Source: Geodermatophilus obscurus DSM 43160
Lineage (GTDB): Bacteria; Actinomycetota; Actinomycetes; Mycobacteriales; Geodermatophilaceae
DNA length: 64,000 nt
Direction of reading: 5' to 3'
NCBI RefSeq assembly: GCF_000025345.1
Contig: NC_013757.1
Location: 2,542,001-2,606,000, forward strand
Positions 1-64,000 of this stretch are shown piece after piece; positions within the stretch are counted from its first letter, which is position 1, and every line of letters starts with the position of its first letter. The notes under the pieces were generated by a model that worked only from the letters and a program-made list of their open reading frames with translations, was not told the DNA's origin and made no database searches. The translations under genes were made by a program, and so were the position numbers.

Positions 1-336
1 AAGGGCAAGTCCGCCGAGACGTTCAACCCGGCCGGCCCCTGGTTGGTCACCCCGGACGAGATCGACGACGTCCTGGCCCTGGACATGTGGCTGGACGTCA
101 ACGGGGTGCGCCGGCAGACCGGCAACACCGAGACGATGGTCTTCGACCCGTACGTGATCGTGCACCACCTGAGCCAGTTCATGGTCCTGGAGCCCGGTGA
201 CCTGATCAACACCGGTACCCCGCCCGGTGTCGGCATGGGGTTCCGGCCGCCCGTGTGGCTGCAGCCCGGTGACGTCGTGGAGCTCGGCATCGACAGGCTG
301 GGGTCGCAGCGGCAGCACGTGCTCGGACCGCGGTGA
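1..336 (+). CDS. FAH-family hydrolase, C-terminal part (window edge)
   Basis: The reading frame is open from the first base, so only the last 111 residues are present. The sequence carries the C-terminal signature of the fumarylacetoacetate hydrolase fold: a conserved TFNPAGPWLVTPDEI stretch, then GDLINTGTPPGVGMG and a final PGDVVELGI strand. It looks most like the 2,4-diketo-3-deoxy-L-fuconate/rhamnonate hydrolase branch, which cleaves a diketo sugar acid with a bound divalent metal. The stop overlaps the next gene by four bases (GTGA), so the two are translationally coupled. The SDR two genes on fits the same type of pathway. Fold assignment is firm; the substrate is inference because the metal-binding N-terminal half is missing. 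Confidence 0.85.
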   Translation, partial: KGKSAETFNPAGPWLVTPDEIDDVLALDMWLDVNGVRRQTGNTETMVFDPYVIVHHLSQFMVLEPGDLINTGTPPGVGMGFRPPVWLQPGDVVELGIDRLGSQRQHVLGPR

Positions 337-1364
337 GCACACCCACCGTGCGGGCGTTCGTGCTGACCGCGCCGGGGGAGGCGTCGGTGCAGGAGGTGCC
401 CGCGCCCGTGGCCGTCCCCGGCGAGGTCGTCGTCGACGTCGAGCGGGTGGGCGTCTGCGGCACCGACGTCGAGTTCTTCACCGGCGAGATGACCTACCTG
501 CACGAGGGGCACTCCGCCTACCCCATGCGGCTGGGCCACGAGTGGGCGGGCACCGTCTCCGCCGTCGGGGACGGCGTCGACCCCGCCTGGCTCGGCCGCC
601 GCGTCATGGGCGACACCATGCTGGGCGACCGGACCTGCCGCGCCTGCCGGAGGGGCGCCCAGCACGTCTGCGCGCGCCGCCAGGAGGTCGGCATCCGCGG
701 CGGCCGTCCCGGTGCGCTGGCCGAGCAGCTCGCCGTCCCCGCGTGGTCGCTGCACGCGCTGCCGGATCGCGTCGACGCCGTCCTCGGCGCGCTCGTCGAG
801 CCCGGCGGCAACGCGCTGCGCGCGGCGCAGGCCGCCGGCGTGGGCCCCGGCGACCGGGCCCTGGTGCTCGGCCCGGGGACCATCGGGCTGCTGACGGCGA
901 TGTTCCTGCGCGCCGCCGGCGCCGAGGTGCACCTGATGGGTCTCGGCGAGGAGTCGCTGGCCTTCGCCCGCAGCCTCGGCTTCGCGCACGCCTGGACCGA
1001 GGCGACGCTGCCGGACGAGCCGTTCGACGCGGTCGTCGACGCCTCCAACGCCGTCCACCTCCCGGCCCTGGCCCTCGACGTGGTGCAACCGGCCGGACGG
1101 GTGGTCTACATCGGCATCTCCGGCGACCCCAGCACGATCGACACCCGGACCCTGCTGCTCAAGGACGTCACCGCGGTGGGCGTGCTGTCGGCCTCGCCGG
1201 CGCTGGAGGACACCATCGCCGCCTACGCCGGCGGCGCGGTCGACCCGCGGCCGCTCGTCGCGGCGACCGTCGGTCTCGACCGGGTCGGTGCCGTGCTGGC
1301 CGGCGAGCGCATCGAGGGAGCCGGCCCCGGCCCCAAGACCCACGTCGACCCGAGGGGTGTCTGA
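333..1364 (+). CDS. Zinc-dependent medium-chain alcohol/polyol dehydrogenase
   Basis: A 343-residue MDR-family NAD(P)-dependent dehydrogenase. Catalytic zinc ligands are visible as Cys42 in VGVCGTD and His69-Glu70 in GHEWAG; a cysteine-rich loop (TCRACRRGAQHVC) corresponds to the structural zinc lobe but has only three cysteines. A Rossmann core follows, with LVLGPGTIG as the dinucleotide loop. The start is a GTG in a four-base overlap with the upstream FAH gene; the SDR follows one base after its stop, so the three form one operon. It probably oxidises a sugar or polyol, such as the entry step of a fucose- or rhamnose-type oxidative route. Family is clear, substrate is not. Confidence 0.85.
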   Translation: MSTPTVRAFVLTAPGEASVQEVPAPVAVPGEVVVDVERVGVCGTDVEFFTGEMTYLHEGHSAYPMRLGHEWAGTVSAVGDGVDPAWLGRRVMGDTMLGDRTCRACRRGAQHVCARRQEVGIRGGRPGALAEQLAVPAWSLHALPDRVDAVLGALVEPGGNALRAAQAAGVGPGDRALVLGPGTIGLLTAMFLRAAGAEVHLMGLGEESLAFARSLGFAHAWTEATLPDEPFDAVVDASNAVHLPALALDVVQPAGRVVYIGISGDPSTIDTRTLLLKDVTAVGVLSASPALEDTIAAYAGGAVDPRPLVAATVGLDRVGAVLAGERIEGAGPGPKTHVDPRGV

Positions 1365-1365
1365 C

Positions 1366-2106
1366 ATGACCGAGTTCGACGGGCTGGTCGCCGTGGTGAC
1401 CGGCGGCGCCAGCGGCATCGGCGCGGCCACCGCCCGCCTGCTCCAGGAGCGCGGCGCGCGCGTCGCCGTGCTGGACCGCGGGACCGACGGCGCCCCGGAC
1501 GGCGTCCTGGCGCTGCGCTGCGACGTCACGGACGCCGCGGCCGTCGACGCGGCCGTCGGGACGGTCGTCGAGCGGCTGGGCGGCCTCGACGTGCTGGTCA
1601 ACAACGCCGGCGTCGGCGCGACCGGGCACGTGGGGGAGAACGACGACGCGGAGTGGGCCCGGGTCCTCGACGTGAACGTCACCGGCATGGCCCGGGTGGC
1701 CCGGGCGGCGTTGCCGCACCTGCGCCGGTCCGCGCACGCGGCCGTGGTGAACACCTGCTCGGCGGTGGCGTTCGTCGGCGTCCGCCAGCGGGCGCTCTAC
1801 AGCGCGAGCAAGGGGGCGGTGCTCGCCCTGACCCTGGCCATGGCCGCCGACCACGTCCGGGAGGGCATCCGGGTCAACGCCGTGGCCCCCGGGACGGCGG
1901 AGACGCCGTGGGTCGGCCGGCTCCTCGGTGCCGCCGAGGACCCGGCCGCAGCGGCCGAGGCACTGCGGCAGCGCCAGCCGCTGGGCCGGCTGGTGACCGC
2001 CGAGGAGGTCGCGCACGCGATCGCCTCGCTCGCCTCCCCGCTGGCGGCCTCGACGACAGGCACGGTGCTGCGGGTGGACGGCGGCATGACAGGCCTGCGC
2101 GTCTGA
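1366..2106 (+). CDS. SDR-family oxidoreductase, possible 2-keto-3-deoxy-L-fuconate dehydrogenase
   Basis: A 246-residue classical short-chain dehydrogenase. TGGASGIG at residues 12-19 is the cofactor loop, NNAG follows in mid-protein, and the catalytic Tyr-x3-Lys is in LYSASKGA with a serine in NTCSAV. The C-terminus ends with the family-typical TGTVLRVDGGMTGLRV. ATG at 1366 is preferred to an upstream in-frame start because it follows the previous stop directly and gives a normal-length N-terminus. The QRQPLGRLVTAEEVAHAIA segment resembles, from memory, SDRs that oxidise 2-keto-3-deoxy-L-fuconate. The FAH neighbour would then hydrolyse the resulting 2,4-diketo acid. The substrate is an inference from context. 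Confidence 0.85.
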   Translation: MTEFDGLVAVVTGGASGIGAATARLLQERGARVAVLDRGTDGAPDGVLALRCDVTDAAAVDAAVGTVVERLGGLDVLVNNAGVGATGHVGENDDAEWARVLDVNVTGMARVARAALPHLRRSAHAAVVNTCSAVAFVGVRQRALYSASKGAVLALTLAMAADHVREGIRVNAVAPGTAETPWVGRLLGAAEDPAAAAEALRQRQPLGRLVTAEEVAHAIASLASPLAASTTGTVLRVDGGMTGLRV

Positions 2107-2179
2107 CCCCGGCGCACGGGACACCCGCGCTGCGTTCGGGCGCCGGATGGGCGGCGGTCGGGTTCCGGCGCGCACCGGC

Positions 2180-3364
2180 TCACGGCCGGTCTAGGTCCTC
2201 GATCCGCGCCGTCGACGGGCCCCGCACGGCGGCGGCGGAGCGGGACACGGCCTCGGCCTCCCGGAGCACCCGCAGGACGTTCCCGCCGACCAGCTTGACG
2301 CAGTCGTCCTGGCTCCAGCCGCGGCCGAGCAGCTCGGCGACCAGCGCGGGGTAGCAGGCGACGTCGTCCAGGCCGTCGGGGACGTCGTCGGTCCCGTCGT
2401 AGTCCCCGCCGATGCCGACGTGGTCGATGCCGGCCACCGTGCGCACGTGCTCGACGTGGTCGGCCACCTCGGCGAGCGACGCGCGCGGCCGCGGGTGCTC
2501 GGCGGCGTACTCGGCGCCCACCGTGGCACGGACCCCGGCGTCCCGCGGGTCGAGCCCCCGCCGCTCCACCTCGGTCCGGAGTCCGAGGGCCCAGGCGCGG
2601 CACCGTGGCGACACGAAGTCCGGGACGAACGTCACCATGCACACCCCGCCGTTGGCGGCCAGCCGGCGGAGCAGGTCGTCCGGGACGTTCCGCGGGGAGT
2701 CGCAGACGGCGCGGGCTCCCGAGTGGGAGAAGACGACCGGTGCCTCCGCGACCGCCAGGACGTCGCGCGCCGTGTCGGCCGCCACGTGGGAGAGGTCGAC
2801 CAGCATCCCGAGCCGGTGCATCTCGCGCACCACCTCGCGACCGAACGGGCTCAGCCCACCGATCGCGGGGACGTCGGTCGCCGAGTCCGCCCAGGGCACG
2901 TTCACGTTGTGCGTCAGCGTCAGGTAGCGGACACCGAGCCGGTGCAGCACCCGGAGGACGCCCAGCGAGTTCGCGATGGAGTGGCCGCCCTCGGCGCCGA
3001 GCAGCGAGGCGATCCGGCCGCGGGCGAAGGCGGCCGCCACGTCGTCGGCTCCGAGTGCGAGCTCCAGGTCGTCCGGGTGGGCGCGGATCATCCGGTGGAC
3101 GAGGTCGACCTGCTCCAGCGTGGCGGCCACCGCCGAGTCGCCCTGCAGCGTGCCCGGGACGTAGACCGACCAGAACTGGCCGCCGACCCCGCCGCGCCGC
3201 AACCGCGGCAGGTCGGTCTGCGTCCCCGGCACGGGGCCCGCGAGGTCCAGCCGGTCCAGGTCGCCTCCGAACCGGGTGCGCAGAGCCCACGGCAGGTCGT
3301 TGTGGCCGTCGACCAAGGGGTGCCGGCGCAGCAGGGCGTGGGCCGTGGCGAGGTGACCGGTCAT
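2180..3364 (-). CDS. Membrane-dipeptidase family (M19) peptidase
   Basis: A 394-residue zinc peptidase of the renal dipeptidase family (M19). The N-terminal metal motif [10 protein letters not shown] supplies His20 and Asp22, the bridging glutamate sits in [10 protein letters not shown], and further ligands are in VDLSHVA and [17 protein letters not shown] near the C-terminus is also characteristic. These enzymes cleave dipeptides, including some with D-residues, and some act on beta-lactams. No signal peptide is visible, so the protein is probably cytoplasmic. It lies six bases downstream of the LytTR regulator on the same strand and is probably co-transcribed with it. It converges on the SDR operon. 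Family assignment is strong; the physiological peptide is unknown. Confidence 0.9.
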
Positions 3365-3370
3365 CCCGCC

Positions 3371-4807
3371 CTACAGACCGAGCGCCTGGCGGACGTACGG
3401 GATGTGGCGGCGGGCCACCGGGACGGTCTCCCGGGGTCGGGTGTCCGTGGCGAGGAAGAGCGCCCCCTTGAACCCCTGCTCGATCTCCCGCACCCGGCCG
3501 AGGTTGACCAGGAACCGGCGGTGCACGCGCATGAACCCCTTGCCCCCCAGTTCCTGTTCGAGGCGGTCCAGCCCCCGGGCGACGGCCAGGAGCCGTCCCT
3601 GGTCGCTGGTCAGCCAGACGTTGTTGTGGTCGACCTCGGCGAAGCGGATCTCGCGGGGGTCGAGGAGGACCCATCGGTCGTCGCGCAGCGCGATGACCCG
3701 GTCCCGGTACGGGCGCGGCTCGGCGGAGCGGGGTCCGGGCTCGTCCAGGGGTTCCCCGGAGCCGGCCGGGTCGGGAGGCCCGAATGCGAGGAGCGCGCCG
3801 AGCACCTGGGAGCCGTCGAACACGGGGCGGACCGCGACCGAGACGGGGGTGTCGAGGAAGGGCACGTAGACCAGGGTCGATCCGCTCCAGCACGGGTCCT
3901 GCCGGGCTCGTTCGGTCGCCCGGCGGGCCAGCTGCGGCAGCGCGCGGACTTGCGGGGTCCACCGGTGCGCCGGAGCGCAGGCCGGGGTGTCGGCGGGGGT
4001 GCCCAGCAGGACGGCGGCCTCCCCGTTGGCGAGCACGACCTTCCCCGCCGTGTCGACGGCGGCGAGCGGCGTCGCGGGGGGCACCCGGGCGTCGGCGAGC
4101 GCGGCCGCCAGCAGGGTGCCCGTGTGGTGCGCCCGCCGCCGCAGCTTGGCCTCGGTGGACGCGGCGACCGTGTGCAGCCACGGCAGCACCGCGTCGGACA
4201 ACGGCGTCTGCCAGCAGGAGATCTGCAGCGCGCCGAGCGGATCGCGGGTGACGACGTCGCGCACCGCGACACCGGCGCTGCTCCAGTGGTGGAACCCCTG
4301 GCACCAGTGCTCGGGTCCCCGCACCAGGACGGGACGGTGGCTCTCCAGCGCGGTGCCGGTGCCGTTGGTGCCGCTCGCCCACTCCGACCAGGCCGACCAG
4401 GCCGCGAGGTTGTGGTCCTCGGCCAGGTGGAGCACCCGCCGGCTGCCCCAGGACGCCAGGACCCGCCCGTCGGAGTCGGCCACCGTCACGAGGCCGTCGA
4501 GGCCGTCGACCTCGCCCGCGGCGCGGGCGGCCAGGCCCCCGAGCTCGGCGAACACCACGTCGTGCTCCATCGAGTGCGCGGTCCCCGCGGCCGCGGCGGG
4601 CGCCCGGTCCAGGTCCGGGTCGACCTCGTACTGCTCGCGGCACCGGTACCAGGACATGAGGATCTCGGGACGGACCCCGTGGACGGTGTCCGCTCCGGCG
4701 GCGAACCGTTCCCGCGCGGCGCTGACCCGCTCGAGGCCGTCGTCGGGGGACGCCGCTCCGCTCGCCGCGGCTGACGCACCGTTCGTCGTGTCTTTCGCGC
4801 CGTTCAT
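3371..4807 (-). CDS. AcoR-like sensor fused to a LytTR DNA-binding domain
   Basis: A 478-residue regulator. The first ~270 residues resemble the sensory part of AcoR-type activators: an opening helix followed by RPEILMSWYRC, then a GAF-like region with SEWASGTNGTGTALESHRPV and LGALQISCWQTP. The C-terminal ~110 residues are a LytTR domain, including RFAEVDHNNVWLTSDQGRLL and KGFMRVHRRFLVNLGRVREI. AcoR itself has a sigma-54 ATPase plus Fis HTH instead, and neither is present here. The gene is divergent from the alcohol-oxidation operon starting at 4941, with 133 bp between, so it probably controls that operon in response to an alcohol, aldehyde or acetoin-like signal. The target is inferred from position only. 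Confidence 0.8.
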   Translation of the reverse strand: MNGAKDTTNGASAAASGAASPDDGLERVSAARERFAAGADTVHGVRPEILMSWYRCREQYEVDPDLDRAPAAAAGTAHSMEHDVVFAELGGLAARAAGEVDGLDGLVTVADSDGRVLASWGSRRVLHLAEDHNLAAWSAWSEWASGTNGTGTALESHRPVLVRGPEHWCQGFHHWSSAGVAVRDVVTRDPLGALQISCWQTPLSDAVLPWLHTVAASTEAKLRRRAHHTGTLLAAALADARVPPATPLAAVDTAGKVVLANGEAAVLLGTPADTPACAPAHRWTPQVRALPQLARRATERARQDPCWSGSTLVYVPFLDTPVSVAVRPVFDGSQVLGALLAFGPPDPAGSGEPLDEPGPRSAEPRPYRDRVIALRDDRWVLLDPREIRFAEVDHNNVWLTSDQGRLLAVARGLDRLEQELGGKGFMRVHRRFLVNLGRVREIEQGFKGALFLATDTRPRETVPVARRHIPYVRQALGL

Positions 4808-4940
4808 CCCGCTCCCCTTGGGGTCGGGGGGAAGAGCGTCCCAGCATCGGTGAGCAGGCGCCCGGCAGCAAGCGGGTCGGCCACGGCAGCGGTGTCCCCC
4901 AGCGCGACCGGGGAGCGGCGGCGGGAGGGGGTGGGCACGC

Positions 4941-6194
4941 GTGCAGGCGGTGGTCTACCGGAGGCCCTTCGAGGTGGCGGTGGAGGAGGTCCCCGACCCC
5001 CGGATCGAGCAGCCGAACGACGTGATCGTGCGGATCACCTCGACGTGCATCTGCGGAGCCGACCTGTGCGCGTACGAGGGACGGGCGGGCGCCGAGCCGG
5101 GTGCCGTGTTCGGCCACGAGAACCTCGGCATCGTGGAGGAGGTCGGCGCCGGCGTCTCCGCCCTGGAGCAGGGCGACCGCGTCGTGATGCCGTTCACGGT
5201 GGCCTGCGGCTCCTGCCGGAACTGCCGGGCGGGCGCCACCGGCTCCTGCCTCACCGCCGCCTGGGCCGGCCGGGGGGCCGGCGCGTACGGCAGCGTCGCC
5301 CCGGCCCCGACCCCGTCCGCCGGCGGCCAGGCGGAGTACCTGCGGGTCCCCCACGCGGACCTCAACTGCCTGCCGCTGCCCGCCGGCACCGAGCACGAGT
5401 CCGACTACGTGCTGCTCTCCGAGGTCTTCCCCACCGGGTACCACGGCTGCCGCCTAGCCAGCGTCTCGCCTGGGGAGACCGTCGCGGTCTACGGCGCCGG
5501 GCCGGTGGGGTTGATGGCCGCGTACTGCGCGCTGCTCTGCGGCGCGTCACGGGTGTTCGTCGTCGACTGCGCACCCGAACGACTGGCCAGGGCGCGGGAC
5601 ATCGGAGCCGTCGCCGTGGACTCCTCCGCCGGTGACCCGGCGCAGCAGATCGAGGACCTGACCGGCGGTGAGGGCACCGACGCGGGCGTGGACACCGTCG
5701 GGTTCCCGGTCCCCTCCGGGACCGGGGACGGCGCGGAGCCCGCGGCCGTGCTCGACCAGCTCGTGCGCACGGTGCGGCCGACCGGCGGGCTCGGCGTCCC
5801 CGGCCCGTGCGTGCGCTGTGGACCTGACGGCGTCGGCGGGCACGCCGGGCCCGGCACGCTGCTCGTCGCGATGGACACGCTGGTCGAGAAGGGCCTGCGC
5901 CTGGGCACCGGCCGGGCGGACGTCAGGCGCTACGACCGGCAGCTGCGGGACCTGATCACCGAGGGCCGGGCCAGGCCTGGCTTCGTGGTGTCCCACGAGC
6001 TGCCGCTCGTCGAGGCCCCGGACGCGTACCGGGAGGCCGACCAGCGCGTCGACGGCTACACGAAGGTCGTGCTCCGACCCGGTGCGCCTGGTCGTCGCGC
6101 CGCTGCAGCAGTCCAGGGGAGAGGAGGTGGCATGGCCACCCAGGCGCCGACCGAGCGGGATGCGGCGGGACGTCGTCCGGGGGCCTGGCCGTGA
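4941..6194 (+). CDS. Zinc-dependent dehydrogenase, glutathione-independent formaldehyde dehydrogenase type
   Basis: A 417-residue MDR enzyme of the FdhA/threonine-dehydrogenase-like branch. Cys38 (CICGAD) and His59-Glu60 (GHEN) are catalytic zinc ligands; ACGSCRNCRAGATGSC supplies the structural zinc cysteines. YGAGPVGLMAAY is the Rossmann loop and VVDCAPERL places an aspartate that favours NAD. Family members oxidise formaldehyde or other short aldehydes without glutathione. The start is GTG at 4941, behind a G-rich Shine-Dalgarno region (GGGAGGGG). It is the first gene of the PQQ operon, so it probably handles the aldehyde made by the PQQ dehydrogenase. The last ~40 residues are a low-complexity tail beyond the usual fold. 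Confidence 0.85.
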   Translation: MQAVVYRRPFEVAVEEVPDPRIEQPNDVIVRITSTCICGADLCAYEGRAGAEPGAVFGHENLGIVEEVGAGVSALEQGDRVVMPFTVACGSCRNCRAGATGSCLTAAWAGRGAGAYGSVAPAPTPSAGGQAEYLRVPHADLNCLPLPAGTEHESDYVLLSEVFPTGYHGCRLASVSPGETVAVYGAGPVGLMAAYCALLCGASRVFVVDCAPERLARARDIGAVAVDSSAGDPAQQIEDLTGGEGTDAGVDTVGFPVPSGTGDGAEPAAVLDQLVRTVRPTGGLGVPGPCVRCGPDGVGGHAGPGTLLVAMDTLVEKGLRLGTGRADVRRYDRQLRDLITEGRARPGFVVSHELPLVEAPDAYREADQRVDGYTKVVLRPGAPGRRAAAAVQGRGGGMATQAPTERDAAGRRPGAWP

Positions 6195-6267
6195 CCGTCG
6201 CAGGCACCGGCAGGCACCACCTCATCAGTCCGCCTCGACAGGAGAACCGCACTAGGAGGGAAGGTCG

Positions 6268-6732
6268 ATGACGACCACCGCATCGGAGCGATCCGCGGCG
6301 CTGAGCGAGCTCGGGTTGGACGGGCAGAACCAGGCGACGATCGGTCGGCTGCTGGCCACGGGGAACATCGGACACGCCGAGGAGGGCGACGGCGGCCGGA
6401 TGCGCGCCCGGATCCGGATCGTGCCCGACCAGCTGATCTGGGACCCCTCGGTCCTCGTCCTGCCCCGTGGGGGGCACCTGGACATCGAGTTCGTCAACGA
6501 CGACCAGAACACGCACTGCGCGCTCGTGCCGTCCAACGGTGACAGCAAGTGGATGTGGTTGCCGAACTACTCGCGCGGGACCATGACCGTCACCCTCGAC
6601 GGCCCTGGTTACTACTGGTTCAGCTCCAACATCGGCAACGACGAGGGCCGGGGCCTGATCGGGGCGATCGTCGTGAGGGGCGACGTCCCGGAGTCGGCAC
6701 GCCTCGACCGCCCGCAGCAGCCCCGACCGTAG
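6268..6732 (+). CDS. Cupredoxin-like protein associated with a PQQ dehydrogenase
   Basis: A 154-residue protein whose second half has the beta-strand pattern of a cupredoxin: VLPRGGHLDIEFVNDD, NTHCALV and GYYWFSSNIG. It resembles small actinobacterial proteins encoded beside PQQ dehydrogenases (MSMEG_3727 type, from memory). The usual type-1 copper loop (Tyr-x-Phe-x-Cys ... His ... Met) is degenerate: residues 119-130 read SSNIGNDEGRGL, with no Cys, His or Met, although His83 is kept. No signal peptide or membrane segment is visible. AGGAGGG lies just before ATG 6268. The PQQ dehydrogenase begins 14 bases after its stop, so the two should be made together. It may be a structural or electron-transfer partner; its role is unproven. 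Confidence 0.75.
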   Translation: MTTTASERSAALSELGLDGQNQATIGRLLATGNIGHAEEGDGGRMRARIRIVPDQLIWDPSVLVLPRGGHLDIEFVNDDQNTHCALVPSNGDSKWMWLPNYSRGTMTVTLDGPGYYWFSSNIGNDEGRGLIGAIVVRGDVPESARLDRPQQPRP

Positions 6733-6746
6733 ACAGGACTGAGTTC

Positions 6747-8477
6747 ATGACCGACATCCAGGACAAGACCGGGATCGAGTACGGAGAGGCCCCGCCGGCA
6801 GTCGACTTCGGGTCGCTGACCACCGCGCCCGGGAACGCGCCGCCCGTGGTCCAGGACGTGACGTACGAGCGCATCCTCGACGCCCGATCGGAACCGCAGA
6901 ACTGGCTCACCTACTACGGCGCCTACGACGGGCAGCGGTACAGCCCGCTCGACCAGATCAACAGGGAGAACGTCGTCCGCCTCACCCCGGCCTGGGTGTT
7001 CAGCTTCTCGCCCCACGGGCTGCACGCCGGCCAGTCGACGTACGCCTTCGAGACCAGCCCGATCATCGTCGAGGGCGTCATGTACGTCTCCGGGTGGGAC
7101 GGCTGGGTCTGGGCGCTCGACGCCAAGACCGGGCAGCTGCTGTGGCAGTACAAGCACGCGATCCCCTTCGACGTCTCGCTGTGCTGCGGCAACGTCAACC
7201 GCGGGGTCGCCGTGGCGAAGGGCAAGGTCTTCGTCTGCACGCTCAACGCCCACGTGCTCGCGCTGGACGCCGCCACCGGTGAGTGCATCTGGGACGTCAC
7301 CAGCGGGGACGTCCGCGCCGGGGAGAGCCTCACGGTGGCCCCGCTCGTCGTGAAGGACCGGGTCGTCGTCGGCAGCTCCGGCGGGGAGTTCGGGGTGCGC
7401 GGCCACCTCGACGCCTACGACATGGAGACCGGGGAGCGGATGTGGCGCTGCTACACGATCCCCAAGCCCGGCGAGCCGGGCTCGGAGACCTGGCCGCAGG
7501 ACGGTGAGGCCTGGGCGCGGGGCGGCGGCAACTGCTGGGTCACCGGGACCTTCGACCCGGAGACGAACCTCCTGTACTGGGGGACCGGCAACCCCGCGCC
7601 CGACTTCGACGGGGAGGTCCGACCGGGGGACAACCTCTACACCGACAGCGTGATCGCGGTGGACGCCGACACCGGGGAGATCCGTTGGCACTACCAGTGC
7701 ACCCCTCACGACCTGTGGGACTACGACTCGAACATGGAGTGCATCCTGTTCGAGGAGGACGGGCGCAAGCTCCTGGCCCACTTCGACAAGAACGGGTACT
7801 GCTTCGTCCTGGACCGCACCACCGGCGAGCGGGTGCGGATTTTCCCCTTCGTCGACCGGATCACCTGGGGTGAGATCAGCCCCGACGGCACGGTGACGCC
7901 CAGGATCTACCCGGACAAGGAAGGCGAGGAGGTGCACTTCCACCCGGGGCCGGCCGGGGCCAAGGAGTGGACCCACGCGTCGTACAGCCCCAGGACGGGC
8001 CTGTTCTACGTCCCGGTGCAGGACACCGGCGCGAAGGTCGCCCGCCGGCGCCGGGAGTTCAAGGAGAGCATCCCCTACTGGGGCGCGGCGGTCACCGTGG
8101 ACGCCGAGGACATGGCCGGGTCGGTGACGGCGTTCAACGCCTCCGGTGAGGAGGTGTGGCGCTGGCGCAACGACCTGCCGATGTGCGCGTCGGTGCTCAG
8201 CACGGCGGGCGACGTGGTCTTCGCCGGCACGCCGTCCGGCACGTTCGTGGCCCTCGACGCCCGCAGCGGCGAGTTCCTGTGGCAGTTCAACTGCGGCAGC
8301 GGCCACCACAGCAGCCCGAGCACCTACAGCGTCGAGGGCAAGCAGTACATCGCCGTGCCGGTCGGCTGGGGCGCCTGGGTCGAGGGGTTCCTGCCCGGGA
8401 TGATGGGCGGCCCCCACGGACAGGCGATGTTCGTCTTCTCGCTGCCCGAGGACATCGACTCGGCCGGGGGGAGGTGA
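6747..8477 (+). CDS. PQQ-dependent alcohol dehydrogenase with lanthanide-type Asp-Tyr-Asp motif
   Basis: A 576-residue eight-bladed quinoprotein with repeated tryptophan-docking motifs. Adjacent Cys146-Cys147 (SLCCGNV) form the disulfide that stacks on PQQ. By homology to methanol dehydrogenase, Glu214 (GGEFGVRG), Asn282 (GTGNPAP) and catalytic Asp325 bind the metal. Asp327, two residues on (WDYD), is the extra ligand that marks lanthanide-dependent XoxF/ExaF enzymes; calcium enzymes have alanine there. It oxidises methanol or another primary alcohol to the aldehyde. ATG at 6747 is chosen because the longer frame only reads through the cupredoxin gene. No Sec or Tat signal is present, unusual for a family that normally works outside the membrane. 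Confidence 0.92.
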   Translation: MTDIQDKTGIEYGEAPPAVDFGSLTTAPGNAPPVVQDVTYERILDARSEPQNWLTYYGAYDGQRYSPLDQINRENVVRLTPAWVFSFSPHGLHAGQSTYAFETSPIIVEGVMYVSGWDGWVWALDAKTGQLLWQYKHAIPFDVSLCCGNVNRGVAVAKGKVFVCTLNAHVLALDAATGECIWDVTSGDVRAGESLTVAPLVVKDRVVVGSSGGEFGVRGHLDAYDMETGERMWRCYTIPKPGEPGSETWPQDGEAWARGGGNCWVTGTFDPETNLLYWGTGNPAPDFDGEVRPGDNLYTDSVIAVDADTGEIRWHYQCTPHDLWDYDSNMECILFEEDGRKLLAHFDKNGYCFVLDRTTGERVRIFPFVDRITWGEISPDGTVTPRIYPDKEGEEVHFHPGPAGAKEWTHASYSPRTGLFYVPVQDTGAKVARRRREFKESIPYWGAAVTVDAEDMAGSVTAFNASGEEVWRWRNDLPMCASVLSTAGDVVFAGTPSGTFVALDARSGEFLWQFNCGSGHHSSPSTYSVEGKQYIAVPVGWGAWVEGFLPGMMGGPHGQAMFVFSLPEDIDSAGGR

Positions 8478-8482
8478 CCGTG

Positions 8483-8605
8483 ATGGACCAGGAGCTCCGT
8501 GTCTCCCCGCTCTGCGCAGACGAGTGGGAGGCCCCCTCCTTCGAGGAGATCCGGGTGTCCGCTGAGGCGACCGCGTACATGGGCGTCCAGGAGGACTGGG
8601 ACTAG
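8483..8605 (+). CDS. pqqA: PQQ precursor peptide PqqA
   Basis: A 40-residue peptide. Its second half matches the PqqA pattern Trp-x2-Pro-x-Phe-x3-Arg-x3-Glu-x-Thr-x-Tyr: Trp15, Pro18, Phe20, Arg24, Glu28, Thr30 and Tyr32. Glu28 and Tyr32 (EATAY) are the residues that PqqE cross-links and that become the PQQ skeleton. ATG at 8483 lies five bases after the dehydrogenase stop; GTG codons at 8474 and 8480 are in frame and possible. The acidic tail after Tyr32 (MGVQEDWD) is longer than in many PqqA peptides. A strong hairpin separates it from pqqB. Identity is supported both by the motif and by the intact pqqBCDE genes that follow. Confidence 0.93.
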   Translation: MDQELRVSPLCADEWEAPSFEEIRVSAEATAYMGVQEDWD

Positions 8606-8622
8606 ACGGACACGTCCGGACC

Positions 8623-8666
8623 GGGCGGAGAGGCGTCGGGCGACGAGGTCCGGCGCCTCTCCGTCT
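8623..8666 (+). terminator. Stem-loop between pqqA and pqqB
   Basis: CGGAGAGGCG at 8626-8635 is the exact reverse complement of CGCCTCTCCG at 8654-8663, and pairing extends on both sides with a few G-T wobbles around a six-base loop. No T-run follows, so it is more likely a partial terminator or an RNA-stabilising or processing hairpin than a full stop. In this position it could keep pqqA transcript in excess over the enzyme genes. The structure is seen; the effect is inferred. Confidence 0.6.
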
Positions 8667-8710
8667 CCGGACGGCTCCGTCTTCGTGCTGCGGGAGGGCC
8701 ACCGATCGAC

Positions 8711-9613
8711 ATGTGGGTGCGGGTGCTGGGCTCGGCGGCGGGAGGCGGCTACCCGCAGTGGAACTGCGCCTGCCCCCCGTGCCGCGCGGTGCGCGACGGG
8801 TCCCGGCCGGCCCGCCCGCGCACCCAGTCGTCGATCGCGGTGAGCGCGGACCGCCGGCGGTGGTTCCTGCTCAACGCCTCACCGGACATCCGTGCCCAGA
8901 TCGAGTCCTTCCCCGCGCTGCACCCCGCCAGCGGCCCCGACGGCGCCCGGGTGGTCCCGCTGCAGGCCGTGCTGCTCACCGACGCCGAGCTGGACCACAC
9001 GCTCGGGCTGCTGCTGCTCCGCGAGGGGGGAGGCCTCGTCCTGCACGCCACCGAGGCGACCCACGACACGCTGCGCCAGGGGACGTCGCTGCTCCGCACC
9101 CTGGAGGCCTACTGCCCGGTCGAGTGGCGACCGGTCGTGCCGGGGGTGGACGTGCCGCTGGCCGACGGGCTGTCCTACCGGGCCTTCGACGTCCCGACGA
9201 CCAAGCGCGCCCGGTTCCGCTCCGGTTCTCGCGAGGGGCGGGTCGTCGGCTACCGCCTCACCGACGAGCGCAGCGGCCGGGCGCTGGTCCACCTGCCGGT
9301 GCTGCAGGAGCTGACGCCGGAGGTGCGGAACGAGCTCGACGGCTGCTGCCTGCTCGTCGACGGCACCTGCTGGTCCGACGACGAGCTGATCCGGCTCGGC
9401 CTGGCCGGCCGGACGGCACGCGAGATGGGGCACCTGCCGATCAGCGGTCCCGGGGGCAGTCTCGAGCAGCTCGCCCGGCTGCCCGTCGAGCGCCGGATCT
9501 ACGTCCACGTCAACAACACCAACCCGATCCTCCTCGAGGACGCGCCCGAGCGGCGCACCGTCGAGGAGCACGGCATGGAGGTCGCCGTGGACGGGCTCGA
9601 ACTGGAGGTGTGA
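8711..9613 (+). CDS. pqqB: PQQ biosynthesis protein PqqB
   Basis: A 300-residue metallo-beta-lactamase-fold protein. The N-terminus RVLGSAAGGGYPQWNCACPPC is the PqqB hallmark, with the zinc-binding cysteine cluster. LLTDAELDHTLGLLLLREG replaces the usual HxHxDH motif, as is normal in PqqB. PqqB is an iron-dependent hydroxylase thought to modify the tyrosine of the cross-linked Glu-Tyr intermediate before PqqC acts. Length is close to the family norm of about 300. ATG at 8711 has a distant GGGAGGG upstream. The stop is followed within nine bases by the pqqC start. Cytoplasmic; co-transcribed with pqqCDE. Confidence 0.95.
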   Translation: MWVRVLGSAAGGGYPQWNCACPPCRAVRDGSRPARPRTQSSIAVSADRRRWFLLNASPDIRAQIESFPALHPASGPDGARVVPLQAVLLTDAELDHTLGLLLLREGGGLVLHATEATHDTLRQGTSLLRTLEAYCPVEWRPVVPGVDVPLADGLSYRAFDVPTTKRARFRSGSREGRVVGYRLTDERSGRALVHLPVLQELTPEVRNELDGCCLLVDGTCWSDDELIRLGLAGRTAREMGHLPISGPGGSLEQLARLPVERRIYVHVNNTNPILLEDAPERRTVEEHGMEVAVDGLELEV

Positions 9614-9621
9614 GGCCCCTC

Positions 9622-10320
9622 ATGACGCTGACCGCGACGGCGACCGACGAGTTCGTGGCCGCGCTGCGCGAGCAGTCCCGCCGCTACCACGACCAGCACC
9701 CCTTCTCCCGCAGGATGAACGAGGGGGAGCTGGGCCGGGAGCAGATCCGCTGCTGGGTGACCAACCGGTTCGCCTACCAGGCAGCCATCCCGCGCAAGGA
9801 CGCCGCGATCCTCGCCAACTGCCCCGACCGGCAGGTGCGCCGCCGCTGGATCCGCCGCATCCACGACCACGACGGCACCGCCGACGGCGAGGGTGGCATC
9901 GAGGCGTGGCTGCGGCTCGGCGAGGCGGTCGGCCTGGGCCGGGAGGAGATGGAGGACCAGCGGCACGTCGTCCCGGGCGTGCGGTTCGCCGTCGACGCCT
10001 ACGTCACCTTCGCCCGCACCCGGCCGTGGGTCGAGGCGGTGGCCTCCTCGCTGACCGAGCTCTTCGCGCCGGACCTGATGGCCGAGCGCCTCGCCGCCTT
10101 CGAGCGCCACTACACCTGGATCGACCCGCAGGGGCTGGCCTACTTCCGGGCCCGCCTGACGCAGGCGCCCCGCGACTCCGCACACGCCCTGGAGGTGGTG
10201 ACGGAGCACTGCCGGACGCCGGGGACCCAGGCGGCCGCCCTGGCGGCCCTGTCCTTCAAGTGCGACGTCCTCTGGAGCATGCTCGATGCGATCGACCGCG
10301 CCTGTGCAGACCGCCAGTAG
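9622..10320 (+). CDS. pqqC: Pyrroloquinoline-quinone synthase PqqC
   Basis: A 232-residue all-helical haem-oxygenase-fold oxidase that catalyses the last step of PQQ formation: ring closure and an eight-electron oxidation using oxygen without a metal. Typical segments are RRYHDQHPFSRRMNEGEL, RCWVTNRFAYQAAIPRKDA and RIHDHDG. ATG at 9622 is preferred because GGAGG at 9604-9608 is a usable distance upstream; an in-frame GTG at 9610 lies almost on that site. The 3' end overlaps pqqD by 35 bases. Family length is around 230-250. Conserved lysines and histidines expected around the active site are present. Confidence 0.95.
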   Translation: MTLTATATDEFVAALREQSRRYHDQHPFSRRMNEGELGREQIRCWVTNRFAYQAAIPRKDAAILANCPDRQVRRRWIRRIHDHDGTADGEGGIEAWLRLGEAVGLGREEMEDQRHVVPGVRFAVDAYVTFARTRPWVEAVASSLTELFAPDLMAERLAAFERHYTWIDPQGLAYFRARLTQAPRDSAHALEVVTEHCRTPGTQAAALAALSFKCDVLWSMLDAIDRACADRQ

Positions 10321-10612
10321 TGCCGACCGCCCCCGGCTGGCCCGCTCCGTCCGGCTGAGGTTCGACCCGGCACGCGAGCGGCACGTGCTGCTGACGCCGG
10401 AGGCGGTCACCGTCCTCAACGGCACGGGGGCGGCCGTCCTGGAGCTGTGCGACGGGCGGCGGACGGTGACCGAGATCGTGGCCAAGCTGCGCGGGCGGTA
10501 CGACCGCGTGGACGACGACGAGGTGCGCGCCTTCGTCGACCGCCTCACCGCCCGGCGGTGGCTCGAGGTCGGGAACGCGGAGGCCGGTCGTGGACAGGCC
10601 CGTCGTGGCTAG
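10286..10612 (+). CDS. pqqD: PqqA-binding chaperone PqqD
   Basis: A 108-residue protein of the RiPP-recognition-element fold. It binds the PqqA peptide and presents it to PqqE. The core RPRLARSVRLRFDPARERHVLLTPE followed by LNGTGAAVLELCDGRRTVTEI is diagnostic. ATG at 10286 lies inside the end of pqqC; a later in-frame GTG at 10304 is possible and would trim six residues. It overlaps pqqE by 23 bases, so pqqC, pqqD and pqqE are tightly coupled. PqqD is separate here rather than fused to PqqC or PqqE as in some bacteria. Confidence 0.93.
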   Translation: MRSTAPVQTASSADRPRLARSVRLRFDPARERHVLLTPEAVTVLNGTGAAVLELCDGRRTVTEIVAKLRGRYDRVDDDEVRAFVDRLTARRWLEVGNAEAGRGQARRG

Positions 10613-11717
10613 CCCGGCCGTGGACCGGCCGTTCGGCCTGCTGGCCGAGCTGACCTACGGCTGCCCGTTGCACTGCTCCTACTGCTCCAACCCGATCGAC
10701 CTGGCCGCCCACACCGACGAGCTGACCACGGCGGAGTGGCAGCGGGTGCTGGTCGAGGCCCGCGACCTCGGCGTGCTGCAGCTGCACCTCTCCGGCGGTG
10801 AGCCGCTGCTGCGCCGCGATCTCCCCGAGATCGTCCGGTGCGCCGGTGAGCTGGGCCTGTACACCAACCTGATCACCAGCGCCCTCGGGTTGACGCCCCG
10901 CCGCGCGGAGGAGCTGCTGGCCGCAGGCCTCGACCACGTGCAGATCAGCCTCCAGGCCGACGAGGCCGCCTTGTCCGACCGCCTCGCCGGGGTGCGGTCG
11001 TTCGAGCGCAAGCTGGTCGCCGCCCGGCTGGTGAAGGAGCTGGGCTGGCCGCTCACGCTGAACGTCGTCCTGCACCGGCACAACGTCGACCGGGTCGCCA
11101 GCATCCTCGACCTGGCCGAGCAGCTGGGGGCCGACCGGATCGAGCTGGCCCACACGCAGTACTACGGGTGGGCCCTGCGCAACCGCGACGGGCTCCTGCC
11201 GAGCAGGGCGCAGCTGGAGCGCGCCCAGGACGTGGTGCGGGCGGCGCGCGAGCGCCTGCAGGGGCGCATGGAGGTCATCTACGTGCTGCCCGACTACCAC
11301 AGCCGCTACCCCAAACCCTGCATGGGGGGCTGGGGCACGCGCCAGCTCACCGTGGTGCCCGACGGCGACGTCCTCCCGTGCCCCACGGCGCACACCCTCC
11401 CGCTTCCCCGGGCGAGCGTCCGCGAGCACCCCCTGGCGTGGATCTGGGAGCGGTCACCGCTGTTCCAGCGCTTCCGCGGAACGGACTGGATGCCCGATCC
11501 CTGCCGCAGCTGCGACCGCCGCGAGCTCGACTTCGGCGGCTGCCGCTGCCAGGCCTTCCAGCTCACCGGCGACGCCGCCCGCACCGACCCGGTCTGCCAC
11601 CTCTCGCCCGACCACGGCCTCGTGGCCGAGGCGGTGGCCGCCGCCGACGAGGAGGCGCGGTCGGGTGCGGCGGCGCTGACCCCGCGGCGGTACCCCGCCG
11701 CCGGGCGCAGCCGGTGA
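10590..11717 (+). CDS. pqqE: PqqA peptide cyclase PqqE (radical SAM)
   Basis: A 375-residue radical SAM/SPASM enzyme. Cys25, Cys29 and Cys32 (CPLHCSYC) bind the catalytic 4Fe-4S cluster, and LHLSGGEPLLR is the SAM-binding GGE motif. The C-terminal SPASM region has CMGGWG, then CRSCDRRELDFGGCRCQA and a final Cys in DPVCHLSPDH, which hold auxiliary clusters. It forms the carbon-carbon bond between Glu28 and Tyr32 of PqqA, using PqqD as chaperone. The start is GTG at 10590, inside pqqD. The transporter gene begins 53 bases downstream, so it may belong to the same transcript. Confidence 0.95.
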   Translation: MDRPVVASPAVDRPFGLLAELTYGCPLHCSYCSNPIDLAAHTDELTTAEWQRVLVEARDLGVLQLHLSGGEPLLRRDLPEIVRCAGELGLYTNLITSALGLTPRRAEELLAAGLDHVQISLQADEAALSDRLAGVRSFERKLVAARLVKELGWPLTLNVVLHRHNVDRVASILDLAEQLGADRIELAHTQYYGWALRNRDGLLPSRAQLERAQDVVRAARERLQGRMEVIYVLPDYHSRYPKPCMGGWGTRQLTVVPDGDVLPCPTAHTLPLPRASVREHPLAWIWERSPLFQRFRGTDWMPDPCRSCDRRELDFGGCRCQAFQLTGDAARTDPVCHLSPDHGLVAEAVAAADEEARSGAAALTPRRYPAAGRSR

Positions 11718-11769
11718 CCGCCCGTCCACGCCCCTGCCCGGCGGGTCGTCGCGAGGAGGAGCCCCGGCC

Positions 11770-12867
11770 ATGACCTCGGTGTTCGTCTTCATCTCCGGGG
11801 CGACCCTGCTGGTGGTCAGCGCGGAGAAGCTCATCACCCACCTCGTCGGGGCGGCCAGTGGTCTCCGGATCCCGCTGTTCCTGCTGGCCATCGTCTTCAC
11901 CGGTGTCGAGTTCGACGACATCGCGCTCGGCGTCGGGCTGAACCTCGAGGAGCTCAGCGGTGTCGCGCTCGGCGTCGTGTTCGGGACGGCGCTCTCCTTC
12001 ACCGGCGTCGTCCTGGCGGTCGCCGCGATCGTCCGGCCGAGCGTCGTCGACATCCCGCGCGACTACCTCGTCGTGTTCGCCGCCGCCCCGCTGGTGATGG
12101 TCGCGTTCACGCTCATCGGGCCGCTGACGGTCACCGACGGACTGCTGCTCCTCGGTCTGTTCGTCCTGTTCATCGGCTACGTCGCCGCCCGGGAGCTCCG
12201 CAGGAGCGTCGCGGTCTTCCGCGACGAGGAGGTGTGCGAGGCCGCCGTCGCCGAGGTCGGGGACGGCACGCCTCCCCGACGCGGGGCGGACACGCACGTG
12301 CTGCAGGACCAGCCGGCCGGGGCAGCAGCACGGCCCGGCGCTGAGCGGACGCAGCAGGTCGTCGACGAGCCCCGCGCCGAGCCGAGCGAGCTGCCCGCCG
12401 GCTGGGCCCACCTCGGACTGGCGGTGGTCGCACTCGCCGGACTCATCGTCGGCGCGGCGACCGTGAGCACCGGGACCGAGGGGATCCTGGAGACCTACGG
12501 GCTCGAGGGCACGGTGTTCGGCGCCACCATCGTCACCGCCGTGCTCACCATGGAGGACGTCTTCCTGACGGTGGAGCCCTTCCGGAGGGGCGTGCCGGAG
12601 ATCGGGGTCGGGAACGTCATCGGCAGCGTCGTCTTCTCGGTCACCGGGAAGCTGGGCATCACCCTCCTGGCCGGCGGCATCGTCGTCGGCTCGGACGTGT
12701 TCACCTGGCACCTGCCCGCGCTCGTCGTCCTCACCGCGCTGGCTGCGTACCTCCTCTCCACCGGCCGGCTGACGCGGTGGCACGGCTGCATCCTCCTGGC
12801 GCTCTACGTCGTGTACTGGTTGGTCAGCCTGGTCGCGTTCGGCGAGGTCCCGGTCGAGATGGACTGA
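11770..12867 (+). CDS. CaCA-family cation exchanger (sodium/calcium exchanger type)
   Basis: A 365-residue membrane protein of about ten predicted helices in two halves joined by an acidic, proline-rich loop (about residues 155-215). The halves carry divergent alpha repeats: FTGVEFDDIALGVGLNLEE in the first, and MEDVFLTVEPFRRGVPEIGVGNVIGS in the second. Family members exchange Ca2+ for Na+ or H+. The first repeat differs from the usual GTSLPEL, so ion choice may differ. A GGAGGAG Shine-Dalgarno precedes ATG 11770. It follows pqqE closely on the same strand, which is suggestive because PQQ dehydrogenases need Ca2+ or lanthanide; a role in metal supply is only inference. Confidence 0.75.
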   Translation: MTSVFVFISGATLLVVSAEKLITHLVGAASGLRIPLFLLAIVFTGVEFDDIALGVGLNLEELSGVALGVVFGTALSFTGVVLAVAAIVRPSVVDIPRDYLVVFAAAPLVMVAFTLIGPLTVTDGLLLLGLFVLFIGYVAARELRRSVAVFRDEEVCEAAVAEVGDGTPPRRGADTHVLQDQPAGAAARPGAERTQQVVDEPRAEPSELPAGWAHLGLAVVALAGLIVGAATVSTGTEGILETYGLEGTVFGATIVTAVLTMEDVFLTVEPFRRGVPEIGVGNVIGSVVFSVTGKLGITLLAGGIVVGSDVFTWHLPALVVLTALAAYLLSTGRLTRWHGCILLALYVVYWLVSLVAFGEVPVEMD

Positions 12868-12897
12868 GGACCCCCTGCCCCCACCGCTCGCAGGCTC

Positions 12898-12933
12898 GCG
12901 GCGGGACCCTGTAGGGGGCCACCGTCCCGCCGC
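12898..12933 (+). terminator. Stem-loop after the PQQ/exchanger operon
   Basis: GCGGCGGGA at 12898-12906 pairs perfectly with TCCCGCCGC at 12925-12933, and a smaller CCC/GGG hairpin can form inside the loop. It lies 30 bases after the exchanger stop and 29 bases before the DUF1232 gene. There is no T-run. It is a reasonable end for the PQQ transcript. Confidence 0.45.
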
Positions 12934-12961
12934 TGGCCGGGACGAGGGAGGGGGCGGCGGG

Positions 12962-13369
12962 ATGCCGGACTGGGCGTGGACGCTGGTCGGGGTGCTGGGC
13001 GGCCTGCTGCTGTGCTGGCTGGTGCTGGTGCTGGTGCTGTGGAGGACCTGCCCGGACGAGCTGCGGCTGCGGGAGCTGCTGCGCCTGCTGCCCGACGTGC
13101 TGAGGCTGGTGCACCGGCTGGCCGGCGACGGCACGCTGTCGCGCGGCGTCCGGGTGCGGCTGTGGCTGTTGCTGGCCTACCTGGCGCTGCCGATCGACCT
13201 GGTGCCCGACTTCGTGCCGGTGCTCGGCCACGCCGACGACGCGATCGTGGTCGTCCTGGTGCTGCGCTCGGTGGTCCACCGCGCCGGCACGGCCGCGATC
13301 GACCGGCACTGGCCCGGCACGCCCGACGGCCTGGCCGCGCTGCGCCGGGCGAGCCGGTTGCCGGTGTAG
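12962..13369 (+). CDS. DUF1232 (YkvA-like) membrane protein
   Basis: A 135-residue protein with an N-terminal membrane helix (residues ~5-28) followed by a short helical region and the DUF1232 motif YLALPIDLVPDFVPVLGHADDAIVV. The PIDLVPDxxPxxGxxDD pattern defines this small family, whose function is unknown. ATG at 12962 is preceded by a G-rich Shine-Dalgarno (GAGGGAGGGGG). It is separated from the exchanger by a hairpin and converges on the GlcG-like gene, so it is probably transcribed alone. Membrane location is predicted from the helix only. Confidence 0.8.
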   Translation: MPDWAWTLVGVLGGLLLCWLVLVLVLWRTCPDELRLRELLRLLPDVLRLVHRLAGDGTLSRGVRVRLWLLLAYLALPIDLVPDFVPVLGHADDAIVVVLVLRSVVHRAGTAAIDRHWPGTPDGLAALRRASRLPV

Positions 13370-13383
13370 GCGTCCGCTCGCCC

Positions 13384-13398
13384 GGAGCGCTGCGCTCC
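13384..13398. terminator. Convergent-junction hairpin
   Basis: GGAGCG (13384-13389) and CGCTCC (13393-13398) form a six-base-pair stem with a three-base loop between the convergent DUF1232 and GlcG-like genes. It lacks a T-run on either strand and is only terminator-like. Confidence 0.3.
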
Positions 13399-13440
13399 CT
13401 CGGGGACGACCCGGGTTGCCGCCCGGTGGGTCCGACGACG

Positions 13441-13854
13441 TCAGAAGCCGGCGGTGGCTGCCTCGCAGACCGTGGTGTCCTGCTCGCCGGTGCCACCGCT
13501 CACCCCGACCGCGCCCACGATGACCCCGTCCGCGCGCACGGGGGCGCCACCGGCGAAGACCATCACCTTGCCGTTGTTGGACGCCTGGATGCCGTAGAAC
13601 GGCCCGCCCGGCTTGGCCAGGTCGGCCAGCTCGGCCGTCTCGATGTCGAAGGCCCGGGCGGTGAAGGCCTTGTTGATGGCGATGTCGACACTGCCGCGCC
13701 ACGCGCCGTCCATCCGCACGTGCATGACGAGGTCGCCCCCCGCATCGACGACGGCGATGTTCATCGGCTGCCCGATCTCCGCGGCGCGTGCCTCCCCGGC
13801 CGCGACGATGCGGCGGGCGTCGTCCAGGGACAGGCTGTTCAGCTGCTGGGTCAC
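13441..13854 (-). CDS. GlcG/HbpS-family protein
   Basis: A 137-residue protein of the GlcG/HbpS (DUF336) fold. The family pattern is clear: LSLDDARRIVAAGEARAAEIGQPMNIAVVDAGGDLV, then MDGAWRGSVDIAINKAFTARAF, and a glycine-rich C-terminus GVIVGAVGVSGGTGEQD. HbpS in Streptomyces binds haem extracellularly, while many GlcG-like proteins are cytoplasmic or act in cobalamin or diol utilisation. No signal peptide is visible here. GTG at 13854 is chosen because GGAAGGG lies just upstream and the longer frame has no family similarity. An inverted repeat lies 52 bases upstream. The ligand is unknown. Confidence 0.8.
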   Translation of the reverse strand: MTQQLNSLSLDDARRIVAAGEARAAEIGQPMNIAVVDAGGDLVMHVRMDGAWRGSVDIAINKAFTARAFDIETAELADLAKPGGPFYGIQASNNGKVMVFAGGAPVRADGVIVGAVGVSGGTGEQDTTVCEAATAGF

Positions 13855-13905
13855 AGGGATCCCTTCCGGTCGGAGCCGTGGCCGGGGACCGCGGCTGGTC
13901 GGCCA

Positions 13906-13931
13906 CCGTTCCGGTCCAGGGGCCGGAACGG
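13906..13931. promoter_or_regulatory. Inverted repeat upstream of the GlcG-like gene
   Basis: CCGTTCCGG (13906-13914) and CCGGAACGG (13923-13931) are exact 9-base inverted repeats separated by eight bases. They lie in the 441-base spacer 13855-14295 between the divergent GlcG-like and permease genes, where I see no coding sequence. Size and spacing suit a dimeric repressor operator or an RNA hairpin. The binding protein is unknown. Confidence 0.4.
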
Positions 13932-14101
13932 GATGGGGGTACCCGGGCCGCGACGTGACCAACTCAGCTCCCGGCGACGGATCGGCGCGGCCGGAGCCGG
14001 CGGGGAGAACGCGCCGTCCACCGCACCCCGGGCGTGGGACGGCTTCCCGGGTGTGCGACGGCATCGGCCGGGCGGTGCGGGAGAGCGGAGGACAGGACCC
14101 C

Positions 14102-14117
14102 CACGGTCACGACCGTG
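14102..14117. promoter_or_regulatory. Operator-like inverted repeat in the same spacer
   Basis: CACGGTC and GACCGTG are perfect 7-base half-sites with a two-base spacer, about 180 bases before the permease start. This is a typical architecture for TetR- or GntR-type operators. No protein is identified, so function is inferred from symmetry alone. Confidence 0.35.
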
Positions 14118-14295
14118 CCGCAGCGGACGCTCCGGGCCCGATGACGTCCGCGCACAGCACGACCGTCGAGCGCGCGGGGAGGCGACAGGGCCTCGACCTG
14201 CGGCTCGCCGTGCTGTGATCCTGGTCGCGCGACACGATGGACGTGCCCGACCGGGCGGCCACTCCGGCCACCGGTCCCAGTCGAGGAGCAGGCCG

Positions 14296-15702
14296 ATGAG
14301 CGACAACGCGAACGGCGGCCTCGTCCGCACCCTCGGCCGGTGGGACGTCCTGGCCGTCGCCTTCGGGGCGATGATCGGTTTCGGCTGGATCGTGCTCACG
14401 GGGGGCTTCCTCGAGAGCGCCGGCACGCTGGGCGCCGCGCTCGCCTTCGTCATCGGCGGTGTCGTCGTCGCCTTCGTGGGGCTCACCTATGCCGAGTTGG
14501 TCTCGGCGATGCCCCACGTCGGCGGAGAGCACAACTACGTCCTCCGGGCGATGGGCAGCCGGCCGGCCTTCATCACGTCGTGGGCGCTGGTGCTCGGCTA
14601 CGTCTCGGTGGTCGCGTTCGAGGCGGTCGCCCTGCCCCAGACGATGCTGTACCTGTTCCCGGACATGCTCGCCGGCCGTCTGTGGACCGTGGCGGGGTAC
14701 GACGTCTACGCCACCTGGGCGGCGGTCGGCGTGGTCGCGGCGCTGGTGATGACCGGGCTCAACTACGTCGGGGTCCGTCCGGCCGCGGTGTTCCAGGCCG
14801 TCGCGGTGCTGTTCCTGCTGGCGGTCGGGGCGGCGCTGCTCCTCGGCAGCGTCGTCGGCGGCTCGACCGAGAACATGCAGCCGCTGTTCACCGGAGGCGC
14901 CGTCGGCCTCATCTCGGTCCTCGTCGCGACCCCGTTCCTGTTCGTCGGCTTCGACGTGATCCCGCAGTCCGCGGAGGAGATCAAGCTCCCCTACCGCAAG
15001 ATCGGTCAGCTGCTGCTCGTCTCGGTCGCCATGGCGGTGACCTGGTACGTGCTGATCATGCTCACCGTCGGGTCCTCGCTGCCCGTCGCCGACCTCGCCG
15101 CCTCCGAGCTGGCGGCCGCCGACGGCATGGCGGCGCTGTGGGGCAGCGACGTGATGGCCACCGTCCTGGTGCTCGGCGGCATCGCCGGGATCCTCACGTC
15201 CTGGAACGGGTTCCTCATCGGCGCCAGCCGGCTGGTCTACGCGATGGCTCAGTCGGGGATGCTCCCCGGCTGGTTCGGCCGGCTGCACCCGCGGTACCGG
15301 ACGCCGGGCAACGCCCTGATCTTCATCGGCGCGCTGTCGGTCGTGGCCCCGCTCTTCGGCCGCCAGACCCTGGTGTGGATGGTCGACGCGGGTGGGTTCA
15401 GCATCATCGTCGCCTACCTCATGGTGGCGGTGAGCTTCGTCGTCCTCCGGCGCCGTGAGCCTGAGATGGCGCGCCCCTTCCAGGCCCCCGGTGGACAGGC
15501 CACCGGTGTGGTCGCCGCCGTCCTCTCCCTCGGGCTCGGCGTGCTGTTCCTGCCCGGCATGCCGGCCGCGCTCATCTGGCCCTACGAGTGGGTGCTCCTG
15601 GCTCTCTGGTGGATCCTCGGGCTGGTGTTCGTGCTCCGCGTGCCGTCGGTGGGGCCCGGACCGGACGCCGAGCAGCGCGTCCTGGCCGCACGATCGCGGT
15701 GA
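14296..15702 (+). CDS. APC-superfamily amino acid permease
   Basis: A 468-residue permease with about twelve hydrophobic helices. The first helix carries FGAMIGFGWIVLTGG, matching the G-x-G-x-G-like substrate and ion loop of APC transporters. Further signatures are YAELVSAMPHVGGEHNYVLRAMG, and AEEIKLPYRKIGQLLLVSVAMA in the middle. It probably imports an amino acid or amine with protons; the exact substrate cannot be read from sequence. ATG at 14296 follows GAGGAGCAGG at a normal distance. It stands alone, divergent from the GlcG-like gene and convergent with the ole operon. Confidence 0.85.
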   Translation: MSDNANGGLVRTLGRWDVLAVAFGAMIGFGWIVLTGGFLESAGTLGAALAFVIGGVVVAFVGLTYAELVSAMPHVGGEHNYVLRAMGSRPAFITSWALVLGYVSVVAFEAVALPQTMLYLFPDMLAGRLWTVAGYDVYATWAAVGVVAALVMTGLNYVGVRPAAVFQAVAVLFLLAVGAALLLGSVVGGSTENMQPLFTGGAVGLISVLVATPFLFVGFDVIPQSAEEIKLPYRKIGQLLLVSVAMAVTWYVLIMLTVGSSLPVADLAASELAAADGMAALWGSDVMATVLVLGGIAGILTSWNGFLIGASRLVYAMAQSGMLPGWFGRLHPRYRTPGNALIFIGALSVVAPLFGRQTLVWMVDAGGFSIIVAYLMVAVSFVVLRRREPEMARPFQAPGGQATGVVAAVLSLGLGVLFLPGMPAALIWPYEWVLLALWWILGLVFVLRVPSVGPGPDAEQRVLAARSR

Positions 15703-15746
15703 CGGGCTGCTCGTCCTGCGGCGACGACCACGGGACCCCGGATCGC

Positions 15747-16781
15747 TCAGGGTGCCGGCGCCGCCGGTGAAGGGGTGGGTGGCCGCTGGGCGGGGGCGGT
15801 GTCCGCCGACCTCGGAGTACGGAGGTACCAGGTGCGCAGACGGGAGAACCCCTCGTCCAGGCCCACCCGGGGACGCCACCCGAGAGCCGTCCGCGTCCGG
15901 CGCTGGTCGAACCAGTGCGCGGTCGCCAGCTGCTCGGCCAGGAAGCGGGTGATCGGGGGGACCTGCCGGCGGCCGGTCACCGCCCAGATGCCCTCGACGG
16001 CGGCGCCCACCGCGTAGGCGGCACCGAAGGGCACCCGACGGCGCGGCACGGGGACCCCGGCGGCCCGGCACAGCCGGCCGAGGACCTCCGCGACCGGGCG
16101 CGGCTCCCCGTTCGAGACGACCAGGGCCTCGCCGTGCACCGGTCCGCACGCGTCCACGGCGGCGACCAGGGCCGCGGCGGCGTTGTCGACGTAGGTGGTG
16201 TCGATGAGCGCCGCGCCCGACCCGATCACCGGCAGCCGCCCGGCCCGCGCCCGCTCGACGATGCGGCCGACGAGCTGGGTGTCGCCCGGGCCCCACACCA
16301 GGTGGGGGCGGACGGCCAGCACGGCCAGCGAGGGGGAGTCCGCGGCCAGCACGTCGAGCTCGGCCATCGCCTTGGAGCGGGCGTACCGGCCGCGGGCGCG
16401 CGCCGGGTCGGCGGGGCCGGCGCCGACCCCGGCGAGCGCCGTCCCGGCGTGGGCCACCGACGGGGACGAGACGTGCACCAGCCGGCCGACGTCCGCGGTC
16501 CGGCAGGCGTCGACGACGGTCCGGGTGCCGTCGACGTTGGCGGTGACGTACTCGGCCCACGGGCCGGTCACGTCGACCTTCGCGGCCAGGTGCAGCACGG
16601 CGTCCTGGCCGCGGACGGCGCGACCGACGACGGCCGGGTCCGCGACGTCCCCCAGCACCTCCGCGCACGGCAGGCCGGACGGACGACGCTGCAGCACCGT
16701 CACCTCGTCGCCGCGCTCGAGCAGCCCGGTGGCCGTCGCCCGGCCCAGCATCCCGCTCGCCCCGGTGACCAGCACCCTCAC
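15747..16781 (-). CDS. oleD: 2-alkyl-3-oxoalkanoate reductase OleD
   Basis: A 344-residue extended SDR of the 3-beta-hydroxysteroid dehydrogenase type. TGASGMLG at residues 6-13 binds NADP(H), and Tyr-x3-Lys is present in RYARSKAMAELD. OleD reduces the beta-keto acid made by OleA to a 2-alkyl-3-hydroxy acid, the substrate of OleC. The GTG start overlaps the stop of oleBC by four bases (GTGA), so they are coupled. The order oleA-oleBC-oleD on one strand identifies the protein far better than its family alone. The C-terminal ~15 residues are a proline-rich tail. Confidence 0.88.
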   Translation of the reverse strand: MRVLVTGASGMLGRATATGLLERGDEVTVLQRRPSGLPCAEVLGDVADPAVVGRAVRGQDAVLHLAAKVDVTGPWAEYVTANVDGTRTVVDACRTADVGRLVHVSSPSVAHAGTALAGVGAGPADPARARGRYARSKAMAELDVLAADSPSLAVLAVRPHLVWGPGDTQLVGRIVERARAGRLPVIGSGAALIDTTYVDNAAAALVAAVDACGPVHGEALVVSNGEPRPVAEVLGRLCRAAGVPVPRRRVPFGAAYAVGAAVEGIWAVTGRRQVPPITRFLAEQLATAHWFDQRRTRTALGWRPRVGLDEGFSRLRTWYLRTPRSADTAPAQRPPTPSPAAPAP

Positions 16782-19363
16782 GGCCGCGGAGCCCGCGCGC
16801 CGGCCAGCACCCGTGCGGCCCGGCGGGCGACCTCGCCGCGGTCGACCTTCGACTGGTGCCGGATGTCCACCGGCAGCGCGGAGGTGGTCAGCACCGCGGC
16901 CACGTCGACGCCGGCGGCCGCGCGGACGGCGTCGGCCAGGTCCGGGCCGGCCAGGCCCAGGCGCTGCCGGCGACGCCCGGAGGAGCCCTCGGACGGCACG
17001 ACGACCAGCACGACGACCTGCGTCCCGGGCGGGCCGATGCCGACCGCCGCGGCAGCGGTCACGCCGTCGACCCGCTCGACCCGCTGCTCGATCCCGACGG
17101 GGGTCACCGGGCCGGAGGCCGTGGCGATGACGTGCTGGAGCCGCCCCTCGATCCACAGCCGGCCGTCGGGGTCGAGGTGCCCGACGTCGCCGGTGCGGTG
17201 GAAGCCGGGGTCCCGGGACGCCGCCCGCTCCAGCGCCCACAGCGCGTCGTACCGGTCCTTGACGTGCGCCGCCCGCACGCAGACCTCGCCCACCACGCCG
17301 GGACGGTCGGTGAGCGGGCCGTCGGCGGTGCCCTCGGGGGACAGCGGGCTGACCCGCACGGTGACGCCCGGCAACGGCGCACCCACGCACACCCCCTCGC
17401 CCTCACCGGCGGCCTCGATGCCGGCCAGGGAGACGTCGGTGACAGGCAGGACCTCCGTCATCCCGTAGGGGGTGTGCGCGTCGGCGGCGGGCAGGGCCTC
17501 CCGCAGCGAGCGCAGCAGCGACGCCGGGACGGGCGCGCCGGCGGACATCAGCAGCCGGACCCGGGCCAGTGCCCGCCGCTGCCCGGACGAGAGGTCCCCG
17601 GCGGTGGCTCCGACGCGCCGCAGCGCCGCGGGCGAGGCGAACACCACGGTCGCGTCGACGGCGGCCGCGGCGTCGGCGAGCGCCGCCGCGGTGAGCGACC
17701 CGGGTGCGGTCACGTCGACGTCCGGCACCGCCGACCCGATGCCCAGGGCCGGCCCGAGGATCGCGAACGGCGCGAACGCCGCCACCAGCCGGTCGTCGGC
17801 GGTGAGGCCGTAGGTGGAGCGCACCAGGTCGAGCTGGGCGGCGGCCTGGCGGTGCGTGTACACGACGCCCTTGGCCGGTCCGGTGGCGCCGGAGGTGAAC
17901 AGCACGGCGCAGTCGTCGTCCACCGGGCCCTCCGCGGGCACCGGTGCCGACCGGCCGCGGGCCTCCAGCTCGTCGAGCGTGGCGGCGGCGCCGAGCGCGC
18001 GCAGCGCGGCCCGGCCCGCCCGGCCGGCCGCGAAGCGGGAGCCGGGCAGGCCCATCAGCCGGGCCGCGGCCAGGCCCGGACGGCTGCCGATCACGGCGTC
18101 GACCGACGCGCTGCGCAGGGCGCGGCGCATGCCGCCGAGGCCGAGGCCCTTGTCGGCCACGACGACGGTGGCACCGGCGCGCCACACGGCGTAGACCGCG
18201 GTGGTGAGGTCGGCCGAGGGCTCCACGAGCAGCGCGACGCGGTGCCCGGGGCGCACGCCGGAGGCGGCCAGCCCGGCGGCGAGGTTCCGCACCCGCCGGG
18301 CCAGCGCCGACCAGGACACCGTCGTGCCGCCGACCTCGACCACGGCCGGGGCGTCGTCGCCGGACCGCTCGTCCAGGGCCGTCCACAGCCGGCGTGCGGC
18401 GTGGCCCGCCGGGCGGTCCGGCGGCTCGGTGGTGCCGGTCCCGAGGTCGGTCACCCACTGCGCCACCGCCTCGGCGTACCGGGGGGCGTCCTCGGGGAGC
18501 AGGTGGGACGCGCCCTCGTAGCGGTGCAGCCGGGCCTGCGGCAGGCGGCTGCGCAGGTCGGCCAGGTAGCGCTCGCCGAAGACCGGGTCGCGCGGCCCCC
18601 ACAGCAGCAGCGCCGGGACGTCGAGGGTGCGGATGCCCTCGGCGATCGCTTCCTGCGCCGGGCGGGACGGGTGACCGGGGGAGAAGGGGATGTCGGCGAC
18701 GAAGTCGCCCACGGACCGTCGTCGCGCCGGCGAGCGGTAGGGGGCGGCGAAGGCGCTCCGGACGCCGGCCGGCAGCGCGGGCCGTGACAGCGCCGTGGTC
18801 GCCCGCACGAAGACCGGGGTGCCGACGGTGACCGTGGCCCGCACACCGGGCGCGGAGGCCATCCGGATGAGTGCCGGGCCGAGGTCGCCCTCGGGCATGG
18901 CGACGGCGGTGTTGGCGAGGACGACGCCCCGCAGGTCCTGCCGGTGCGCCAGCGCCCAGCCCAGCGAGAGAACACCGCCCCAGTCGTGCCCGACCGTGAC
19001 CACCGGCCCGGTCACGCCGAGCGCCGCGGTGAGGTCGCCGAGGTCGGCGACGCGCTGGCGCAGCGGCCGGGGCCCGGGCAGCCGGTCGGAGAAGCCCATG
19101 CCGAGGTGGTCGGGTGCGACGACCCGCCAGCCGGGCGGGGCCGCCGCGAGCAGCCGCCGCCACAGGTAGGACCAGGTGGGGTTGCCGTGGACGCACAGCA
19201 GCGTGCCGACCGGGTCCGGGACGCCGTTGTCCAGGACGTGCCAGGTGTGCTTCACGCCGGTGGAGTCGGCGACGGCGACGAGGCGGGACCACGCGGGGTC
19301 CAGGCCGGGCAGCGCCGGCGGGAGGCGCGCCGCTTCCTCCGCCGTCGTGTCGGGAGCCGTCAC
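16778..19363 (-). CDS. oleBC: Fused beta-lactone decarboxylase and beta-lactone synthetase OleBC
   Basis: An 861-residue two-domain protein. Residues ~1-310 are an alpha/beta hydrolase of the haloalkane-dehalogenase branch: HGNPTWSYLWRR gives the oxyanion site, and GHDWGG supplies nucleophile Asp127. This is OleB, which converts a beta-lactone to a cis-alkene plus CO2. Residues ~330-861 are an adenylate-forming enzyme with LFTSGATGPAKGVVYTHRQ and HTPYGMTEVLPVT; this is OleC, which forms the beta-lactone with ATP. OleB-OleC fusions are known in Micrococcus and relatives. GTG at 19363 overlaps the oleA stop (GTGA). No frameshift is seen at the junction, which is a flexible linker rich in Pro and Arg. 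Confidence 0.93.
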   Translation of the reverse strand: MTAPDTTAEEAARLPPALPGLDPAWSRLVAVADSTGVKHTWHVLDNGVPDPVGTLLCVHGNPTWSYLWRRLLAAAPPGWRVVAPDHLGMGFSDRLPGPRPLRQRVADLGDLTAALGVTGPVVTVGHDWGGVLSLGWALAHRQDLRGVVLANTAVAMPEGDLGPALIRMASAPGVRATVTVGTPVFVRATTALSRPALPAGVRSAFAAPYRSPARRRSVGDFVADIPFSPGHPSRPAQEAIAEGIRTLDVPALLLWGPRDPVFGERYLADLRSRLPQARLHRYEGASHLLPEDAPRYAEAVAQWVTDLGTGTTEPPDRPAGHAARRLWTALDERSGDDAPAVVEVGGTTVSWSALARRVRNLAAGLAASGVRPGHRVALLVEPSADLTTAVYAVWRAGATVVVADKGLGLGGMRRALRSASVDAVIGSRPGLAAARLMGLPGSRFAAGRAGRAALRALGAAATLDELEARGRSAPVPAEGPVDDDCAVLFTSGATGPAKGVVYTHRQAAAQLDLVRSTYGLTADDRLVAAFAPFAILGPALGIGSAVPDVDVTAPGSLTAAALADAAAAVDATVVFASPAALRRVGATAGDLSSGQRRALARVRLLMSAGAPVPASLLRSLREALPAADAHTPYGMTEVLPVTDVSLAGIEAAGEGEGVCVGAPLPGVTVRVSPLSPEGTADGPLTDRPGVVGEVCVRAAHVKDRYDALWALERAASRDPGFHRTGDVGHLDPDGRLWIEGRLQHVIATASGPVTPVGIEQRVERVDGVTAAAAVGIGPPGTQVVVLVVVPSEGSSGRRRQRLGLAGPDLADAVRAAAGVDVAAVLTTSALPVDIRHQSKVDRGEVARRAARVLAGARAPRP

Positions 19364-20385
19364 CAGGCGAGCTCGAGGCAGGAGACGTTGAGGCCCGAGC
19401 CGATGCCCATGAGGAGCACCCGGTCGCCGTCGACCAGCGAGTCCTGCTCGCCGGCCAGCGTGTAGGGGACCGACGCCGGGCCCAGGTTGCCCCGGGTCGG
19501 GAACGTCGTGGGCACCAGCGCCGGGTCGATGGAGAACCGGTCGCACATCGCCTGGGTGTGCACCTTGGAGACCTGGTGGACGATGTAGCGGCTCATGCCG
19601 CCGGCCCAGTCGACCTCCGCCGCGGCGTCGGCCCACATGTCCTCGGACAGGGCGAGCCCCGCGTCGAGGAGCCCCTTGAGGTCGGTGCGCATCAGGTCGT
19701 TGTCGCCGACGCACAGCTCGTGGTGCTCGGTGCCCGCGCGGCTCACCGACGCGACCAGGCGGTGCCCCTCCGGGTGCCGGTCGGCCCGGCCCAGCACCAT
19801 CGCGGCGGCGCCGGAGCCCAGGGTGAGGGTGGCGAACTGCGCGATCACGTCCTTGGAGCCGGTCCCCGGCTGGTTGAGCCGGTCGAGGGTGCGCTCCTGG
19901 ACCGGCTGGGCGTCCTCGCCGTTGACGACCAGGGCGTGCTCGACCAGCCCGGCGTCGATCATGGCGGCCGCCAGCTCCATGCCGTTGACGAAGCCCAGGC
20001 AGGCGTTCGTGACGTCGAAGTTCTGGCACGACCGCGGCAGGCCGAGCGCGTGGTGGACGGCGACCGCCGTCGAGGGCTCGAGCCACCTGCGGCTGACCGA
20101 GGTGTTGATCATGACGCCGATCCCGGCCGGGTCGACCCCGCTCTCGCTGATCGCCTTGGCGCCGGCCTCGGCGGCGCCGTCGACGAACGTGACGCCCTCG
20201 CCCCACCAGCGGCGCTCCCGGATGCCGGCGAGCCGCTCGAGCAGGCCGGGCCGCAGCCCCACCCGCCGGTAGGTGTCGGCGAGCGCGTCGTCGAGCGCGT
20301 CGGAGGTGACGACCCGCGTGGCGTCGGTCGTCTGCAGTGCCAGGACGGCCGTGTTGCCGAACCTGTGTGTGGCGTTACCGCTCAT
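19360..20385 (-). CDS. oleA: Long-chain acyl-CoA head-to-head condensing thiolase OleA
   Basis: A 341-residue thiolase-fold enzyme related to FabH. Cys129 in NFDVTNACLGFVNG is the acyl-carrying nucleophile; His in YIVHQVSKVH and Asn in TRGNLGPAS complete the triad. Glu103 (WLEPSTA) lies 26 residues before the cysteine, the same spacing as catalytic Glu117 and Cys143 of Xanthomonas OleA; this separates OleA from FabH. It condenses two fatty acyl-CoAs to a 2-alkyl-3-keto acid. ATG at 20385 is chosen because the family N-terminus begins there; a GTG 60 bases upstream is in frame. It is the first gene of the operon, with the promoter probably in 20386-20551. Confidence 0.93.
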   Translation of the reverse strand: MSGNATHRFGNTAVLALQTTDATRVVTSDALDDALADTYRRVGLRPGLLERLAGIRERRWWGEGVTFVDGAAEAGAKAISESGVDPAGIGVMINTSVSRRWLEPSTAVAVHHALGLPRSCQNFDVTNACLGFVNGMELAAAMIDAGLVEHALVVNGEDAQPVQERTLDRLNQPGTGSKDVIAQFATLTLGSGAAAMVLGRADRHPEGHRLVASVSRAGTEHHELCVGDNDLMRTDLKGLLDAGLALSEDMWADAAAEVDWAGGMSRYIVHQVSKVHTQAMCDRFSIDPALVPTTFPTRGNLGPASVPYTLAGEQDSLVDGDRVLLMGIGSGLNVSCLELAW

Positions 20386-20551
20386 GTCTGGAGTCCAGTC
20401 CTCGGAAGGGTCGACTCCTTGCCGCGCCGCCCTCGGTGAAGACACGTACTACCCGACCGGCCCGACGCCATGCCGCCCGGCCCCTCGCTCGGGCCCCCGG
20501 TCCCGGCCACCGCCTCGTGTCCACCGGCGCGGATCGGAGCGCCTCCCGAGG

Positions 20552-21790
20552 TCAGCGCCGCGGTCGGGCGCGGAGCGACGCCAGCTCGGCGGTCAGCGCG
20601 CCGACCCGCTCGCTCGCGTCGCGCGCCGTCGCCTCGGCACCTGTCGCCCGGCGGTCGGCGTCCTCCGCGCGCTGGACGGCCCGGGCCGCGTCGGTGAGGG
20701 CCTCGAGGCGGGCCTGCTCGGCGACCGCCGCCCGGCCGGTCGCGGTGTCCGCCAGGGTCCGCGCGTCCTGCTCCGCGCGCCGGGCTGCGTCCCGTTCCCG
20801 CTCGGCGTCGCGGGCCTGCTCCCGCGCGGCGGCCGCAGCGGCCCGTGCCTCGTCCCGGGCGGCGACGGCCTCGTCGCGCTGCTCCGTCCGGGCCGCCACG
20901 GCCTCGGTGAGGGTGCGCTCGGTGACGCTCCACTGCGCGCGGGCCTCCACGAGGGCGTCGTGCTCGCGGGCGGCCTCCTCGCGGGCGCGCCGCTCGGCCC
21001 GGCGCGCGGCTCCGGCGTCGGTCTCGGCTGCCCGGCGGTGCACCTCCGCGTCGGCAGCCCGGGTCAGGGCGGCGGTGCGTTCCTCCCCGGCCCGGTCGCG
21101 CCCGGCCTCCGCCTCCCGGCGGGCGGTCTCGGCCGCCTCGCGCGCCTCCTCGGCGAGCCCGGTGCGGTGCGCCGCCTCGGCCCGGGCCTGCGCGATCCGC
21201 TGCTCGGCGTCGGCCCGGGCCTCGGCGATCCGCTGCTCGGCGTCGGCCCGGGCCTCGGCGATCCGCTGCTCGGCGTCGGCCCGAGCGGCCGCGGCGTCCC
21301 GCCCGGCGGCCTGCCGTGCCTCCTCGGCCTCCGCGCGGAGCTGCTCGGCCAGCCGGGTCTCCTCCTCGGCCCGCAGCCGGGCGGCCTGCGCGGCGTCGAC
21401 GTCGGACCTGGCCTGCGCGAGCCGGGCCTCCACGGTCGTCTCGTCCCGGTACTCGTCCAGCGCCTCGACGGCCGCGGTGAGCAGGGCGGCCTGCGCCTCG
21501 GCCGCGACGGCGGCGTCCCGGGTCGCCGCGGCCCACCGGCCCACCAGCTGCCGGACCCGGCCCTCCGGCGGCAGGTCCTCGCCCAGCGCCCCGGCCGTGG
21601 CCACGACGTGGGTGGACCGCTGCCCGGACACCCGGGCCCGCGCCCGGCGCGCCGACTCCGGGTTGTGGTCGGGGCGGACGCAGAACTTGGGGGAGGGGCC
21701 GCTCCGCCCGGGGGTCCGCGGCCGCGGCGGAGCCGGGCAGCCCGGGAAGGCGCAGCGGCCGTCGTCCTGGGTCCCGTCCGCCGCCGTCAT
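20552..21790 (-). CDS. Zinc-finger-like coiled-coil protein of unknown function
   Basis: A 412-residue protein with two parts. The N-terminus (about residues 10-40) has a Cys-x4-Cys ... Cys-x4-His pattern: CAFPGCP, then KFCVRPDHN, probably binding one zinc. From residue ~100 to the end it is almost continuous Ala/Glu/Arg-rich coiled coil, including three copies of an 11-residue unit (ADAEQRIAEAR). The shape recalls KfrA-like plasmid proteins or other DNA-tethered filaments, but I recognise no exact family. ATG at 21790 is chosen; GTG 21826 would add 12 residues, and neither has a strong Shine-Dalgarno. It is divergent from the endonuclease VII gene. The function is not assigned. Confidence 0.7.
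   Translation of the reverse strand: MTAADGTQDDGRCAFPGCPAPPRPRTPGRSGPSPKFCVRPDHNPESARRARARVSGQRSTHVVATAGALGEDLPPEGRVRQLVGRWAAATRDAAVAAEAQAALLTAAVEALDEYRDETTVEARLAQARSDVDAAQAARLRAEEETRLAEQLRAEAEEARQAAGRDAAAARADAEQRIAEARADAEQRIAEARADAEQRIAQARAEAAHRTGLAEEAREAAETARREAEAGRDRAGEERTAALTRAADAEVHRRAAETDAGAARRAERRAREEAAREHDALVEARAQWSVTERTLTEAVAARTEQRDEAVAARDEARAAAAAAREQARDAERERDAARRAEQDARTLADTATGRAAVAEQARLEALTDAARAVQRAEDADRRATGAEATARDASERVGALTAELASLRARPRR
21192..21283. repeat. 33-bp tandem repeat inside the coiled-coil gene
   Basis: A 33-base unit begins at 21192 and 21225 in identical form, and a third, 3'-diverged copy begins at 21258. Each unit encodes exactly eleven residues (ADAEQRIAEAR), so copy-number change keeps the frame and only lengthens the coiled coil. 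The identity of the first two copies points to recent duplication. Confidence 0.85.
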
Positions 21791-21891
21791 GCTCGCTGAC
21801 CATAGTCGAATGCCCGGCCCGTGCATTCATCTATCCGGTCGATTGCAGATTTCGCCCACAGATGACTTCGTAGATAGGGTGCTTATCGGTA

Positions 21892-22362
21892 GTGATCGAC
21901 CGGCACGGGGATGAGGCGAGCAGTGGGCGCGACAGGATCAAACACACCTGCGGCCAACCTCGAGGCACATGGCGGACCTGCCCGCGCACCCTTGCTGTCG
22001 TAGCCGAGAGCGAGCGGAGATGGGAGCAGCGCAACCGGCACACTCGCCGCAACTCAGACCTCAAGCGCCGCTACGGCGTCGCCGCTGCCACACACGACCG
22101 GATGCGCGAGGACCAGGGATACCGCTGCGCATCGTGTCGAGCCCACGAAGGGGACCTGCCGCTGCTCACCACTGGGCGCCCCCGGCGCGATGGCTCACCC
22201 GCGGTCAACACGGTCGAGTTGGTGGTCGACCACTGCCACACCTCGGGGCTCACGCGCAGTCTGATCTGCCACCGGTGCAACGTCCTGGTCGGTCACACGG
22301 AGAACAACGCCGACCTCCTCGCACTGGCCGCGGAGTACGTGCGCCAGTGGAAGTGCTGCTGA
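21892..22362 (+). CDS. Recombination endonuclease VII-family nuclease
   Basis: A 156-residue protein. The C-terminal ~90 residues match endonuclease VII: YRCASCRAHEG gives the first zinc pair, VVDHCHTSGLTRSLICHRCN gives the His/Asp active site and the second Cys-x2-Cys. Such enzymes are HNH-like and are found in phages and in actinobacterial chromosomes; T4 endonuclease VII resolves branched DNA. The N-terminal part has no clear homology, and the true start may be downstream of GTG 21892. The upstream spacer (21791-21891) is noticeably richer in A+T than the rest of the window. With the recombinase downstream it suggests an acquired segment. Confidence 0.75.
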   Translation: MIDRHGDEASSGRDRIKHTCGQPRGTWRTCPRTLAVVAESERRWEQRNRHTRRNSDLKRRYGVAAATHDRMREDQGYRCASCRAHEGDLPLLTTGRPRRDGSPAVNTVELVVDHCHTSGLTRSLICHRCNVLVGHTENNADLLALAAEYVRQWKCC

Positions 22363-22503
22363 TGAGCGAACCGACGCCGGGAGTGGGGTGCCGGTTGCCG
22401 ACCCGAACGATCATGATGCAGGCACTCGAGGCGACATCCCCGTGATCGGCTCGGAGGACAACAACCACGAATCGTGCTCCTGGACGCCAGCAGGAGGACC
22501 TCC

Positions 22504-23532
22504 GTGACCTCTCGGACTGGCCCGCACGACGACGTCGCGGAGACCGCAGTCGTCCCGCAGCCGTTGGGCGACGAAGGGCTGCTGTCGCCCGTCGAACTGG
22601 CCCTCGTGGGCAACTACCTCGCCTCGGCGCAGGCCGAGAACACCCGGAAGTCCTACGCACGCGACATGCGGGCGTGGGCGGCCTGGTGCGCCGGCCGGTC
22701 GCTGTCCTCCGTGCTGCCCGCCGACCCGCTGACCGTCGCCGCGTGGCTGGCCACGATGGCCGACGAGGGCCGCGGCACCAGCTACATCGCCCGCCGGCTG
22801 GCGGCGCTCAACGACGCCCACCGCAGCGCCGGCCACCTGCCGCCCGGCGACAGCGAGGGCGTCCGGCGCACCATGGCCGGGATCCGCCGCACGGCCGCCC
22901 GCGCCGGCCACCGGCCGCGGCGGGCCCGTGCGGTGGACACCGCGACCGTGCGGGCGCTGGTCGAGGACCTCCCCCCGACCCTCGGCGGAACGCGCGACCG
23001 CTGCCTGATCCTGGTGGGCTACGCGCTGGGTCTGCGGGCCTCGGACCTGTGCGCGCTGCGGATCGAGGACCTGACCCCGGCCGGGCACGGCGGCCTCGAC
23101 GTCCTGGTCCGCTTCTCCAAGACCGACCAGGACGGCGCGGGGGAGACCCTCGCCCTGGCCGAGGGCGTCCGCGAGGTCACCTGCCCCGTCCGCGCCGTCC
23201 GTGCCTGGCTCGCCGCGCTGGCCGAGCAGGGCGTCACCTCCGGCCCCCTGTTCCGGTCGGTGGGGAAGGGGCGCACCCAGCGGCTCGGGACGACCGCGCT
23301 GACCACCCGCAGCGTCGACCTCGTGCTGGAGCGCGCCGCCGGACGCGCCGGGGTCTCCACCACGGGCCTGTCGCCGCACTCGCTGCGTCGTGGCTTCGCC
23401 ACCACGGCCTACGCCCAGGGCGTGTCTGAGAAGGAGATCAGCCGGACCGGGCGGTGGAAGTCCCTGGTCGTCCGCACCTACGACGCCTCCAGCCGCTGGG
23501 CCGACCCCGCCTCCGGCTCCCTGGGGCTCTGA
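22504..23532 (+). CDS. Tyrosine-type site-specific recombinase
   Basis: A 342-residue integrase. Residues ~40-130 are the SAM-like core-binding domain (YLASAQAENTRKSYARDMRAW). The catalytic domain has the first Arg in GYALGLRASDLCALR, His-x2-Arg in LSPHSLRRGFATTAY, a Trp in GRWKS in place of the last His, and nucleophile Tyr in VVRTYDASSRW. All key residues are present, so it is probably active. GTG at 22504 is chosen because AGGAGG lies six bases upstream; an earlier GTG at 22474 has none. No attachment site, tRNA or excisionase is visible nearby. It may be a resident XerC-like or a decayed-element integrase. Confidence 0.88.
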   Translation: MTSRTGPHDDVAETAVVPQPLGDEGLLSPVELALVGNYLASAQAENTRKSYARDMRAWAAWCAGRSLSSVLPADPLTVAAWLATMADEGRGTSYIARRLAALNDAHRSAGHLPPGDSEGVRRTMAGIRRTAARAGHRPRRARAVDTATVRALVEDLPPTLGGTRDRCLILVGYALGLRASDLCALRIEDLTPAGHGGLDVLVRFSKTDQDGAGETLALAEGVREVTCPVRAVRAWLAALAEQGVTSGPLFRSVGKGRTQRLGTTALTTRSVDLVLERAAGRAGVSTTGLSPHSLRRGFATTAYAQGVSEKEISRTGRWKSLVVRTYDASSRWADPASGSLGL

Positions 23533-23576
23533 CCGGCCGGCGGCGGGAGCAGCGGCGCGGCGACGACCATGGGGCC

Positions 23577-24401
23577 GTGGCGCGCGTGCTGAGGACGGCG
23601 GTGGCCGTCGTCGTCCTGTTGGCTGTGCTGGTGGGTCTGCTGTGGGCGTTCCAGCGGCGCCTGGTCTACCTGCCGGCCGGCGGTCCGGTGCCGGCCGCCG
23701 CCGACGCCGTCCCCGGGGGCCGGGACGTCGAGCTGACCACCGCCGACGGCCTGACCCTGGGCGCCTGGTTCGTCCCCGGCCCCACGGCCGACGCCCCCGC
23801 CGTCCTCGTGGCCAACGGCAACGGCGGGCACCGCGGGATGCGTGCGCCGCTCGCGCGGGCCCTGTCGGCGGCCGGGCTCGCGGTGCTGCTGTTCGACTAC
23901 CGCGGCTACGGCGGGAACCCCGGCAGCCCCAGCGAGGAGGGCCTGGCCCTGGACGTCCGGGCGGCGCGCAGCCACCTGCTGGAGGAGGCCGGCGTCCCCG
24001 AGGAGCGGCTCGTCTACTACGGCGAGAGCCTGGGCTGCGCCGTCGTCACCGAGCTCGCCGTCGACCACCCCCCGGCCGGCCTGCTGCTCCGGTCGCCGTT
24101 CGTCGACCTGGCCGCCGTCGGCGAGGTGCACTACCCGTTCCTCCCGGTCCGGTCGCTGCTGCGCGACCGGTACCCGGTCGCCGCGCAGGTCGCCGAGGTG
24201 CGGGCGCCCACCACGGTCGTCTACGGCACCGCCGACGCGATCGTGCCCCCCGAGCAGAGCCGGCAGGTGGCCGACGCCGCGGCGCAGCTGCACCGCCGGA
24301 TCGAGGTCCCCGGCGCCGGTCACAACGACGCCGTCCTGCTCGACGGCGGGGCCCTGGTGGACGCCGTCGTCGAGCTCGCCACCGCGACCCCCGGGCCGTG
24401 A
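23577..24401 (+). CDS. Membrane-anchored alpha/beta hydrolase (Bem46-like)
   Basis: A 274-residue serine hydrolase. An N-terminal hydrophobic helix (VAVVVLLAVLVGLLWAF) anchors it to the membrane. The hydrolase core then shows VANGNGGHRG at the oxyanion position, YRGYGGNPGSPSE, the nucleophile serine in YYGESLGCA, Asp in YGTADAIVPP and His in GAGHNDAVLL. This pattern fits the Bem46/ABHD13 group, whose substrates are poorly known. GTG at 23577 gives a normal signal-anchor; the nearby ATG at 23569 is out of frame. It follows the recombinase by 44 bases but is unrelated in function. Confidence 0.82.
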   Translation: MARVLRTAVAVVVLLAVLVGLLWAFQRRLVYLPAGGPVPAAADAVPGGRDVELTTADGLTLGAWFVPGPTADAPAVLVANGNGGHRGMRAPLARALSAAGLAVLLFDYRGYGGNPGSPSEEGLALDVRAARSHLLEEAGVPEERLVYYGESLGCAVVTELAVDHPPAGLLLRSPFVDLAAVGEVHYPFLPVRSLLRDRYPVAAQVAEVRAPTTVVYGTADAIVPPEQSRQVADAAAQLHRRIEVPGAGHNDAVLLDGGALVDAVVELATATPGP

Positions 24402-24522
24402 GCGGGTCCGCCGGCCCGACCGGTGCCGACCCGCCGTCGGCAGGCCGCCCCGCCCGGATCCTGGGAGGCTGTCGACGGACCGCGGGCGGGTCGCGGAACA
24501 CGCGGCGAGCCGCCCCGACCGT

Positions 24523-24546
24523 CCCTGTGCGGTGGCGCACGCAGGG
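24523..24546 (+). terminator. Hairpin downstream of the hydrolase gene
   Basis: CCCT+GTGCG (24523-24531) can pair with CGCAC and AGGG (24536-24546) with a two-base bulge and a four-base loop. It lies 120 bases after the hydrolase stop and just before the methyltransferase. No T-run follows, so termination is uncertain. Confidence 0.35.
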
Positions 24547-24585
24547 TCGGGTCCTCCGTGGAGGCCGTCACGACGGGAGCCGAGG

Positions 24586-25551
24586 GTGCTGGGTCGAGTC
24601 CGTCGGGCACTTCGGGTACGAGCACGCGGAGCCGTCGATCCGCGTCGGCCGGACGGGCGTGCAGCACCCGGGCAGGACGCCCTCGTCGCCGAGCTGGGGG
24701 ACCTCGTGGCGCGGGCACGTGCGGACCTGGAGGCCCTCGTCCGCGAGCACGGCAGGGACGTCGAGGAGATGCTGCACCGGCAGGCCGAGCGGGTGATCGC
24801 GGCCGTGCGCGAGGCCGAGATGCGCGAGCGCCGCGACATCCGGGCCGCCGGTGAGCGGGCGGCCGTCCTGGCCAGCGCGCGGTTCGCGCAGGAGCGGATG
24901 CCGGACGCCTCGCTGTTCGCGGACGCGCCGGAGACCCTGGAGCACGCCCTCCGGCTGGCGCCCGACGACGGGATGGCGCTGGAGTTCGGCGTCTACACCG
25001 GTGGCACGCTGACGGTCATCGCGCAGGCCCGCGACGGCAGGGACGTGTACGGGTTCGACTCCTTCACGGGCCTGCCCGAGAGCTGGCGCTCGCGCTACCC
25101 GGCCGGCGCCTTCGAGGTCGACGCCGTGCCGACGATCCCGGGCGCCGAGCTGGTCGTCGGCCTGTTCGAGGACACGCTGGCGGGGTTCCTCGCCGACCAC
25201 CCCGGGCCCGTGGCCTTCCTGCACCTCGACGCCGACCTGTACTCCTCGACCAGGACGGTGCTCGACCACGTCGGCCCGAGGCTCCGTCCCGGCACCGTCA
25301 TCCTGTTCGACGAGTACTTCAACTACGCCGGCTGGGAGGAGCACGAGCACCGCGCCTGGTCGGAGTTCGTGGCCGCCAGCGGGATCGGCTTCCGCTACGA
25401 GGGCTACACCCACGACGACGAGCAGGTGGTCGTCCGGGTGACCGAACTCCCGGCCGGCACGGCTCCCGGTCAGGACCGTGGGTCCGGGTCGGCGGAGCCG
25501 TCGTCGGCTGCTGCGACGCCGGGTGGCGACGTCGCGACGGGGGAGCGGTGA
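24586..25551 (+). CDS. Class I SAM-dependent methyltransferase (TylF-like)
   Basis: A 321-residue protein. The N-terminal ~110 residues form a charged helical region (LVARARADLEALVREHGRDVEEMLHRQAERVIAA), probably coiled coil. The second half is a Rossmann methyltransferase: LEFGVYTGGTLTVIA is the SAM loop, followed by GFDSFTGLPESWR, and FLHLDADLYSSTRTVLDHV and VILFDEYFNYAGW, which contain the metal and catalytic acids of the TylF/MycF macrocin O-methyltransferase group. It probably methylates a sugar or small hydroxyl substrate. GTG 24586 is preceded by GGGAG at six bases; GTG 24706 is an alternative. It is not in an evident biosynthetic cluster. Confidence 0.78.
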   Translation: MLGRVRRALRVRARGAVDPRRPDGRAAPGQDALVAELGDLVARARADLEALVREHGRDVEEMLHRQAERVIAAVREAEMRERRDIRAAGERAAVLASARFAQERMPDASLFADAPETLEHALRLAPDDGMALEFGVYTGGTLTVIAQARDGRDVYGFDSFTGLPESWRSRYPAGAFEVDAVPTIPGAELVVGLFEDTLAGFLADHPGPVAFLHLDADLYSSTRTVLDHVGPRLRPGTVILFDEYFNYAGWEEHEHRAWSEFVAASGIGFRYEGYTHDDEQVVVRVTELPAGTAPGQDRGSGSAEPSSAAATPGGDVATGER

Positions 25552-25591
25552 CCGGACGGGGGCGTGGTCCCCGGGTCGCCGTCGTCGGCAC

Positions 25592-26332
25592 TCAGCGGTC
25601 GCTGTCGGCGTCCTCCCGCAACTCCTCGGGGTCGATCCGGCGGGCGACCAGGTCCGCGGCGAGGTCGTCGGCGGTCCGGTCGGTGGCATAGGCGTGGGCG
25701 CGCAGCAACCCGAGCGCGTCCGGGAAGGGCACGTGGAGGGCGGCCATGACCAGGCCCACGGCCGTCCAGAGCCGGCTGCGGCGGCGCGCGGCGGGGGTCC
25801 GGACCCAGACCGGCTCCTCGACGGCGGGCCAGGGGGACCAGTCGCCGGCCGGCCCGAGGCGCTCGGCGACCAGGCCGGCGACGAGCCTGGCCTGGAAGAC
25901 GTCGATCATGGCCGCGCCGTCGGGGTCGGTGGAGAACAGGTCCATGCCCGCGACGCCCCTCAGCGGGTCCGGCAGGCACAGGGCCAGCACGCTGCGCAGC
26001 GGCGTCCGGGTGACCAGCAGGTCGTGGAAGATCGGCCACCGGCGTGCCATCGACCCCTCGGTGGCGAACACCGGGTAGCGGGTCTCGGCGGCCAGCAGGC
26101 ACGGGCCCGCACCTGCGGTGAACTGCAGGGACTCCGCCAGCGACGCGACCGCGGAGCTCGCCGCCAGGGGCGTCCGGAGGTCCGGGCCCCGGTGGATGCT
26201 CAACCCGACGCCGTCGACGGGCAGCACGGCGGCGGCAGCCCGGGCCAGCCGGTCCGGCAGCAGGTCCGGGTCGCCGGACCGGGCGGTGGACTCGGCGTCC
26301 AGCGCCTCCGCGAAGCGACTGGTGGTGTCCAC
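25592..26332 (-). CDS. GAF-ANTAR transcription antiterminator
   Basis: A 246-residue regulator. Residues ~20-170 form a GAF domain (VDGVGLSIHRGPDLRTPLAASS, FTAGAGPCLLAAETRYPVF). Residues ~185-240 form an ANTAR domain (RRSRLWTAVGLVMAALHVPFPDALGLLRAHA). ANTAR proteins bind paired RNA hairpins and allow transcription to pass terminators. It is transcribed alone, divergent from the HpcH aldolase over 261 bp. That spacer holds a small inverted repeat (TGCGGG-N7-CCCGCA at 26395-26413) but no clear gene. The GAF ligand and RNA targets are not known. Confidence 0.85.
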   Translation of the reverse strand: MDTTSRFAEALDAESTARSGDPDLLPDRLARAAAAVLPVDGVGLSIHRGPDLRTPLAASSAVASLAESLQFTAGAGPCLLAAETRYPVFATEGSMARRWPIFHDLLVTRTPLRSVLALCLPDPLRGVAGMDLFSTDPDGAAMIDVFQARLVAGLVAERLGPAGDWSPWPAVEEPVWVRTPAARRRSRLWTAVGLVMAALHVPFPDALGLLRAHAYATDRTADDLAADLVARRIDPEELREDADSDR

Positions 26333-26593
26333 GGCCGGCCCCCCGAGGCCGCCCTCGCGACGCTGAGCCCAGCGGCGGCGGCCCTGTTGTCAGGTGCGGG
26401 ATCCGTGCCCGCATCCGGTCGCTGCAAACGCCCGGACGGCCCACCCCGGTCGACCGGAGTCCGCGTCCCGACCGGCCCCTTCCCCGCGGGGTGCGCAGCC
26501 TCGGTCGCGCGTGCCAGGGTCCCCGAGCAGGATCGTCCCGGGCGGCGGCCGGCGTCGCCGGGGCGGCGAGCCGGAGGAGGGGTGGGTCCGGGG

Positions 26594-27328
26594 ATGGCGA
26601 CCAGCGAGGTGGACCTGCGGCGGCGGTGGTCCGAAGGCCGGCCGTGCCACGGCCTGTGGAGCCAGCTGCCGGGCGCGGTGACCGGTGAGGTGCTGGCACG
26701 CACCGGCGCGGACTTCGTCGTCGTCGACCTGCAGCACGGTGCGACGGCCGAGGCCGACCTGCCGGGCGTCGCGGCGGCGATCACCGCGGCGGGCTCGGTG
26801 CCGCTCGTCCGGACCCGCAGCCCCGCCTTCGCCGACGTGGGGCGACCGCTCGACCTGGGTGCCCGCGGCGTGATCGTGCCCAACGTCCGGGACGCCGACC
26901 ACGCCCGGGAGGTCGTCGCCGCCTGCCGGTACGCCCCTGCCGGGGGGCGGTCGATCGGACGGCTCTCCGGCGGAGCCGACCAGCCGCTGGTCATCGTGAT
27001 GGTGGAGGCCGCGACCGCGCTCGACGACCTCGACGCCGTCCTCGCCGTCGAGGGACTGGACGGCGTGTACGTCGGTCCGGGCGACCTCTCCCTGTCGTTG
27101 CAGCTGACCGGTGAGGAACGCCGGGAGGAGCTGCGCGCCGTGCTGTCCTCGATCGTCGCCCGGGCCGGCGCCGCGGGCGTGCCCGTCGGCGTCCACGCCC
27201 GCAGCGGCGAGGAGGCCGCCGGCCACGCCGCCGAGGGCGCGACCATCGTCACGGTCGCCGTCGACGCCGTCGTCCTCGGCGAGGCCGCGACGCACCACCT
27301 CGGCGTCGCCCGCGGCCGCTCCGGCTGA
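26594..27328 (+). CDS. HpcH/HpaI-family aldolase
   Basis: A 244-residue class II pyruvate-type aldolase. Family signatures are GLWSQLPGAVTGEVLARTGADFVVVDLQHG, VRTRSPAFADVGRPLDLGARGVIVPNV, and LDGVYVGPGDLSLSL near the end, which together give the metal-binding Glu/Asp and the catalytic Arg-His surroundings. Members cleave 2-keto-4-hydroxy acids to pyruvate and an aldehyde. A GGAGGAGGGG Shine-Dalgarno lies ahead of ATG 26594. It is slightly shorter than the usual ~260 residues. It precedes the serA-like gene by about 100 bp on the same strand. The aldehyde partner is unknown. Confidence 0.82.
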   Translation: MATSEVDLRRRWSEGRPCHGLWSQLPGAVTGEVLARTGADFVVVDLQHGATAEADLPGVAAAITAAGSVPLVRTRSPAFADVGRPLDLGARGVIVPNVRDADHAREVVAACRYAPAGGRSIGRLSGGADQPLVIVMVEAATALDDLDAVLAVEGLDGVYVGPGDLSLSLQLTGEERREELRAVLSSIVARAGAAGVPVGVHARSGEEAAGHAAEGATIVTVAVDAVVLGEAATHHLGVARGRSG

Positions 27329-27425
27329 CCGCCGGCCACCCCGGTCGCCGGCGCCTCCCCGCCGCGACGGGATACTCCTCCCGACGTGGTCCGCCGGTGA
27401 CCCGCGGTCGAGGAGGTCCCTGAGC

Positions 27426-28634
27426 GTGCCGAGAGCCCTGCTGCTGGAGAACATCGACCCGGTGGCGGCCGACCTGCTCGGCTCGGCCGGCTTCGAGACC
27501 GAGTCGCTGCGGGGAGCGCTGGACGAGGCCGACCTGGTCGCTGCACTCGACGGCGTCGACGTGCTGGGCATCCGGTCGAAGACCCAGGTGACCGCGGAGG
27601 TCCTGCGCCGCCGTCCCGGCCTGGCGGCGGTGGGGGCCTTCTGCATCGGCACCAACCAGATCGACCTCGGGACGGCGGCCGGCTACGGGGTGGCGGTGTT
27701 CAACGCGCCCTACTCCAACACCCGCAGCGTGGTGGAGATGGCCATCGCGGAGATCATCATCCTGGCCCGTCGGCTGGTCGACCGGGACCGCGCGCTGCAC
27801 GCCGGGACCTGGGACAAGTCGGCGGCCGGCAGCCACGAGATCCGCGGGCGGACCCTCGGCATCGTCGGCTACGGCAACATCGGCAGCCAGCTCTCGGTGC
27901 TCGCCGAGGCGCTGGGCATGCGGGTGCTGTTCTACGACCTCGAGGACAAGCTCGCGCTGGGCAACGCGGAGGCCTGCGGCAGCCTCGAGGAGCTGCTCGA
28001 GCGGGCGGAGACCGTGACGCTGCACGTCGACGGGCGCGCCGGCAACGCGGGCCTGTTCGGCGCCGAGCAGTTCGCCCGGATGCGCCGGCGCAGCCTGTTC
28101 CTCAACCTCTCGCGCGGGTTCGTCGTCGACCACGAGGCACTGCGCGACCACGTCCTCAGCGGCCACATCGCCGGGGCCGCGGTCGACGTGTTCCCGGAGG
28201 AGCCGCGGGAGCAGGGTGACGCGTTCGGCTCCGTGCTGCGCGGCCTGCCCAACGTCATCCTCACGCCGCACGTCGGTGGGTCGACCCAGGAGGCCCAGCA
28301 CGACATCGGGCGGTTCGTGGCCGGCAAGCTCGTCGACTACACCGGCTCCGGGACCACGACGCTGAGCGTCAACCTGCCCACCGTGGCCCTGCACGGGTCG
28401 TCCGCGGCCCGCTTCGCGCTGCTGCACCGCAACGTGCCCGGCGTCCTCGCCCGCGCCGACGCGCTGGTCGGCGAGCACGGCCTCAACGTGGACGGCCAGG
28501 TGCTGGCCACCCGCGGTGAGCTGGGGTACGCGGTCACCGACGTCGGCGCGGCGCTGCCCCCTGACCTGCTGGCGGCGCTGCAGGCGCTCCCGGAGACCGT
28601 CCGCCTGACGACCTTCGGGCACCGGACCGGCTGA
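27426..28634 (+). CDS. serA: D-3-phosphoglycerate dehydrogenase
   Basis: A 402-residue 2-hydroxyacid dehydrogenase. It has the N-terminal substrate domain (VDVLGIRSKTQVTAEVL), the NAD loop VGYGNIGSQL, catalytic Arg in NLSRGFVVD, His in LTPHVGGST, and a C-terminal ACT domain (LLHRNVPGVLARADALVGEHGLNVDGQVL). Layout and length match the Escherichia coli-type SerA (~410), not the 520-residue mycobacterial form. It oxidises 3-phosphoglycerate, the first step of serine synthesis, and is probably inhibited by serine through the ACT domain. GTG 27426 has AGGAGG upstream. A second serA may exist elsewhere in the genome. Confidence 0.88.
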   Translation: MPRALLLENIDPVAADLLGSAGFETESLRGALDEADLVAALDGVDVLGIRSKTQVTAEVLRRRPGLAAVGAFCIGTNQIDLGTAAGYGVAVFNAPYSNTRSVVEMAIAEIIILARRLVDRDRALHAGTWDKSAAGSHEIRGRTLGIVGYGNIGSQLSVLAEALGMRVLFYDLEDKLALGNAEACGSLEELLERAETVTLHVDGRAGNAGLFGAEQFARMRRRSLFLNLSRGFVVDHEALRDHVLSGHIAGAAVDVFPEEPREQGDAFGSVLRGLPNVILTPHVGGSTQEAQHDIGRFVAGKLVDYTGSGTTTLSVNLPTVALHGSSAARFALLHRNVPGVLARADALVGEHGLNVDGQVLATRGELGYAVTDVGAALPPDLLAALQALPETVRLTTFGHRTG

Positions 28635-28703
28635 CCTCGCGGCCACGGGTCCGCCCCGGGTCCGCACCCCGCGCGCTCCCGGGCCCGACGAGGCGGCCGC
28701 CGG

Positions 28704-29072
28704 TCAGCCCTGCCGGGTGTCGGTCCGTCCTGCTCGCTCGGCGAACTCCCGGTAGGCGGCGAAGGCGCGCGGGCCGTACACGGTGGCCGGTCCGCCGTTC
28801 ATGGCGATGGTGACGCCGAGTGCTTCGGCGACCTCCGCCTCGGTCGCGCCGGTGCGGGCGGCGCCGCGGGCGTGCGACGCGATGCACCCGTCGCACTGCT
28901 TGCTGACCGCGATGGCCAGCGCGATCAGCTCCTTGGTCTTCTCGTCTAGGGCGCCCGCGGCGTAGGCGGCGGTGTGCATCTGGCGGTAGCCGTCGTAGAC
29001 CTCGGGGATGGCGCGACGCAGCGCGCGCGAGGGTTCGCGGAGTTCGTCCTGGACGCCGTGGCCGTAGCTCAT
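28704..29072 (-). CDS. Carboxymuconolactone decarboxylase-family protein (AhpD-like)
   Basis: A 122-residue helical protein with the CMD/AhpD signature KQCDGCIASHARGAARTGATEAEVAEALGV: Cys-x2-Cys followed by His three residues later. In AhpD-like proteins this dithiol reduces peroxiredoxin; others with the fold act as decarboxylases. The redox cysteines are intact, so peroxidase or thiol activity is more likely. ATG 29072 overlaps the stop of the 75-residue gene by four bases (ATGA), making it the third member of a strictly coupled operon with the GDPD. Longer upstream frames only read through its neighbour. Confidence 0.85.
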   Translation of the reverse strand: MSYGHGVQDELREPSRALRRAIPEVYDGYRQMHTAAYAAGALDEKTKELIALAIAVSKQCDGCIASHARGAARTGATEAEVAEALGVTIAMNGGPATVYGPRAFAAYREFAERAGRTDTRQG

Positions 29073-29296
29073 GACGGGATGGTGCCAGCCGCCGTCCCGC
29101 CGGGCTCGGTCCCCTCGGTGCACCGGGCGTCGCGGTCGGCCTCGGCGGCGCGGACGGCCTCGTCGCGGCTGGCGAACGGCCCGGCGGTGCGGCCGTCGGC
29201 CCGGCACGTCCACCGGTAGCCCTCGGGAGTCTGCTCGATGAGGTAGCCCTCCGGGTCGGACGGCCCGTGGCCCGGGCGTTCCCACGGGTCGGTCAT
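29069..29296 (-). CDS. 75-residue protein, unknown function
   Basis: A small acidic protein with the segment PEGYLIEQTPEGYRWTCRADGRTAGPFASRDEAVRAAEADRDARC. The pattern of aromatic strand, GPF turn and helix looks like a compact stand-alone domain of a kind common in actinobacteria, but I cannot name it. Both ends overlap neighbours by four bases (ATGA with GDPD upstream and with the CMD gene downstream). That exact coupling is the best evidence it is a real gene. Two cysteines are present; no signal or membrane segment is seen. Confidence 0.75.
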   Translation of the reverse strand: MTDPWERPGHGPSDPEGYLIEQTPEGYRWTCRADGRTAGPFASRDEAVRAAEADRDARCTEGTEPGGTAAGTIPS

Positions 29297-30582
29297 GTGA
29301 GCACCACGTCCTTGAAGCGCACCCCGGCGAACGCGCCGCCGAGGTGGACGACGGGCACGGGGCGGTGACCGGCGTCCGCGACGGTCACGGTCCCGTCGAC
29401 GTCGCCGGCGCGGGTGAAGAGGAGGCCCGAACCGGTGACGGTGATCCGGAGCGGCACGTAGCTGCCCGTCGCCGGCGCCGTCGCCCCCGTCGAGGAGGCC
29501 AGCGGAGTGGCGACTCCCTCGACGACCCGCTGGATGTCCAGGCTGCCGTCCCCGCGCAGCAGGAACAGGTAGCCGTCGGCGCCGGGCGACCGGTCGGACG
29601 ACGGCCGGTACGGGTGGTCGTCGGTGCTCAGGAAGACGAACGCGCAGCTCGCGCGGCCGTTTGAGCAGGTCTCGTCCAGGCGGAGGACGAGGCGCAGCGT
29701 GAACGCGGCCGGGTCCGGCGGTGCCAGGAAACCCATGAGCGTGGAGGTGGCGGTGCCGGAGACGTCGAAGCCCCAGGAACCGTCGTCCGCGTGGAACCGG
29801 CCGCGGCCGGTGTCCGGCAGCATCCCGGGTAGCCAGACCTGACGGGCGAACAGGTCCGAGGTGCGCCGCGCCGCGTCCCCCGCGATGTAGACCGGGTCGT
29901 CGGAGAAGATCGCGTCCACGCCGTCGGCGACGAGGACGTCCCGCAGGTGTCGGCGGTTCACCGTGTGACAGGCCACCTCGATCCCCACGGCGTGCGCTCG
30001 TGCGCACACCGTCGGGGTCACGGAGCCCACCTCCGGACCGATCCAGCCGATGCCCTCGGCGGCGGCCCGGTCGACGTCGGTGCTCCCCAGCCAGATGACG
30101 TCCCACCCCCGCGAGCGCGCCAGCCGGCAGTCGGCCAGCGCGTAGGACTGCAGCAGGACGGACGCCGGGCTGATCCCGCGTCGGTCCAGTGCGTCGATCA
30201 TCGGCCCCATCGCGTCGCTGCTCTTGGCCTCGGCGCAGAGGAGGACGCGGTTGCCGAACTCGGTGAGCACCTCCTCGAACAGCGGAGGGCGCAGCCCGTC
30301 GGGCCACCCTCCGCCGAGGGTGGCCGAGGCGTCGATGTCGAGCTGCTTCCAGGACACCGACGTGTGGTCGGCGACGTTGCCGCTGGAGGTGGTCATGCGG
30401 TCCACGGTGCCGTCGTGCATGACGCCGAGGCCGCCGTCGGCGAGCGTGCCGACGTCCTGCTCGATGACCGGCAGACCCTGGCCCACCGCCACCCGGTAGC
30501 CCTCCAACGTGTGCTCGGGCACCTGCATGGCCCCTCCGCGGTGGGCGATGACGAACGGCCGGCTCAGGTGGGCGAAGTCCAC
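29293..30582 (-). CDS. Glycerophosphodiester phosphodiesterase with C-terminal jelly-roll-like domain
   Basis: A 429-residue protein. Residues ~8-250 are a GDPD TIM barrel: catalytic His14 (IAHRGGAM), metal-binding Glu41 and Asp43 (IEQDVGTL) and His56 (GVMHDGTVDRM). It hydrolyses glycerophosphodiesters to glycerol 3-phosphate. Residues ~270-429 form a strand-rich region (GYLFLLRGDGSLDIQRV, YVPLRITVTG, VHLGGAFAGVRFKDVVLT) resembling LamG-type sugar- or surface-binding domains. No signal peptide is visible even though such a domain is usually extracellular. GTG 30582 has AGGA upstream. It heads the three-gene coupled operon. The substrate is uncertain. Confidence 0.8.
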   Translation of the reverse strand: MDFAHLSRPFVIAHRGGAMQVPEHTLEGYRVAVGQGLPVIEQDVGTLADGGLGVMHDGTVDRMTTSSGNVADHTSVSWKQLDIDASATLGGGWPDGLRPPLFEEVLTEFGNRVLLCAEAKSSDAMGPMIDALDRRGISPASVLLQSYALADCRLARSRGWDVIWLGSTDVDRAAAEGIGWIGPEVGSVTPTVCARAHAVGIEVACHTVNRRHLRDVLVADGVDAIFSDDPVYIAGDAARRTSDLFARQVWLPGMLPDTGRGRFHADDGSWGFDVSGTATSTLMGFLAPPDPAAFTLRLVLRLDETCSNGRASCAFVFLSTDDHPYRPSSDRSPGADGYLFLLRGDGSLDIQRVVEGVATPLASSTGATAPATGSYVPLRITVTGSGLLFTRAGDVDGTVTVADAGHRPVPVVHLGGAFAGVRFKDVVLT

Positions 30583-30752
30583 GGGGTGATCCTGAGGCCC
30601 CGACCGCGCGGATTGCGGCCGAGCGGCCGCCCGGCTTCGACCTCGTCCTCGTCCTGCCCGCCCGACCACGCGGCGGACCGGGACCGCGTCGGTGAGCCGG
30701 TTCCCCGGCAGCCGTGCCGTGGTACCGGAGGCTCGGGAGAGGGGAGGCGGCG

Positions 30753-31946
30753 ATGGCGCCGGACGACGTCCTGATCCGGGGAGCCAAGCTCTTCGACGGG
30801 CACGGCTTCCACCCCCCCGGCTGCCTGCTCGTGCGGCAGGGGCGCGTCGCTGCGCTCGCCGAGCGGCTGACCCCTCCCGCGGAGGTACCGGTCGTGGAGG
30901 CCCGTGGGGACACCGTGCTGCCCGGCCTGATCGACGCCCACGTGCACGTCTCTCCCGGCGACCTGCAGGTGGCGTTGCAGGCGGGGGTCACCACGGAGGT
31001 GGACATGTTCGGCGACCCCGGCCTCATCGGGTCGCTGCGGCAGCAGGCGTCGTCCGACCCCGGCACGGCCGATCTGCGCTCGGCCGGCACCGGTGCCACC
31101 GCTCCAGGCGGGCACCCGACCCGGCTGGTCGAGCGTGGGCTGTTGGCGCCTTTCCCCACGGTGGCCGGCCCGGAAGCGGCTGAGGGCTTCGTCGCGGCTC
31201 GGGTCGCCGAGGGTTCCTCGTTCCTCAAGGTGGTCCTGGAGGACGGCACGACGTCCGGGCACCCGTGCCCCGCCCTGACCGCCGACACCGTGCTGGCGCT
31301 GGTGGACGCGGCGCACGCACGCGATCTCCTCGTGGTCGCCCACGTCCTCACGCAGGCGCACGCGCTCGTCGCCGTCGGCGCGGGCGTCGACGGGCTGGCC
31401 CACCTGTTCCTGGACGAGCCGCCTGCGCCGCGGTTCCTCGACGCCGTCGCGCAGCGCGACGTGTTCGTGATCCCGACGCTCACCTCGCTCGCTGCCCGCG
31501 CAGGCCACGACCGAGGACGGGCCCTGGCCGCCGATCCCCACCTCGGTCCGCTCCTGGACCCGCGCCGGCGTGCCGTCCTGGAGACGGACTTCCCCGCCGC
31601 GCCGGGCGCCCGGGCCGACCTGGGGCACGCGATGGACACCGTCGACGCGCTGCACCGGGCAGGCCGGCGGATCCTGGCCGGCACCGATGCGTCCAGCCCG
31701 GGCACCGCCCACGGTGCCAGCCTGCACGACGAGCTCTCCCTGCTGGTGCAGGCCGGCCTGTCCCCGGCCGCGGCCCTGACCGCAGCGACCAGTGCTCCGG
31801 CCACCGCACTCGGCCTCCCCGACCGAGGAGCGCTCACCCCGGGGATGCGCGCCGACCTCGTGCTCGTCCACGGCGACCCCGAGCTCGACATCACCCGGAC
31901 CCGGGACGTCGCGCAGGTCTGGCGCGCGGGCCACCGAGCGACCTGA
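30753..31946 (+). CDS. Amidohydrolase-superfamily protein (imidazolonepropionase-like)
   Basis: A 397-residue metal hydrolase. Ligands are visible in order: His-x-His in LIDAHVHVSP, the likely carboxylated Lys in SSFLKVVLEDG, His in VVAHVLTQ, His in GLAHLFLDE and Asp in LAGTDASSPG. The N- and C-termini supply the small beta-sandwich (VLIRGAKLFDG ... GALTPGMRADLVLVHGDP). It probably opens a cyclic amide, or hydrolyses a peptide or lactone. GGGGAGG precedes ATG 30753. It is divergent from the GDPD operon and 69 bases upstream of the DUF3616-GNAT gene on the same strand. Confidence 0.85.
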   Translation: MAPDDVLIRGAKLFDGHGFHPPGCLLVRQGRVAALAERLTPPAEVPVVEARGDTVLPGLIDAHVHVSPGDLQVALQAGVTTEVDMFGDPGLIGSLRQQASSDPGTADLRSAGTGATAPGGHPTRLVERGLLAPFPTVAGPEAAEGFVAARVAEGSSFLKVVLEDGTTSGHPCPALTADTVLALVDAAHARDLLVVAHVLTQAHALVAVGAGVDGLAHLFLDEPPAPRFLDAVAQRDVFVIPTLTSLAARAGHDRGRALAADPHLGPLLDPRRRAVLETDFPAAPGARADLGHAMDTVDALHRAGRRILAGTDASSPGTAHGASLHDELSLLVQAGLSPAAALTAATSAPATALGLPDRGALTPGMRADLVLVHGDPELDITRTRDVAQVWRAGHRAT

Positions 31947-32015
31947 GCGCCGGCCGCCCTCGCCGCCACGTCCGGGGCGGCGTCCGCCCGGCTGTCCCCG
32001 TGCCAGGGTGGCGCC

Positions 32016-33587
32016 ATGACCGTGGAACGGACGGTCCGGCTGCAGTTCGAGGAGTCGGCGCGGACGGCCGGGACCCACAGCAACCTCTCGGCCGTCCGCA
32101 GCGACGGCGCCGTCCTCTGGGTCGCCGGCGACGAGACCGCGACGATCGAGCGGCTGGTCGCCGACGCCCCGGACGAGCCGCACCGCTACGCGCAGCAGAC
32201 CGGTTTCCGCCTCGCCGACCTCGTGGAGCTGCCGGCCACCGATGACGACGAGGACGAGGCCGACATCGAAGGCCTGGCCCGGCACGGCCGCTTCCTGTGG
32301 GCGGTCGGGTCGCACAGCCTGCGCCGCAAGCAGATCAAGGCCCGGCACAGCGGCGCCGAGGCCCTGCGCCGGCTGGCCGCGGTCACCGGCCAGCCCAACC
32401 CCCAGCTCCTCGTCCGCTTGCCGGTCGGCGTGGTGGACGGCCTGCCGACCGTCGTGCGCGAGCTGGAGGAGGACGGGGTGCGGCACCGCGCCGCATCGTT
32501 CGGCCTGCACGGCCCCGACCTGCGGGAGGTCCTGGCCGACGACGAGCACCTGGGCCCGTTCCTGCCGCTGCCGGGCAAGGACAACGGACTGGACGTCGAG
32601 GGCATCGCCGTCGCCGGGCCGCGGGTGTACCTGGGCCTGCGCGGGCCGGTGCTGCGCGGCTGGGCCGTGGTGCTGGAGCTGCGCCCCGAGGTCGACCCCG
32701 ACACCCCCGAGCGGCTGCGCCTGACCGCGTTCGACGACGGCCGCCCGTACCGCAAGCACGTCCTGCGGCTGCGCGGCCTCGGGATCCGAGACCTCTGCCC
32801 GCACGGCGACGACCTGCTCGTGCTGGCCGGGCCGACGATGGACCTCGACGGGCCGGTGCACGTCTTCCGCTGGCACGGGACACTGCAGGCGGACACACCG
32901 CAGGTGGTCCGCGGCGACCTGCTCACGCGAGAGCTCGACCTGCCCTACGGTGAGGGACACGACCACGCCGAGGGCATCGGAGTGCTCGGTCCGGCCGACA
33001 GCCCGCGCCTGCTGGTCGTCTACGACAGCCCGTCCCCGGCGCGGCTGACCGACGACGGGAGCGTCCTCGCCGACGTGGTCCGGCTGCCGGGTGCGCCGGG
33101 CGGGTCCGCACCCGACACGGCGTCGCCGGACGTGCACCTGCGGGAGATCACCGACGACAACCGCGAGGCGGTCCGCGCGCTGCGCGTCCGAGGTCGCCAG
33201 AAGCGGTTCGTCGCCTCGGTGTCCTGCTCGCTGCGGGACGCCGCCGAGACGCCGAAGGCGAGACCGTGGTACCGGGCGGTGTACCGCGGCGACGAGCCGG
33301 TCGGCTTCGTGATGCTCTCCTGGAAGCCGCGGAGCGGCCAATACCGGGGGCGCCACTTCCTGTGGCGGCTGTTGATCGACAAGCGCCACCAAGGACGCGG
33401 GATCGGCCGAGCGGTGCTGACGCAGATCGTCGACCTGGTGCGAGCCGACGGCGGTACCGAGCTGGTGACCAGCTACGAGCCCGGCGAGGGCGGACCGTGG
33501 CCCTTCTACGAGCGGTTCGGCTTCCGGCCGACCGGTGACGAGGACGACGGCGAGATCGTCCTGCGGCTCCCACTGTCCGCACCCTGA
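32016..33587 (+). CDS. DUF3616 domain fused to a GNAT acetyltransferase
   Basis: A 523-residue single reading frame with two parts. Residues ~15-350 match DUF3616, a repeat-rich, probably propeller-like domain: HSNLSAVRSDGAVLWVAGDE, EGLARHGRFLWAVGSHSLRRK, KDNGLDVEGIAVAGPRVYLGLRGPV. Residues ~370-523 form a GNAT domain of the diamine/spermidine N-acetyltransferase type (VHLREITDDNREAVRAL, then HQGRGIGRAVL at about 458-468 as the acetyl-CoA loop, and WPFYERFGFRPTG). DUF3616 has no known function. The junction is a short Pro/Gly-rich linker with no stop or shift. ATG 32016 is the natural start. The substrate is unknown. Confidence 0.85.
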   Translation: MTVERTVRLQFEESARTAGTHSNLSAVRSDGAVLWVAGDETATIERLVADAPDEPHRYAQQTGFRLADLVELPATDDDEDEADIEGLARHGRFLWAVGSHSLRRKQIKARHSGAEALRRLAAVTGQPNPQLLVRLPVGVVDGLPTVVRELEEDGVRHRAASFGLHGPDLREVLADDEHLGPFLPLPGKDNGLDVEGIAVAGPRVYLGLRGPVLRGWAVVLELRPEVDPDTPERLRLTAFDDGRPYRKHVLRLRGLGIRDLCPHGDDLLVLAGPTMDLDGPVHVFRWHGTLQADTPQVVRGDLLTRELDLPYGEGHDHAEGIGVLGPADSPRLLVVYDSPSPARLTDDGSVLADVVRLPGAPGGSAPDTASPDVHLREITDDNREAVRALRVRGRQKRFVASVSCSLRDAAETPKARPWYRAVYRGDEPVGFVMLSWKPRSGQYRGRHFLWRLLIDKRHQGRGIGRAVLTQIVDLVRADGGTELVTSYEPGEGGPWPFYERFGFRPTGDEDDGEIVLRLPLSAP

Positions 33588-34319
33588 TCTCATCCGGGCC
33601 CTCCCCGTCCCCGGGCTGACGGTCCAGCAGTCGACGTGCCACCCCGGTGTCACGAGAGCCTGGTGCGCCTCTCCACGGCAACGCCCCGGGTCCCCGACCG
33701 GCAGGGTCCCGGGCGATGCGGTGTCGGCGGCAGACCGGGCATCGAGATCCTCGGCGAGCCCCTGCTGCACACCGCTGGAGGGTCGTCGACGCCTAGTTCA
33801 TCCGGTCGGGGGAGTGCGCTCGCGCCCTGTCACGCACGACCATGAACTCCGCGATGGACCGGCGTACAGAGCCCATCCACCACGAGCGGTGCCTGCGTTG
33901 GGTGACCGACGGGATCGAAGGGTGGCCGTGAGTGACTACCGATGTGCGGCCCTCCTGGCAGCCGTGCCACACCCGCCGCCGTGACGGCGGAGCACCGCCG
34001 TCCGGCCGTCACGGCCTCCCGTCCTCCCGGTCGACGACGACGCCCACAGGGCGGAGGCGCGCCGCGTTCCGCCCGGAGGTGCCTCCATGGGGACAAGGGC
34101 GTCCCCCGACACCGACGTTGCCGCCACCGGCCGGGGACCCGACCGCTCCCGCGTGACCGTGCAGTCCTCCACGGACCCGGACGCCGTACGGGACCGGGTG
34201 TCCGTCCGCGCGACACGTCGCCCGTCATCGGCACCACGATCACCAGCTCCCAGTCGTGGGTGCTGGCCCATGCCTCCGCAGGCGAGTGAGTCCTGCGAGA
34301 CCGAGAGGAGACGTCATTG
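33588..34319. other. 732-base spacer without a convincing gene
   Basis: Six-frame reading finds only arginine- and proline-rich frames with no family similarity. It contains a six-base-pair hairpin (CCGCCG-TGA-CGGCGG, 33976-33990) and a 29-codon frame at 33842-33931 without a ribosome binding site. No riboswitch core that I know is apparent. The promoter for the ABC importer probably lies near its 3' end. Confidence 0.5.
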
Positions 34320-35315
34320 ATGCACGCGCCAGAGGAAGGGCACCACCGTCCGCGGTCGACGCGTCGCCGACTCGCCGGGATGACGCTCGGTTGCGTCGCG
34401 ACCCTCGTGCTCGCCGCCTGCGGCTCGTCTGAGGCCGCTGGCGGCACCGCCGGGGAGAGCGGAGGCCCGACCCAGCTCACCGTCGGCTACTTCCCGCTCG
34501 TACACACCGCCACGGCCGTGCACGCGCAGGACGCGGGCCTGTTCGAGGAGCGGGGCCTGCAGGTGGAGCTCGAGCAGACGGCGGGCGGAGCTCAGGCGAT
34601 CCCCTCCCTGATGGCCGGCGAGAACGACATCATCTTCAGCAACTACACCTCCGCGGTGCTGGCGGCTCAGCAGGGCCTGCCCATCCGGATCATCGCCGGC
34701 AACGACGTGGGCGCCGACGACCACGCGATCATGGTCAACGAGGACTCGTCGTTCCAGGAGCCTGCGAACCTGGCGGGTGCCCGCATCGCGGTCAACAACC
34801 TGAAGAACATCGGCACCGTCGCGGTCAACGCGGTGCTCGAGGACGCCGGCGTGGACATCTCGACGATCGAGTTCGTCGAGCTGCCGCTCCCGGACATGCA
34901 GGGCGCCCTCGATGCCGGCAACGTGGACGCCATCTGGCAGGTCGAGCCGTTCCAGGCCTCCGCCCTGGCCAACGGCGACCGGGTGCTGTTCAAGCTCTTC
35001 AGCGGCCCGGTGGACGACATGCCGGTGGGCGGGTGGATCACCACCGAGCAGTTCGTGCAGGAGCAGCCGGAGGCTGTCGAGGCATTCCGGCAGGCGCTCG
35101 CTGCATCGGTCGAAGAACTCCAGGGCAACCGGGAGCGGCTCGTGGAGCTGGTGCCCACGTACAGCCAGGTGCCCGCTGAGGTGGTGCAGCAGGTGGCGCT
35201 GCCCGAGTGGGACGCCGAGCCGAACCCGGAGCAGCTGCGCAAGATGTCCGACCTCATGCTGGAGTACGAGATCATCAGCGAGGAGTTCGACGTCTCAAAG
35301 ATCATCGTCGAGTAG
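34320..35315 (+). CDS. ABC transporter substrate-binding lipoprotein (NMT1/SsuA-like)
   Basis: A 331-residue periplasmic-type binding protein. The signal peptide ends in a lipobox (TLVLAAC), so the mature protein is anchored as a lipoprotein. The fold matches the nitrate/sulfonate/taurine and thiamine-precursor class: LTVGYFPLVHTATAVHAQDAGLFEERGL, GENDIIFSNYTSAVLAAQQGLP, and DAGNVDAIWQVEPF. GGAG lies nine bases before ATG 34320; TTG 34317 is in frame. It is the first gene of an importer with two permeases and an ATPase. The ligand is not evident from the sequence. Confidence 0.88.
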   Translation: MHAPEEGHHRPRSTRRRLAGMTLGCVATLVLAACGSSEAAGGTAGESGGPTQLTVGYFPLVHTATAVHAQDAGLFEERGLQVELEQTAGGAQAIPSLMAGENDIIFSNYTSAVLAAQQGLPIRIIAGNDVGADDHAIMVNEDSSFQEPANLAGARIAVNNLKNIGTVAVNAVLEDAGVDISTIEFVELPLPDMQGALDAGNVDAIWQVEPFQASALANGDRVLFKLFSGPVDDMPVGGWITTEQFVQEQPEAVEAFRQALAASVEELQGNRERLVELVPTYSQVPAEVVQQVALPEWDAEPNPEQLRKMSDLMLEYEIISEEFDVSKIIVE

Positions 35316-35335
35316 CGGACGGCCGCCCGTCCCGA

Positions 35336-35369
35336 GGGACGACCCCGTGGCCGATCACGGAGCCGTCCC
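35336..35369 (+). terminator. Stem-loop after the binding-protein gene
   Basis: GGGACG (35336-35341) pairs with CGTCCC (35364-35369), and inside it CCGTG (35345-35349) pairs with CACGG (35356-35360), with a small internal loop between. It starts 20 bases after the binding-protein stop. Such hairpins often let the binding protein be made in excess over the permeases. It may be a partial terminator. Confidence 0.45.
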
Positions 35370-35545
35370 CCGGGACAGGGACCCCGCCGTCTGCACGACG
35401 GCACCGCAGCGTCATCGGTCGACGACTCGCACGGAGGGCAGCAGGGCGCCCCGTTCCGGCGCGGTGCCCGGTACCGGATCACCGGGGTCGGACGACCGAT
35501 CGCGGAGCCTCGACCCGAGCACCCATCTCCCACCCTGGAGTCCTC

Positions 35546-35650
35546 ATGCGCCGTACTCCCCCCACCGCCCTCGTGGCACCCGTGCCGCTGGCCAGCGGTC
35601 CCGGCCGTCGGCTGGGCGAGGTGCCCGCGCCGGGCGGGCCCGGCTCATGA
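35546..35650 (+). CDS. Short coupled reading frame ahead of the permease
   Basis: A 34-residue frame beginning ATGCGCCGTACT with GGAG six bases upstream. Its stop overlaps the permease ATG in ATGA. The peptide is Pro/Gly/Arg-rich with no recognisable domain. It may act only to load ribosomes on the permease start, or be a by-product of a 331-base spacer (35316-35646). Coupling is seen; function is inferred. Confidence 0.35.
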   Translation: MRRTPPTALVAPVPLASGPGRRLGEVPAPGGPGS

Positions 35651-36504
35651 CCGCGTCGGACACGCGTGCGGCCGAGCTGCTGGAGCCGGCCCGTCCGGGC
35701 GCCGTGGACCCCACGGCGCCGGGTGGGTCCAGGGGCACCAGCCCGTTGGCTCTGGGCGCACTCGGTCTGCTGGCGCTGCTCGTCCTCGGCGAGGTGCTGC
35801 CGCGGATGGGCCTGGTGCCTCGGCGGTTCTTCCCGACCTCCTCCGAGATCGCCTCGGCCCTCGCGGGGGAGTTGGCCGAGGTCGCCTTCTGGACGGCGCT
35901 GCTCGACACCCTCCAGGGGTGGGCGCTCGGCCTGGCCATCGCCTCGGTCGCCGGCATCGTGTCGGGCATCGTCATCGGGAGCTCACACCTGCTCCGCCAG
36001 CTGACCGCATCGACCATCGAGTTCCTCCGGCCGATCCCCTCGGTCGCCCTCATCCCCCTGGCCGCGCTGCTCTTCGGCACGGCCATCGAGAGCAAGCTGA
36101 TGCTGGTGGTGTACGCCGCCTTCTGGCAGGTGCTGATCCAGGTCCTCTACGGGGTGCAGGACGTGGACCCGGTCGCGCAGGACACGGCGCGGGCCTACCG
36201 GTTCAGCGCATGGGCGCGCATCCGGTACGTCACCTGGCCCACGGCGCTACCGTACGTGATAACCGGCCTGCGGCTGGCCGCGGCCGTGGCTCTCATCCTG
36301 GCCGTCACCGCCGAGCTCGTCATCGGCAACCCGGGCCTCGGTTCGCGGCTGGCGGTCGCGCAGAGCAGCGGGGCGGTCGCGACGTCGTACGCCCTGGTGG
36401 TGGTCACGGGACTGCTCGGTGTGGTCGTCAACCTCGGCGCCCGGTTCGCCGAGCGCCGGGCGCTGGCCTGGCATCCGTCTCAGCGGGGAGGGGTGGCGGC
36501 GTGA
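35647..36504 (+). CDS. ABC transporter permease, first subunit
   Basis: A 285-residue membrane protein with about six helices and the permease EAA-type loop (DTARAYRFSAWARIRYVTWPTALPYVITGLRLA), which contacts the ATPase. It belongs to the SsuC/TauC class. The cytoplasmic N-terminus (about 35 residues) is Pro/Gly-rich. ATG 35647 overlaps the stop of the short upstream frame. Its own stop overlaps the second permease by four bases. It should form a heterodimer with the next gene; many SsuC-type importers use a single homodimeric permease. Confidence 0.85.
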   Translation: MTASDTRAAELLEPARPGAVDPTAPGGSRGTSPLALGALGLLALLVLGEVLPRMGLVPRRFFPTSSEIASALAGELAEVAFWTALLDTLQGWALGLAIASVAGIVSGIVIGSSHLLRQLTASTIEFLRPIPSVALIPLAALLFGTAIESKLMLVVYAAFWQVLIQVLYGVQDVDPVAQDTARAYRFSAWARIRYVTWPTALPYVITGLRLAAAVALILAVTAELVIGNPGLGSRLAVAQSSGAVATSYALVVVTGLLGVVVNLGARFAERRALAWHPSQRGGVAA

Positions 36505-37277
36505 CACCCGTCCTGCGACGCGTAGGCTTCGCCCTGGGCCTGCCCGCCGTGCTCCTGACGCTGTGGTGGGTGCTCAGCGCCGACAGCACCGACTTCTACT
36601 TCCCGCCGCTCCCGCGCATCCTCGAGACACTCGTCCGCGAGTGGCTCGGCCCCCGGCTGACCGACGACGTCCTGCCCAGCCTCCTCCGGCTGGCAGCCGG
36701 CTTCTCCGTCGCGGCGGTGTCCGCGGTGACGCTCGGGATCCTCATCGGCACCTACCGGGGGCTGCGCGACTTCCTCGAGCCGGTGCTGGAGCTCACCCGC
36801 GCGATCCCGCCACCGGTGCTGGTGCCGATCTTCATCCTCGTGTTCGGCATCGACGACACCATGAAGGTGATCGTGATCGCGTTCGGGTGCGTGTGGCCGA
36901 TCCTGCTCAACACCGCCGAGGGGGTCCGTGCCCTCGACGGTGTCCTCGATGACACGGCGCGGACGTACGGCATCACCGGGGCTGCTCGGCTACGGCACCT
37001 GGTCCTGCCCGGGGCCGCCCCGCAGATCTTCGCCGGCCTCCGGCAGGCGCTGTCGCTGGCCATCATCCTGATGGTGATCAGCGAGCTCTTCGCGGCGACC
37101 AACGGCCTGGGGTTCGCGATCGTGCAGGCGCAGCGCAGCTTCGCCATCCCCGAGATGTGGGCCGGCATGTTGGTGCTGGGCCTGATCGGCTTCCTCCTCT
37201 CCCTCGTCTTCCGCGCGATCGAGAACCGGTGTCTGGCCTGGTACCACGGCCTCCGCCGCGCGCAACGACAGTCCTGA
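36501..37277 (+). CDS. ABC transporter permease, second subunit
   Basis: A 258-residue permease of the same class with about six helices and the coupling loop DTARTYGITGAARLRHLVLPGAAPQIFAGLRQA. GTG 36501 overlaps the previous stop (GTGA), so the two subunits are made in equal amounts. Length is typical of SsuC. It ends 48 bases before the ATPase gene. Because it differs clearly in sequence from the first permease, a heterodimeric channel is likely. Confidence 0.86.
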   Translation: MTPVLRRVGFALGLPAVLLTLWWVLSADSTDFYFPPLPRILETLVREWLGPRLTDDVLPSLLRLAAGFSVAAVSAVTLGILIGTYRGLRDFLEPVLELTRAIPPPVLVPIFILVFGIDDTMKVIVIAFGCVWPILLNTAEGVRALDGVLDDTARTYGITGAARLRHLVLPGAAPQIFAGLRQALSLAIILMVISELFAATNGLGFAIVQAQRSFAIPEMWAGMLVLGLIGFLLSLVFRAIENRCLAWYHGLRRAQRQS

Positions 37278-37325
37278 CAGGCCCCGGCAGCCGTCGCCAC
37301 CGTCTCCACAGGAAGGGTCCACCCC

Positions 37326-38117
37326 ATGCTCGAGGTCACCGGCCTCAAGAAGGTGTACGAGGGCAAGCAGCGCACGGTGGAAGCCGTCCGCGACCTCACC
37401 TTCACGCTCGACAAGGGCGAACTCGCCTGCCTCGTCGGCCCGTCGGGCTGCGGGAAGACGACGCTGCTCAAGATCGTCTCGGGGCTGCTCGAGCCCACCT
37501 CCGGTCAGGTCCTGCTGCAGGGGAAGCGCGTGCAGGGTCCGCCGCCGGGGATGTCGGTGGTCTTCCAGGAGTACGGCCGGAGCCTGTTCCCCTGGATGAG
37601 CGTGCGGGACAACGTCGAACTGCCCCTCAAGCAGAAGAAGGTCCCAGCGGCCCGCCGGCGGCAACTGGTCGACGACTCACTCTCCGCGGTGGGGCTCGGC
37701 GACGCATCCGCGGCGTATCCCTGGCAACTCTCCGGCGGGATGCAGCAGCGGGTGGCGATCGCACGGGCTGTCGCCTACGAGCCCCAGGTCCTCCTCATGG
37801 ACGAGCCCTTCGCCGCAGTCGACGCTCAGACGCGGGCTGACCTCGAGGACCTCATCCGCGACCTGTGGCACCAGCTCCACGTGACCACGCTGTTCGTCAC
37901 CCACGACATCGACGAGGCGGTCTACCTCGGACAGCGGGTCCTGATCCTGTCCGAGTCGCCCACGGTGATCCGCCGGGACATCCTCATCGACCTCCCGGAT
38001 CGGCGCGATCAGCTGCACACCCGCTCCTCCCCGCGGTTCGCCGAACTGCGGGCACAGGTGTACGCCGAGATCCACCGCCCGAGGGAGGAACACCTGGCGG
38101 GACGACCGACGCCTTGA
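37326..38117 (+). CDS. ABC transporter ATP-binding protein (SsuB/TauB-like)
   Basis: A 263-residue ATPase with every motif: Walker A GPSGCGKTTLLK, Q-loop in VVFQEYGRSLFPWMSV, signature LSGGMQQRVAIARA, Walker B VLLMDEPFAAVD and switch His in FVTHDIDEAVYLG. It powers the importer made by the three genes before it. ATG 37326 has AGGAAGGG upstream. The four-part layout is binding protein, two permeases, ATPase. It ends 27 bases before the convergent sigma factor gene. Confidence 0.92.
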   Translation: MLEVTGLKKVYEGKQRTVEAVRDLTFTLDKGELACLVGPSGCGKTTLLKIVSGLLEPTSGQVLLQGKRVQGPPPGMSVVFQEYGRSLFPWMSVRDNVELPLKQKKVPAARRRQLVDDSLSAVGLGDASAAYPWQLSGGMQQRVAIARAVAYEPQVLLMDEPFAAVDAQTRADLEDLIRDLWHQLHVTTLFVTHDIDEAVYLGQRVLILSESPTVIRRDILIDLPDRRDQLHTRSSPRFAELRAQVYAEIHRPREEHLAGRPTP

Positions 38118-38144
38118 GCAAGGGCGGCACGGCGGCGCACTCGC

Positions 38145-39008
38145 CTACCGCTGCCTGAGGGGGTGCAGGTCCAGGCCCGACAGGGTCCCCGGGGCGGCGA
38201 GCAGGTCGATGGCAGTCACGACGCCGTCCTCGACGGTGAAGGCGAAGACCACCTGCGGCGTCCCCCTCAGCGACCACACCGCGCCCGGTACGCCGTCGAC
38301 GAGCACCAGCCGCGCGGCCCGCGCCCGGCCGGAGAGGAACCGGGCGACCCCGGCCGCCCCGCGCACCTCGGCGGCGGCACCCATCCGCGCGGCGACGGCG
38401 TCGGACCGCAGCACCGCCTCGGGGTGGAGGAGCTCGAGCAGGGCGGAGAAGTCGCCGTCGCGCGATGCGTCGAGGAAGGCCGCGACCACCTCGCGGCGCC
38501 GCTCGGTGGCGTCGGGCAGCTCGGCCCCGCGCACCCGGCGCCGGGCCCGGCTGGCCAGCTGCCGGGCGGCGGCAGGGGAGCGGTCGACGATCGGCGCGAT
38601 CTCGTCGAAGGGCACGTCGAACAGGTCGTGCAGGACGAAGGCCAGCCGCTCGGCGGGTGCGAGCTGGTCGAGGACCACGAGCAGCGCCAGGCCAACGGAG
38701 TCGGTGAGCACCGCCTCCTGGGCGGGGTCGGCGTTGGCGTGCAGGCGGGCCGGCAGCGCGTCGTCGTAGGGGTCCTCGCGGCGGTTGGCCCGGGCGCGGA
38801 GCTGGTTGAGCGCCACCCGGGCCACGACGGTCGTCAGCCAGCCGCCGAGGTCGGCCACCTCGTCGCTGCCGGCCCGGCTGACCCGGAGCCACGCCTCCTG
38901 GACGGCGTCCTCGGCCTCGGCGCGCGAGCCGAGCAGGCGGGAGGCCACGGCGGTCAGCCGGTGGCGGTGCTCCTCGAACTGCGCGGCGAGGACGTCGTTC
39001 CCGCTCAT
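38145..39008 (-). CDS. ECF41-type RNA polymerase sigma factor (SigJ-like)
   Basis: A 287-residue ECF sigma factor. Region 2 (FEEHRHRLTAVASRLLGSRAEAEDAVQEAWLRV) and region 4 (LAPAERLAFVLHDLFDVPFDEIAPIVDRSPAAARQLASRARRRV) are followed by a SnoaL/NTF2-like C-terminal domain (~residues 170-287). In ECF41 factors this domain regulates activity in place of an anti-sigma factor. The C-terminal motif is divergent here (LDLLAAPGTLSGLDL region). It is divergent from a VOC gene, whose spacer carries a TGTCACA element like that reported for ECF41 promoters. The inducing signal is unknown. Confidence 0.88.
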   Translation of the reverse strand: MSGNDVLAAQFEEHRHRLTAVASRLLGSRAEAEDAVQEAWLRVSRAGSDEVADLGGWLTTVVARVALNQLRARANRREDPYDDALPARLHANADPAQEAVLTDSVGLALLVVLDQLAPAERLAFVLHDLFDVPFDEIAPIVDRSPAAARQLASRARRRVRGAELPDATERRREVVAAFLDASRDGDFSALLELLHPEAVLRSDAVAARMGAAAEVRGAAGVARFLSGRARAARLVLVDGVPGAVWSLRGTPQVVFAFTVEDGVVTAIDLLAAPGTLSGLDLHPLRQR

Positions 39009-39033
39009 CTCGTCACATCCCTCGGTCGGCGGG

Positions 39034-39040
39034 TGTCACA
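39034..39040 (+). promoter_or_regulatory. ECF41-like -35 element (TGTCACA)
   Basis: The exact heptamer TGTCACA lies 40 bases before the VOC ATG in the 72-base spacer between the sigma factor and VOC genes. From memory this is the -35 consensus for ECF41 sigma factors, with CGTC at -10. A perfect CGTC at the usual spacing is not present; CGAC at 39060-39063 is the nearest match. It suggests the VOC gene is a direct target of the neighbouring sigma factor. Confidence 0.5.
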
Positions 39041-39080
39041 GAGGTGGCAGACCCGAACCCGACGATCCGAGGAGCACATC

Positions 39081-39425
39081 ATGACGACCGGGATCCGCAC
39101 CGTCATCTACCCCGTGAGCGACCTGACCCGCGCGAAGACGCTGTTCGGCGCCCTGCTCGGTGCCGAACCGGTGGTGGACGCGCCGTACTACGCCCAGTTC
39201 GACGCCGACGGCCAGGCGATCGGCCTCGACCCGCACGGCCACCGGCACGGGCAGTCGGGTCCGGTCGCGTACTGGCACGTGGACGACGTCGCGACGAGCC
39301 TCGCCGCTCTCGTGCAGGCCGGCGCCGAGACGGTGCAGGACCCCACCGACGTCGGCGGCGGCCTCCTCGTCGCCCTGGCCAGGGACGGTGACGGCAACCT
39401 GATCGGCCTGCGCCAGGCGGGCTGA
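39081..39425 (+). CDS. VOC/glyoxalase-like protein
   Basis: A 114-residue protein with one VOC betaalphabetabetabeta fold: TVIYPVSDLTRAKTLFGALLGAEPVVDAPYYAQFDADG, then AYWHVDDVATSLAALVQAGAETVQDPTDVGGGLLVALARDGDGNLIGL. It may be a dimeric metalloenzyme or binding protein for a small toxic molecule, as ECF41 partners usually are small redox or stress proteins. GAGGAG precedes ATG 39081. It is divergent from the sigma factor and probably under its control. The ligand is unknown. Confidence 0.85.
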   Translation: MTTGIRTVIYPVSDLTRAKTLFGALLGAEPVVDAPYYAQFDADGQAIGLDPHGHRHGQSGPVAYWHVDDVATSLAALVQAGAETVQDPTDVGGGLLVALARDGDGNLIGLRQAG

Positions 39426-39601
39426 GCCGCCCATCGCAGGGTCCGGCGCGCGTGTACACCGCGGCCGGTGGAGGAGCAGTCGCCCCGGTGCTCGCCGGCG
39501 AGCTCCGCCACCGCTCCGCGAACGGGTGTGCGGGCGCCGGGCCGGGCACCCCGGTGCAGCTGCCCGCCGGGTGCCCGGTCCGTCGCACCCCGGGCCCATA
39601 C

Positions 39602-39617
39602 TCGAACACGTGTTCGC
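39602..39617. promoter_or_regulatory. LexA (SOS) box
   Basis: TCGAACACGTGTTCGC contains the actinobacterial LexA operator TCGAAC-N4-GTTCGA with one mismatch in the last position; the inner 14 bases form a perfect palindrome. A -10-like CATACT overlaps its 5' edge. It stands 71 bases ahead of ATG 39689, with no other start nearby, so the 90-residue gene is the likely target. Binding has not been tested; symmetry and consensus match are seen. Confidence 0.65.
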
Positions 39618-39688
39618 ACGATCGTGGCCGGCCCCGTCGCCGAGGAGGCCCGGGGTCGTCCGGTCGACCCGATGCCCAGGAGGCCCTG

Positions 39689-39961
39689 ATGACCACTGTC
39701 CCGACGTCCCACCTGCCCGCAGGGGAGCCGGTCCTGACCACCGACGTGGTCGGCACGGACTTCGGCCTCCCCCTGGTCCGGCCGACCAGGACCAGGCAGG
39801 GGAGCCGGGTCCGGGTCGTGCGCTCGCCCGGCAAGGCGCACGGGGGAGTCGTCGTGTGGTTCACCGACGGCACCAAGACCCCGCCGCTCCACGGGCGCAC
39901 GGCCTGGATCGTCGCCGAGGGCGAGCCGGAGGCGCACCCGCCTGCGCGCGTGGTGGCGTGA
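39689..39961 (+). CDS. 90-residue protein downstream of a LexA box
   Basis: An unrecognised protein with a compact core: TDFGLPLVRPTRTRQGSRVRVVRSPGKAHGGVVVWFTDGTKTPPLHGRTAWIVAEGEPEA. The alternating strand and charged-turn pattern looks like a small beta-barrel or OB/SH3-like domain, but no motif is diagnostic. CAGGAGG lies upstream of ATG 39689. If the operator is real, it is a damage-inducible protein, perhaps acting on DNA. No signal peptide or helix is seen. The next gene is 316 bases away. Confidence 0.6.
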   Translation: MTTVPTSHLPAGEPVLTTDVVGTDFGLPLVRPTRTRQGSRVRVVRSPGKAHGGVVVWFTDGTKTPPLHGRTAWIVAEGEPEAHPPARVVA

Positions 39962-40277
39962 CGTGGGACGCCCGTTCCGGCCCGCCCCGGGACCAGCCGA
40001 CGCCCGCGCGGGCCAGTCGGGGCCAGGAGGCTGAGGCGCAGGGCTGAGGTCATCGACAGGACGGGCTCGCAACGAGCGCTGCGGGGCCCTCGTCTCCCTC
40101 GGACGGGAGGACCACGAGGGGACGTCGCTGCGGTCGTCCCCGCTCGACGGCAGCGACCGCCCGTCGGGCACGGCGCCGTGGGCGAGGACTGTGCAGCCGC
40201 GGGCGGGAGGGCCAGGATCAGAGGAGACGGCGTGGACGAGGACGTCCGCGCCGACAGTCCGCCGAGAGGCAGCCGCG
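39962..40277 (+). other. 316-base spacer with a stem-loop
   Basis: No gene is supported. GTCGCTGC (40124-40131) and GCAGCGAC (40150-40157) form an eight-base-pair stem with an 18-base loop, about 120 bases before the carotenoid oxygenase start. It may be a terminator for the 90-residue gene or a leader element. Confidence 0.35.
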
Positions 40278-41663
40278 ATGACCGACCGCCCGATGCTCGA
40301 CCGCAGCCCGTTCCTCCAGGGGCCGTATGCGCCGGTGACGGAGGAGATCACGGCGTTCGACCTGCCGGTGACCGGGCGCCTGCCCGCCGGGCTGGACGGG
40401 CGCTACCTGCGCAACGGGCCCAACCCGCTGGGCTCGGACGATCCCGGCTCGCACTGGTTCCTCGGTGCCGGCATGGTGCACGGGGTCCGGCTGCGCGACG
40501 GCAGGGCCGAGTGGTACCGCAACCGCTGGGTCCGGTCGCGGCACGTGGCCGAAGCGCTGGGGGAGAGGTGGCCGGGTGGGCCCGTGCACGCCGGCATGGA
40601 CTTCGCCGCCAACACCCACGTCATCGCCCACGCCGGGCGCACCCTGGCCACCGTCGAGGCCGGCGCGCTGCCGTACGAGCTCACCGACGAGCTCGACACC
40701 GTGGGCCCGTGCGACTTCGACGGCACGCTGCCCGGCGGCTACGCGGCGCACACCAAGCTCGACCGGCGGACCGGTGAGCTGCACGCCGTCGCCTACTTCT
40801 GGGGCTGGGACCACCTGCAGCACGTCGTCCTCGGTCCCGACGGCAGGGTCAGCGGCACCACCGACGTCCCGGTCGTGGACGGGCCGATGGTGCACGACTT
40901 CGCCCTGACCGAGAGGTATGTGGTCCTGCTCGACCTGCCGGTCACCTTCAGCATGGACGCGGCGGCCGCCGGCTCGCAGTTGCCCTACACCTGGAACCCG
41001 TCCCACCAGCCCCGCGTCGGCCTGCTGCCCCGGGCGGGAACGACCCGCGCTGTCCGCTGGTTCGAGGTGGACCCGTGCTGGGTCTTCCACACGCTCAACG
41101 CCTACGACGACGGCGACCGGGTCGTCGTCGACCTGTGCCGCTACGAGGGCTCGTTCGACGTGTCGGCCCTGGGCAGCGGGGGCCCGCTCACGCTGGAGCG
41201 CTGGACGGTCGACCCGACCGCCCGACGGGTGGCCCGGCAGTGCCTCGACGACCGCCCGCAGGAGTTCCCGCGCGTCGACGACCGGGTCCTCTCCCGGGCG
41301 CACCGCTACGGCTACAGCGCGGCGACGGGGCAGGTCGACCGGGGCACCGTGCAGATGGACGGGACGTTCCAGGACGCCGCCTTCGCCGATGCGCTGCTCA
41401 AGCACGACCTGCTCGCCGGAACGGTCGAGGAGCACCGCTTCCCGAGGAACGCCGCGATCGGCGAGGCCGTGTTCGCCCCGTCGACGCCGGACGCGGACGA
41501 GGACGACGGCCACGTCATGGCCTTCGTGCACGACCCCGACCGCGGGGCCACCGACCTGGTGGTCCTGGCGGCACAGGACTTCGCCGGCCCCCCGGTCGCC
41601 ACCGTCCACCTCCCGGCGCGGGTCCCGCTCGGCTTCCACGGCAGCTGGATCGTCGACGGGTGA
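40278..41663 (+). CDS. Carotenoid cleavage oxygenase
   Basis: A 461-residue non-haem iron oxygenase. The four iron ligands are His158 (YAAHTKLD), His206 (MVHDFAL), His271 (VFHTLN) and His454 (GFHGSW). The N-terminus GRYLRNGPNPLG is the family hallmark. It cleaves a double bond in a carotenoid or stilbene-like substrate, giving aldehydes or ketones. ATG 40278 is preferred; an earlier ATG at 40191 adds 29 low-complexity residues. It converges on the LuxR regulator gene at 41691. No carotenoid biosynthesis genes are nearby, so the substrate is open. Confidence 0.92.
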   Translation: MTDRPMLDRSPFLQGPYAPVTEEITAFDLPVTGRLPAGLDGRYLRNGPNPLGSDDPGSHWFLGAGMVHGVRLRDGRAEWYRNRWVRSRHVAEALGERWPGGPVHAGMDFAANTHVIAHAGRTLATVEAGALPYELTDELDTVGPCDFDGTLPGGYAAHTKLDRRTGELHAVAYFWGWDHLQHVVLGPDGRVSGTTDVPVVDGPMVHDFALTERYVVLLDLPVTFSMDAAAAGSQLPYTWNPSHQPRVGLLPRAGTTRAVRWFEVDPCWVFHTLNAYDDGDRVVVDLCRYEGSFDVSALGSGGPLTLERWTVDPTARRVARQCLDDRPQEFPRVDDRVLSRAHRYGYSAATGQVDRGTVQMDGTFQDAAFADALLKHDLLAGTVEEHRFPRNAAIGEAVFAPSTPDADEDDGHVMAFVHDPDRGATDLVVLAAQDFAGPPVATVHLPARVPLGFHGSWIVDG

Positions 41664-41690
41664 GGGGCGGGGCAGACGGCCGCCGGGCCG

Positions 41691-42581
41691 TCATCCAGCG
41701 GGGCGGGGGGTGGGAGCGCTCGTCGGCGCCGTCGCAACGGGGAGGTCGTCCCCGTTGCGGGGGGAGGGGATCAGCAGGGTGGGATCCGGAGTCCCGCGTC
41801 GTCCACCGGGCGCTGGAGGCACGGTCAGGAGGCCGGCGTCGCGGGCTCGTTGGACCGCCATCAGCCTGTCGCGCACGCCGAGCTTGCGGTACAGGTGTTC
41901 GAGGTGCTTGTGCACCGTCCGGGGGGAGGTCCTCAGGCGGCGGGCGATCGCCTGAGCGGTGAGCCCCTCCCCGAGGAGCCTGAGGACGGCGAATTCGCGT
42001 CTCGTCAAGCGGATGCCGTAGGCGCAGTCGTACTGCTCCGCCGGCACGTCACGGAGCACCCGGTGCTGGCGGACGAGCGCAGCCAGTGCCGGCACGACCA
42101 GGGCAGCCAGGTCGGCATCGGCGTCGTCGTAGTCGTCGTCGGGACGGCTGACGACGTACGACTCGATCCCCTGCCCCACTCGGAGGGGCAGCGCGAGCTG
42201 GTGGGTGATACCGAAGGGACGGGCGAAGGCCGACCACTCGGCGCGCAGCCTCGGACCGGCGACCGCGCGCGGCACCCGGCCCAGGATCTGGGGTGCAGAA
42301 CTGCCCGTGACGGCGTACCAGCGGATGAGCGGGTGCGTGGTGGCGTCGGGGAGGACACCGGACGGCGGCGTCATCGGCAGGAAGCCGACCGGCCAGCCTC
42401 CGACGACGTGGTCCACCCAGGCGCGGTCGACGACGTTCAGCGAGCAGCAGGCCGCATCGAAGGACTCCAGGAGCAAATCCGCCACCTGCGCGTGGGGGAA
42501 CTCGAGTGCCCCGGGCTGCCCCTGCAGGATGTCGCCGACGAGCTCCAGCCACGCTGCATGACGCCTCGTGGTGCGCGACAC
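41691..42581 (-). CDS. LuxR-type regulator with N-terminal sensory domain
   Basis: A 296-residue regulator. The N-terminal ~170 residues look GAF-like (HAAWLELVGDILQGQPGALEF, then LLESFDAACCSLNVVDRAWVDH). The C-terminal HTH is clear: IRLTRREFAVLRLLGEGLTAQAIARRLRTSPRTVHKHLEHLYRKLGVRDRLMAV. It binds DNA as a dimer. GTG 42581 gives the best protein N-terminus; GTG 42641 has a closer GGGAGG and is possible. An inverted repeat at 42674-42689 may be its own operator. It is divergent from the SARP gene across a structured spacer. The signal is unknown. Confidence 0.8.
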   Translation of the reverse strand: MSRTTRRHAAWLELVGDILQGQPGALEFPHAQVADLLLESFDAACCSLNVVDRAWVDHVVGGWPVGFLPMTPPSGVLPDATTHPLIRWYAVTGSSAPQILGRVPRAVAGPRLRAEWSAFARPFGITHQLALPLRVGQGIESYVVSRPDDDYDDADADLAALVVPALAALVRQHRVLRDVPAEQYDCAYGIRLTRREFAVLRLLGEGLTAQAIARRLRTSPRTVHKHLEHLYRKLGVRDRLMAVQRARDAGLLTVPPAPGGRRGTPDPTLLIPSPRNGDDLPVATAPTSAPTPRPAG

Positions 42582-42673
42582 AGAGCTGAGGGTAATCCGC
42601 CGGCGCCGGATCGTGGAGGTCGACTTCGGCCCGGCGGTCACGACCCTCCCAGCTCCGTGTCGCCTGCGGCGAC

Positions 42674-42689
42674 TACGCACAACTGCGTA
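42674..42689. promoter_or_regulatory. Inverted repeat in the LuxR/SARP spacer
   Basis: TACGCA and TGCGTA are perfect six-base half-sites separated by four bases. They lie 33 bases upstream of GTG 42641 and 93 bases upstream of GTG 42581. The geometry fits a LuxR-type dimer site, so autoregulation is plausible. The whole gap 42582-43117 (536 bases) has no gene. Confidence 0.45.
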
Positions 42690-42896
42690 CGGTCCCGGCG
42701 CCGGGACGTGAATAGCGTTCCTGTTCCGCATCTCGTGCGCGTGCGTCCAGGGGGAGTCATGTGGGTCGACGTCGTACACCTGTGTCCGGGGACCACCGGC
42801 GCGAACGAGGGCGGTTGAGGTCGGCCGGGCGCCACCGGGGTGCACCACCCGATCCGCTGGTCGAGCCCCGGGTGACGGGGCGTACGACTCCGTCCA

Positions 42897-42950
42897 CGTG
42901 GGCGGCCGGCCGCCGCCCACGCGCCGACGGGACCGACGCGGTCCGTCGGC
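42897..42950. other. Tandem stem-loops in the LuxR/SARP spacer
   Basis: CGTGGGCGGC and GCCGCCCACG (42897-42921) form a ten-base-pair stem with a five-base loop. Immediately after, 42923-42950 forms a second twelve-base-pair stem with one bulged G and the loop ACG. Two such strong hairpins in a row could be back-to-back terminators or a leader RNA for the SARP gene, 168 bases away. Confidence 0.5.
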
Positions 42951-43117
42951 GGTGACGTGTGTCAGCCCGCTGGTATCCGAGCGGCACGGACACGACTCAG
43001 CAGTACCGGACCCCCAGGAGCAGGTCGGTGGTCCGAGCGACGCAACAGGACCTGGGAGGCGGGTTCTCCTGTGCCGCCACGGGTCCGGTTGCTCGACCGA
43101 GAGGAAGGACCAGTTCC

Positions 43118-43930
43118 GTGGACCGTCCATCAGCTCCCTGTGTCACGTTGCTCGACGGCTTCAACCTCGAGGTCACCGGCCGCGACCGGCGGTCGACCGC
43201 CGGCCTGCCACGTGGCGTGCAGCGCTTGGTCGCACACCTGTGTCTGTCCCACGGGCCGACCCGGACCGCGACGGCCGGCCACCTGTGGCCTGACGTGCCG
43301 GAGGCACATGCGCACGGGAGTCTGCGGTCGGCGCTGTGGCGGCTCAACAAGGTGGCGCCCGGCCTGATCGAGGTGTCGGGGAGTGCACTCCGGCTGGCGG
43401 CAGGCGTCCGTGTCGACGTCCGGGACCTGAACGACTGGGCGCAGCGGGCGATCGCTCCGCCCGGGGGTGCCGACGACGTCGCGGTCCCGGACGCAGCGCT
43501 CCTCGGCGATCTCCTGCCCGGCTGGTACGACGACTGGGTCCTCCTCGAACGCGAGCGGCTGCGCCAGCTCCGCATGCAGGCGCTGGAGGCGGTGGCGGCG
43601 AGACTCGCCTTCCTCGGCCGCCACTGCGAAGCCCTGGAGGCCGCTTATGCCGCGGTCCGCGCCGAACCACTGCGGGAGAGCGCCCACCGGACGGTGGTCC
43701 GTGTCCACCTGGCCCAGGGGAACCTGGCGGAGGCCCTCCGGGCCTACGACTTCTTCCGGACGCTGGTGAACGAGGAGCTGGGCGTGCTCCCGACGGAGCA
43801 GATGACCCGCCTGGTCCAGGACATACCGCGGGTCCGCCGGGCGCTCCACGCGGAGCGCCCGGCTCCCGGAGGAGTCGTGAGCCGGCCCGGCGCGGTGATC
43901 GCCTCGAGGGCCGGACGACGTCCGACGTGA
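43118..43930 (+). CDS. SARP-family transcriptional activator
   Basis: A 270-residue regulator. The N-terminal ~95 residues are a winged-helix (VTLLDGFNLEVTGRDRRSTAGLPRGVQRLVAHL, HLWPDVPEAHAHGSLRSALWRLNKV). Residues ~145-255 are a bacterial transcriptional activator domain: LRQLRMQALEAVAARLAFLGRHCEALEAAYAAVRAEPLRESAHRTVVRVHLAQGNLAEALRAYDFF. It lacks the large ATPase of the long SARPs. GTG 43118 is chosen from AGGAAGGA eight bases upstream. SARPs activate antibiotic or other secondary-metabolite genes, but none lies beside it here. Confidence 0.88.
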   Translation: MDRPSAPCVTLLDGFNLEVTGRDRRSTAGLPRGVQRLVAHLCLSHGPTRTATAGHLWPDVPEAHAHGSLRSALWRLNKVAPGLIEVSGSALRLAAGVRVDVRDLNDWAQRAIAPPGGADDVAVPDAALLGDLLPGWYDDWVLLERERLRQLRMQALEAVAARLAFLGRHCEALEAAYAAVRAEPLRESAHRTVVRVHLAQGNLAEALRAYDFFRTLVNEELGVLPTEQMTRLVQDIPRVRRALHAERPAPGGVVSRPGAVIASRAGRRPT

Positions 43931-44041
43931 CGGGGGTGCCCTGATCCGACCGCTGCGGAACCCGCACGGCCTGTCCGGCTGCTGCCTCCCTGCGTCCGTC
44001 GACGGGCGTCCGGGGACGCGCCTGGCTGGTCGCCGCGATAG

Positions 44042-44280
44042 GTGAGCAGCTCGGACGAACGCCGGCAGTGGATCGATCGCGTGGTTGCGGCCGCGCACCG
44101 TCGGGTCCGCACGGCTGCCGGGACAGGGCGGCAGCGGAAAGCCATCCGACCGACGCCGGCGCGCTCGTCCGCGGGACGGGGAGCCTCTGCGAGCCCACGG
44201 CGCTCCTGCTCCTGCGTCGGGCCGGGACGCCGTCCGCGGTGGCGGGTCATCCGTACGGGGGACTGCACCCCGGGGCCTGA
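44042..44280 (+). pseudogene. Possible frameshifted small gene
   Basis: In the 445-base gap 43931-44375, a frame starting GTG 44042 reads SSSDERRQWIDRVVAAAHRR, then becomes arginine/proline-rich. A frame shifted by one base continues with GALVRGTGSLCEPTALLLLR and GHPYGGLHPGA to a TGA at 44278-44280, with GC-rich third positions typical of coding DNA. Joining the two near 44110-44125 would give one protein of about 80 residues. This may be a decayed gene or a sequencing error. No family is recognised. Confidence 0.35.
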
Positions 44281-44375
44281 CCTCCCACCATGGGTGCTCG
44301 CACGTTGACCGGATCGCGCGGTTCTCGTAAGCCGGACCCTGCAACGCTGCGCAGTACCCCCGTAGGAGAGGCGAC

Positions 44376-44600
44376 GTGGTCGACGACCCCAGTGCGGCAC
44401 TGCTCATCCGCGTCTGGCTCGAGGGCTCCAGGGAGCTCCGGGCGCGGCTCCTCACGGTGCGAGGCGCCACCGCACAGACGCCCGCGGAGGAGGTGACGAT
44501 CGCCGTGACGTCGTCACCCGATGAGGTGCTCGACGCCGTACGGAACTGGCTCGACGACTTCACCCGGGGCGCCACCACCCAGATCGACCAGCCCGGGTGA
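44376..44600 (+). CDS. 74-residue protein, unknown function
   Basis: A small acidic protein with SAALLIRVWLEGSRELRARLLTVRG and EVTIAVTSSPDEVLDAVRNWLDDFTRG, a strand-helix pattern. GTG 44376 is supported by AGGAGAGG just upstream. A weak promoter (TTGACC at 44305, then TAAGCC 17 bases on) precedes it. I recognise no family; such short proteins near regulators may modulate a partner. No signal or membrane segment is visible. Confidence 0.65.
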   Translation: MVDDPSAALLIRVWLEGSRELRARLLTVRGATAQTPAEEVTIAVTSSPDEVLDAVRNWLDDFTRGATTQIDQPG

Positions 44601-44727
44601 GTCCTCAGGCGTGACAGGGCGGGGACGTGGCGGTCCCCGCACACGACGGACCCGACCTCCGAGGCCACTCACCGGGACACGCCGTGCACCCTGTCGTCCG
44701 GGGACCTCCGCCACCTATCGTCGCCAC

Positions 44728-45090
44728 GTGCTGCCCCGATCACCTGGATGGTGGCTGCAGTGCCTCGGTCTGGTGCACGCGGTCGTCGGCGTGGTGCTGT
44801 ACCGGCAGCCGCTGACGCAGATCGCCCGGGACAGGTTCGTCAACTCCGTGCCGGACCTGGGTGACAGGGCCACCGCGTTCTGGTTCATGGTCGCAGCGCC
44901 GACCCTGTGGCTCGGCGGACGGCTTCTCCGATCCGCCGAGTCGCTCGGTGACCTCGCCGCCCAGCGCACCGCGGGCGGGATCCTCACCGTGACCGGCGTC
45001 GTGGGTTCGGCGGTGATGCCCACCAGCGGCTTCTGGGGAGTGGCAGCGGTGGGCATCTCATCGCTGCGCCGGAGCACCCGGCGCAGGTAG
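44728..45090 (+). CDS. Small membrane protein (DUF6463-like)
   Basis: A 120-residue protein with about four hydrophobic helices: WLQCLGLVHAVVGVVLY, RATAFWFMVAAPTLWLGGRLL, TAGGILTVTGVVGSAVM and FWGVAAVGISSL. The conserved layout (Gly-His in the first helix, Arg in FRNS-like loop, and PTSGFW near the end) resembles the DUF6463 family of unknown function. GTG 44728 is the most likely start. It converges on the M14 peptidase gene with 151 bases between. Confidence 0.65.
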   Translation: MLPRSPGWWLQCLGLVHAVVGVVLYRQPLTQIARDRFVNSVPDLGDRATAFWFMVAAPTLWLGGRLLRSAESLGDLAAQRTAGGILTVTGVVGSAVMPTSGFWGVAAVGISSLRRSTRRR

Positions 45091-45241
45091 GCCTCCGGGC
45101 CGGACACCCTGCCCGCGAACCCGCCCCTCCGCTGCCGGGCGGCTGATCGCCGGTAGGGGACTCGATCTGCCGGCTGCGCGGTGACCGATCCCACACCCAT
45201 CGGCCACCGGACCCGTCGCCGAACGCCGTCGCGCGAGTGCC

Positions 45242-48200
45242 TCAGCCCGCCGTGGGTGACGCGCTGGTGAGGCCGCGGACGATCCCCCCGAGGAGCGCTG
45301 CGCGGGCGGCCGGGTCGGGCACCTGTTCGATCCCGAACCCGAGCAGCACGGTGTCCTCGGTGGTGATCGCCGCCCCGACCTGCGACTGCGCCCGCACGAA
45401 GTCCCCGACGTTCGTCGGGCTGCCGGCGGGCGCGCTGGGCACCGTCCACGGCGCGAGGTCGGTCTCGAAGCCCTGCGGATCGGCGGCCGTGCCACCGATC
45501 ACCAGGCGCGTCCGGTCCACGAACACGCCGGCCCCGCCGACGGCCGGGTCGGTGACGTAGCTGATCGCCACCTCGACCTGCCCGCCCCCGTAGGCGGACA
45601 AGTCGAAGCCGACCTGCTGCCAGCCTGCGGAGGTGCCGGTGATCCGGTGCCACGCCCCTGTGGTCCCGGTCGGCTGGCAGGTGTCGCCGCCGGTCAGGTA
45701 GTGCGAGAGGAACGGGTGACGCTGCAGCAGGAGCCCGGTCTCGCAGCCCGTCGGCGGTTCGCTGTCGCTGAGCCCGCCGACCTCCGGCAGCGTCGTCCAG
45801 TCATCGGTGCCGACGGGGCGGGCCTCGACGATGACGTTGTCGTACCCGGTCTCCACGTCGTGGGACAGCGCGAACTCCAGCGTCGGCGTCTGCGCCGCGG
45901 GGACGCCCGTGAGGTCGACGGTGCGGCTGAGCCGCATGTACGAGCTGTCGGCGTGCGCTGCCGCGGCGAACCAGTCGCCCTCGAAGGTCTCGAGGTTGCC
46001 GGGCGGGCCGCCCCGGTACTCGCCGGACACGGCACTCGCGAACTGCGGGAACCGGTTCGGCGGCAGGACGGCGCTCGTGGGGAGGAAGGTCCCGGCCTCG
46101 TCGATCGGGTTGCTCGGCGTGGCCGCCAGCTCCGTGCTGGTGCCGCCGATCGGGGCGCCCGTCCCGTCCAGGAACTCCGGCGCCGCACGCGGCGACCGGG
46201 TGAACGCGCCGAGGTAGTACTGGACGAAGTCGTCCGCGAGCAGCAGGCAGTCGCTGAACGGGTCGGCCGTCACCACGCAGTCCTGGTCCGGCGCGCCGTC
46301 CAGGCCGTAGTAGACGCCGCCGAGCCCCGTGCCCAGGGCGCCGTGGTAGCCAGCCGTCTCACCGGCGAGCGCGAGGGTGCCGCCTCCGTTGAGGTAGTCG
46401 CGGACCGCGAGGGTCAGGAACTGCTGTCGTTCGGCGACGGCCGCGTCCTCCAGCGGAGCGCCGAGGACGTCGGTGAGGACGTCCTCGGCGTCCTGGGTCA
46501 GCCGGTTGTCACCGAGGTACCAGACCACGCTGTGGAAGTGGCCGAGCACCCCGAGGTCGTGCGGCACGCCCTGGGCGGACACGTCCCACACGGCGGAGTC
46601 GACGCCGGCGTCGGTGAGCGCGTCGACGTACTGCTGCGCGTACCGGGGCGCGGTGGTGGCACCCGGCTCGCCGGGGTTGAAGCCCTCGTAGTCCTCGTTG
46701 GCCAGCACCACGACCGACCCGCCGTCGTGTTCCACGGTGTAGCCGAACCGCTCGCTGGTCACCGGGCCGAGGCCGGGCCGCACGCCGGTGAACCACACCT
46801 CGACGTCCTGTCCCACGCGCGCCCCGCGGACCTCCCCGCGGAACTCCGCGTAGTACGTGTCGCCCTCGTCCCCGTAGCGCTCGCCGCCGGCCCACTCGCG
46901 CACGGTCGCGCGCTCTTCGGGCCCGCCGTCGACCCGATAGCGCAGCTCGACGTCGCGCAGGTCCCGCCGGGCCGTGACGGCGACCGTCTGCGGGGTCCCG
47001 TAGGAGACGGGGAAGGGATCGAGCACGAAGTCCGGCACCGTGCGGCCAACGACCGAGACGGGGTTCGACGGGTCCTGCGCCGATCGGGCCACGGCAAGCG
47101 CGAAGGGGAGGTTCTTGTCGAACTCCGCCTGGACCAGCGGCTCCGAGTCGGGGAACTCGAACACGCTGCCGCAGGCGTCGGGCTCGAAGGCGTCGCCGGG
47201 GTCGGCTGCGCTGGCCGTCTGGCACGTCGCCATCTCGGGCGTGAACGCCAGGGTGCCGTAGGCCTCCTGCGCGTGCTCGGTCGTCTCCCCGTTGGTGGTG
47301 TAGAGCTCGGCGGAGATGTCCGGGTCGTAGCCGGGCACCGCCGGATCGGCGTCGTCCCCGGCCAGGGCCTCGTAGACGACGTCGTCGGGCGTCGGGGTGG
47401 CGACCTGCCAGCCGGTGCCGTAGAGCAGCAGTTCCGCCGCCGAGTGGTAGTTGACGAGGAACTCGAAGCCGACCCGGCGCATGAGTCCGTCGAGGGCGCG
47501 CGTCTCGGGTTCGGACGACGGCGCCGGGCCACGGTAGGCCTCGCTGTCCGGCGACGGGGACGAGCCCTCGTCGTCGTAGCCCCAGCGGGTCGGGAAGTTG
47601 CGGTTGGGGTCGACGCCGTCGACCTCGGTGATCACGCCGTCGCCGTCGTTGTCCTGCAGGTTCTTGCGCCACAGCCGGTCGGTGCTGAACGTGTGGTCGT
47701 AGCCGTCCGGGTTCGCCACGGGGACGAACCACAGCTCGGTGCGCTCCAGCAGTTCGCGGAGTCCGGTGTCGGTGCGGTAGCCGTCGAGTACGTGGCGCAT
47801 CAGCCGCCGGGTCATCTCCGGGGTGATCCACTCGCGGGCGTGCTGGGTCGAGACGTACAGCACCGCGGGGCGATGACCGTCGGGCACCCGTGGGGCATCC
47901 GTGGTCACCTTGAACGCGAGGATCTCCTGCCCGGTGACGGATCGGCCGATCACGACCTGCTCCACCAGGTCCGGGTGCGCCGCCGCGAGCGCGACGAACT
48001 CCTCACGCAGCCCGCCCGCACCGCTCCACGGCCGGAAGACACCGGCCGTCGTGGCCGAGGTCTGCGCCGTCGCCGTCCGTGCCTGCAGCGGCACGCCCTG
48101 CGCCATCAGGGCGTCCGCCCTGCGCTCGCCGAGCACGACCTCCACCCGTACCGAGCCGGGAGCGGCACCAGGCGCGGTCAGCACCTCGCGGCGGTCGAGC

Positions 48201-48388
48201 CCGCTGTCCAGCACCAGGTCCAGCTGCTCGGGCGTCAGCTCGCCCGTGTAGGCGACCGAACCCTCGCCACCGGACGCGGGACCGGCGTGCGCGGTGGTCC
48301 CGGTGCCGGCCAGCATCCCCAGCGCGAGCAGCAGGACCAGGAGAGCAGGAACGGGCCTGCCGCGGAAGCGTTCAACCGTGAGCACCAT
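45242..48388 (-). CDS. Secreted M14 zinc carboxypeptidase with long C-terminal region
   Basis: A 1048-residue protein. A signal peptide (residues 1-35, ending TTAHA) directs export. The carboxypeptidase domain (~115-450) has the zinc motif His183-x2-Glu186 (TQHAREW), VANPDGYDHTF and a third ligand His in VNYHSAAELLLY. The long C-terminus includes a region (GSVVVLANEDYEGFNPG) and strand-rich modules ending GWQQVGFDLSAYGGGQVEVAISYVTD, which recall immune-inhibitor-A-type beta domains. It should remove C-terminal residues from proteins outside the cell. ATG 48388 is chosen as it begins the signal peptide; an upstream ATG at 48466 does not. Two or more C-terminal modules are unassigned. Confidence 0.88.
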   Translation of the reverse strand: MVLTVERFRGRPVPALLVLLLALGMLAGTGTTAHAGPASGGEGSVAYTGELTPEQLDLVLDSGLDRREVLTAPGAAPGSVRVEVVLGERRADALMAQGVPLQARTATAQTSATTAGVFRPWSGAGGLREEFVALAAAHPDLVEQVVIGRSVTGQEILAFKVTTDAPRVPDGHRPAVLYVSTQHAREWITPEMTRRLMRHVLDGYRTDTGLRELLERTELWFVPVANPDGYDHTFSTDRLWRKNLQDNDGDGVITEVDGVDPNRNFPTRWGYDDEGSSPSPDSEAYRGPAPSSEPETRALDGLMRRVGFEFLVNYHSAAELLLYGTGWQVATPTPDDVVYEALAGDDADPAVPGYDPDISAELYTTNGETTEHAQEAYGTLAFTPEMATCQTASAADPGDAFEPDACGSVFEFPDSEPLVQAEFDKNLPFALAVARSAQDPSNPVSVVGRTVPDFVLDPFPVSYGTPQTVAVTARRDLRDVELRYRVDGGPEERATVREWAGGERYGDEGDTYYAEFRGEVRGARVGQDVEVWFTGVRPGLGPVTSERFGYTVEHDGGSVVVLANEDYEGFNPGEPGATTAPRYAQQYVDALTDAGVDSAVWDVSAQGVPHDLGVLGHFHSVVWYLGDNRLTQDAEDVLTDVLGAPLEDAAVAERQQFLTLAVRDYLNGGGTLALAGETAGYHGALGTGLGGVYYGLDGAPDQDCVVTADPFSDCLLLADDFVQYYLGAFTRSPRAAPEFLDGTGAPIGGTSTELAATPSNPIDEAGTFLPTSAVLPPNRFPQFASAVSGEYRGGPPGNLETFEGDWFAAAAHADSSYMRLSRTVDLTGVPAAQTPTLEFALSHDVETGYDNVIVEARPVGTDDWTTLPEVGGLSDSEPPTGCETGLLLQRHPFLSHYLTGGDTCQPTGTTGAWHRITGTSAGWQQVGFDLSAYGGGQVEVAISYVTDPAVGGAGVFVDRTRLVIGGTAADPQGFETDLAPWTVPSAPAGSPTNVGDFVRAQSQVGAAITTEDTVLLGFGIEQVPDPAARAALLGGIVRGLTSASPTAG

Positions 48389-48686
48389 GTCGACCGTCCA
48401 GACCGCGTGGCAGGGGGAGCGAGACACGAACGCCTGCACAGGGTCCGCGTGTGACGGCACGTTCACCCGGCGTCCACGCGCGGGTCGGGGCGAGGCGGGA
48501 GCGGGTTCGGGGCGTGCTGCCGCAGCGGTCGCACCCGGTCACACTGCGTGATGAGTGACGCTGGACTCGGTACGCCGGCGCCGTCCCGGTCCCTCGGCCC
48601 GCACGCTGCGGGGGCGGTACGAGCCCCGCGGCCCTGGGCGTCCCCTCGAGCTGCTCCGCTCCCGCCGTGGGTGGCACGATGCGGCC

Positions 48687-49571
48687 ATGGCCTCGCCGCA
48701 GGTGCCTGCCGGCCGGGGCGGCACGGCGTTCGTCCTCGGTGGCGGCGGAGTGCTCGGCGCGGCCGAGGTCGGGATGCTGCAGGCGCTGTTCGAGCACGGC
48801 GTGCGCCCGGACCTGATCGTGGGCACGTCGGTGGGCGCGATCAACGGCGCGCTTGTCGCCGCCGACCCGGCGCCGAGCGCGGTGGACCGGTTGCGCGCCG
48901 TGTGGGAGGAGCTGGCCTCCCGGCAGATCTTCGCCGGGTCCGTGCTGGCCCGCCTGAACACCCTGGCGCGGACCCGCACCCACCTGCACCCGCGTGAGCC
49001 ACTGCGGGACCTGCTCGAGGCCCACCTGCCGGTGCAGACCTTCGCCGAGCTGCGGGTCCCGTTCCAGTGCGTCGCAGCCAGCATCGAGCGGGCCGCCGAG
49101 CGCTGGTTCACCGACGGCGCACTGGTCGAGGCGGTGCTCGCCTCCTGCGCGGTACCCGGGCTGCTGCCCCCGGTGGAGCTCGACGGCGAGCACTACCTGG
49201 ACGGCGGCCTGGTGCACAGCATCCCGGTCGGCCGGGCGGTCGCACTGGGTGCCGACACCGTCTACGTGCTCCACGTCGGGCGGATCGACCGCCCGCTGCG
49301 CCCGCCGACCCGGCCGTGGGAGGTCGCGCTGGTCGCCTTCGAGATCGCCCGCCGGCACCGGTTCGCCGCCGACCTGGCCGCGCTGCCGCCGGGTGTCACG
49401 GTGCACGTGCTGCCCTCGGGGAACCCTGCTCCGCCCGGAGCCGGCAACCTGCGCTACCGCGACTTCGCCGGCGTGCCCGCCCGCATCGACCAGGCCCACG
49501 TCGCGGCCGGCGAGTACCTGGCCCGGAGCGGCGCATCCCGGAGCGGGGCATCCCGGGACGGGGTGGCCTGA
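48687..49571 (+). CDS. Patatin-like phospholipase
   Basis: A 294-residue serine lipase. Residues 18-21 are the glycine-rich oxyanion loop (LGGGGVLG), Ser48 is the nucleophile in GTSVGAING, and YLDGGLVHSIP supplies the catalytic Asp of the dyad. No signal peptide is seen, so it is probably cytoplasmic or membrane-associated. It follows the divergent M14 gene by 298 bases with no other gene. Its stop overlaps the start region of the acyltransferase by a few bases, so the two may remodel the same lipids. C-terminal residues carry a 15-base tandem repeat (RSGASRSGASR, 49524-49553). Confidence 0.88.
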   Translation: MASPQVPAGRGGTAFVLGGGGVLGAAEVGMLQALFEHGVRPDLIVGTSVGAINGALVAADPAPSAVDRLRAVWEELASRQIFAGSVLARLNTLARTRTHLHPREPLRDLLEAHLPVQTFAELRVPFQCVAASIERAAERWFTDGALVEAVLASCAVPGLLPPVELDGEHYLDGGLVHSIPVGRAVALGADTVYVLHVGRIDRPLRPPTRPWEVALVAFEIARRHRFAADLAALPPGVTVHVLPSGNPAPPGAGNLRYRDFAGVPARIDQAHVAAGEYLARSGASRSGASRDGVA

Positions 49572-49572
49572 G

Positions 49573-50676
49573 GTGCTGCCCCCACGCCGCGTCCGCCGGG
49601 TCACCGGTCCGCTCCTCGTCGCCGCACTGGTGGCCGCGGTCGCCCTGCTGCCCGCGCTCGTGGTCGTGGCCGTGGTCGCCTCGGTCTTCCTGCCCGGCCG
49701 GCTGCGCGCGCTGCGGCTGCTGGCCCTCGCGCTCGTGTACCTCGCTCTGGAGGTGACCGGGCTGGTGGTCGCGGGGGTGCTGTGGGTGCTCAGCGGCTTC
49801 GGTCGCCGCTTCGACACCCCGGCGTCCCGGGCCGCCCACTACACCGTCCTGCGGCTGCTGCTCGACGTCCTCATGCGCGTGGCGCAGCGGCTGTTCGCAC
49901 TGCGGCTGGTCACCGACGGCGAGTCCTGGTCGCCGCTGGACGACGGGACACCCGGCTCGACGAACGCCATGGTGGTGCTCTCCCGCCACGCCGGTCCGGG
50001 CGACTCGTTCCTGCTCGTGCACACGCTGATGAACCGCGACCACCTGCGCCAGCCGCGGATCGTGCTCAAGGACCTGCTGCAGCTGGACCCGTTGATCGAC
50101 GTCTACCTCAACCGGCTGCCCAACCACTTCGTCTCGGCCGATCCGGCCGTGGGGTACGGCTCCGAGGAGGCGATCGCCGACCTGGCCCGGAACCTGGGTG
50201 AGGAGGACGCGCTGCTGATCTTCCCCGAGGGCGCGAACTTCACCCCGCAGCGCCGGACCCGGGCCATCCAGCGACTGCGCGACCGGGGCCTGCTGGCCGC
50301 GGTGCGCCGGGCCGAGGCGATGCGGCACCTGCTGCCGCCGCGTCCGGGCGGGGTCGTCGCGGCGCTGCAGTCGGCCCCGCACGCCGACGTCGTCCTCGTC
50401 GCGCACACCGGCCTGGAACACCTGAGCACCGTGCGCGACCTGTGGCGGAGCCTGCCCATGGACAAGACCCTGCACCTGCGCTGGTGGTTCATCCCGGCCG
50501 CCGACGTGCCGCGGGACGAGACCCGGCTGACCGACTGGCTGTACCACTGGTGGGAGACGATCGACGCCTGGATCACCACCACCTCGGCTGCCGCTCAGCG
50601 GGCACCGGACGGGCGTGGTGCCGGTGTACCGGGGATGCCCGACGCGGCCGACGTCCTCAGGAGCGAGCCGTCGTAG
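49573..50676 (+). CDS. PlsC-like membrane acyltransferase
   Basis: A 367-residue protein. The N-terminal ~90 residues hold two or three hydrophobic helices (LLVAALVAAVALLPALVVVAVV ...). The acyltransferase motif His-x4-Asp is present as SRHAGPGDSF, and LIFPEGANFTP is the second block. It probably transfers an acyl chain to a lysophospholipid or polyol. GTG 49573 overlaps the patatin stop region, so they form a deacylation-reacylation pair. The spacing between helix bundle and catalytic block is longer than in PlsC. Confidence 0.82.
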   Translation: MLPPRRVRRVTGPLLVAALVAAVALLPALVVVAVVASVFLPGRLRALRLLALALVYLALEVTGLVVAGVLWVLSGFGRRFDTPASRAAHYTVLRLLLDVLMRVAQRLFALRLVTDGESWSPLDDGTPGSTNAMVVLSRHAGPGDSFLLVHTLMNRDHLRQPRIVLKDLLQLDPLIDVYLNRLPNHFVSADPAVGYGSEEAIADLARNLGEEDALLIFPEGANFTPQRRTRAIQRLRDRGLLAAVRRAEAMRHLLPPRPGGVVAALQSAPHADVVLVAHTGLEHLSTVRDLWRSLPMDKTLHLRWWFIPAADVPRDETRLTDWLYHWWETIDAWITTTSAAAQRAPDGRGAGVPGMPDAADVLRSEPS

Positions 50677-50777
50677 CGAGCCGGCGTCGGACCCGGGTCA
50701 CCCGGCAGGTGCATCCCCGGCAGGGGCGCCCAGGTGCTGACCGCAGATTCGTCCAGCGGGAGGCCGGACCCGGAGCG

Positions 50778-51104
50778 CTACCCCCCGGGGGGCCGGTATC
50801 GGACCTGCCGCGCGCTGCGCAGCGCGTCCATCGTCTCCTCGACCGTCATCAGCACCGTTGTCTCCAGGGGGCTGAGCGCACCGCCGGCACCGATGGCCAG
50901 GGCCACTGCGGCCATGGACACGTTGTCGGGAGCCTCCCAGAGCGTGAAGCCGTCATGCGGCCCGAACGCGTACCAGAACCCGTGCAACGTGCCGCCCACC
51001 GACTCGATGTAGGACCGGGCGGCCTCGCGGCGGTCCTCCGGGTGGTCGATCAGCCGGGCCCAGGTCTCCGGTGTGTAGCTGAACCTCGTCAGGTAGAGCG
51101 GCAT
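50778..51104 (-). CDS. GYD-domain protein
   Basis: A 108-residue protein of the GYD/dimeric alpha+beta barrel type: LYLTRFSYTPETWARLIDHPEDRREAARSYIESVGGTLHGFWYAFGPHDGFTLWEAPDNVSMAAVALAI. No catalytic residue pattern is diagnostic. ATG 51104 follows GAGAGGGG on its strand. It lies alone between the acyltransferase (+) and the S9 peptidase (-). The function of the family is unknown. Confidence 0.8.
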   Translation of the reverse strand: MPLYLTRFSYTPETWARLIDHPEDRREAARSYIESVGGTLHGFWYAFGPHDGFTLWEAPDNVSMAAVALAIGAGGALSPLETTVLMTVEETMDALRSARQVRYRPPGG

Positions 51105-51331
51105 CGTCGGCCCCTCTCGTCTGCCCGCGCGACCGCGAGGATGGCCGACGCCGGCCCTGACGACAAGGGGTCGGGCTCGCCGAGCGCGGTGCGCCGGGGT
51201 CCCGGGGCAGGGAGGTCCCGCGGTCGCCGACCGCAGTGCGGTGCGCATCCCGTGCGTCCTGGTCGGCTGCGGCGGTGGTGGTCCCGGTGTCTGCGCGGGC
51301 GAGCCCTCATCGGGGGCGCTCCGTGGCTCGC

Positions 51332-53155
51332 TCAACCGTCCTCCCGGCGCCCTCCGGGTCGCAGGACCCGGTCGAGGAAGGCCATCGCGCGGGGATGGGC
51401 GTCCAGTCGATTGGCGAGCCTGGCGAGGCCGTGGCCTTCGTCGTCGTAGACCAGCAGCTCGCAGGGGACGCCGCGGCTCCGCACCGCGGTCACCAGTTGC
51501 TCGGCCTCACCCAGCGGGACCCGTGGGTCCTGGGCGCCGTGGACGACGAAGAGCGGTGCGCGGATCGCGTCGGCCCGGCGCAGCGGCGAGGCAGCGGCGA
51601 GGAACTCGCGGTCGGTGGCGAGGGCGCCGTACTCCCGCTCGCGGTGGGCCCGCCGGTAGCCGGCCGTCCGCTCGAGGAAGGTGACGAGGTCACTGATCCC
51701 CACGATGTCGACGCCGGCGCCCCACAGCTCGGGCTGGAAGGCACAACCGGCGAGCACCAGGTAACCGCCGTAGGAGGTACCCCACAGCGCCGCGCGAGCC
51801 CCGTCCAGTCCGGCGCCGGGCAGCCAGGAGTGGACGGCGGCGAGGTCGAGGAGCGTGTCCAGGCGGCGGGTGGTGTCGTCGAGGCCGTAGTAGCGCTTGC
51901 CGTAGCCGGTGGACCCCCGGACGTTGGGGACCGCGACCGCGTAGCCACGCGCCACGAGCGCCTGGACGACGGGGGAGAAGACGGGCTGCGACTGCCCCTC
52001 GGGTCCGCCGTGCAGCAGGACGACCACCGGCGGCGCCGCCCCGGCGGTGCTGTCGGGCCGGTACAGCTGCAACGGCACGGTCACGCCGTCAGCACTCGTC
52101 ACCGCGTGGCGCTCGGGGCGCCGCAGCAGCCTCGGCTCGACGTCGAGCCGAGCCCCGGTGAGCCGGTGCGGCGGCGCGCCGGGGTCCAGCCGCCAGACCC
52201 CGGGTGGCATCACCGGCGAGGTGCAGGTGACGACGACGCTGCCGTCGTTCCCGACGAGTGGGTCGGGCAGCAGGTGGCTCCAGGCCACGACGGCATCGGG
52301 GTCGGGGAGCCGCAGCCGGCCGAGAGGGGCGAGGGTGCGGGCGTCGAGCAGTTCGCCGACGCTCGCCCCGTCGACGTTGCCCACCGCCAGCAGTCTCGTG
52401 CCGTCCGGGCTGGTCCAGCCGGCGACGTCCCGGTCCCGTGCGTACACGACGGCGGCCTCGTCGGTGGCGAGGTCGACGCGGACGAGGGCGGAGTGGTCCC
52501 GCCCCACGTTGCTGCTCACGACCAGGGTCGTCGCGTCCACCCAGGCCGGAGCGCCGACCACGGCTGCCTCATCGGCGTGGGGGAGCACCACGCGCTGCTC
52601 GCCGGTCGCGACGTCGAGGAGCACCAGGTCGTTGTCCATCGGCCGCGGTCCGGGGCGCAGGATCGACAACCAGTGGCCGTCCGCGGAGAAGCCGGGGGCC
52701 GGCTGGCACCAGCTCCCGCTCCGGTGCAGGAGTCGCTGCGCGCCGCTGTCGAGGTCGAGCAGCCAGACGTCGAAGGCGACGGGGTCCCGGCGGTTGGACA
52801 GCACCGCCACGGTGCCGCCGTCCGGGCTGACCCCGGCCAGGCGGTCCACGGCGCCGGAGCGGGCGGTGAGGGCGCGGGGCGTCGACCGGTCGCGACCGGC
52901 CGGAGCGTCGAGGTCCAGCAGCCACAGCCGGCTGCGCTCGTCGCCGTCGGTGTCGGCCTCGACGACCGCCTGCCGGTGCCCGGGCCGGTAGCGCGCCGTG
53001 ATCACCCGGTCGTCCACGGCCGGGAGGTGGCGGTGCACCCCCGCGTGCCACTCGGCGAGCTGGTCCACACCCGTCGCATCGGTGCGCAGCAGCAGGCGCT
53101 CGCCGTCGCTGTCGAGGGCGGCGGTCGAGCGGGCCCGGATCAGCTCAGCCAGCAC
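51332..53155 (-). CDS. S9 family prolyl-oligopeptidase-like peptidase
   Basis: A 607-residue protein. The first ~330 residues form a seven-bladed propeller-like region with repeated WLLDLD and DG(D/S)E turns. The C-terminal hydrolase has nucleophile Ser in WGTSYGGYL, Asp in HGAQDPRVP and His in DDEGHGLARL. It probably cleaves peptides or acyl-peptides in the cytoplasm; no signal peptide is seen. The start is the first available GTG (53155), with a weak Shine-Dalgarno. It lies 137 bases downstream of the YihY gene on the same strand. Confidence 0.88.
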   Translation of the reverse strand: MLAELIRARSTAALDSDGERLLLRTDATGVDQLAEWHAGVHRHLPAVDDRVITARYRPGHRQAVVEADTDGDERSRLWLLDLDAPAGRDRSTPRALTARSGAVDRLAGVSPDGGTVAVLSNRRDPVAFDVWLLDLDSGAQRLLHRSGSWCQPAPGFSADGHWLSILRPGPRPMDNDLVLLDVATGEQRVVLPHADEAAVVGAPAWVDATTLVVSSNVGRDHSALVRVDLATDEAAVVYARDRDVAGWTSPDGTRLLAVGNVDGASVGELLDARTLAPLGRLRLPDPDAVVAWSHLLPDPLVGNDGSVVVTCTSPVMPPGVWRLDPGAPPHRLTGARLDVEPRLLRRPERHAVTSADGVTVPLQLYRPDSTAGAAPPVVVLLHGGPEGQSQPVFSPVVQALVARGYAVAVPNVRGSTGYGKRYYGLDDTTRRLDTLLDLAAVHSWLPGAGLDGARAALWGTSYGGYLVLAGCAFQPELWGAGVDIVGISDLVTFLERTAGYRRAHREREYGALATDREFLAAASPLRRADAIRAPLFVVHGAQDPRVPLGEAEQLVTAVRSRGVPCELLVYDDEGHGLARLANRLDAHPRAMAFLDRVLRPGGRREDG

Positions 53156-53292
53156 GGTGGGCCGTCCGGCCGCGCCGGAGCCGCAGGTCCGTCATCTCCC
53201 GGTCCAGGACACGACTCAGGTTCTCGCGATCGGACCCGGGTGCTGCTGGACGGGTCCGCCGACCACGGGCTGTGCAGACGGTGGCCGGTGCG

Positions 53293-54291
53293 TCATCCCT
53301 CACCCGGGAGGGGTGGCGCGCTGTCCGCCACGACCGCTCCCCGCTCACCCAGCGGCTGCTCGGGCCCGACCGTCGAGTCACGGGCGGTCTGACGTTCGGT
53401 CTCGGCGTTCACAGCCGCGCCCACGATGACCAGGAAGACCGTCGTCCACAGCCAGAACATGCTGATCGCCACGCCGGCGAGGGACCCGTACGTCGACTGG
53501 TAGCTGCCGAGGCGCTCGACGTAGGCGAAGAGTCCCGCCGTGGTGGCCAGCCAGAGCAGCGTCGCGATGGCCGAGCCTCCGGTGATCCACCGCCAGCGGG
53601 CCTCCCTCCTGTCGGGTGCGTACCGGTACAGGACGGCGAGCACCACGGTCACGAGGGCGGCGAGTGCCGCCCAGGACACCACGGGCAGGACGGTGCGGAC
53701 CGGTCCAGGGACCTCGGCCAGCGCCCGGGAGGCTGCGCCGGCCGCGGCGATCACGGCGCCGAGGAGGAGCGCACCGCCCAGCACGAACACGAGCGCGAGT
53801 CCGCTGCGACGCAGGAACCCCCGCGTCTCGGTCTCGTGGTAGGCGAGGGTCAAGCCGTCGATGAGGTAGGTCATGGCGGTCGTCGCCGTCCACAGCGCCA
53901 CCACGAGGCCGGTGAGGCCGCGCCAGGTGAGCACCTGGGTGGAGGCGGCCGTGATCGTCGTGAGCTGGTCGGCCACCACCGACTGGAGGTCGGCGGGCAG
54001 CATCCCCGCCACGCCCGACAGCTGCTGGACCGCCTGCTCCGGCGTGTTGACGGCGCCGTAGACCGAGATCGCCGTCACCAGCACCGGGGCGATCGACAGG
54101 ACGGCGAAGAAGGCCACGCCCGCGGCCTGCACCATGAGGCGGTCGCTCAGCACGTGCCCCGCGACGCGCCGGAGGATGCGGCGCCAGCCCGCGGCGGTGA
54201 TCCTGCGGGGCGAGTCCGCGTCGCTCGCCTGGAGACCGTGTCCTCGCTCCGCTGCCTGCGGAGCGTGCCCGTCGTCCCGAGCCAACGCCAT
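53293..54291 (-). CDS. YihY/BrkB-family membrane protein
   Basis: A 332-residue protein with six to seven helices. Family signatures are AAGVAFFAVLSIAPVLVTAISVYG, LTGLVVALWTATTAMTYLIDGLTLAYHETETRGFLRR, and RWRWITGGSAIATLLWLATTAGLFAYVERLGSYQSTYGSLAGVAISMFWLW. The function of this family is not settled; it was first labelled RNase BN by mistake. ATG 54291 is preferred over GTG 54303 for its AGGTGAG upstream. The C-terminal ~35 residues are soluble and acidic. Confidence 0.88.
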   Translation of the reverse strand: MALARDDGHAPQAAERGHGLQASDADSPRRITAAGWRRILRRVAGHVLSDRLMVQAAGVAFFAVLSIAPVLVTAISVYGAVNTPEQAVQQLSGVAGMLPADLQSVVADQLTTITAASTQVLTWRGLTGLVVALWTATTAMTYLIDGLTLAYHETETRGFLRRSGLALVFVLGGALLLGAVIAAAGAASRALAEVPGPVRTVLPVVSWAALAALVTVVLAVLYRYAPDRREARWRWITGGSAIATLLWLATTAGLFAYVERLGSYQSTYGSLAGVAISMFWLWTTVFLVIVGAAVNAETERQTARDSTVGPEQPLGERGAVVADSAPPLPGEG

Positions 54292-54421
54292 GGCCCATCT
54301 CACCTGCGGCCGGGACGGGCCGCAAACTCCGCTGTCCGGTGCTCCACGGCCTGCCCCGTCTCGCGCTGCACCTGCGCCGGCTCCCGTCAGGAGGACGACG
54401 GCCGTGGCCCCGCCACCGGGG

Positions 54422-55816
54422 TCAGGCGGGACTCGTCCCGATCGGCTCCTGGCCGGGCCGGCTCATGCCTGACGCGGACCGGGTGTGCGAGGTGCTGGAC
54501 CCGAGGACCACGGGCAGGGACTCGTGACCGCGCAGGATGACCGTGCCGCGGCGACGTCCGGGACCCGCGGGGCCGAGGCCGGGGAACCGCTCGAACAGCG
54601 CCTGCAGCGCGACCTCGCCCTCCATCCGCGCGAGCGCGGCGCCGAGGCAGAAGTGGATGCCGCTGCCGAAGGCGAGGTGGTCGCGCGCGTTGGGGCGCGT
54701 CACGTCGAAGACGTGCGGATCGGAGAACACCCGCGGGTCCCGGTCTGCCGCGGCGAGCAGGAGGATCAGCCACTCGCCCTCGGCGACGGGGACCCCGTGG
54801 ACGGTGGTGGACCGCCTGGCCCGGCGTCCGGTCCGCTGCACCGGGGGGTCGACGCGGAGGACCTCGTCGACCGCGTTCGGCCACAGCGACGGGTCCTCGG
54901 CGAGCAGCCGGCGCTGGTCGGGATGGGCGAACAGCAGGGCGGCCCCGTTGCCGATGAGGTTGACGGTGGTCTCGAACCCGGCGCCGACGACCAGCGCGGC
55001 CGTGGCCCGCAGCTCGGTCTCGGTGAGGCCGCCACCGTCGTCGTCGACCGTGGTGACCAGGGCGGACAGCAGGTCCGCGCCCGGGTCCCGGCGCAGCTGC
55101 TGCAGGTGCCCGCGCCACCAGGAGTCGAGCTCGCCGAGGCTGCGCTCGACGTCGCGGTGGGTCGACCAGTCCAGGCCCATGTCCAGGACCGGCGCGGCGC
55201 GGTCGCCCCAGGCGAGGAACTGCTCGCGCATCGCCACCGGGACGCCGAGCATCTCCGAGATGACCGTGACCGGCAGCAGGCTGGCGTAGCGGGCGGCGAG
55301 GTCCACCTGCCCGTCCTGCGCTGCGGCCTCGCCCTCCAGCTCGTCGAGGAGCTCGTCGGCGATCTGACGGGTGCGCTCGCGCAGCCCGGCGACGGCCCGG
55401 GCGCTGAACGCCCGGCTGACCAGCCGGCGGTAGCGGGTGTGCTCGGGCGGGTCGACGGCGACCATCGACGGCGGGTCGATGGGGCTCACGCTCGGCCGGG
55501 GCCCGGCCAGCCGCAGCGCCAGCCGCAACACCGGCGGGAGCCGGTCGGTCCGGTACGCACCGATCTGCCCGAAGTCCTCGCTGCGCAGGACGTCGGTGCA
55601 CACGTCGTGGTGGACGCTGACGCGGCCCAGGGCCCCGTCGGCGAGGGGGGCCGCCGTCCGCAGCCGTTCGTAGTGCGCGTACGGGTCCGCGCGGAGGGCC
55701 GGGTCGGTCATCACCTGGGCGTCCGGGTTGCCCGCGCGGGCTCGTGCCCGGATCGCCACCCGCATCGCTCCGTGGGTGGCGGCCCAGCGGACCGCACTGC
55801 GCACCGGTTCGTCCAT
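54422..55816 (-). CDS. Cytochrome P450
   Basis: A 464-residue haem monooxygenase. Cys390 in FGSGIHFCLGAALAR is the haem ligand, Glu318-x2-Arg321 (EVLR) is the K-helix motif, and A279-G-F-E-T-T284 is the oxygen-binding I-helix. No membrane segment is seen, as usual for bacterial P450s, so it needs separate ferredoxin and reductase, which are not adjacent. ATG 55816 is chosen from the GGGGGGCGAGGG upstream. It may act on a fatty acid, terpene or steroid; the family branch cannot be told from motifs alone. Confidence 0.9.
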   Translation of the reverse strand: MDEPVRSAVRWAATHGAMRVAIRARARAGNPDAQVMTDPALRADPYAHYERLRTAAPLADGALGRVSVHHDVCTDVLRSEDFGQIGAYRTDRLPPVLRLALRLAGPRPSVSPIDPPSMVAVDPPEHTRYRRLVSRAFSARAVAGLRERTRQIADELLDELEGEAAAQDGQVDLAARYASLLPVTVISEMLGVPVAMREQFLAWGDRAAPVLDMGLDWSTHRDVERSLGELDSWWRGHLQQLRRDPGADLLSALVTTVDDDGGGLTETELRATAALVVGAGFETTVNLIGNGAALLFAHPDQRRLLAEDPSLWPNAVDEVLRVDPPVQRTGRRARRSTTVHGVPVAEGEWLILLLAAADRDPRVFSDPHVFDVTRPNARDHLAFGSGIHFCLGAALARMEGEVALQALFERFPGLGPAGPGRRRGTVILRGHESLPVVLGSSTSHTRSASGMSRPGQEPIGTSPA

Positions 55817-56274
55817 CGCCCTCGCCCCCCTCGGCGGCCGGGTCCTGCCCGGCCGGCGTGCCCTCATCCTCGGGGACACGGCTCCCCGGTGCCAGGGTCG
55901 ACGGCGCCGATCGCGCGGCGCCCGCGCCAGGGGCTGTGAACGGGTTGCGACCGTCGTCCGGGTCGGCGGGGCGGTTGTGCGTGTGTTCGGCAGTGCGGCC
56001 ATCCGGCGGCGGGACGCCGCCCGGCCCCGGCGTGCACGACCCGCGCCTACGCGATCGGCCTGCCTGGCGGCACCCAGACGTCGACCGAGGGGATCGGGGA
56101 GGCCGTCCTCCTCCGAGTGACCACAGCGCGATCCTGGTCGGCGGCCACATCTCTCGGTTCTCCGTCGGCGCCCCTCGACGGGTGAGGGGCCACTCGCTTT
56201 ACTGACATACAAGCCGCTCCGGCCAGTGCCAGGCCGTCGGTACGGCCCACGGCTTGCCCGGGAGGCGGCGCGAG
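55817..56274 (+). other. 458-base divergent spacer with a stem-loop
   Basis: No coding frame is convincing. GCCCCTC (56170-56176) and GAGGGGC (56184-56190) form a perfect seven-base-pair stem with a seven-base loop, 85 bases upstream of the S8 protease start. It may regulate that gene. Promoters for the divergent P450 and S8 genes should lie here. Confidence 0.4.
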
Positions 56275-58002
56275 ATGTGGTCACGGTCTGGAAAGCGCGG
56301 TGCCGGCAAGGCGGTCGGAGTCCTCTCGGTCTCGTTCGCGATGGTGCTCGGGACGTCGACGACCGCGACCGGGGCTCCGGGAGACGCTGCCGCCCCCCAA
56401 TCGCCGGCGTCCGCCGCCGACGAGTACATCGTCGCCTTCGACGGCGCCCCCGAAACCGCGGCTGCCGCGATCGCGGCCGCAGGCGGCACCGTCACGGACC
56501 TGACCGAGCAGGTCGGTGTCGCGCTGGTCACCTCCACCGACGGGGCCTTCCTCGACGACGTGCGCGCACGTGGGGGGATCCGCGGGGCCGCACGGAACCA
56601 CTCCGTCGGCACCGCACGGCCGGGCATGCCTCACCGCTTCGCCGAGGAGCGACCGGTGGCGGATCGAGCGGGCGGGTCCGGCTCCGCCGACCGGCCATTG
56701 CACGGGGGGCCCGACGCCGAGCCGCTGGCGGACCGGCAGTGGAACATGCAGATGATCGGGGCGACGGCCGACGCTGCCCACCGCGAGGCGACCGGCAAGG
56801 GAGTCGACGTCGGGATCATCGACACCGGTGTCGACGCCACGCACCCCGACCTCGCCCCGAACTTCGACCCCCAGCGGTCGCGGAACTTCACGACCGACAT
56901 CCCCGAGGTCGACGGTCCCTGCGAGTTCGAGAGCTGTGTCGACCCGGCCGACGTGGACGACAACGGGCACGGAACGCACGTGGCCGGCATCGTCGCGGCC
57001 GACGACAACGACTTCGGTGTCGGAGGCGTGGCCCCGGACGCAACACTCGTCAACGTGCGGGCCGGGAACGACTCCGGCTACTTCTTCCTGTACGAGACGG
57101 TCAAGGCGCTGGTGTACGCCGGCGACATCCGCCTCGACGTCGTCAACATGAGCTTCTTCACCGATCCGTGGCTGTACAACTGCGCGTCGCGGGACGAGTA
57201 CATCGAGGGCGACGTGACCGACGAGGAGCTCGCCCAGCAGCGGCTCATCCGCGAGCTGGTGCTGGGCGCGGTGACCTATGCCCATGGTCGCGGGGTCACG
57301 CTCGTCGGGGCCGCGGGCAACGAGCACCAGGACCTGGCCGCGCCGACCCGGTACGACGAGACGAGCCCTGACTTCCCGCCCGACGCCGCGCGGCCGCGAA
57401 CGGTGGAGAACACCTGCCTGAACGTGCCGAGCGAGGCACCGGAGGTCGTCTCGGTGTCGGCAGTGGGCCCGTCGAGGACCAAGGCGGACTACTCCAACTA
57501 CGGGCTGGGTGACGTCGAGATCGCCGCCCCGGGTGGCTGGCTCCGCGACCTCGTCGGCACGCCGGCCTTCCAGACGCCGGGGAACCTGGTCCTGTCGTCG
57601 TACCCGCTGGACGTGGCGATCGAGCAAGGCCTGGCCGACCCGAACGGCGACCCGGTCGACGAGCTCTCCGTCGAGTACTGCGACGAGAACGGCGTGTGCG
57701 GCTTCTACACCTACCTGCAGGGCACGTCGATCGCGTCGCCCCACGTCGCCGGTGTGGCCGCCTTGATCATCGAGGACCAGGGCCGCTCCGGTCGCGACGG
57801 ACGCGCCCTCGACCCTGCAGTGGTGGCCGACGTCCTCGCCGCCTCCGCGGAAGACCACGCCTGCCCCGCGGGTGGGGTCGAGGTCTACACCGACGAGGGC
57901 CGGACCCCTGACTTCAACGCCGTGTGCGAGGGCACGACCGACGAGAACGGCCTGTACGGCGAGGGGATCGTCGACGCGGCGGCGGCAGTGCAGGACCGGT
58001 GA
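56275..58002 (+). CDS. Secreted S8 subtilisin-like serine protease
   Basis: A 575-residue secreted protease. A signal peptide covers residues 1-33. Residues ~48-110 form an I9-type propeptide (DEYIVAFDGAPETAAAAIAAAGGTVTDL). The catalytic triad is Asp183 (IIDTGVDATHPDL), His232 (NGHGTHVAG) and Ser485 (GTSIASPHVAG), with oxyanion Asn349 (GAAGNE). It should be cut free of its propeptide outside the cell. GGAGG lies nine bases before ATG 56275; an earlier TTG is in frame. Six or more cysteines in the mature part suggest disulfides. Confidence 0.93.
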   Translation: MWSRSGKRGAGKAVGVLSVSFAMVLGTSTTATGAPGDAAAPQSPASAADEYIVAFDGAPETAAAAIAAAGGTVTDLTEQVGVALVTSTDGAFLDDVRARGGIRGAARNHSVGTARPGMPHRFAEERPVADRAGGSGSADRPLHGGPDAEPLADRQWNMQMIGATADAAHREATGKGVDVGIIDTGVDATHPDLAPNFDPQRSRNFTTDIPEVDGPCEFESCVDPADVDDNGHGTHVAGIVAADDNDFGVGGVAPDATLVNVRAGNDSGYFFLYETVKALVYAGDIRLDVVNMSFFTDPWLYNCASRDEYIEGDVTDEELAQQRLIRELVLGAVTYAHGRGVTLVGAAGNEHQDLAAPTRYDETSPDFPPDAARPRTVENTCLNVPSEAPEVVSVSAVGPSRTKADYSNYGLGDVEIAAPGGWLRDLVGTPAFQTPGNLVLSSYPLDVAIEQGLADPNGDPVDELSVEYCDENGVCGFYTYLQGTSIASPHVAGVAALIIEDQGRSGRDGRALDPAVVADVLAASAEDHACPAGGVEVYTDEGRTPDFNAVCEGTTDENGLYGEGIVDAAAAVQDR

Positions 58003-58515
58003 CCGGCACGGCAGGTGCCGAGGAGGCCTGCTCGGGAGCGGCCCGGGCCGACCCCCGGCGGCGTCGCCCGGCGTAGGTCGTGGCCAGCGCCGCGGAGGGG
58101 TCCGCGGCACGGGTGTCGATGCAGCGGTACGCCGTTCGCCCGGTTTCGACGCGTCGGCGGGCCCGTGGCCACGGTGCCCCGGTGACCGCCCTCGGGGTCG
58201 GACTTCGGCGACTCGCCGACCCGTCCCCGGTCCCGGCTGGCATCGACCTACGCCGACGGCCCGTCGCACCACCGTCCGCCCCCAGGACCGGTGGGGGACG
58301 CGTGCGCACGCTGCTCCGCGACTGCTGCGGCGTGGCTCCGGCGCGGTCCGCCCGGTCCGCCCGGTCCGCTGCACGGGCGGCCACGCCTGCCGACGGGACT
58401 CCCTGGGGACGACGACCCGGGCGGAGTGGCTCCGGAGGCGTCGGTTGCGGGCGGAGCTCTCGCCGCTGCACTCCAGCCGGAAGCCGAACGGGGTGTGGCC
58501 GGGTTGGCTCCTGCT
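58003..58515 (+). other. 513-base spacer with a short tandem repeat
   Basis: No gene is supported; open frames are Arg/Pro/Ala-rich. Three copies of a nine-base unit (CGGTCCGCC, the third ending CT) lie at 58344-58370. The promoter for the luciferase-like gene is probably near its 3' end, though its GTG start has no strong Shine-Dalgarno. Confidence 0.45.
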
Positions 58516-59484
58516 GTGAGGCTCTCGCTGCTCGACCGCTCCCGGACCCGCGCCGGCCACCCCGAGGGGGCTGCGCTGACGCACACCGTGGAGCGGGCGG
58601 TCGCGGCGGAGCGGCTCGGTTACCACCGGTTCTGGGTGGCCGAGCACCACGGCGTGCCCGGTGTCGCGTCGGGAGCACCGGCGGTGCTGCTGGCAGCGGT
58701 CGGTGCGCACACGGCGAGGATCCGGCTCGGGTCGGGCGGGGTGATGCTGCCGCACCACCAGCCCATCGTCGTGGCCGAGCAGTTCCTGATGCTCGCCGGG
58801 CTGTACCCGGGCCGGATCGACCTCGGCCTGGGCCGCTCGCTCGGCTTCACCCCGCCCGTACGCCGCGCTCTCCGCCGCTCCGTCGACGAGCCGGACACCT
58901 TCGCCGACGACGTCGTCGAGCTCCGCAGCTACCTCGAGCGGACCGCACCGGTCACCGCGCACCCGGTTCCCGAGGCACCGGTCCCGCTCTTCGTGCTCGC
59001 CACCGGCCGCGGGATCGAGGTCGCCGCCCGCATCGGGCTCCCGGTCGTGCTGGGTGGCCCGGTGCTCGACCAGCCCGACCTGGGGGACCTGCTCGCGGCC
59101 TACCGCCGCGACTTCCGTGCACATCGGGATGGTCGTCCGCACGTCACGGTCTCGCTCGACGTGCTCGTCGCCGACACCGATGCGGAGGCCCGCGAGCTGG
59201 CGCTCCCCGAGGTGTGGGCGATGGTCCGCTCGCGGCGCACCGGCGTCTTCGACGTCCTCGAGCCGGTGGCGGCCATCCGCGACCAGCGCTGGGACGACCG
59301 GGTCGCCGGCCGGGTCGAGCAGGCCCTCGACGCCGTCACCACCGGCAGCCCGGAGACGGTCCGCCGCCGCCTCGAGCAGCTCGCCGACCGCACCGGTGCC
59401 GACGAACTGCTCGCCACGGGCGCCACCTACGACCGCGCGGCGCTCGCCGCCTCCGACGCCTCGCTCGCGGCGCTGCTGACCTGA
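58516..59484 (+). CDS. LLM-class flavin-dependent oxidoreductase
   Basis: A 322-residue bacterial-luciferase-like protein: YHRFWVAEHHGVPGVASGAPAVLLAAVGAHTARIRLGSGGVMLPHHQPIVVAEQFLMLAGLYPGRIDLGLGRSLGF is the canonical TIM-barrel half of this family, with EHH typical of the MsnO8-like group. It binds reduced FMN or F420 and oxidises a small substrate; the cofactor cannot be told apart here. GTG 58516 gives the standard N-terminus. It precedes the DUF4032 gene by 170 bases on the same strand. Confidence 0.88.
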   Translation: MRLSLLDRSRTRAGHPEGAALTHTVERAVAAERLGYHRFWVAEHHGVPGVASGAPAVLLAAVGAHTARIRLGSGGVMLPHHQPIVVAEQFLMLAGLYPGRIDLGLGRSLGFTPPVRRALRRSVDEPDTFADDVVELRSYLERTAPVTAHPVPEAPVPLFVLATGRGIEVAARIGLPVVLGGPVLDQPDLGDLLAAYRRDFRAHRDGRPHVTVSLDVLVADTDAEARELALPEVWAMVRSRRTGVFDVLEPVAAIRDQRWDDRVAGRVEQALDAVTTGSPETVRRRLEQLADRTGADELLATGATYDRAALAASDASLAALLT

Positions 59485-59654
59485 CCGGACCAGCAGCTCA
59501 CGTGACGAGCCTGCCGCCGGCGCAGGGGCCGGGCATCCGGCTCCGGTCGGTCACGCCTGGCCGTCGGCCTCGAGCGATCCACTCGCGGAGGGGGAGGTGG
59601 GCTGCCGCGCGCTAGCCTCGCGGGAGAACCGAGTCCGAGGACCGGAGGTCCGGG

Positions 59655-60902
59655 ATGCGCTTCGTGTTCAGCCCTCCTGCCGAGGCGGCGGCCGATCTGG
59701 TGACCCTGCCCTGGGACACCCCGCTCTCGCAGTGGACCGACGACCGGATCGTCGAGATCCCGCAGCACGGTCGCTCCCGCCACGTCGTCCGGTTCGTGGC
59801 CGAGGCCGGACGGGTGTTCGCGGTCAAGGAGCTGCCCGAGCAGCCCGCCCGTCGGGAGTACGAGGTGCTGCGCCGACTGCAGGAGCTGGGCATCCCGGCG
59901 GTCGAGGTCATCGGCGTCGTCGTCGACCGTCCCGGCGACCAGGAGGCGGTGCTCGTCACCCGTTTCCTGGACTACTCGTCGTCCTTCCTCGCCCTGTTCG
60001 CCAACCCACGGGGCGTGCAGCTGATCGACCGGGTGATGAACGCCCAGGTCGAGCTGTTGGTCCGCCTCCACCTCGCAGGCATCGTGTGGGGCGACTGTTC
60101 GCTGGCCAACACCCTGTTCCGGTTCGACGCCGGGACGCTGGCCGCCTACCTCGTGGATGCCGAGACGGGGGAGGTGCACGAGCGACTCACCCAACGCCAG
60201 CGAGACCACGACACGGATGTCGCCTATGCGCGGGTCGTCGGCGAACTGACGGACCTGCGGACGAGCGGCGCCCTGGCCGAGGACCTCGACCCGGCTCTCG
60301 CGGCGGCCGACCTGGTGGCGCGTTACGAGCAGCTGTGGGCGGAGTTGACCAGCGAGAAGGTGATGCCACGCGACGAGCAGCAGTTCCGCGTCGCCGAGCG
60401 CATCCGCAGGCTCCAGGACCTGGGGTTCGACGTCGGCGAGATGGAGCTGGTCGACGACCCGACCGGCGGCAGCCGGCTGCGCCTGGCCACCCGCGTCGCA
60501 GAGCCCGGAACCTGCCGGCGGGCGCTGTTCACCCGGACCGGGCTGGACGTGCGGGAGAAGCAGGCCCGCCGCCTCCTCGCCGACATCGCGAGCTACCGGG
60601 CCGGGCTCGAACAGGTGGAGGAGGGCCCGGTCTCGGAGACCGCGGCCGCCATCCGCTGGCTGACCGAGCTGTACCTGCCGACCATCGCCGCCATCCCCGC
60701 GCACCTGCGCAGCCGGCTCGACGCCGCCGAGGTCTTCCACGAGATCCTCGAGCACCGGTGGTTCCTGTCCGAGGCGGCCGGCCGAGACGTCGGAATGCAG
60801 GCCGCGGTGCGGGACTACGTCGACCGTGTGCTGTCGACGGTGTCCGGGGACCTGGTGACGCCGACGCCACGGACCGCCGACCAGGACCTCGCGCCCCGGT
60901 GA
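59655..60902 (+). CDS. DUF4032 protein with kinase-like N-terminal domain
   Basis: A 415-residue protein. Residues ~45-170 look like a small protein-kinase-like fold: Lys58 (VFAVKEL) as the ATP lysine, Asp147 and Asn152 (WGDCSLANTL) as catalytic loop, Asp168 (LVDAETGE) in place of the DFG Asp. This is similar to Kdo/RIO-type kinases. The C-terminal ~200 residues match DUF4032, of unknown role. ATG 59655 is well placed after GGAGG. It probably phosphorylates a small molecule or lipid; no assay is implied by sequence. It converges on the short gene at 61057. Confidence 0.8.
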   Translation: MRFVFSPPAEAAADLVTLPWDTPLSQWTDDRIVEIPQHGRSRHVVRFVAEAGRVFAVKELPEQPARREYEVLRRLQELGIPAVEVIGVVVDRPGDQEAVLVTRFLDYSSSFLALFANPRGVQLIDRVMNAQVELLVRLHLAGIVWGDCSLANTLFRFDAGTLAAYLVDAETGEVHERLTQRQRDHDTDVAYARVVGELTDLRTSGALAEDLDPALAAADLVARYEQLWAELTSEKVMPRDEQQFRVAERIRRLQDLGFDVGEMELVDDPTGGSRLRLATRVAEPGTCRRALFTRTGLDVREKQARRLLADIASYRAGLEQVEEGPVSETAAAIRWLTELYLPTIAAIPAHLRSRLDAAEVFHEILEHRWFLSEAAGRDVGMQAAVRDYVDRVLSTVSGDLVTPTPRTADQDLAPR

Positions 60903-61056
60903 GCGACCGCTCGCAGGGGCTGTCCCGGGTGGTGCTCCGGGCCCGGCCGCCCCGACCTCCAGCGGGGCTGCGGCCCATCCCCCTGTGGTTGCGGCGACCC
61001 GGTGGTCCGGTGGGCGCGAGTGACGGAGCGCTCGCCGCCGACCCCGCGCCGAGCAC

Positions 61057-61191
61057 TCAGCCCGGCTCCCGGCTCCCGCAACGCCGGGGCTCGGCAGGCT
61101 GACGCCGCTCGGCGCCGGGGTCCGTCGACTCGCTGGCGTCCCACCGCTCCCGGATCTCACGCAGCCGGTCGTCCACCCCGGTCGCCACCAT
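61057..61191 (-). CDS. 44-residue protein overlapping the peroxidase gene
   Basis: A short frame reading VATGVDDRLREIRERWDASE and a Pro/Arg/Glu-rich tail. ATG 61191 has a strong GGGAGGG eight bases upstream and overlaps the last 35 bases of the peroxidase gene, which suggests coupling. The N-terminal half should be a charged helix. I recognise no family. The good ribosome site and coding-like codon use support it, its short length does not. Confidence 0.55.
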   Translation of the reverse strand: MVATGVDDRLREIRERWDASESTDPGAERRQPAEPRRCGSREPG

Positions 61192-63103
61192 GGTCGTGCC
61201 CTCCCGGCCGGACGCCGGGACGCTGCCACGGCAGGAAGGCGTTGGTCACCGACCGCATCGCCGGTCGCAGCTGCGGGTGGTGCCGCAGGATCAACGAGGC
61301 CATGGTGTTGTCCGCCAGCCAGCGCATGCCGGGCACCGTGTAGACCGCCGGGGTGAAGTCCCCGGCCAGGAACCGGTCGCTGTTGAGCCGGCGCGACGCC
61401 ATGAGGATGAAGATCCGGAACGCGGTGTCGCTGAACGCGAACCCCTCGGGCAGGCGCTCGGCGAACAGCCCGACCATGAGGTCGACCTTCTCGACGTCCC
61501 CGCCGTAGAGCTGCGACATGTGGCGCGCCAGGTCGGGATCGCCGGTCAGCTCCTCGAAGCCGGCGGGCGCCCGCAGCCGCAGCAGCCGCCGGAACTCGCA
61601 GTAGCGGGGGACGCCGAGCTCGCGGTGGCGCAGGATGTCGACGGCGGCGAGGTCCATGACCTTCCCGTCCGGCCGGACGAACTCCTGCAGGGTCCTCGGG
61701 AAGTTGTGCAGGGTCACCAGCCCGGGGTGCTCGGTGCCGAAGGAGTACAGGAGGTCGGCCACCGGCACGGTGTCCAGCAGAGCGAGGGACCCCGGGCCGG
61801 CCAGCTCGCGCAGGCTGTAGGGCTCCGCCCGGTACCGCCGGTCGTCCTCGTGCGAGCGCAGGTCGAACAGGTCCGGCATGAGCGGGTGCATGCGGTAGAC
61901 GGCGGTGAACTCCTCGGTCAGGGAATAGGGGACGCCGTAGTCCCGCGTCGGCGACCCCGGGATGCCGCTGACCAGCTCGCTGTCGCTGAGCCGGCCGAAG
62001 ACGGTGCTGAGGCGCTCCCCGGCCAGGCCCCACCAGTTCGCCCGCAGCGCGGCGGCCGTGGTGGGGTGGCTGATGACGGCCGGGGTCCACTCGACGGTGT
62101 GGATCTTGGCGGTCAGCGCGGCGACCACGAGCCGGGCGCGCTGGAAGAGCTGCTCGTCGCCCCACGCGGGGAACTCGTCGGTCAGCATGTCGCAGACGGC
62201 GTTGTGCTCGCGGGTGAAGAGCGTCTGCAGCGGCACGAGGCCGAGCCAGAACCCCGGTTCCTCGAGAACGGGGTGGTTGCTCCTGGGCGTCGGCAGCATC
62301 CCGTCGGCCTCGACGCGCAGCTTGCCGCCCTCGAACGTCCGGGCCTCGCGCTGCTGCTCGGCGGTGACACCGTAGATCTGCGAGGCGTCCCACCAGTGGG
62401 TGCAGGTGTTGACCGACGTCCGCGGTGACGAGGTGTCCGGGCGGGTCGGGTCCTCGGGGGTGCGCATGATCAGCATGGGGCGCTCGGGCCACGGGTCGTC
62501 GTCGGCCAGCTCGACCCGCCACGGGTCCTCGGTGGGGCTCTTCCCGTGGCTGAACCAGTCACGGATCATCCACTGCAGCCACGGGGCGACGAGCGCGTTG
62601 ACCGACCTCGCGGGGATGAGCTCGTCCCGGGTCATCAGCTGCCGGCTGACCTCGCGGGGGCTGGGCTCGACGACCTCGGCCGGCGCCGGCCGGCCGGCCG
62701 CGACGAGAGGGACGTTGCGCCCGAACCGTGAGCCGGCCATCCCCGCGGACGGGACCGCGAGGTCGTTGTAGCTGCCGTCCACCGTCCGCGAGGTCAGGAC
62801 CTGCGGGTCGAACGGTGGGACGGCCGGGGGCTGCGTGGTCGGCAGCGTGCCGGTGTCGTGCAGGTTGTGCCGGCGCAGCGCATCACGGAGGCCGGCGATC
62901 ACCGCCAGCCCCAGGGGCACGGGCAGCCGGTCCCAGCCGACGACCCGGTCCAGCGCCTGGGCCGCCGCGCGGTAGACCCGCCACGGCAGGCCCGGCCGGT
63001 AGCCGCCCGCGGGCGTGGCGGCGCCGGGCTGCGCCGTCGTCCGGGGTGCTCCGTTGCCGGCGACCCTGCTCCTCGGCGGCTCGGTCGTGGACGTCCTGGT
63101 CAT
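61157..63103 (-). CDS. Haem peroxidase/dioxygenase-family protein with altered distal residue
   Basis: A 648-residue protein of the animal peroxidase / fatty-acid alpha-dioxygenase type. The proximal haem ligand His is in LVTLHNFPRTL, and THWWDASQIYG is the conserved mid-protein block. In the usual QFMIHDW motif the distal His should come after MI, but here residues 177-184 read LQWMIRDW, placing Arg181 in that position. The change would need only one base (CAT to CGT). The enzyme may be inactive, or have a different reaction. GGAGGCC precedes ATG 63103. The helical 155-residue protein lies upstream on the same strand. Confidence 0.85.
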   Translation of the reverse strand: MTRTSTTEPPRSRVAGNGAPRTTAQPGAATPAGGYRPGLPWRVYRAAAQALDRVVGWDRLPVPLGLAVIAGLRDALRRHNLHDTGTLPTTQPPAVPPFDPQVLTSRTVDGSYNDLAVPSAGMAGSRFGRNVPLVAAGRPAPAEVVEPSPREVSRQLMTRDELIPARSVNALVAPWLQWMIRDWFSHGKSPTEDPWRVELADDDPWPERPMLIMRTPEDPTRPDTSSPRTSVNTCTHWWDASQIYGVTAEQQREARTFEGGKLRVEADGMLPTPRSNHPVLEEPGFWLGLVPLQTLFTREHNAVCDMLTDEFPAWGDEQLFQRARLVVAALTAKIHTVEWTPAVISHPTTAAALRANWWGLAGERLSTVFGRLSDSELVSGIPGSPTRDYGVPYSLTEEFTAVYRMHPLMPDLFDLRSHEDDRRYRAEPYSLRELAGPGSLALLDTVPVADLLYSFGTEHPGLVTLHNFPRTLQEFVRPDGKVMDLAAVDILRHRELGVPRYCEFRRLLRLRAPAGFEELTGDPDLARHMSQLYGGDVEKVDLMVGLFAERLPEGFAFSDTAFRIFILMASRRLNSDRFLAGDFTPAVYTVPGMRWLADNTMASLILRHHPQLRPAMRSVTNAFLPWQRPGVRPGGHDHGGDRGGRPAA

Positions 63104-63254
63104 CGAGGCCTCCTCGAGGCGGTATGTGGACGAGCCCCCGGGGTTCACGACACGGCCCGCGCACGGGGAGGTCGGGGCGGACGTGTGGCGGTCGGTCGGC
63201 GAGGCGCGGGAGTCGTCGCCGGCCCGTCGCCGGCCACAGCTGGTGCCGACACGG

Positions 63255-63722
63255 CTACTGCTGACGCAGGGTGAACCACCCGACTCGGCGCTTCCACAGC
63301 CAGATGACGCCGAGGTACAGGCCGGGGGCCACGGGTCGGACCTCGTCGCGGACCATCCGCGCCACGATGGACGTCCTCGAGTAGTCGATGAGGACGCACT
63401 CCTCGTCGTCGACCCAGCTGCGGTCGTGGGACAACAGGGCACGGATCGTCCGCGTGCGCAGCGGTCCGATGAGGTTCTGCAGCGACCGGCCCGAGGGCTC
63501 TGTCTCCTTGCCCGCCCAGACCACCAGGTGGACGAGCCAGGCCAGTGGACCGCAGGCAGGGGTTCCCGGGAACAGCAGCCCCGTGCCGGGCAGGCGTCCG
63601 TGCGGGACGTCCCCCGCGGAACTGGACCGGAAGAGCAGGTCCAGTTCCCGGTTGTCCATGCGCTGCAGCGCCCGCTCGTCGAGGACGTCGCCCCGGACGG
63701 CAGGAGCGTGTCGGAACACCAC
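63255..63722 (-). CDS. 155-residue protein next to the peroxidase gene, unknown function
   Basis: An unrecognised protein with NRELDLLFRSSSAGDVPHGRLPGTGLLFPG and then VDDEECVLIDYSRTSIVARMVRDEVRPVAPGLYLGVIWLWKRRVGWFTL. The pattern RDE(V/I)R-x-VAPGLYLG is conserved in several actinobacterial proteins I have met but cannot name. GTG 63722 has GGAGG five bases upstream; GTG 63719 is equally possible. It lies 151 bases ahead of the peroxidase on the same strand, so it may be a partner. One weak hydrophobic segment (WLVHLVVWA) is present. Confidence 0.7.
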   Translation of the reverse strand: MVFRHAPAVRGDVLDERALQRMDNRELDLLFRSSSAGDVPHGRLPGTGLLFPGTPACGPLAWLVHLVVWAGKETEPSGRSLQNLIGPLRTRTIRALLSHDRSWVDDEECVLIDYSRTSIVARMVRDEVRPVAPGLYLGVIWLWKRRVGWFTLRQQ

Positions 63723-63894
63723 AGGAGCCTCCAGCGGCAGGTGTGACGACGTGCGGGGCGGCGACCTCCCCGCGACCGCGGCCCGTCCTCGGGGTCGCCC
63801 CGGCGGTCGCGACGGGGACGACGGACACCGGAGCGTGGGAGCCCCGCGACGGGGAGCAGCTGTGCACGGCACCCCCTGGCGGGTCCGACCGACG

Positions 63895-64000
63895 TCAGGA
63901 CCCAGGTTGCCGCTCCGGCGTCACCGGGACATCACCGGTCTCATCGGAGCCGGCATCCCGGCCCCCCTCGCCGTCGAGGGGGAGGACGTCGCCGACACCG
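63895..64000 (-). CDS. Possible C-terminal tail of a gene cut by the window edge
   Basis: From the right edge to a TGA at 63895-63897 the minus strand is open and reads an acidic tail (VLPLDGEGGRDAGSDETG ... PERQPGS). This is typical of actinobacterial protein C-termini but too short to identify. The opposite strand is also open, so the call is tentative. Confidence 0.25.
   Translation of the reverse strand, partial: GVGDVLPLDGEGGRDAGSDETGDVPVTPERQPGS

Follow-up and report, generated by a model that had tools for sequence, protein, structure and literature searches.

A signal-less PQQ alcohol dehydrogenase lineage of actinobacteria with a lanthanide signature, linked cation transporters and a probable cytoplasmic location

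The gene at 6747–8477 of the Geodermatophilus obscurus DSM 43160 DNA analysed here (64,000 nucleotides of contig NC_013757.1, referred to as the window) probably encodes, judged by sequence comparison, a member of a cytoplasmic lanthanide-PQQ alcohol dehydrogenase lineage of actinobacteria with a linked cation transporter. The clade is one member type of the MSMEG_3727-type PQQ cassette, which is itself already known. The features of the locus, in window coordinates, are as follows.

3371–4807, minus strand: divergent regulator with a LytTR DNA-binding domain, a conserved neighbour (PF04397, 56.7 bits)
4941–6194, plus strand: zinc alcohol dehydrogenase, association uncertain (PF08240/PF00107)
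6268–6732, plus strand: MSMEG_3727-family PQQ-associated protein of 154 aa without a signal, predicted cupredoxin fold (TIGR04339, 287.7 bits; PF23509, 265.7 bits)
6747–8477, plus strand: PQQ methanol/ethanol-family dehydrogenase of 576 aa without an export signal (TIGR03075)
7182–7187, plus strand: codons of the vicinal pair Cys146-Cys147
7386–7388, plus strand: codon of Glu214, a metal ligand position
7590–7592, plus strand: codon of Asn282, a metal ligand position
7719–7727, plus strand: codons of Asp325 (catalytic base), Tyr326 and Asp327 (the extra Asp, a lanthanide ligand in enzymes of this signature)
8483–8605, plus strand: pqqA, precursor peptide of 40 aa (PF08042, TIGR02107)
8711–9613, plus strand: pqqB (TIGR02108, 380.8 bits)
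9622–10320, plus strand: pqqC (TIGR02111, 327.3 bits)
10286–10612, plus strand: pqqD (TIGR03859, 84.1 bits)
10590–11717, plus strand: pqqE (TIGR02109, 528.5 bits)
11770–12867, plus strand: membrane protein of the Na/Ca-exchanger family (PF01699, 95.7 bits), in whose stead other cassettes carry an MntP-family protein

The genes were thus found in the order partner (the protein of 6268–6732), dehydrogenase, pqqA, pqqB, pqqC, pqqD and pqqE, with the TIGR04339 protein adjoining a TIGR03075 enzyme and pqq genes as in an MSMEG_3727-type cassette. This order is widely conserved; the pqq genes are inverted or missing from the available stretch in some loci. The MSMEG_3726/MSMEG_3727 cassette of Mycobacterium smegmatis has a small protein of the same family, TIGR04339, and, by description, a single PQQ dehydrogenase within a PQQ-biosynthesis cassette, MSMEG_3726 being the lone PQQ alcohol dehydrogenase of that species (Haft 2011, PMC3023750); metal, location and transporter linkage are undiscussed in the available text of that paper. 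The initial annotation of the window had missed the cassette, with its cupredoxin-fold partner, pqqA to pqqE and alternating cation transporters.

Relatives were collected by scanning genomes with an alignment of the partner, which gave 194 relatives; the best 80 were used, and 78 of these reach the dehydrogenase (L052 and L069 stop short of it). L074, cut by its contig, was dropped as well, and the frame-broken L097 was counted for Asp325 and Asp327 and excluded from the N-terminus count. Among the best 80 of 194 are Geodermatophilus, which includes the nearest named relatives, Pseudonocardia, Saccharopolyspora, Amycolatopsis, Streptomyces, Kineosporia, Micromonospora, Rubrobacter and other genera; because they are the best-scoring loci, the 80 lean to close relatives. 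In an independently drawn order sample, which overlaps the best 80 in species, the partner scored over the cut-off in 29 of 397 genomes, among them the window's; second copies in five genomes were left out, and 28 other loci were compared. A phylum sample of 396 genomes contained the partner in 11 and a TIGR03075 enzyme in nine, both scored over cut-off and all nine among the 11. Only two of the 394 genomes of a class sample, one of them the window's, carried the partner, so the cassette appears to be sparse outside some families.

Translation from the ATG at 6747 gave a 576 aa product that scored 632.3 bits against TIGR03075, over the curated cut-off of 480.05. It contains Glu214, Asn282 and Trp324-Asp325-Tyr326-Asp327 and, with the catalytic Glu, Asn and Asp as well as the vicinal cysteine pair (which we take to be the disulfide ring of PQQ dehydrogenases), the full TIGR03075-type set. 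All 79 clade rows (the window and 78 relatives from the best 80 of 194) have Asp325, Asp327 and Asn282, and 78 of the 79 have Cys146, Cys147 and Glu214, the exception being a gap in frame-broken L097. The 28 order-sample loci agreed, with both Asp and both Cys in 28 of 28 and Asn282 in 27, one having Asp instead. An N-terminal segment, EYVDAGxAVxxxxLSxxxGxAPPVA (consensus of 35 rows), is also conserved in the clade. The WDYD motif at residues 324–327, with its Asp two residues past the catalytic Asp, was therefore as first read, and is general to the clade. Nor is the enzyme an isolated oddity: both Asp and the signal-less N-terminus are common to all assessable relatives and belong to an MSMEG_3726/3727-type PQQ cassette. 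Chance or a local oddity was ruled out by the 79 clade rows (best 80 of 194) and 28 order-sample loci.

For placement among PQQ dehydrogenases, positions 214, 282, 325 and 327 were aligned with XoxF, PedH and actinobacterial homologues, as the initial annotation had proposed, and the residues were conserved within the clade (ExaF was absent from the set). At position 327 of one control alignment the clade has Asp, as have XoxF (WDYD) and PedH (WDFD), against MxaF (WDYA), ExaA (WDFS) and the quinohemoprotein qhADH (WDYT); in this alignment the extra Asp separates lanthanide from calcium enzymes. The Asp rule predicts lanthanide use and is not proof of it. The best PDB sequence match was PedH (6zcv, 1.9e-116), followed by ExaA, a quinohemoprotein and XoxF. 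An AF2 model of the dehydrogenase, built from 35 sequences (pLDDT 76.8, pTM 0.85; confidence below 50 at residues 141–149, around the Cys pair, and 284–289), gave PedH as the first two Foldseek matches and lanthanide methanol dehydrogenases as the next three, with the scores of quinohemoprotein and Ca-type enzymes close behind. In a control tree of the set with PedH, ExaA, XoxF, MxaF and qhADH, 16 sampled clade members shared one branch (SH-aLRT 99) outside the XoxF/MxaF and ExaA/PedH groups. All trees were of the quick type, with SH-aLRT as the only support; long branches were flagged in this one (Skermanella, L111, Alteromonas and others), and for that reason the joining of Skermanella to the clade was not trusted.

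Membership of XoxF was rejected, since 6dam and the plasmid homologues form another clade in the quick tree, and membership of the PedH group likewise, since the clade falls elsewhere (ExaF absent from the set). PedH, the lanthanide ethanol dehydrogenase of Pseudomonas putida (6zcv/6zcw), resembles the window enzyme in fold (Foldseek ranks 1 and 2), catalytic set, extra Asp and vicinal Cys pair, but is 38% identical to it, stands in a different clade and belongs to a periplasmic system (PMC6839425, available text). XoxF, the lanthanide methanol dehydrogenase (6dam, 4mae, 6fkw), shares the fold and, in 6dam, WDYD; it forms a separate clade, and in the three annotated plasmid loci whose enzymes cluster with 6dam the gene has a signal and adjoins cytochrome c and substrate-binding proteins, neither of which was seen at the window locus. 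Neither an adjacent xoxG (cytochrome c) nor xoxJ was present among the window neighbours searched or recognised in a neighbour-family survey started from 10 of the 80 loci, and no cytochrome c was recognised among the families of that survey that recur in at least six other loci. By sequence, then, the enzyme looks like a lanthanide alcohol dehydrogenase, yet falls in neither named subfamily tested. The lanthanide signature first read was confirmed in the extra Asp, which is absent from the Ca controls; in the tree of the set named above the enzyme groups with neither XoxF nor PedH.

One alternative keeps the enzyme in the cytoplasm but has it work with Ca2+ or some other divalent ion, Asp327 being an ancestral leftover; for this lineage the Asp rule is a prediction, and the neighbouring exchanger and MntP families are classically Ca2+ and Mn2+ transporters. 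Such proteins usually export Ca2+ or Mn2+, however, which would starve a cytoplasmic Ca enzyme, and Asp327 is kept in 79 of 79 clade rows (best 80 of 194) and 28 of 28 order-sample loci and is missing from the Ca enzymes of the control alignment. We therefore regard a divalent-ion enzyme as unlikely.

The N-terminus of the product, MTDIQDKTGIEYGEAPPAVDFG, is polar. Export signals were assessed by hydropathy (15-residue Kyte-Doolittle mean), by matching a simple Tat motif and by visual inspection. A hydrophobic N-terminus was absent from 78 of 78 assessable clade rows (best 80 of 194; L097 excluded), the highest 15-residue mean before the catalytic domain being 1.12, and from 28 of 28 order-sample loci (highest mean 0.94). 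By the same measure, 11 of 11 annotated proteobacterial homologues have a signal, reaching 1.57–2.07 within residues 1–45; an AxA site is seen in nine of them and a lipoprotein-like Cys in the other two. On visual inspection the N-termini of eight further actinobacterial frames of PQQ type (L108, L110, L111, L113, L115 and L117–L119) were all hydrophobic, lipoprotein-like or Tat-like. The lack of a Sec or Tat signal reported earlier was thus borne out, and all assessable relatives, from several actinobacterial families, are alike in it. A simple RR motif occurred only in L020–L022, within a stretch that overlaps the previous gene, and a Tat signal was rejected.

A mis-assigned start, with a real signal peptide missed, is hardly credible. 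The window frame is indeed open upstream to a stop at 6540, but the only in-frame start codons before that stop (ATG, GTG, TTG and CTG were sought) are GTG 6549, GTG 6555 and CTG 6615, all of which fall within the coding sequence of the gene before it, and the extension translates into an Arg/Pro-rich stretch unlike a signal. In 20 of 77 relatives (best 80 of 194) a stop codon lies within eight codons before the assigned start, which makes a hidden signal impossible there. An upstream in-frame start encoding a signal in relatives, named at the outset as the observation that would speak against a signal-less enzyme, was found in none of the assessable rows (best 80 of 194), where hydropathy was read over the whole frame ahead of the catalytic domain.

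More weight attaches to the view that the enzyme acts outside the membrane and leaves the cell without a signal of its own, for example by Tat hitch-hiking with a partner or by type VII secretion. The lanthanide enzymes described in a review act in the periplasm (PMC11845868, available text), and the vicinal Cys pair is conserved. The obvious Tat partner, the small protein encoded upstream, has no signal-like N-terminus in any of the 80 loci (best 80 of 194), however, and the conserved neighbours of 10 loci, judged by family, included none recognisable as an exported partner. A type VII signal was rejected on the Yxxx[DE] motif of that route, which occurred in none of 78 first-40-residue stretches and in only one of 77 C-termini (best 80 of 194). 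The cysteine count is high and often odd, which also stands against export. Taken together, we consider action outside the membrane improbable, and the two outcomes first proposed, a cytoplasmic PQQ enzyme or non-standard export, are narrowed in favour of the cytoplasm by the signal-less relatives and the cysteine content.

Clade members (best 80 of 194) have 7.8 Cys on average (range 4–12), an odd number in 26 of 77 and only four in three of 77; the window enzyme has 11. Proteobacterial homologues shorter than 630 aa have two or four Cys after residue 30 (10 of 10). This difference favours a reducing compartment such as the cytoplasm, and is supportive rather than decisive, because other types of PQQ enzyme that actinobacteria export (L108, L110, L111 and L113) reach six to seven and two longer proteobacterial homologues have five and four; the counts may partly reflect lineage. 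Against a cytoplasmic location stands the conservation of Cys146-Cys147 in every assessable row (best 80 of 194); in exported relatives these two residues form a disulfide.

The partner, encoded at 6268–6732, is likewise signal-less: a hydrophobic N-terminus was found in none of the 80 loci (best 80 of 194; maximum 1.03), and the frame is closed within eight codons upstream in 22. An AF2 model (pLDDT 80.7, 47 sequences) gave auracyanin as first Foldseek match and matched the Cu(I)-binding domains of CopA and CupA with Z scores of 13.8 and 13.3 and rmsd values of 2.3 and 2.0 over 98 and 96 residues, respectively; the VIA-align match covers model residues 34–139, so that residues 1–33 and 140–154 are barely tested by it. 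The predicted fold is therefore that of cupredoxins such as auracyanin, CupA and pseudoazurin. In type-1 copper proteins the Cys ligand sits in the loop that joins the final two cupredoxin strands. In the partner this loop, placed between predicted strands 114–119 and 131–136, differs: Cys was found at residues 117–131 in none of 47 sequences, and the loop holds Ser120 and Asn124-Asp125-Glu126 instead, each in 47 of 47, as is His83. Cys84, in 46 of 47, lies beside His83 and outside the copper-ligand loop. On this model a role as a type-1 copper electron carrier is unlikely, and we infer a structural or hard-metal-handling role.

The exchanger-family gene of the window has a counterpart of an unrelated family elsewhere. 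Among the 65 full-flank loci (those with 4.5 kb or more of upstream and 7 kb or more of downstream sequence; from the best 80 of 194), 26 had the exchanger only, 29 MntP only, none both and 10 neither; for all 80 loci (best of 194) the numbers were 28 with the exchanger, 35 with MntP, one with both (L057, a 26% match) and 16 with neither. The matches lie downstream in 29 of 29 cases for the exchanger and 34 of 36 for MntP, the other two MntP matches being upstream; orientation varies. No consistent third transporter was seen in the 10 loci with neither family, whose frames were judged by eye. On the dehydrogenase tree (SH-aLRT; 23 of 73 inner branches starred as well supported) at least 11 exchanger/MntP swaps were counted over 64 labelled rows, at least five of them forced by starred branches. 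The count left out L057 on account of its 26% exchanger match, the short-flanked L062, L066 and L075, and nine rows with neither family. Shuffling gave a mean of 21.3 swaps against the 11 counted, so the transporter trait is also clustered. The replacement of one family by an unrelated one points to a common need to move a cation; the 10 of 65 full-flank loci (best 80 of 194) with neither family count against a dedicated transporter, and so does its varying place and orientation.

A LytTR-type regulator-like frame was found in 46 of the 65 full-flank loci (best 80 of 194), a few of the matches being weak (31–37% identity), and a catalase-peroxidase gene, katG, was linked in 38 of the 65. KatG is absent from the window locus, the katG of the window genome lying about 530 kb away, and two changes are enough to account for its linkage in the 68 rows of the tree, of which 41 have it and 27 lack it, which makes it nearly one event. 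KatG as a general cassette part was downgraded on these two grounds, its near-single origin and its unlinked position in the window genome. The match in L026, at 7 kb, may be due to chance. Transporters, katG and regulator could instead serve PQQ production, meeting H2O2 from PqqC and stray redox cycling, and have no part in metal supply. PqqC chemistry does yield H2O2, and katG is linked in more than half of the full-flank loci, but the alternation of two unrelated transporter families with at least 11 swaps, five or more of them forced, speaks for a cation need, and a service to PQQ production alone has, in our estimation, perhaps a minor chance of being right.

The preferred reading, a cytoplasmic lanthanide-PQQ dehydrogenase with a cation transporter, would work as follows. 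Both the synthesis of PQQ and its insertion would take place in the cytoplasm, and Ln3+ would be held by Glu214, Asn282, Asp325 and Asp327. Cytoplasmic Ca2+ is low, which would help the lanthanide to win the site; the exchanger- or MntP-family protein may bring the needed cation in or competing Ca2+ or Mn2+ out. The cupredoxin-fold protein would serve as a structural partner or help to load metal or PQQ, and would not carry electrons by copper. Diffusible alcohols would be oxidised to aldehydes and PQQH2 re-oxidised by a cytoplasmic or inner-membrane acceptor; the window genome encodes mycofactocin (TIGR03962, 652.5 bits), one candidate among several for the electron sink. In the sub-clade with katG, part of the electron flow may end at O2, giving H2O2. 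A wider proposal is tentative, and we would sooner doubt than assert it: that the clade forms a third lineage of lanthanide enzymes, spread through the phylum and moved into the cytoplasm, with a transporter drawn more than once from each of two unrelated families (Ln3+ in, or Ca2+/Mn2+ kept low) and a cupredoxin-fold protein that, with its copper loop turned acidic, handles a hard metal.

If this wider proposal is true, the enzyme would, to our knowledge, be the first lanthanide-dependent one inside the cytoplasmic membrane, and bacteria would have a reason to carry rare earths across that membrane. With a clade of signal-less, Asp-bearing PQQ dehydrogenases that spans Streptomyces, Amycolatopsis, Pseudonocardia, Saccharopolyspora, Geodermatophilus and Rubrobacter, rare earths would have an intracellular job and Gram-positive bacteria would join lanthanide biology. 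According to the available texts, PQQ production on methanol occurs in actinobacteria, Pseudonocardia PQQ methanol dehydrogenase genes were seen in metagenomes, and a xoxF5-like amplicon came from one actinobacterial isolate, possibly by lateral transfer, the actinobacterial isolates being Arthrobacter (PMC5606694); a methanotrophic Mycobacterium is without PQQ methanol dehydrogenase (PMC12366331). The available text of PMC10875860 held no passage on the location of actinobacterial XoxF, and PMC10409515 and PMC11931723, likewise in their available text, served as background only. Signal-less or cytoplasmic actinobacterial PQQ alcohol dehydrogenases were recognised in none of the titles and abstract openings screened, a search outside whose scope lay preprints and most subscription journals; within the same scope no account of the metal, the location or the transporter swap of the known cassette came to light, and the transporter alternation at the cassette is new here.

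A puzzle in M. smegmatis may be connected. Its mycofactocin mutant showed no growth on ethanol despite MSMEG_3721–3727, that is, with a PQQ cassette in place (PMC6529628, available text). We conjecture that the M. smegmatis enzyme needs a lanthanide missing from the medium; if so, La3+ should rescue the mycofactocin mutant. As a minor observation on the window locus, a match to its zinc alcohol dehydrogenase was found in nine of the 80 loci (best 80 of 194), upstream.

The PQQ cassette was found to be accompanied by either a Na/Ca-exchanger-family gene or an MntP-family gene, which replace each other: among 65 loci with full flanks, the former was present in 26 and the latter in 29, both occurred together in 0, and neither was found in 10. 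The gene of the window and two example loci of the replacement are as follows:

window 11770-12867, (+), Na/Ca-exchanger-family gene of the replacement pair
L071:13606-14163, (-), example locus of the MntP/exchanger replacement
L060:6440-6982, (+), example locus of the MntP/exchanger replacement

A membrane-protein frame (L046:3-1175, (-)), read from sequence alone as a candidate Nramp-type metal transporter, lies ∼7 kb away from a cassette carrying neither an exchanger- nor an MntP-family gene.

In one large sub-clade, the PQQ cassette and the LytTR regulator are separated by the catalase-peroxidase KatG, a position that hints at H2O2 production close to the dehydrogenase.

L082:5548-7791, (+), catalase-peroxidase KatG, flanked by LytTR regulator and PQQ cassette

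The single katG match in the window's own genome (L171) was located at C1:2014779-2016905, with one in-frame TAG flagged within the matched stretch.

The M19-type dipeptidase gene at window 2180-3364 (-) adjoins the LytTR regulator, and such a gene was also identified next to the regulator in six of eight Geodermatophilus/Blastococcus loci (L020-L027).

The partner gene was detected in two copies in five genomes of the order sample (G942, G978, G1013, G1025 and G1096) and in G371 of the phylum sample; these genomes therefore perhaps carry two cassettes. The dehydrogenase of Pseudonocardia sp. CNS-004 (L097) reads as three pieces, which points to gene decay or to an error in the draft assembly.

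The enzyme was also found, with 75% identity, on a large linear plasmid (1.56 Mb) of Streptomyces sp. NBC_01483 (L129), so the gene can be plasmid-borne. On the Alteromonas macleodii plasmid pTE101a (L136), a PQQ-dehydrogenase homologue with a WDWA motif and no Cys pair is followed by a Rieske protein gene.
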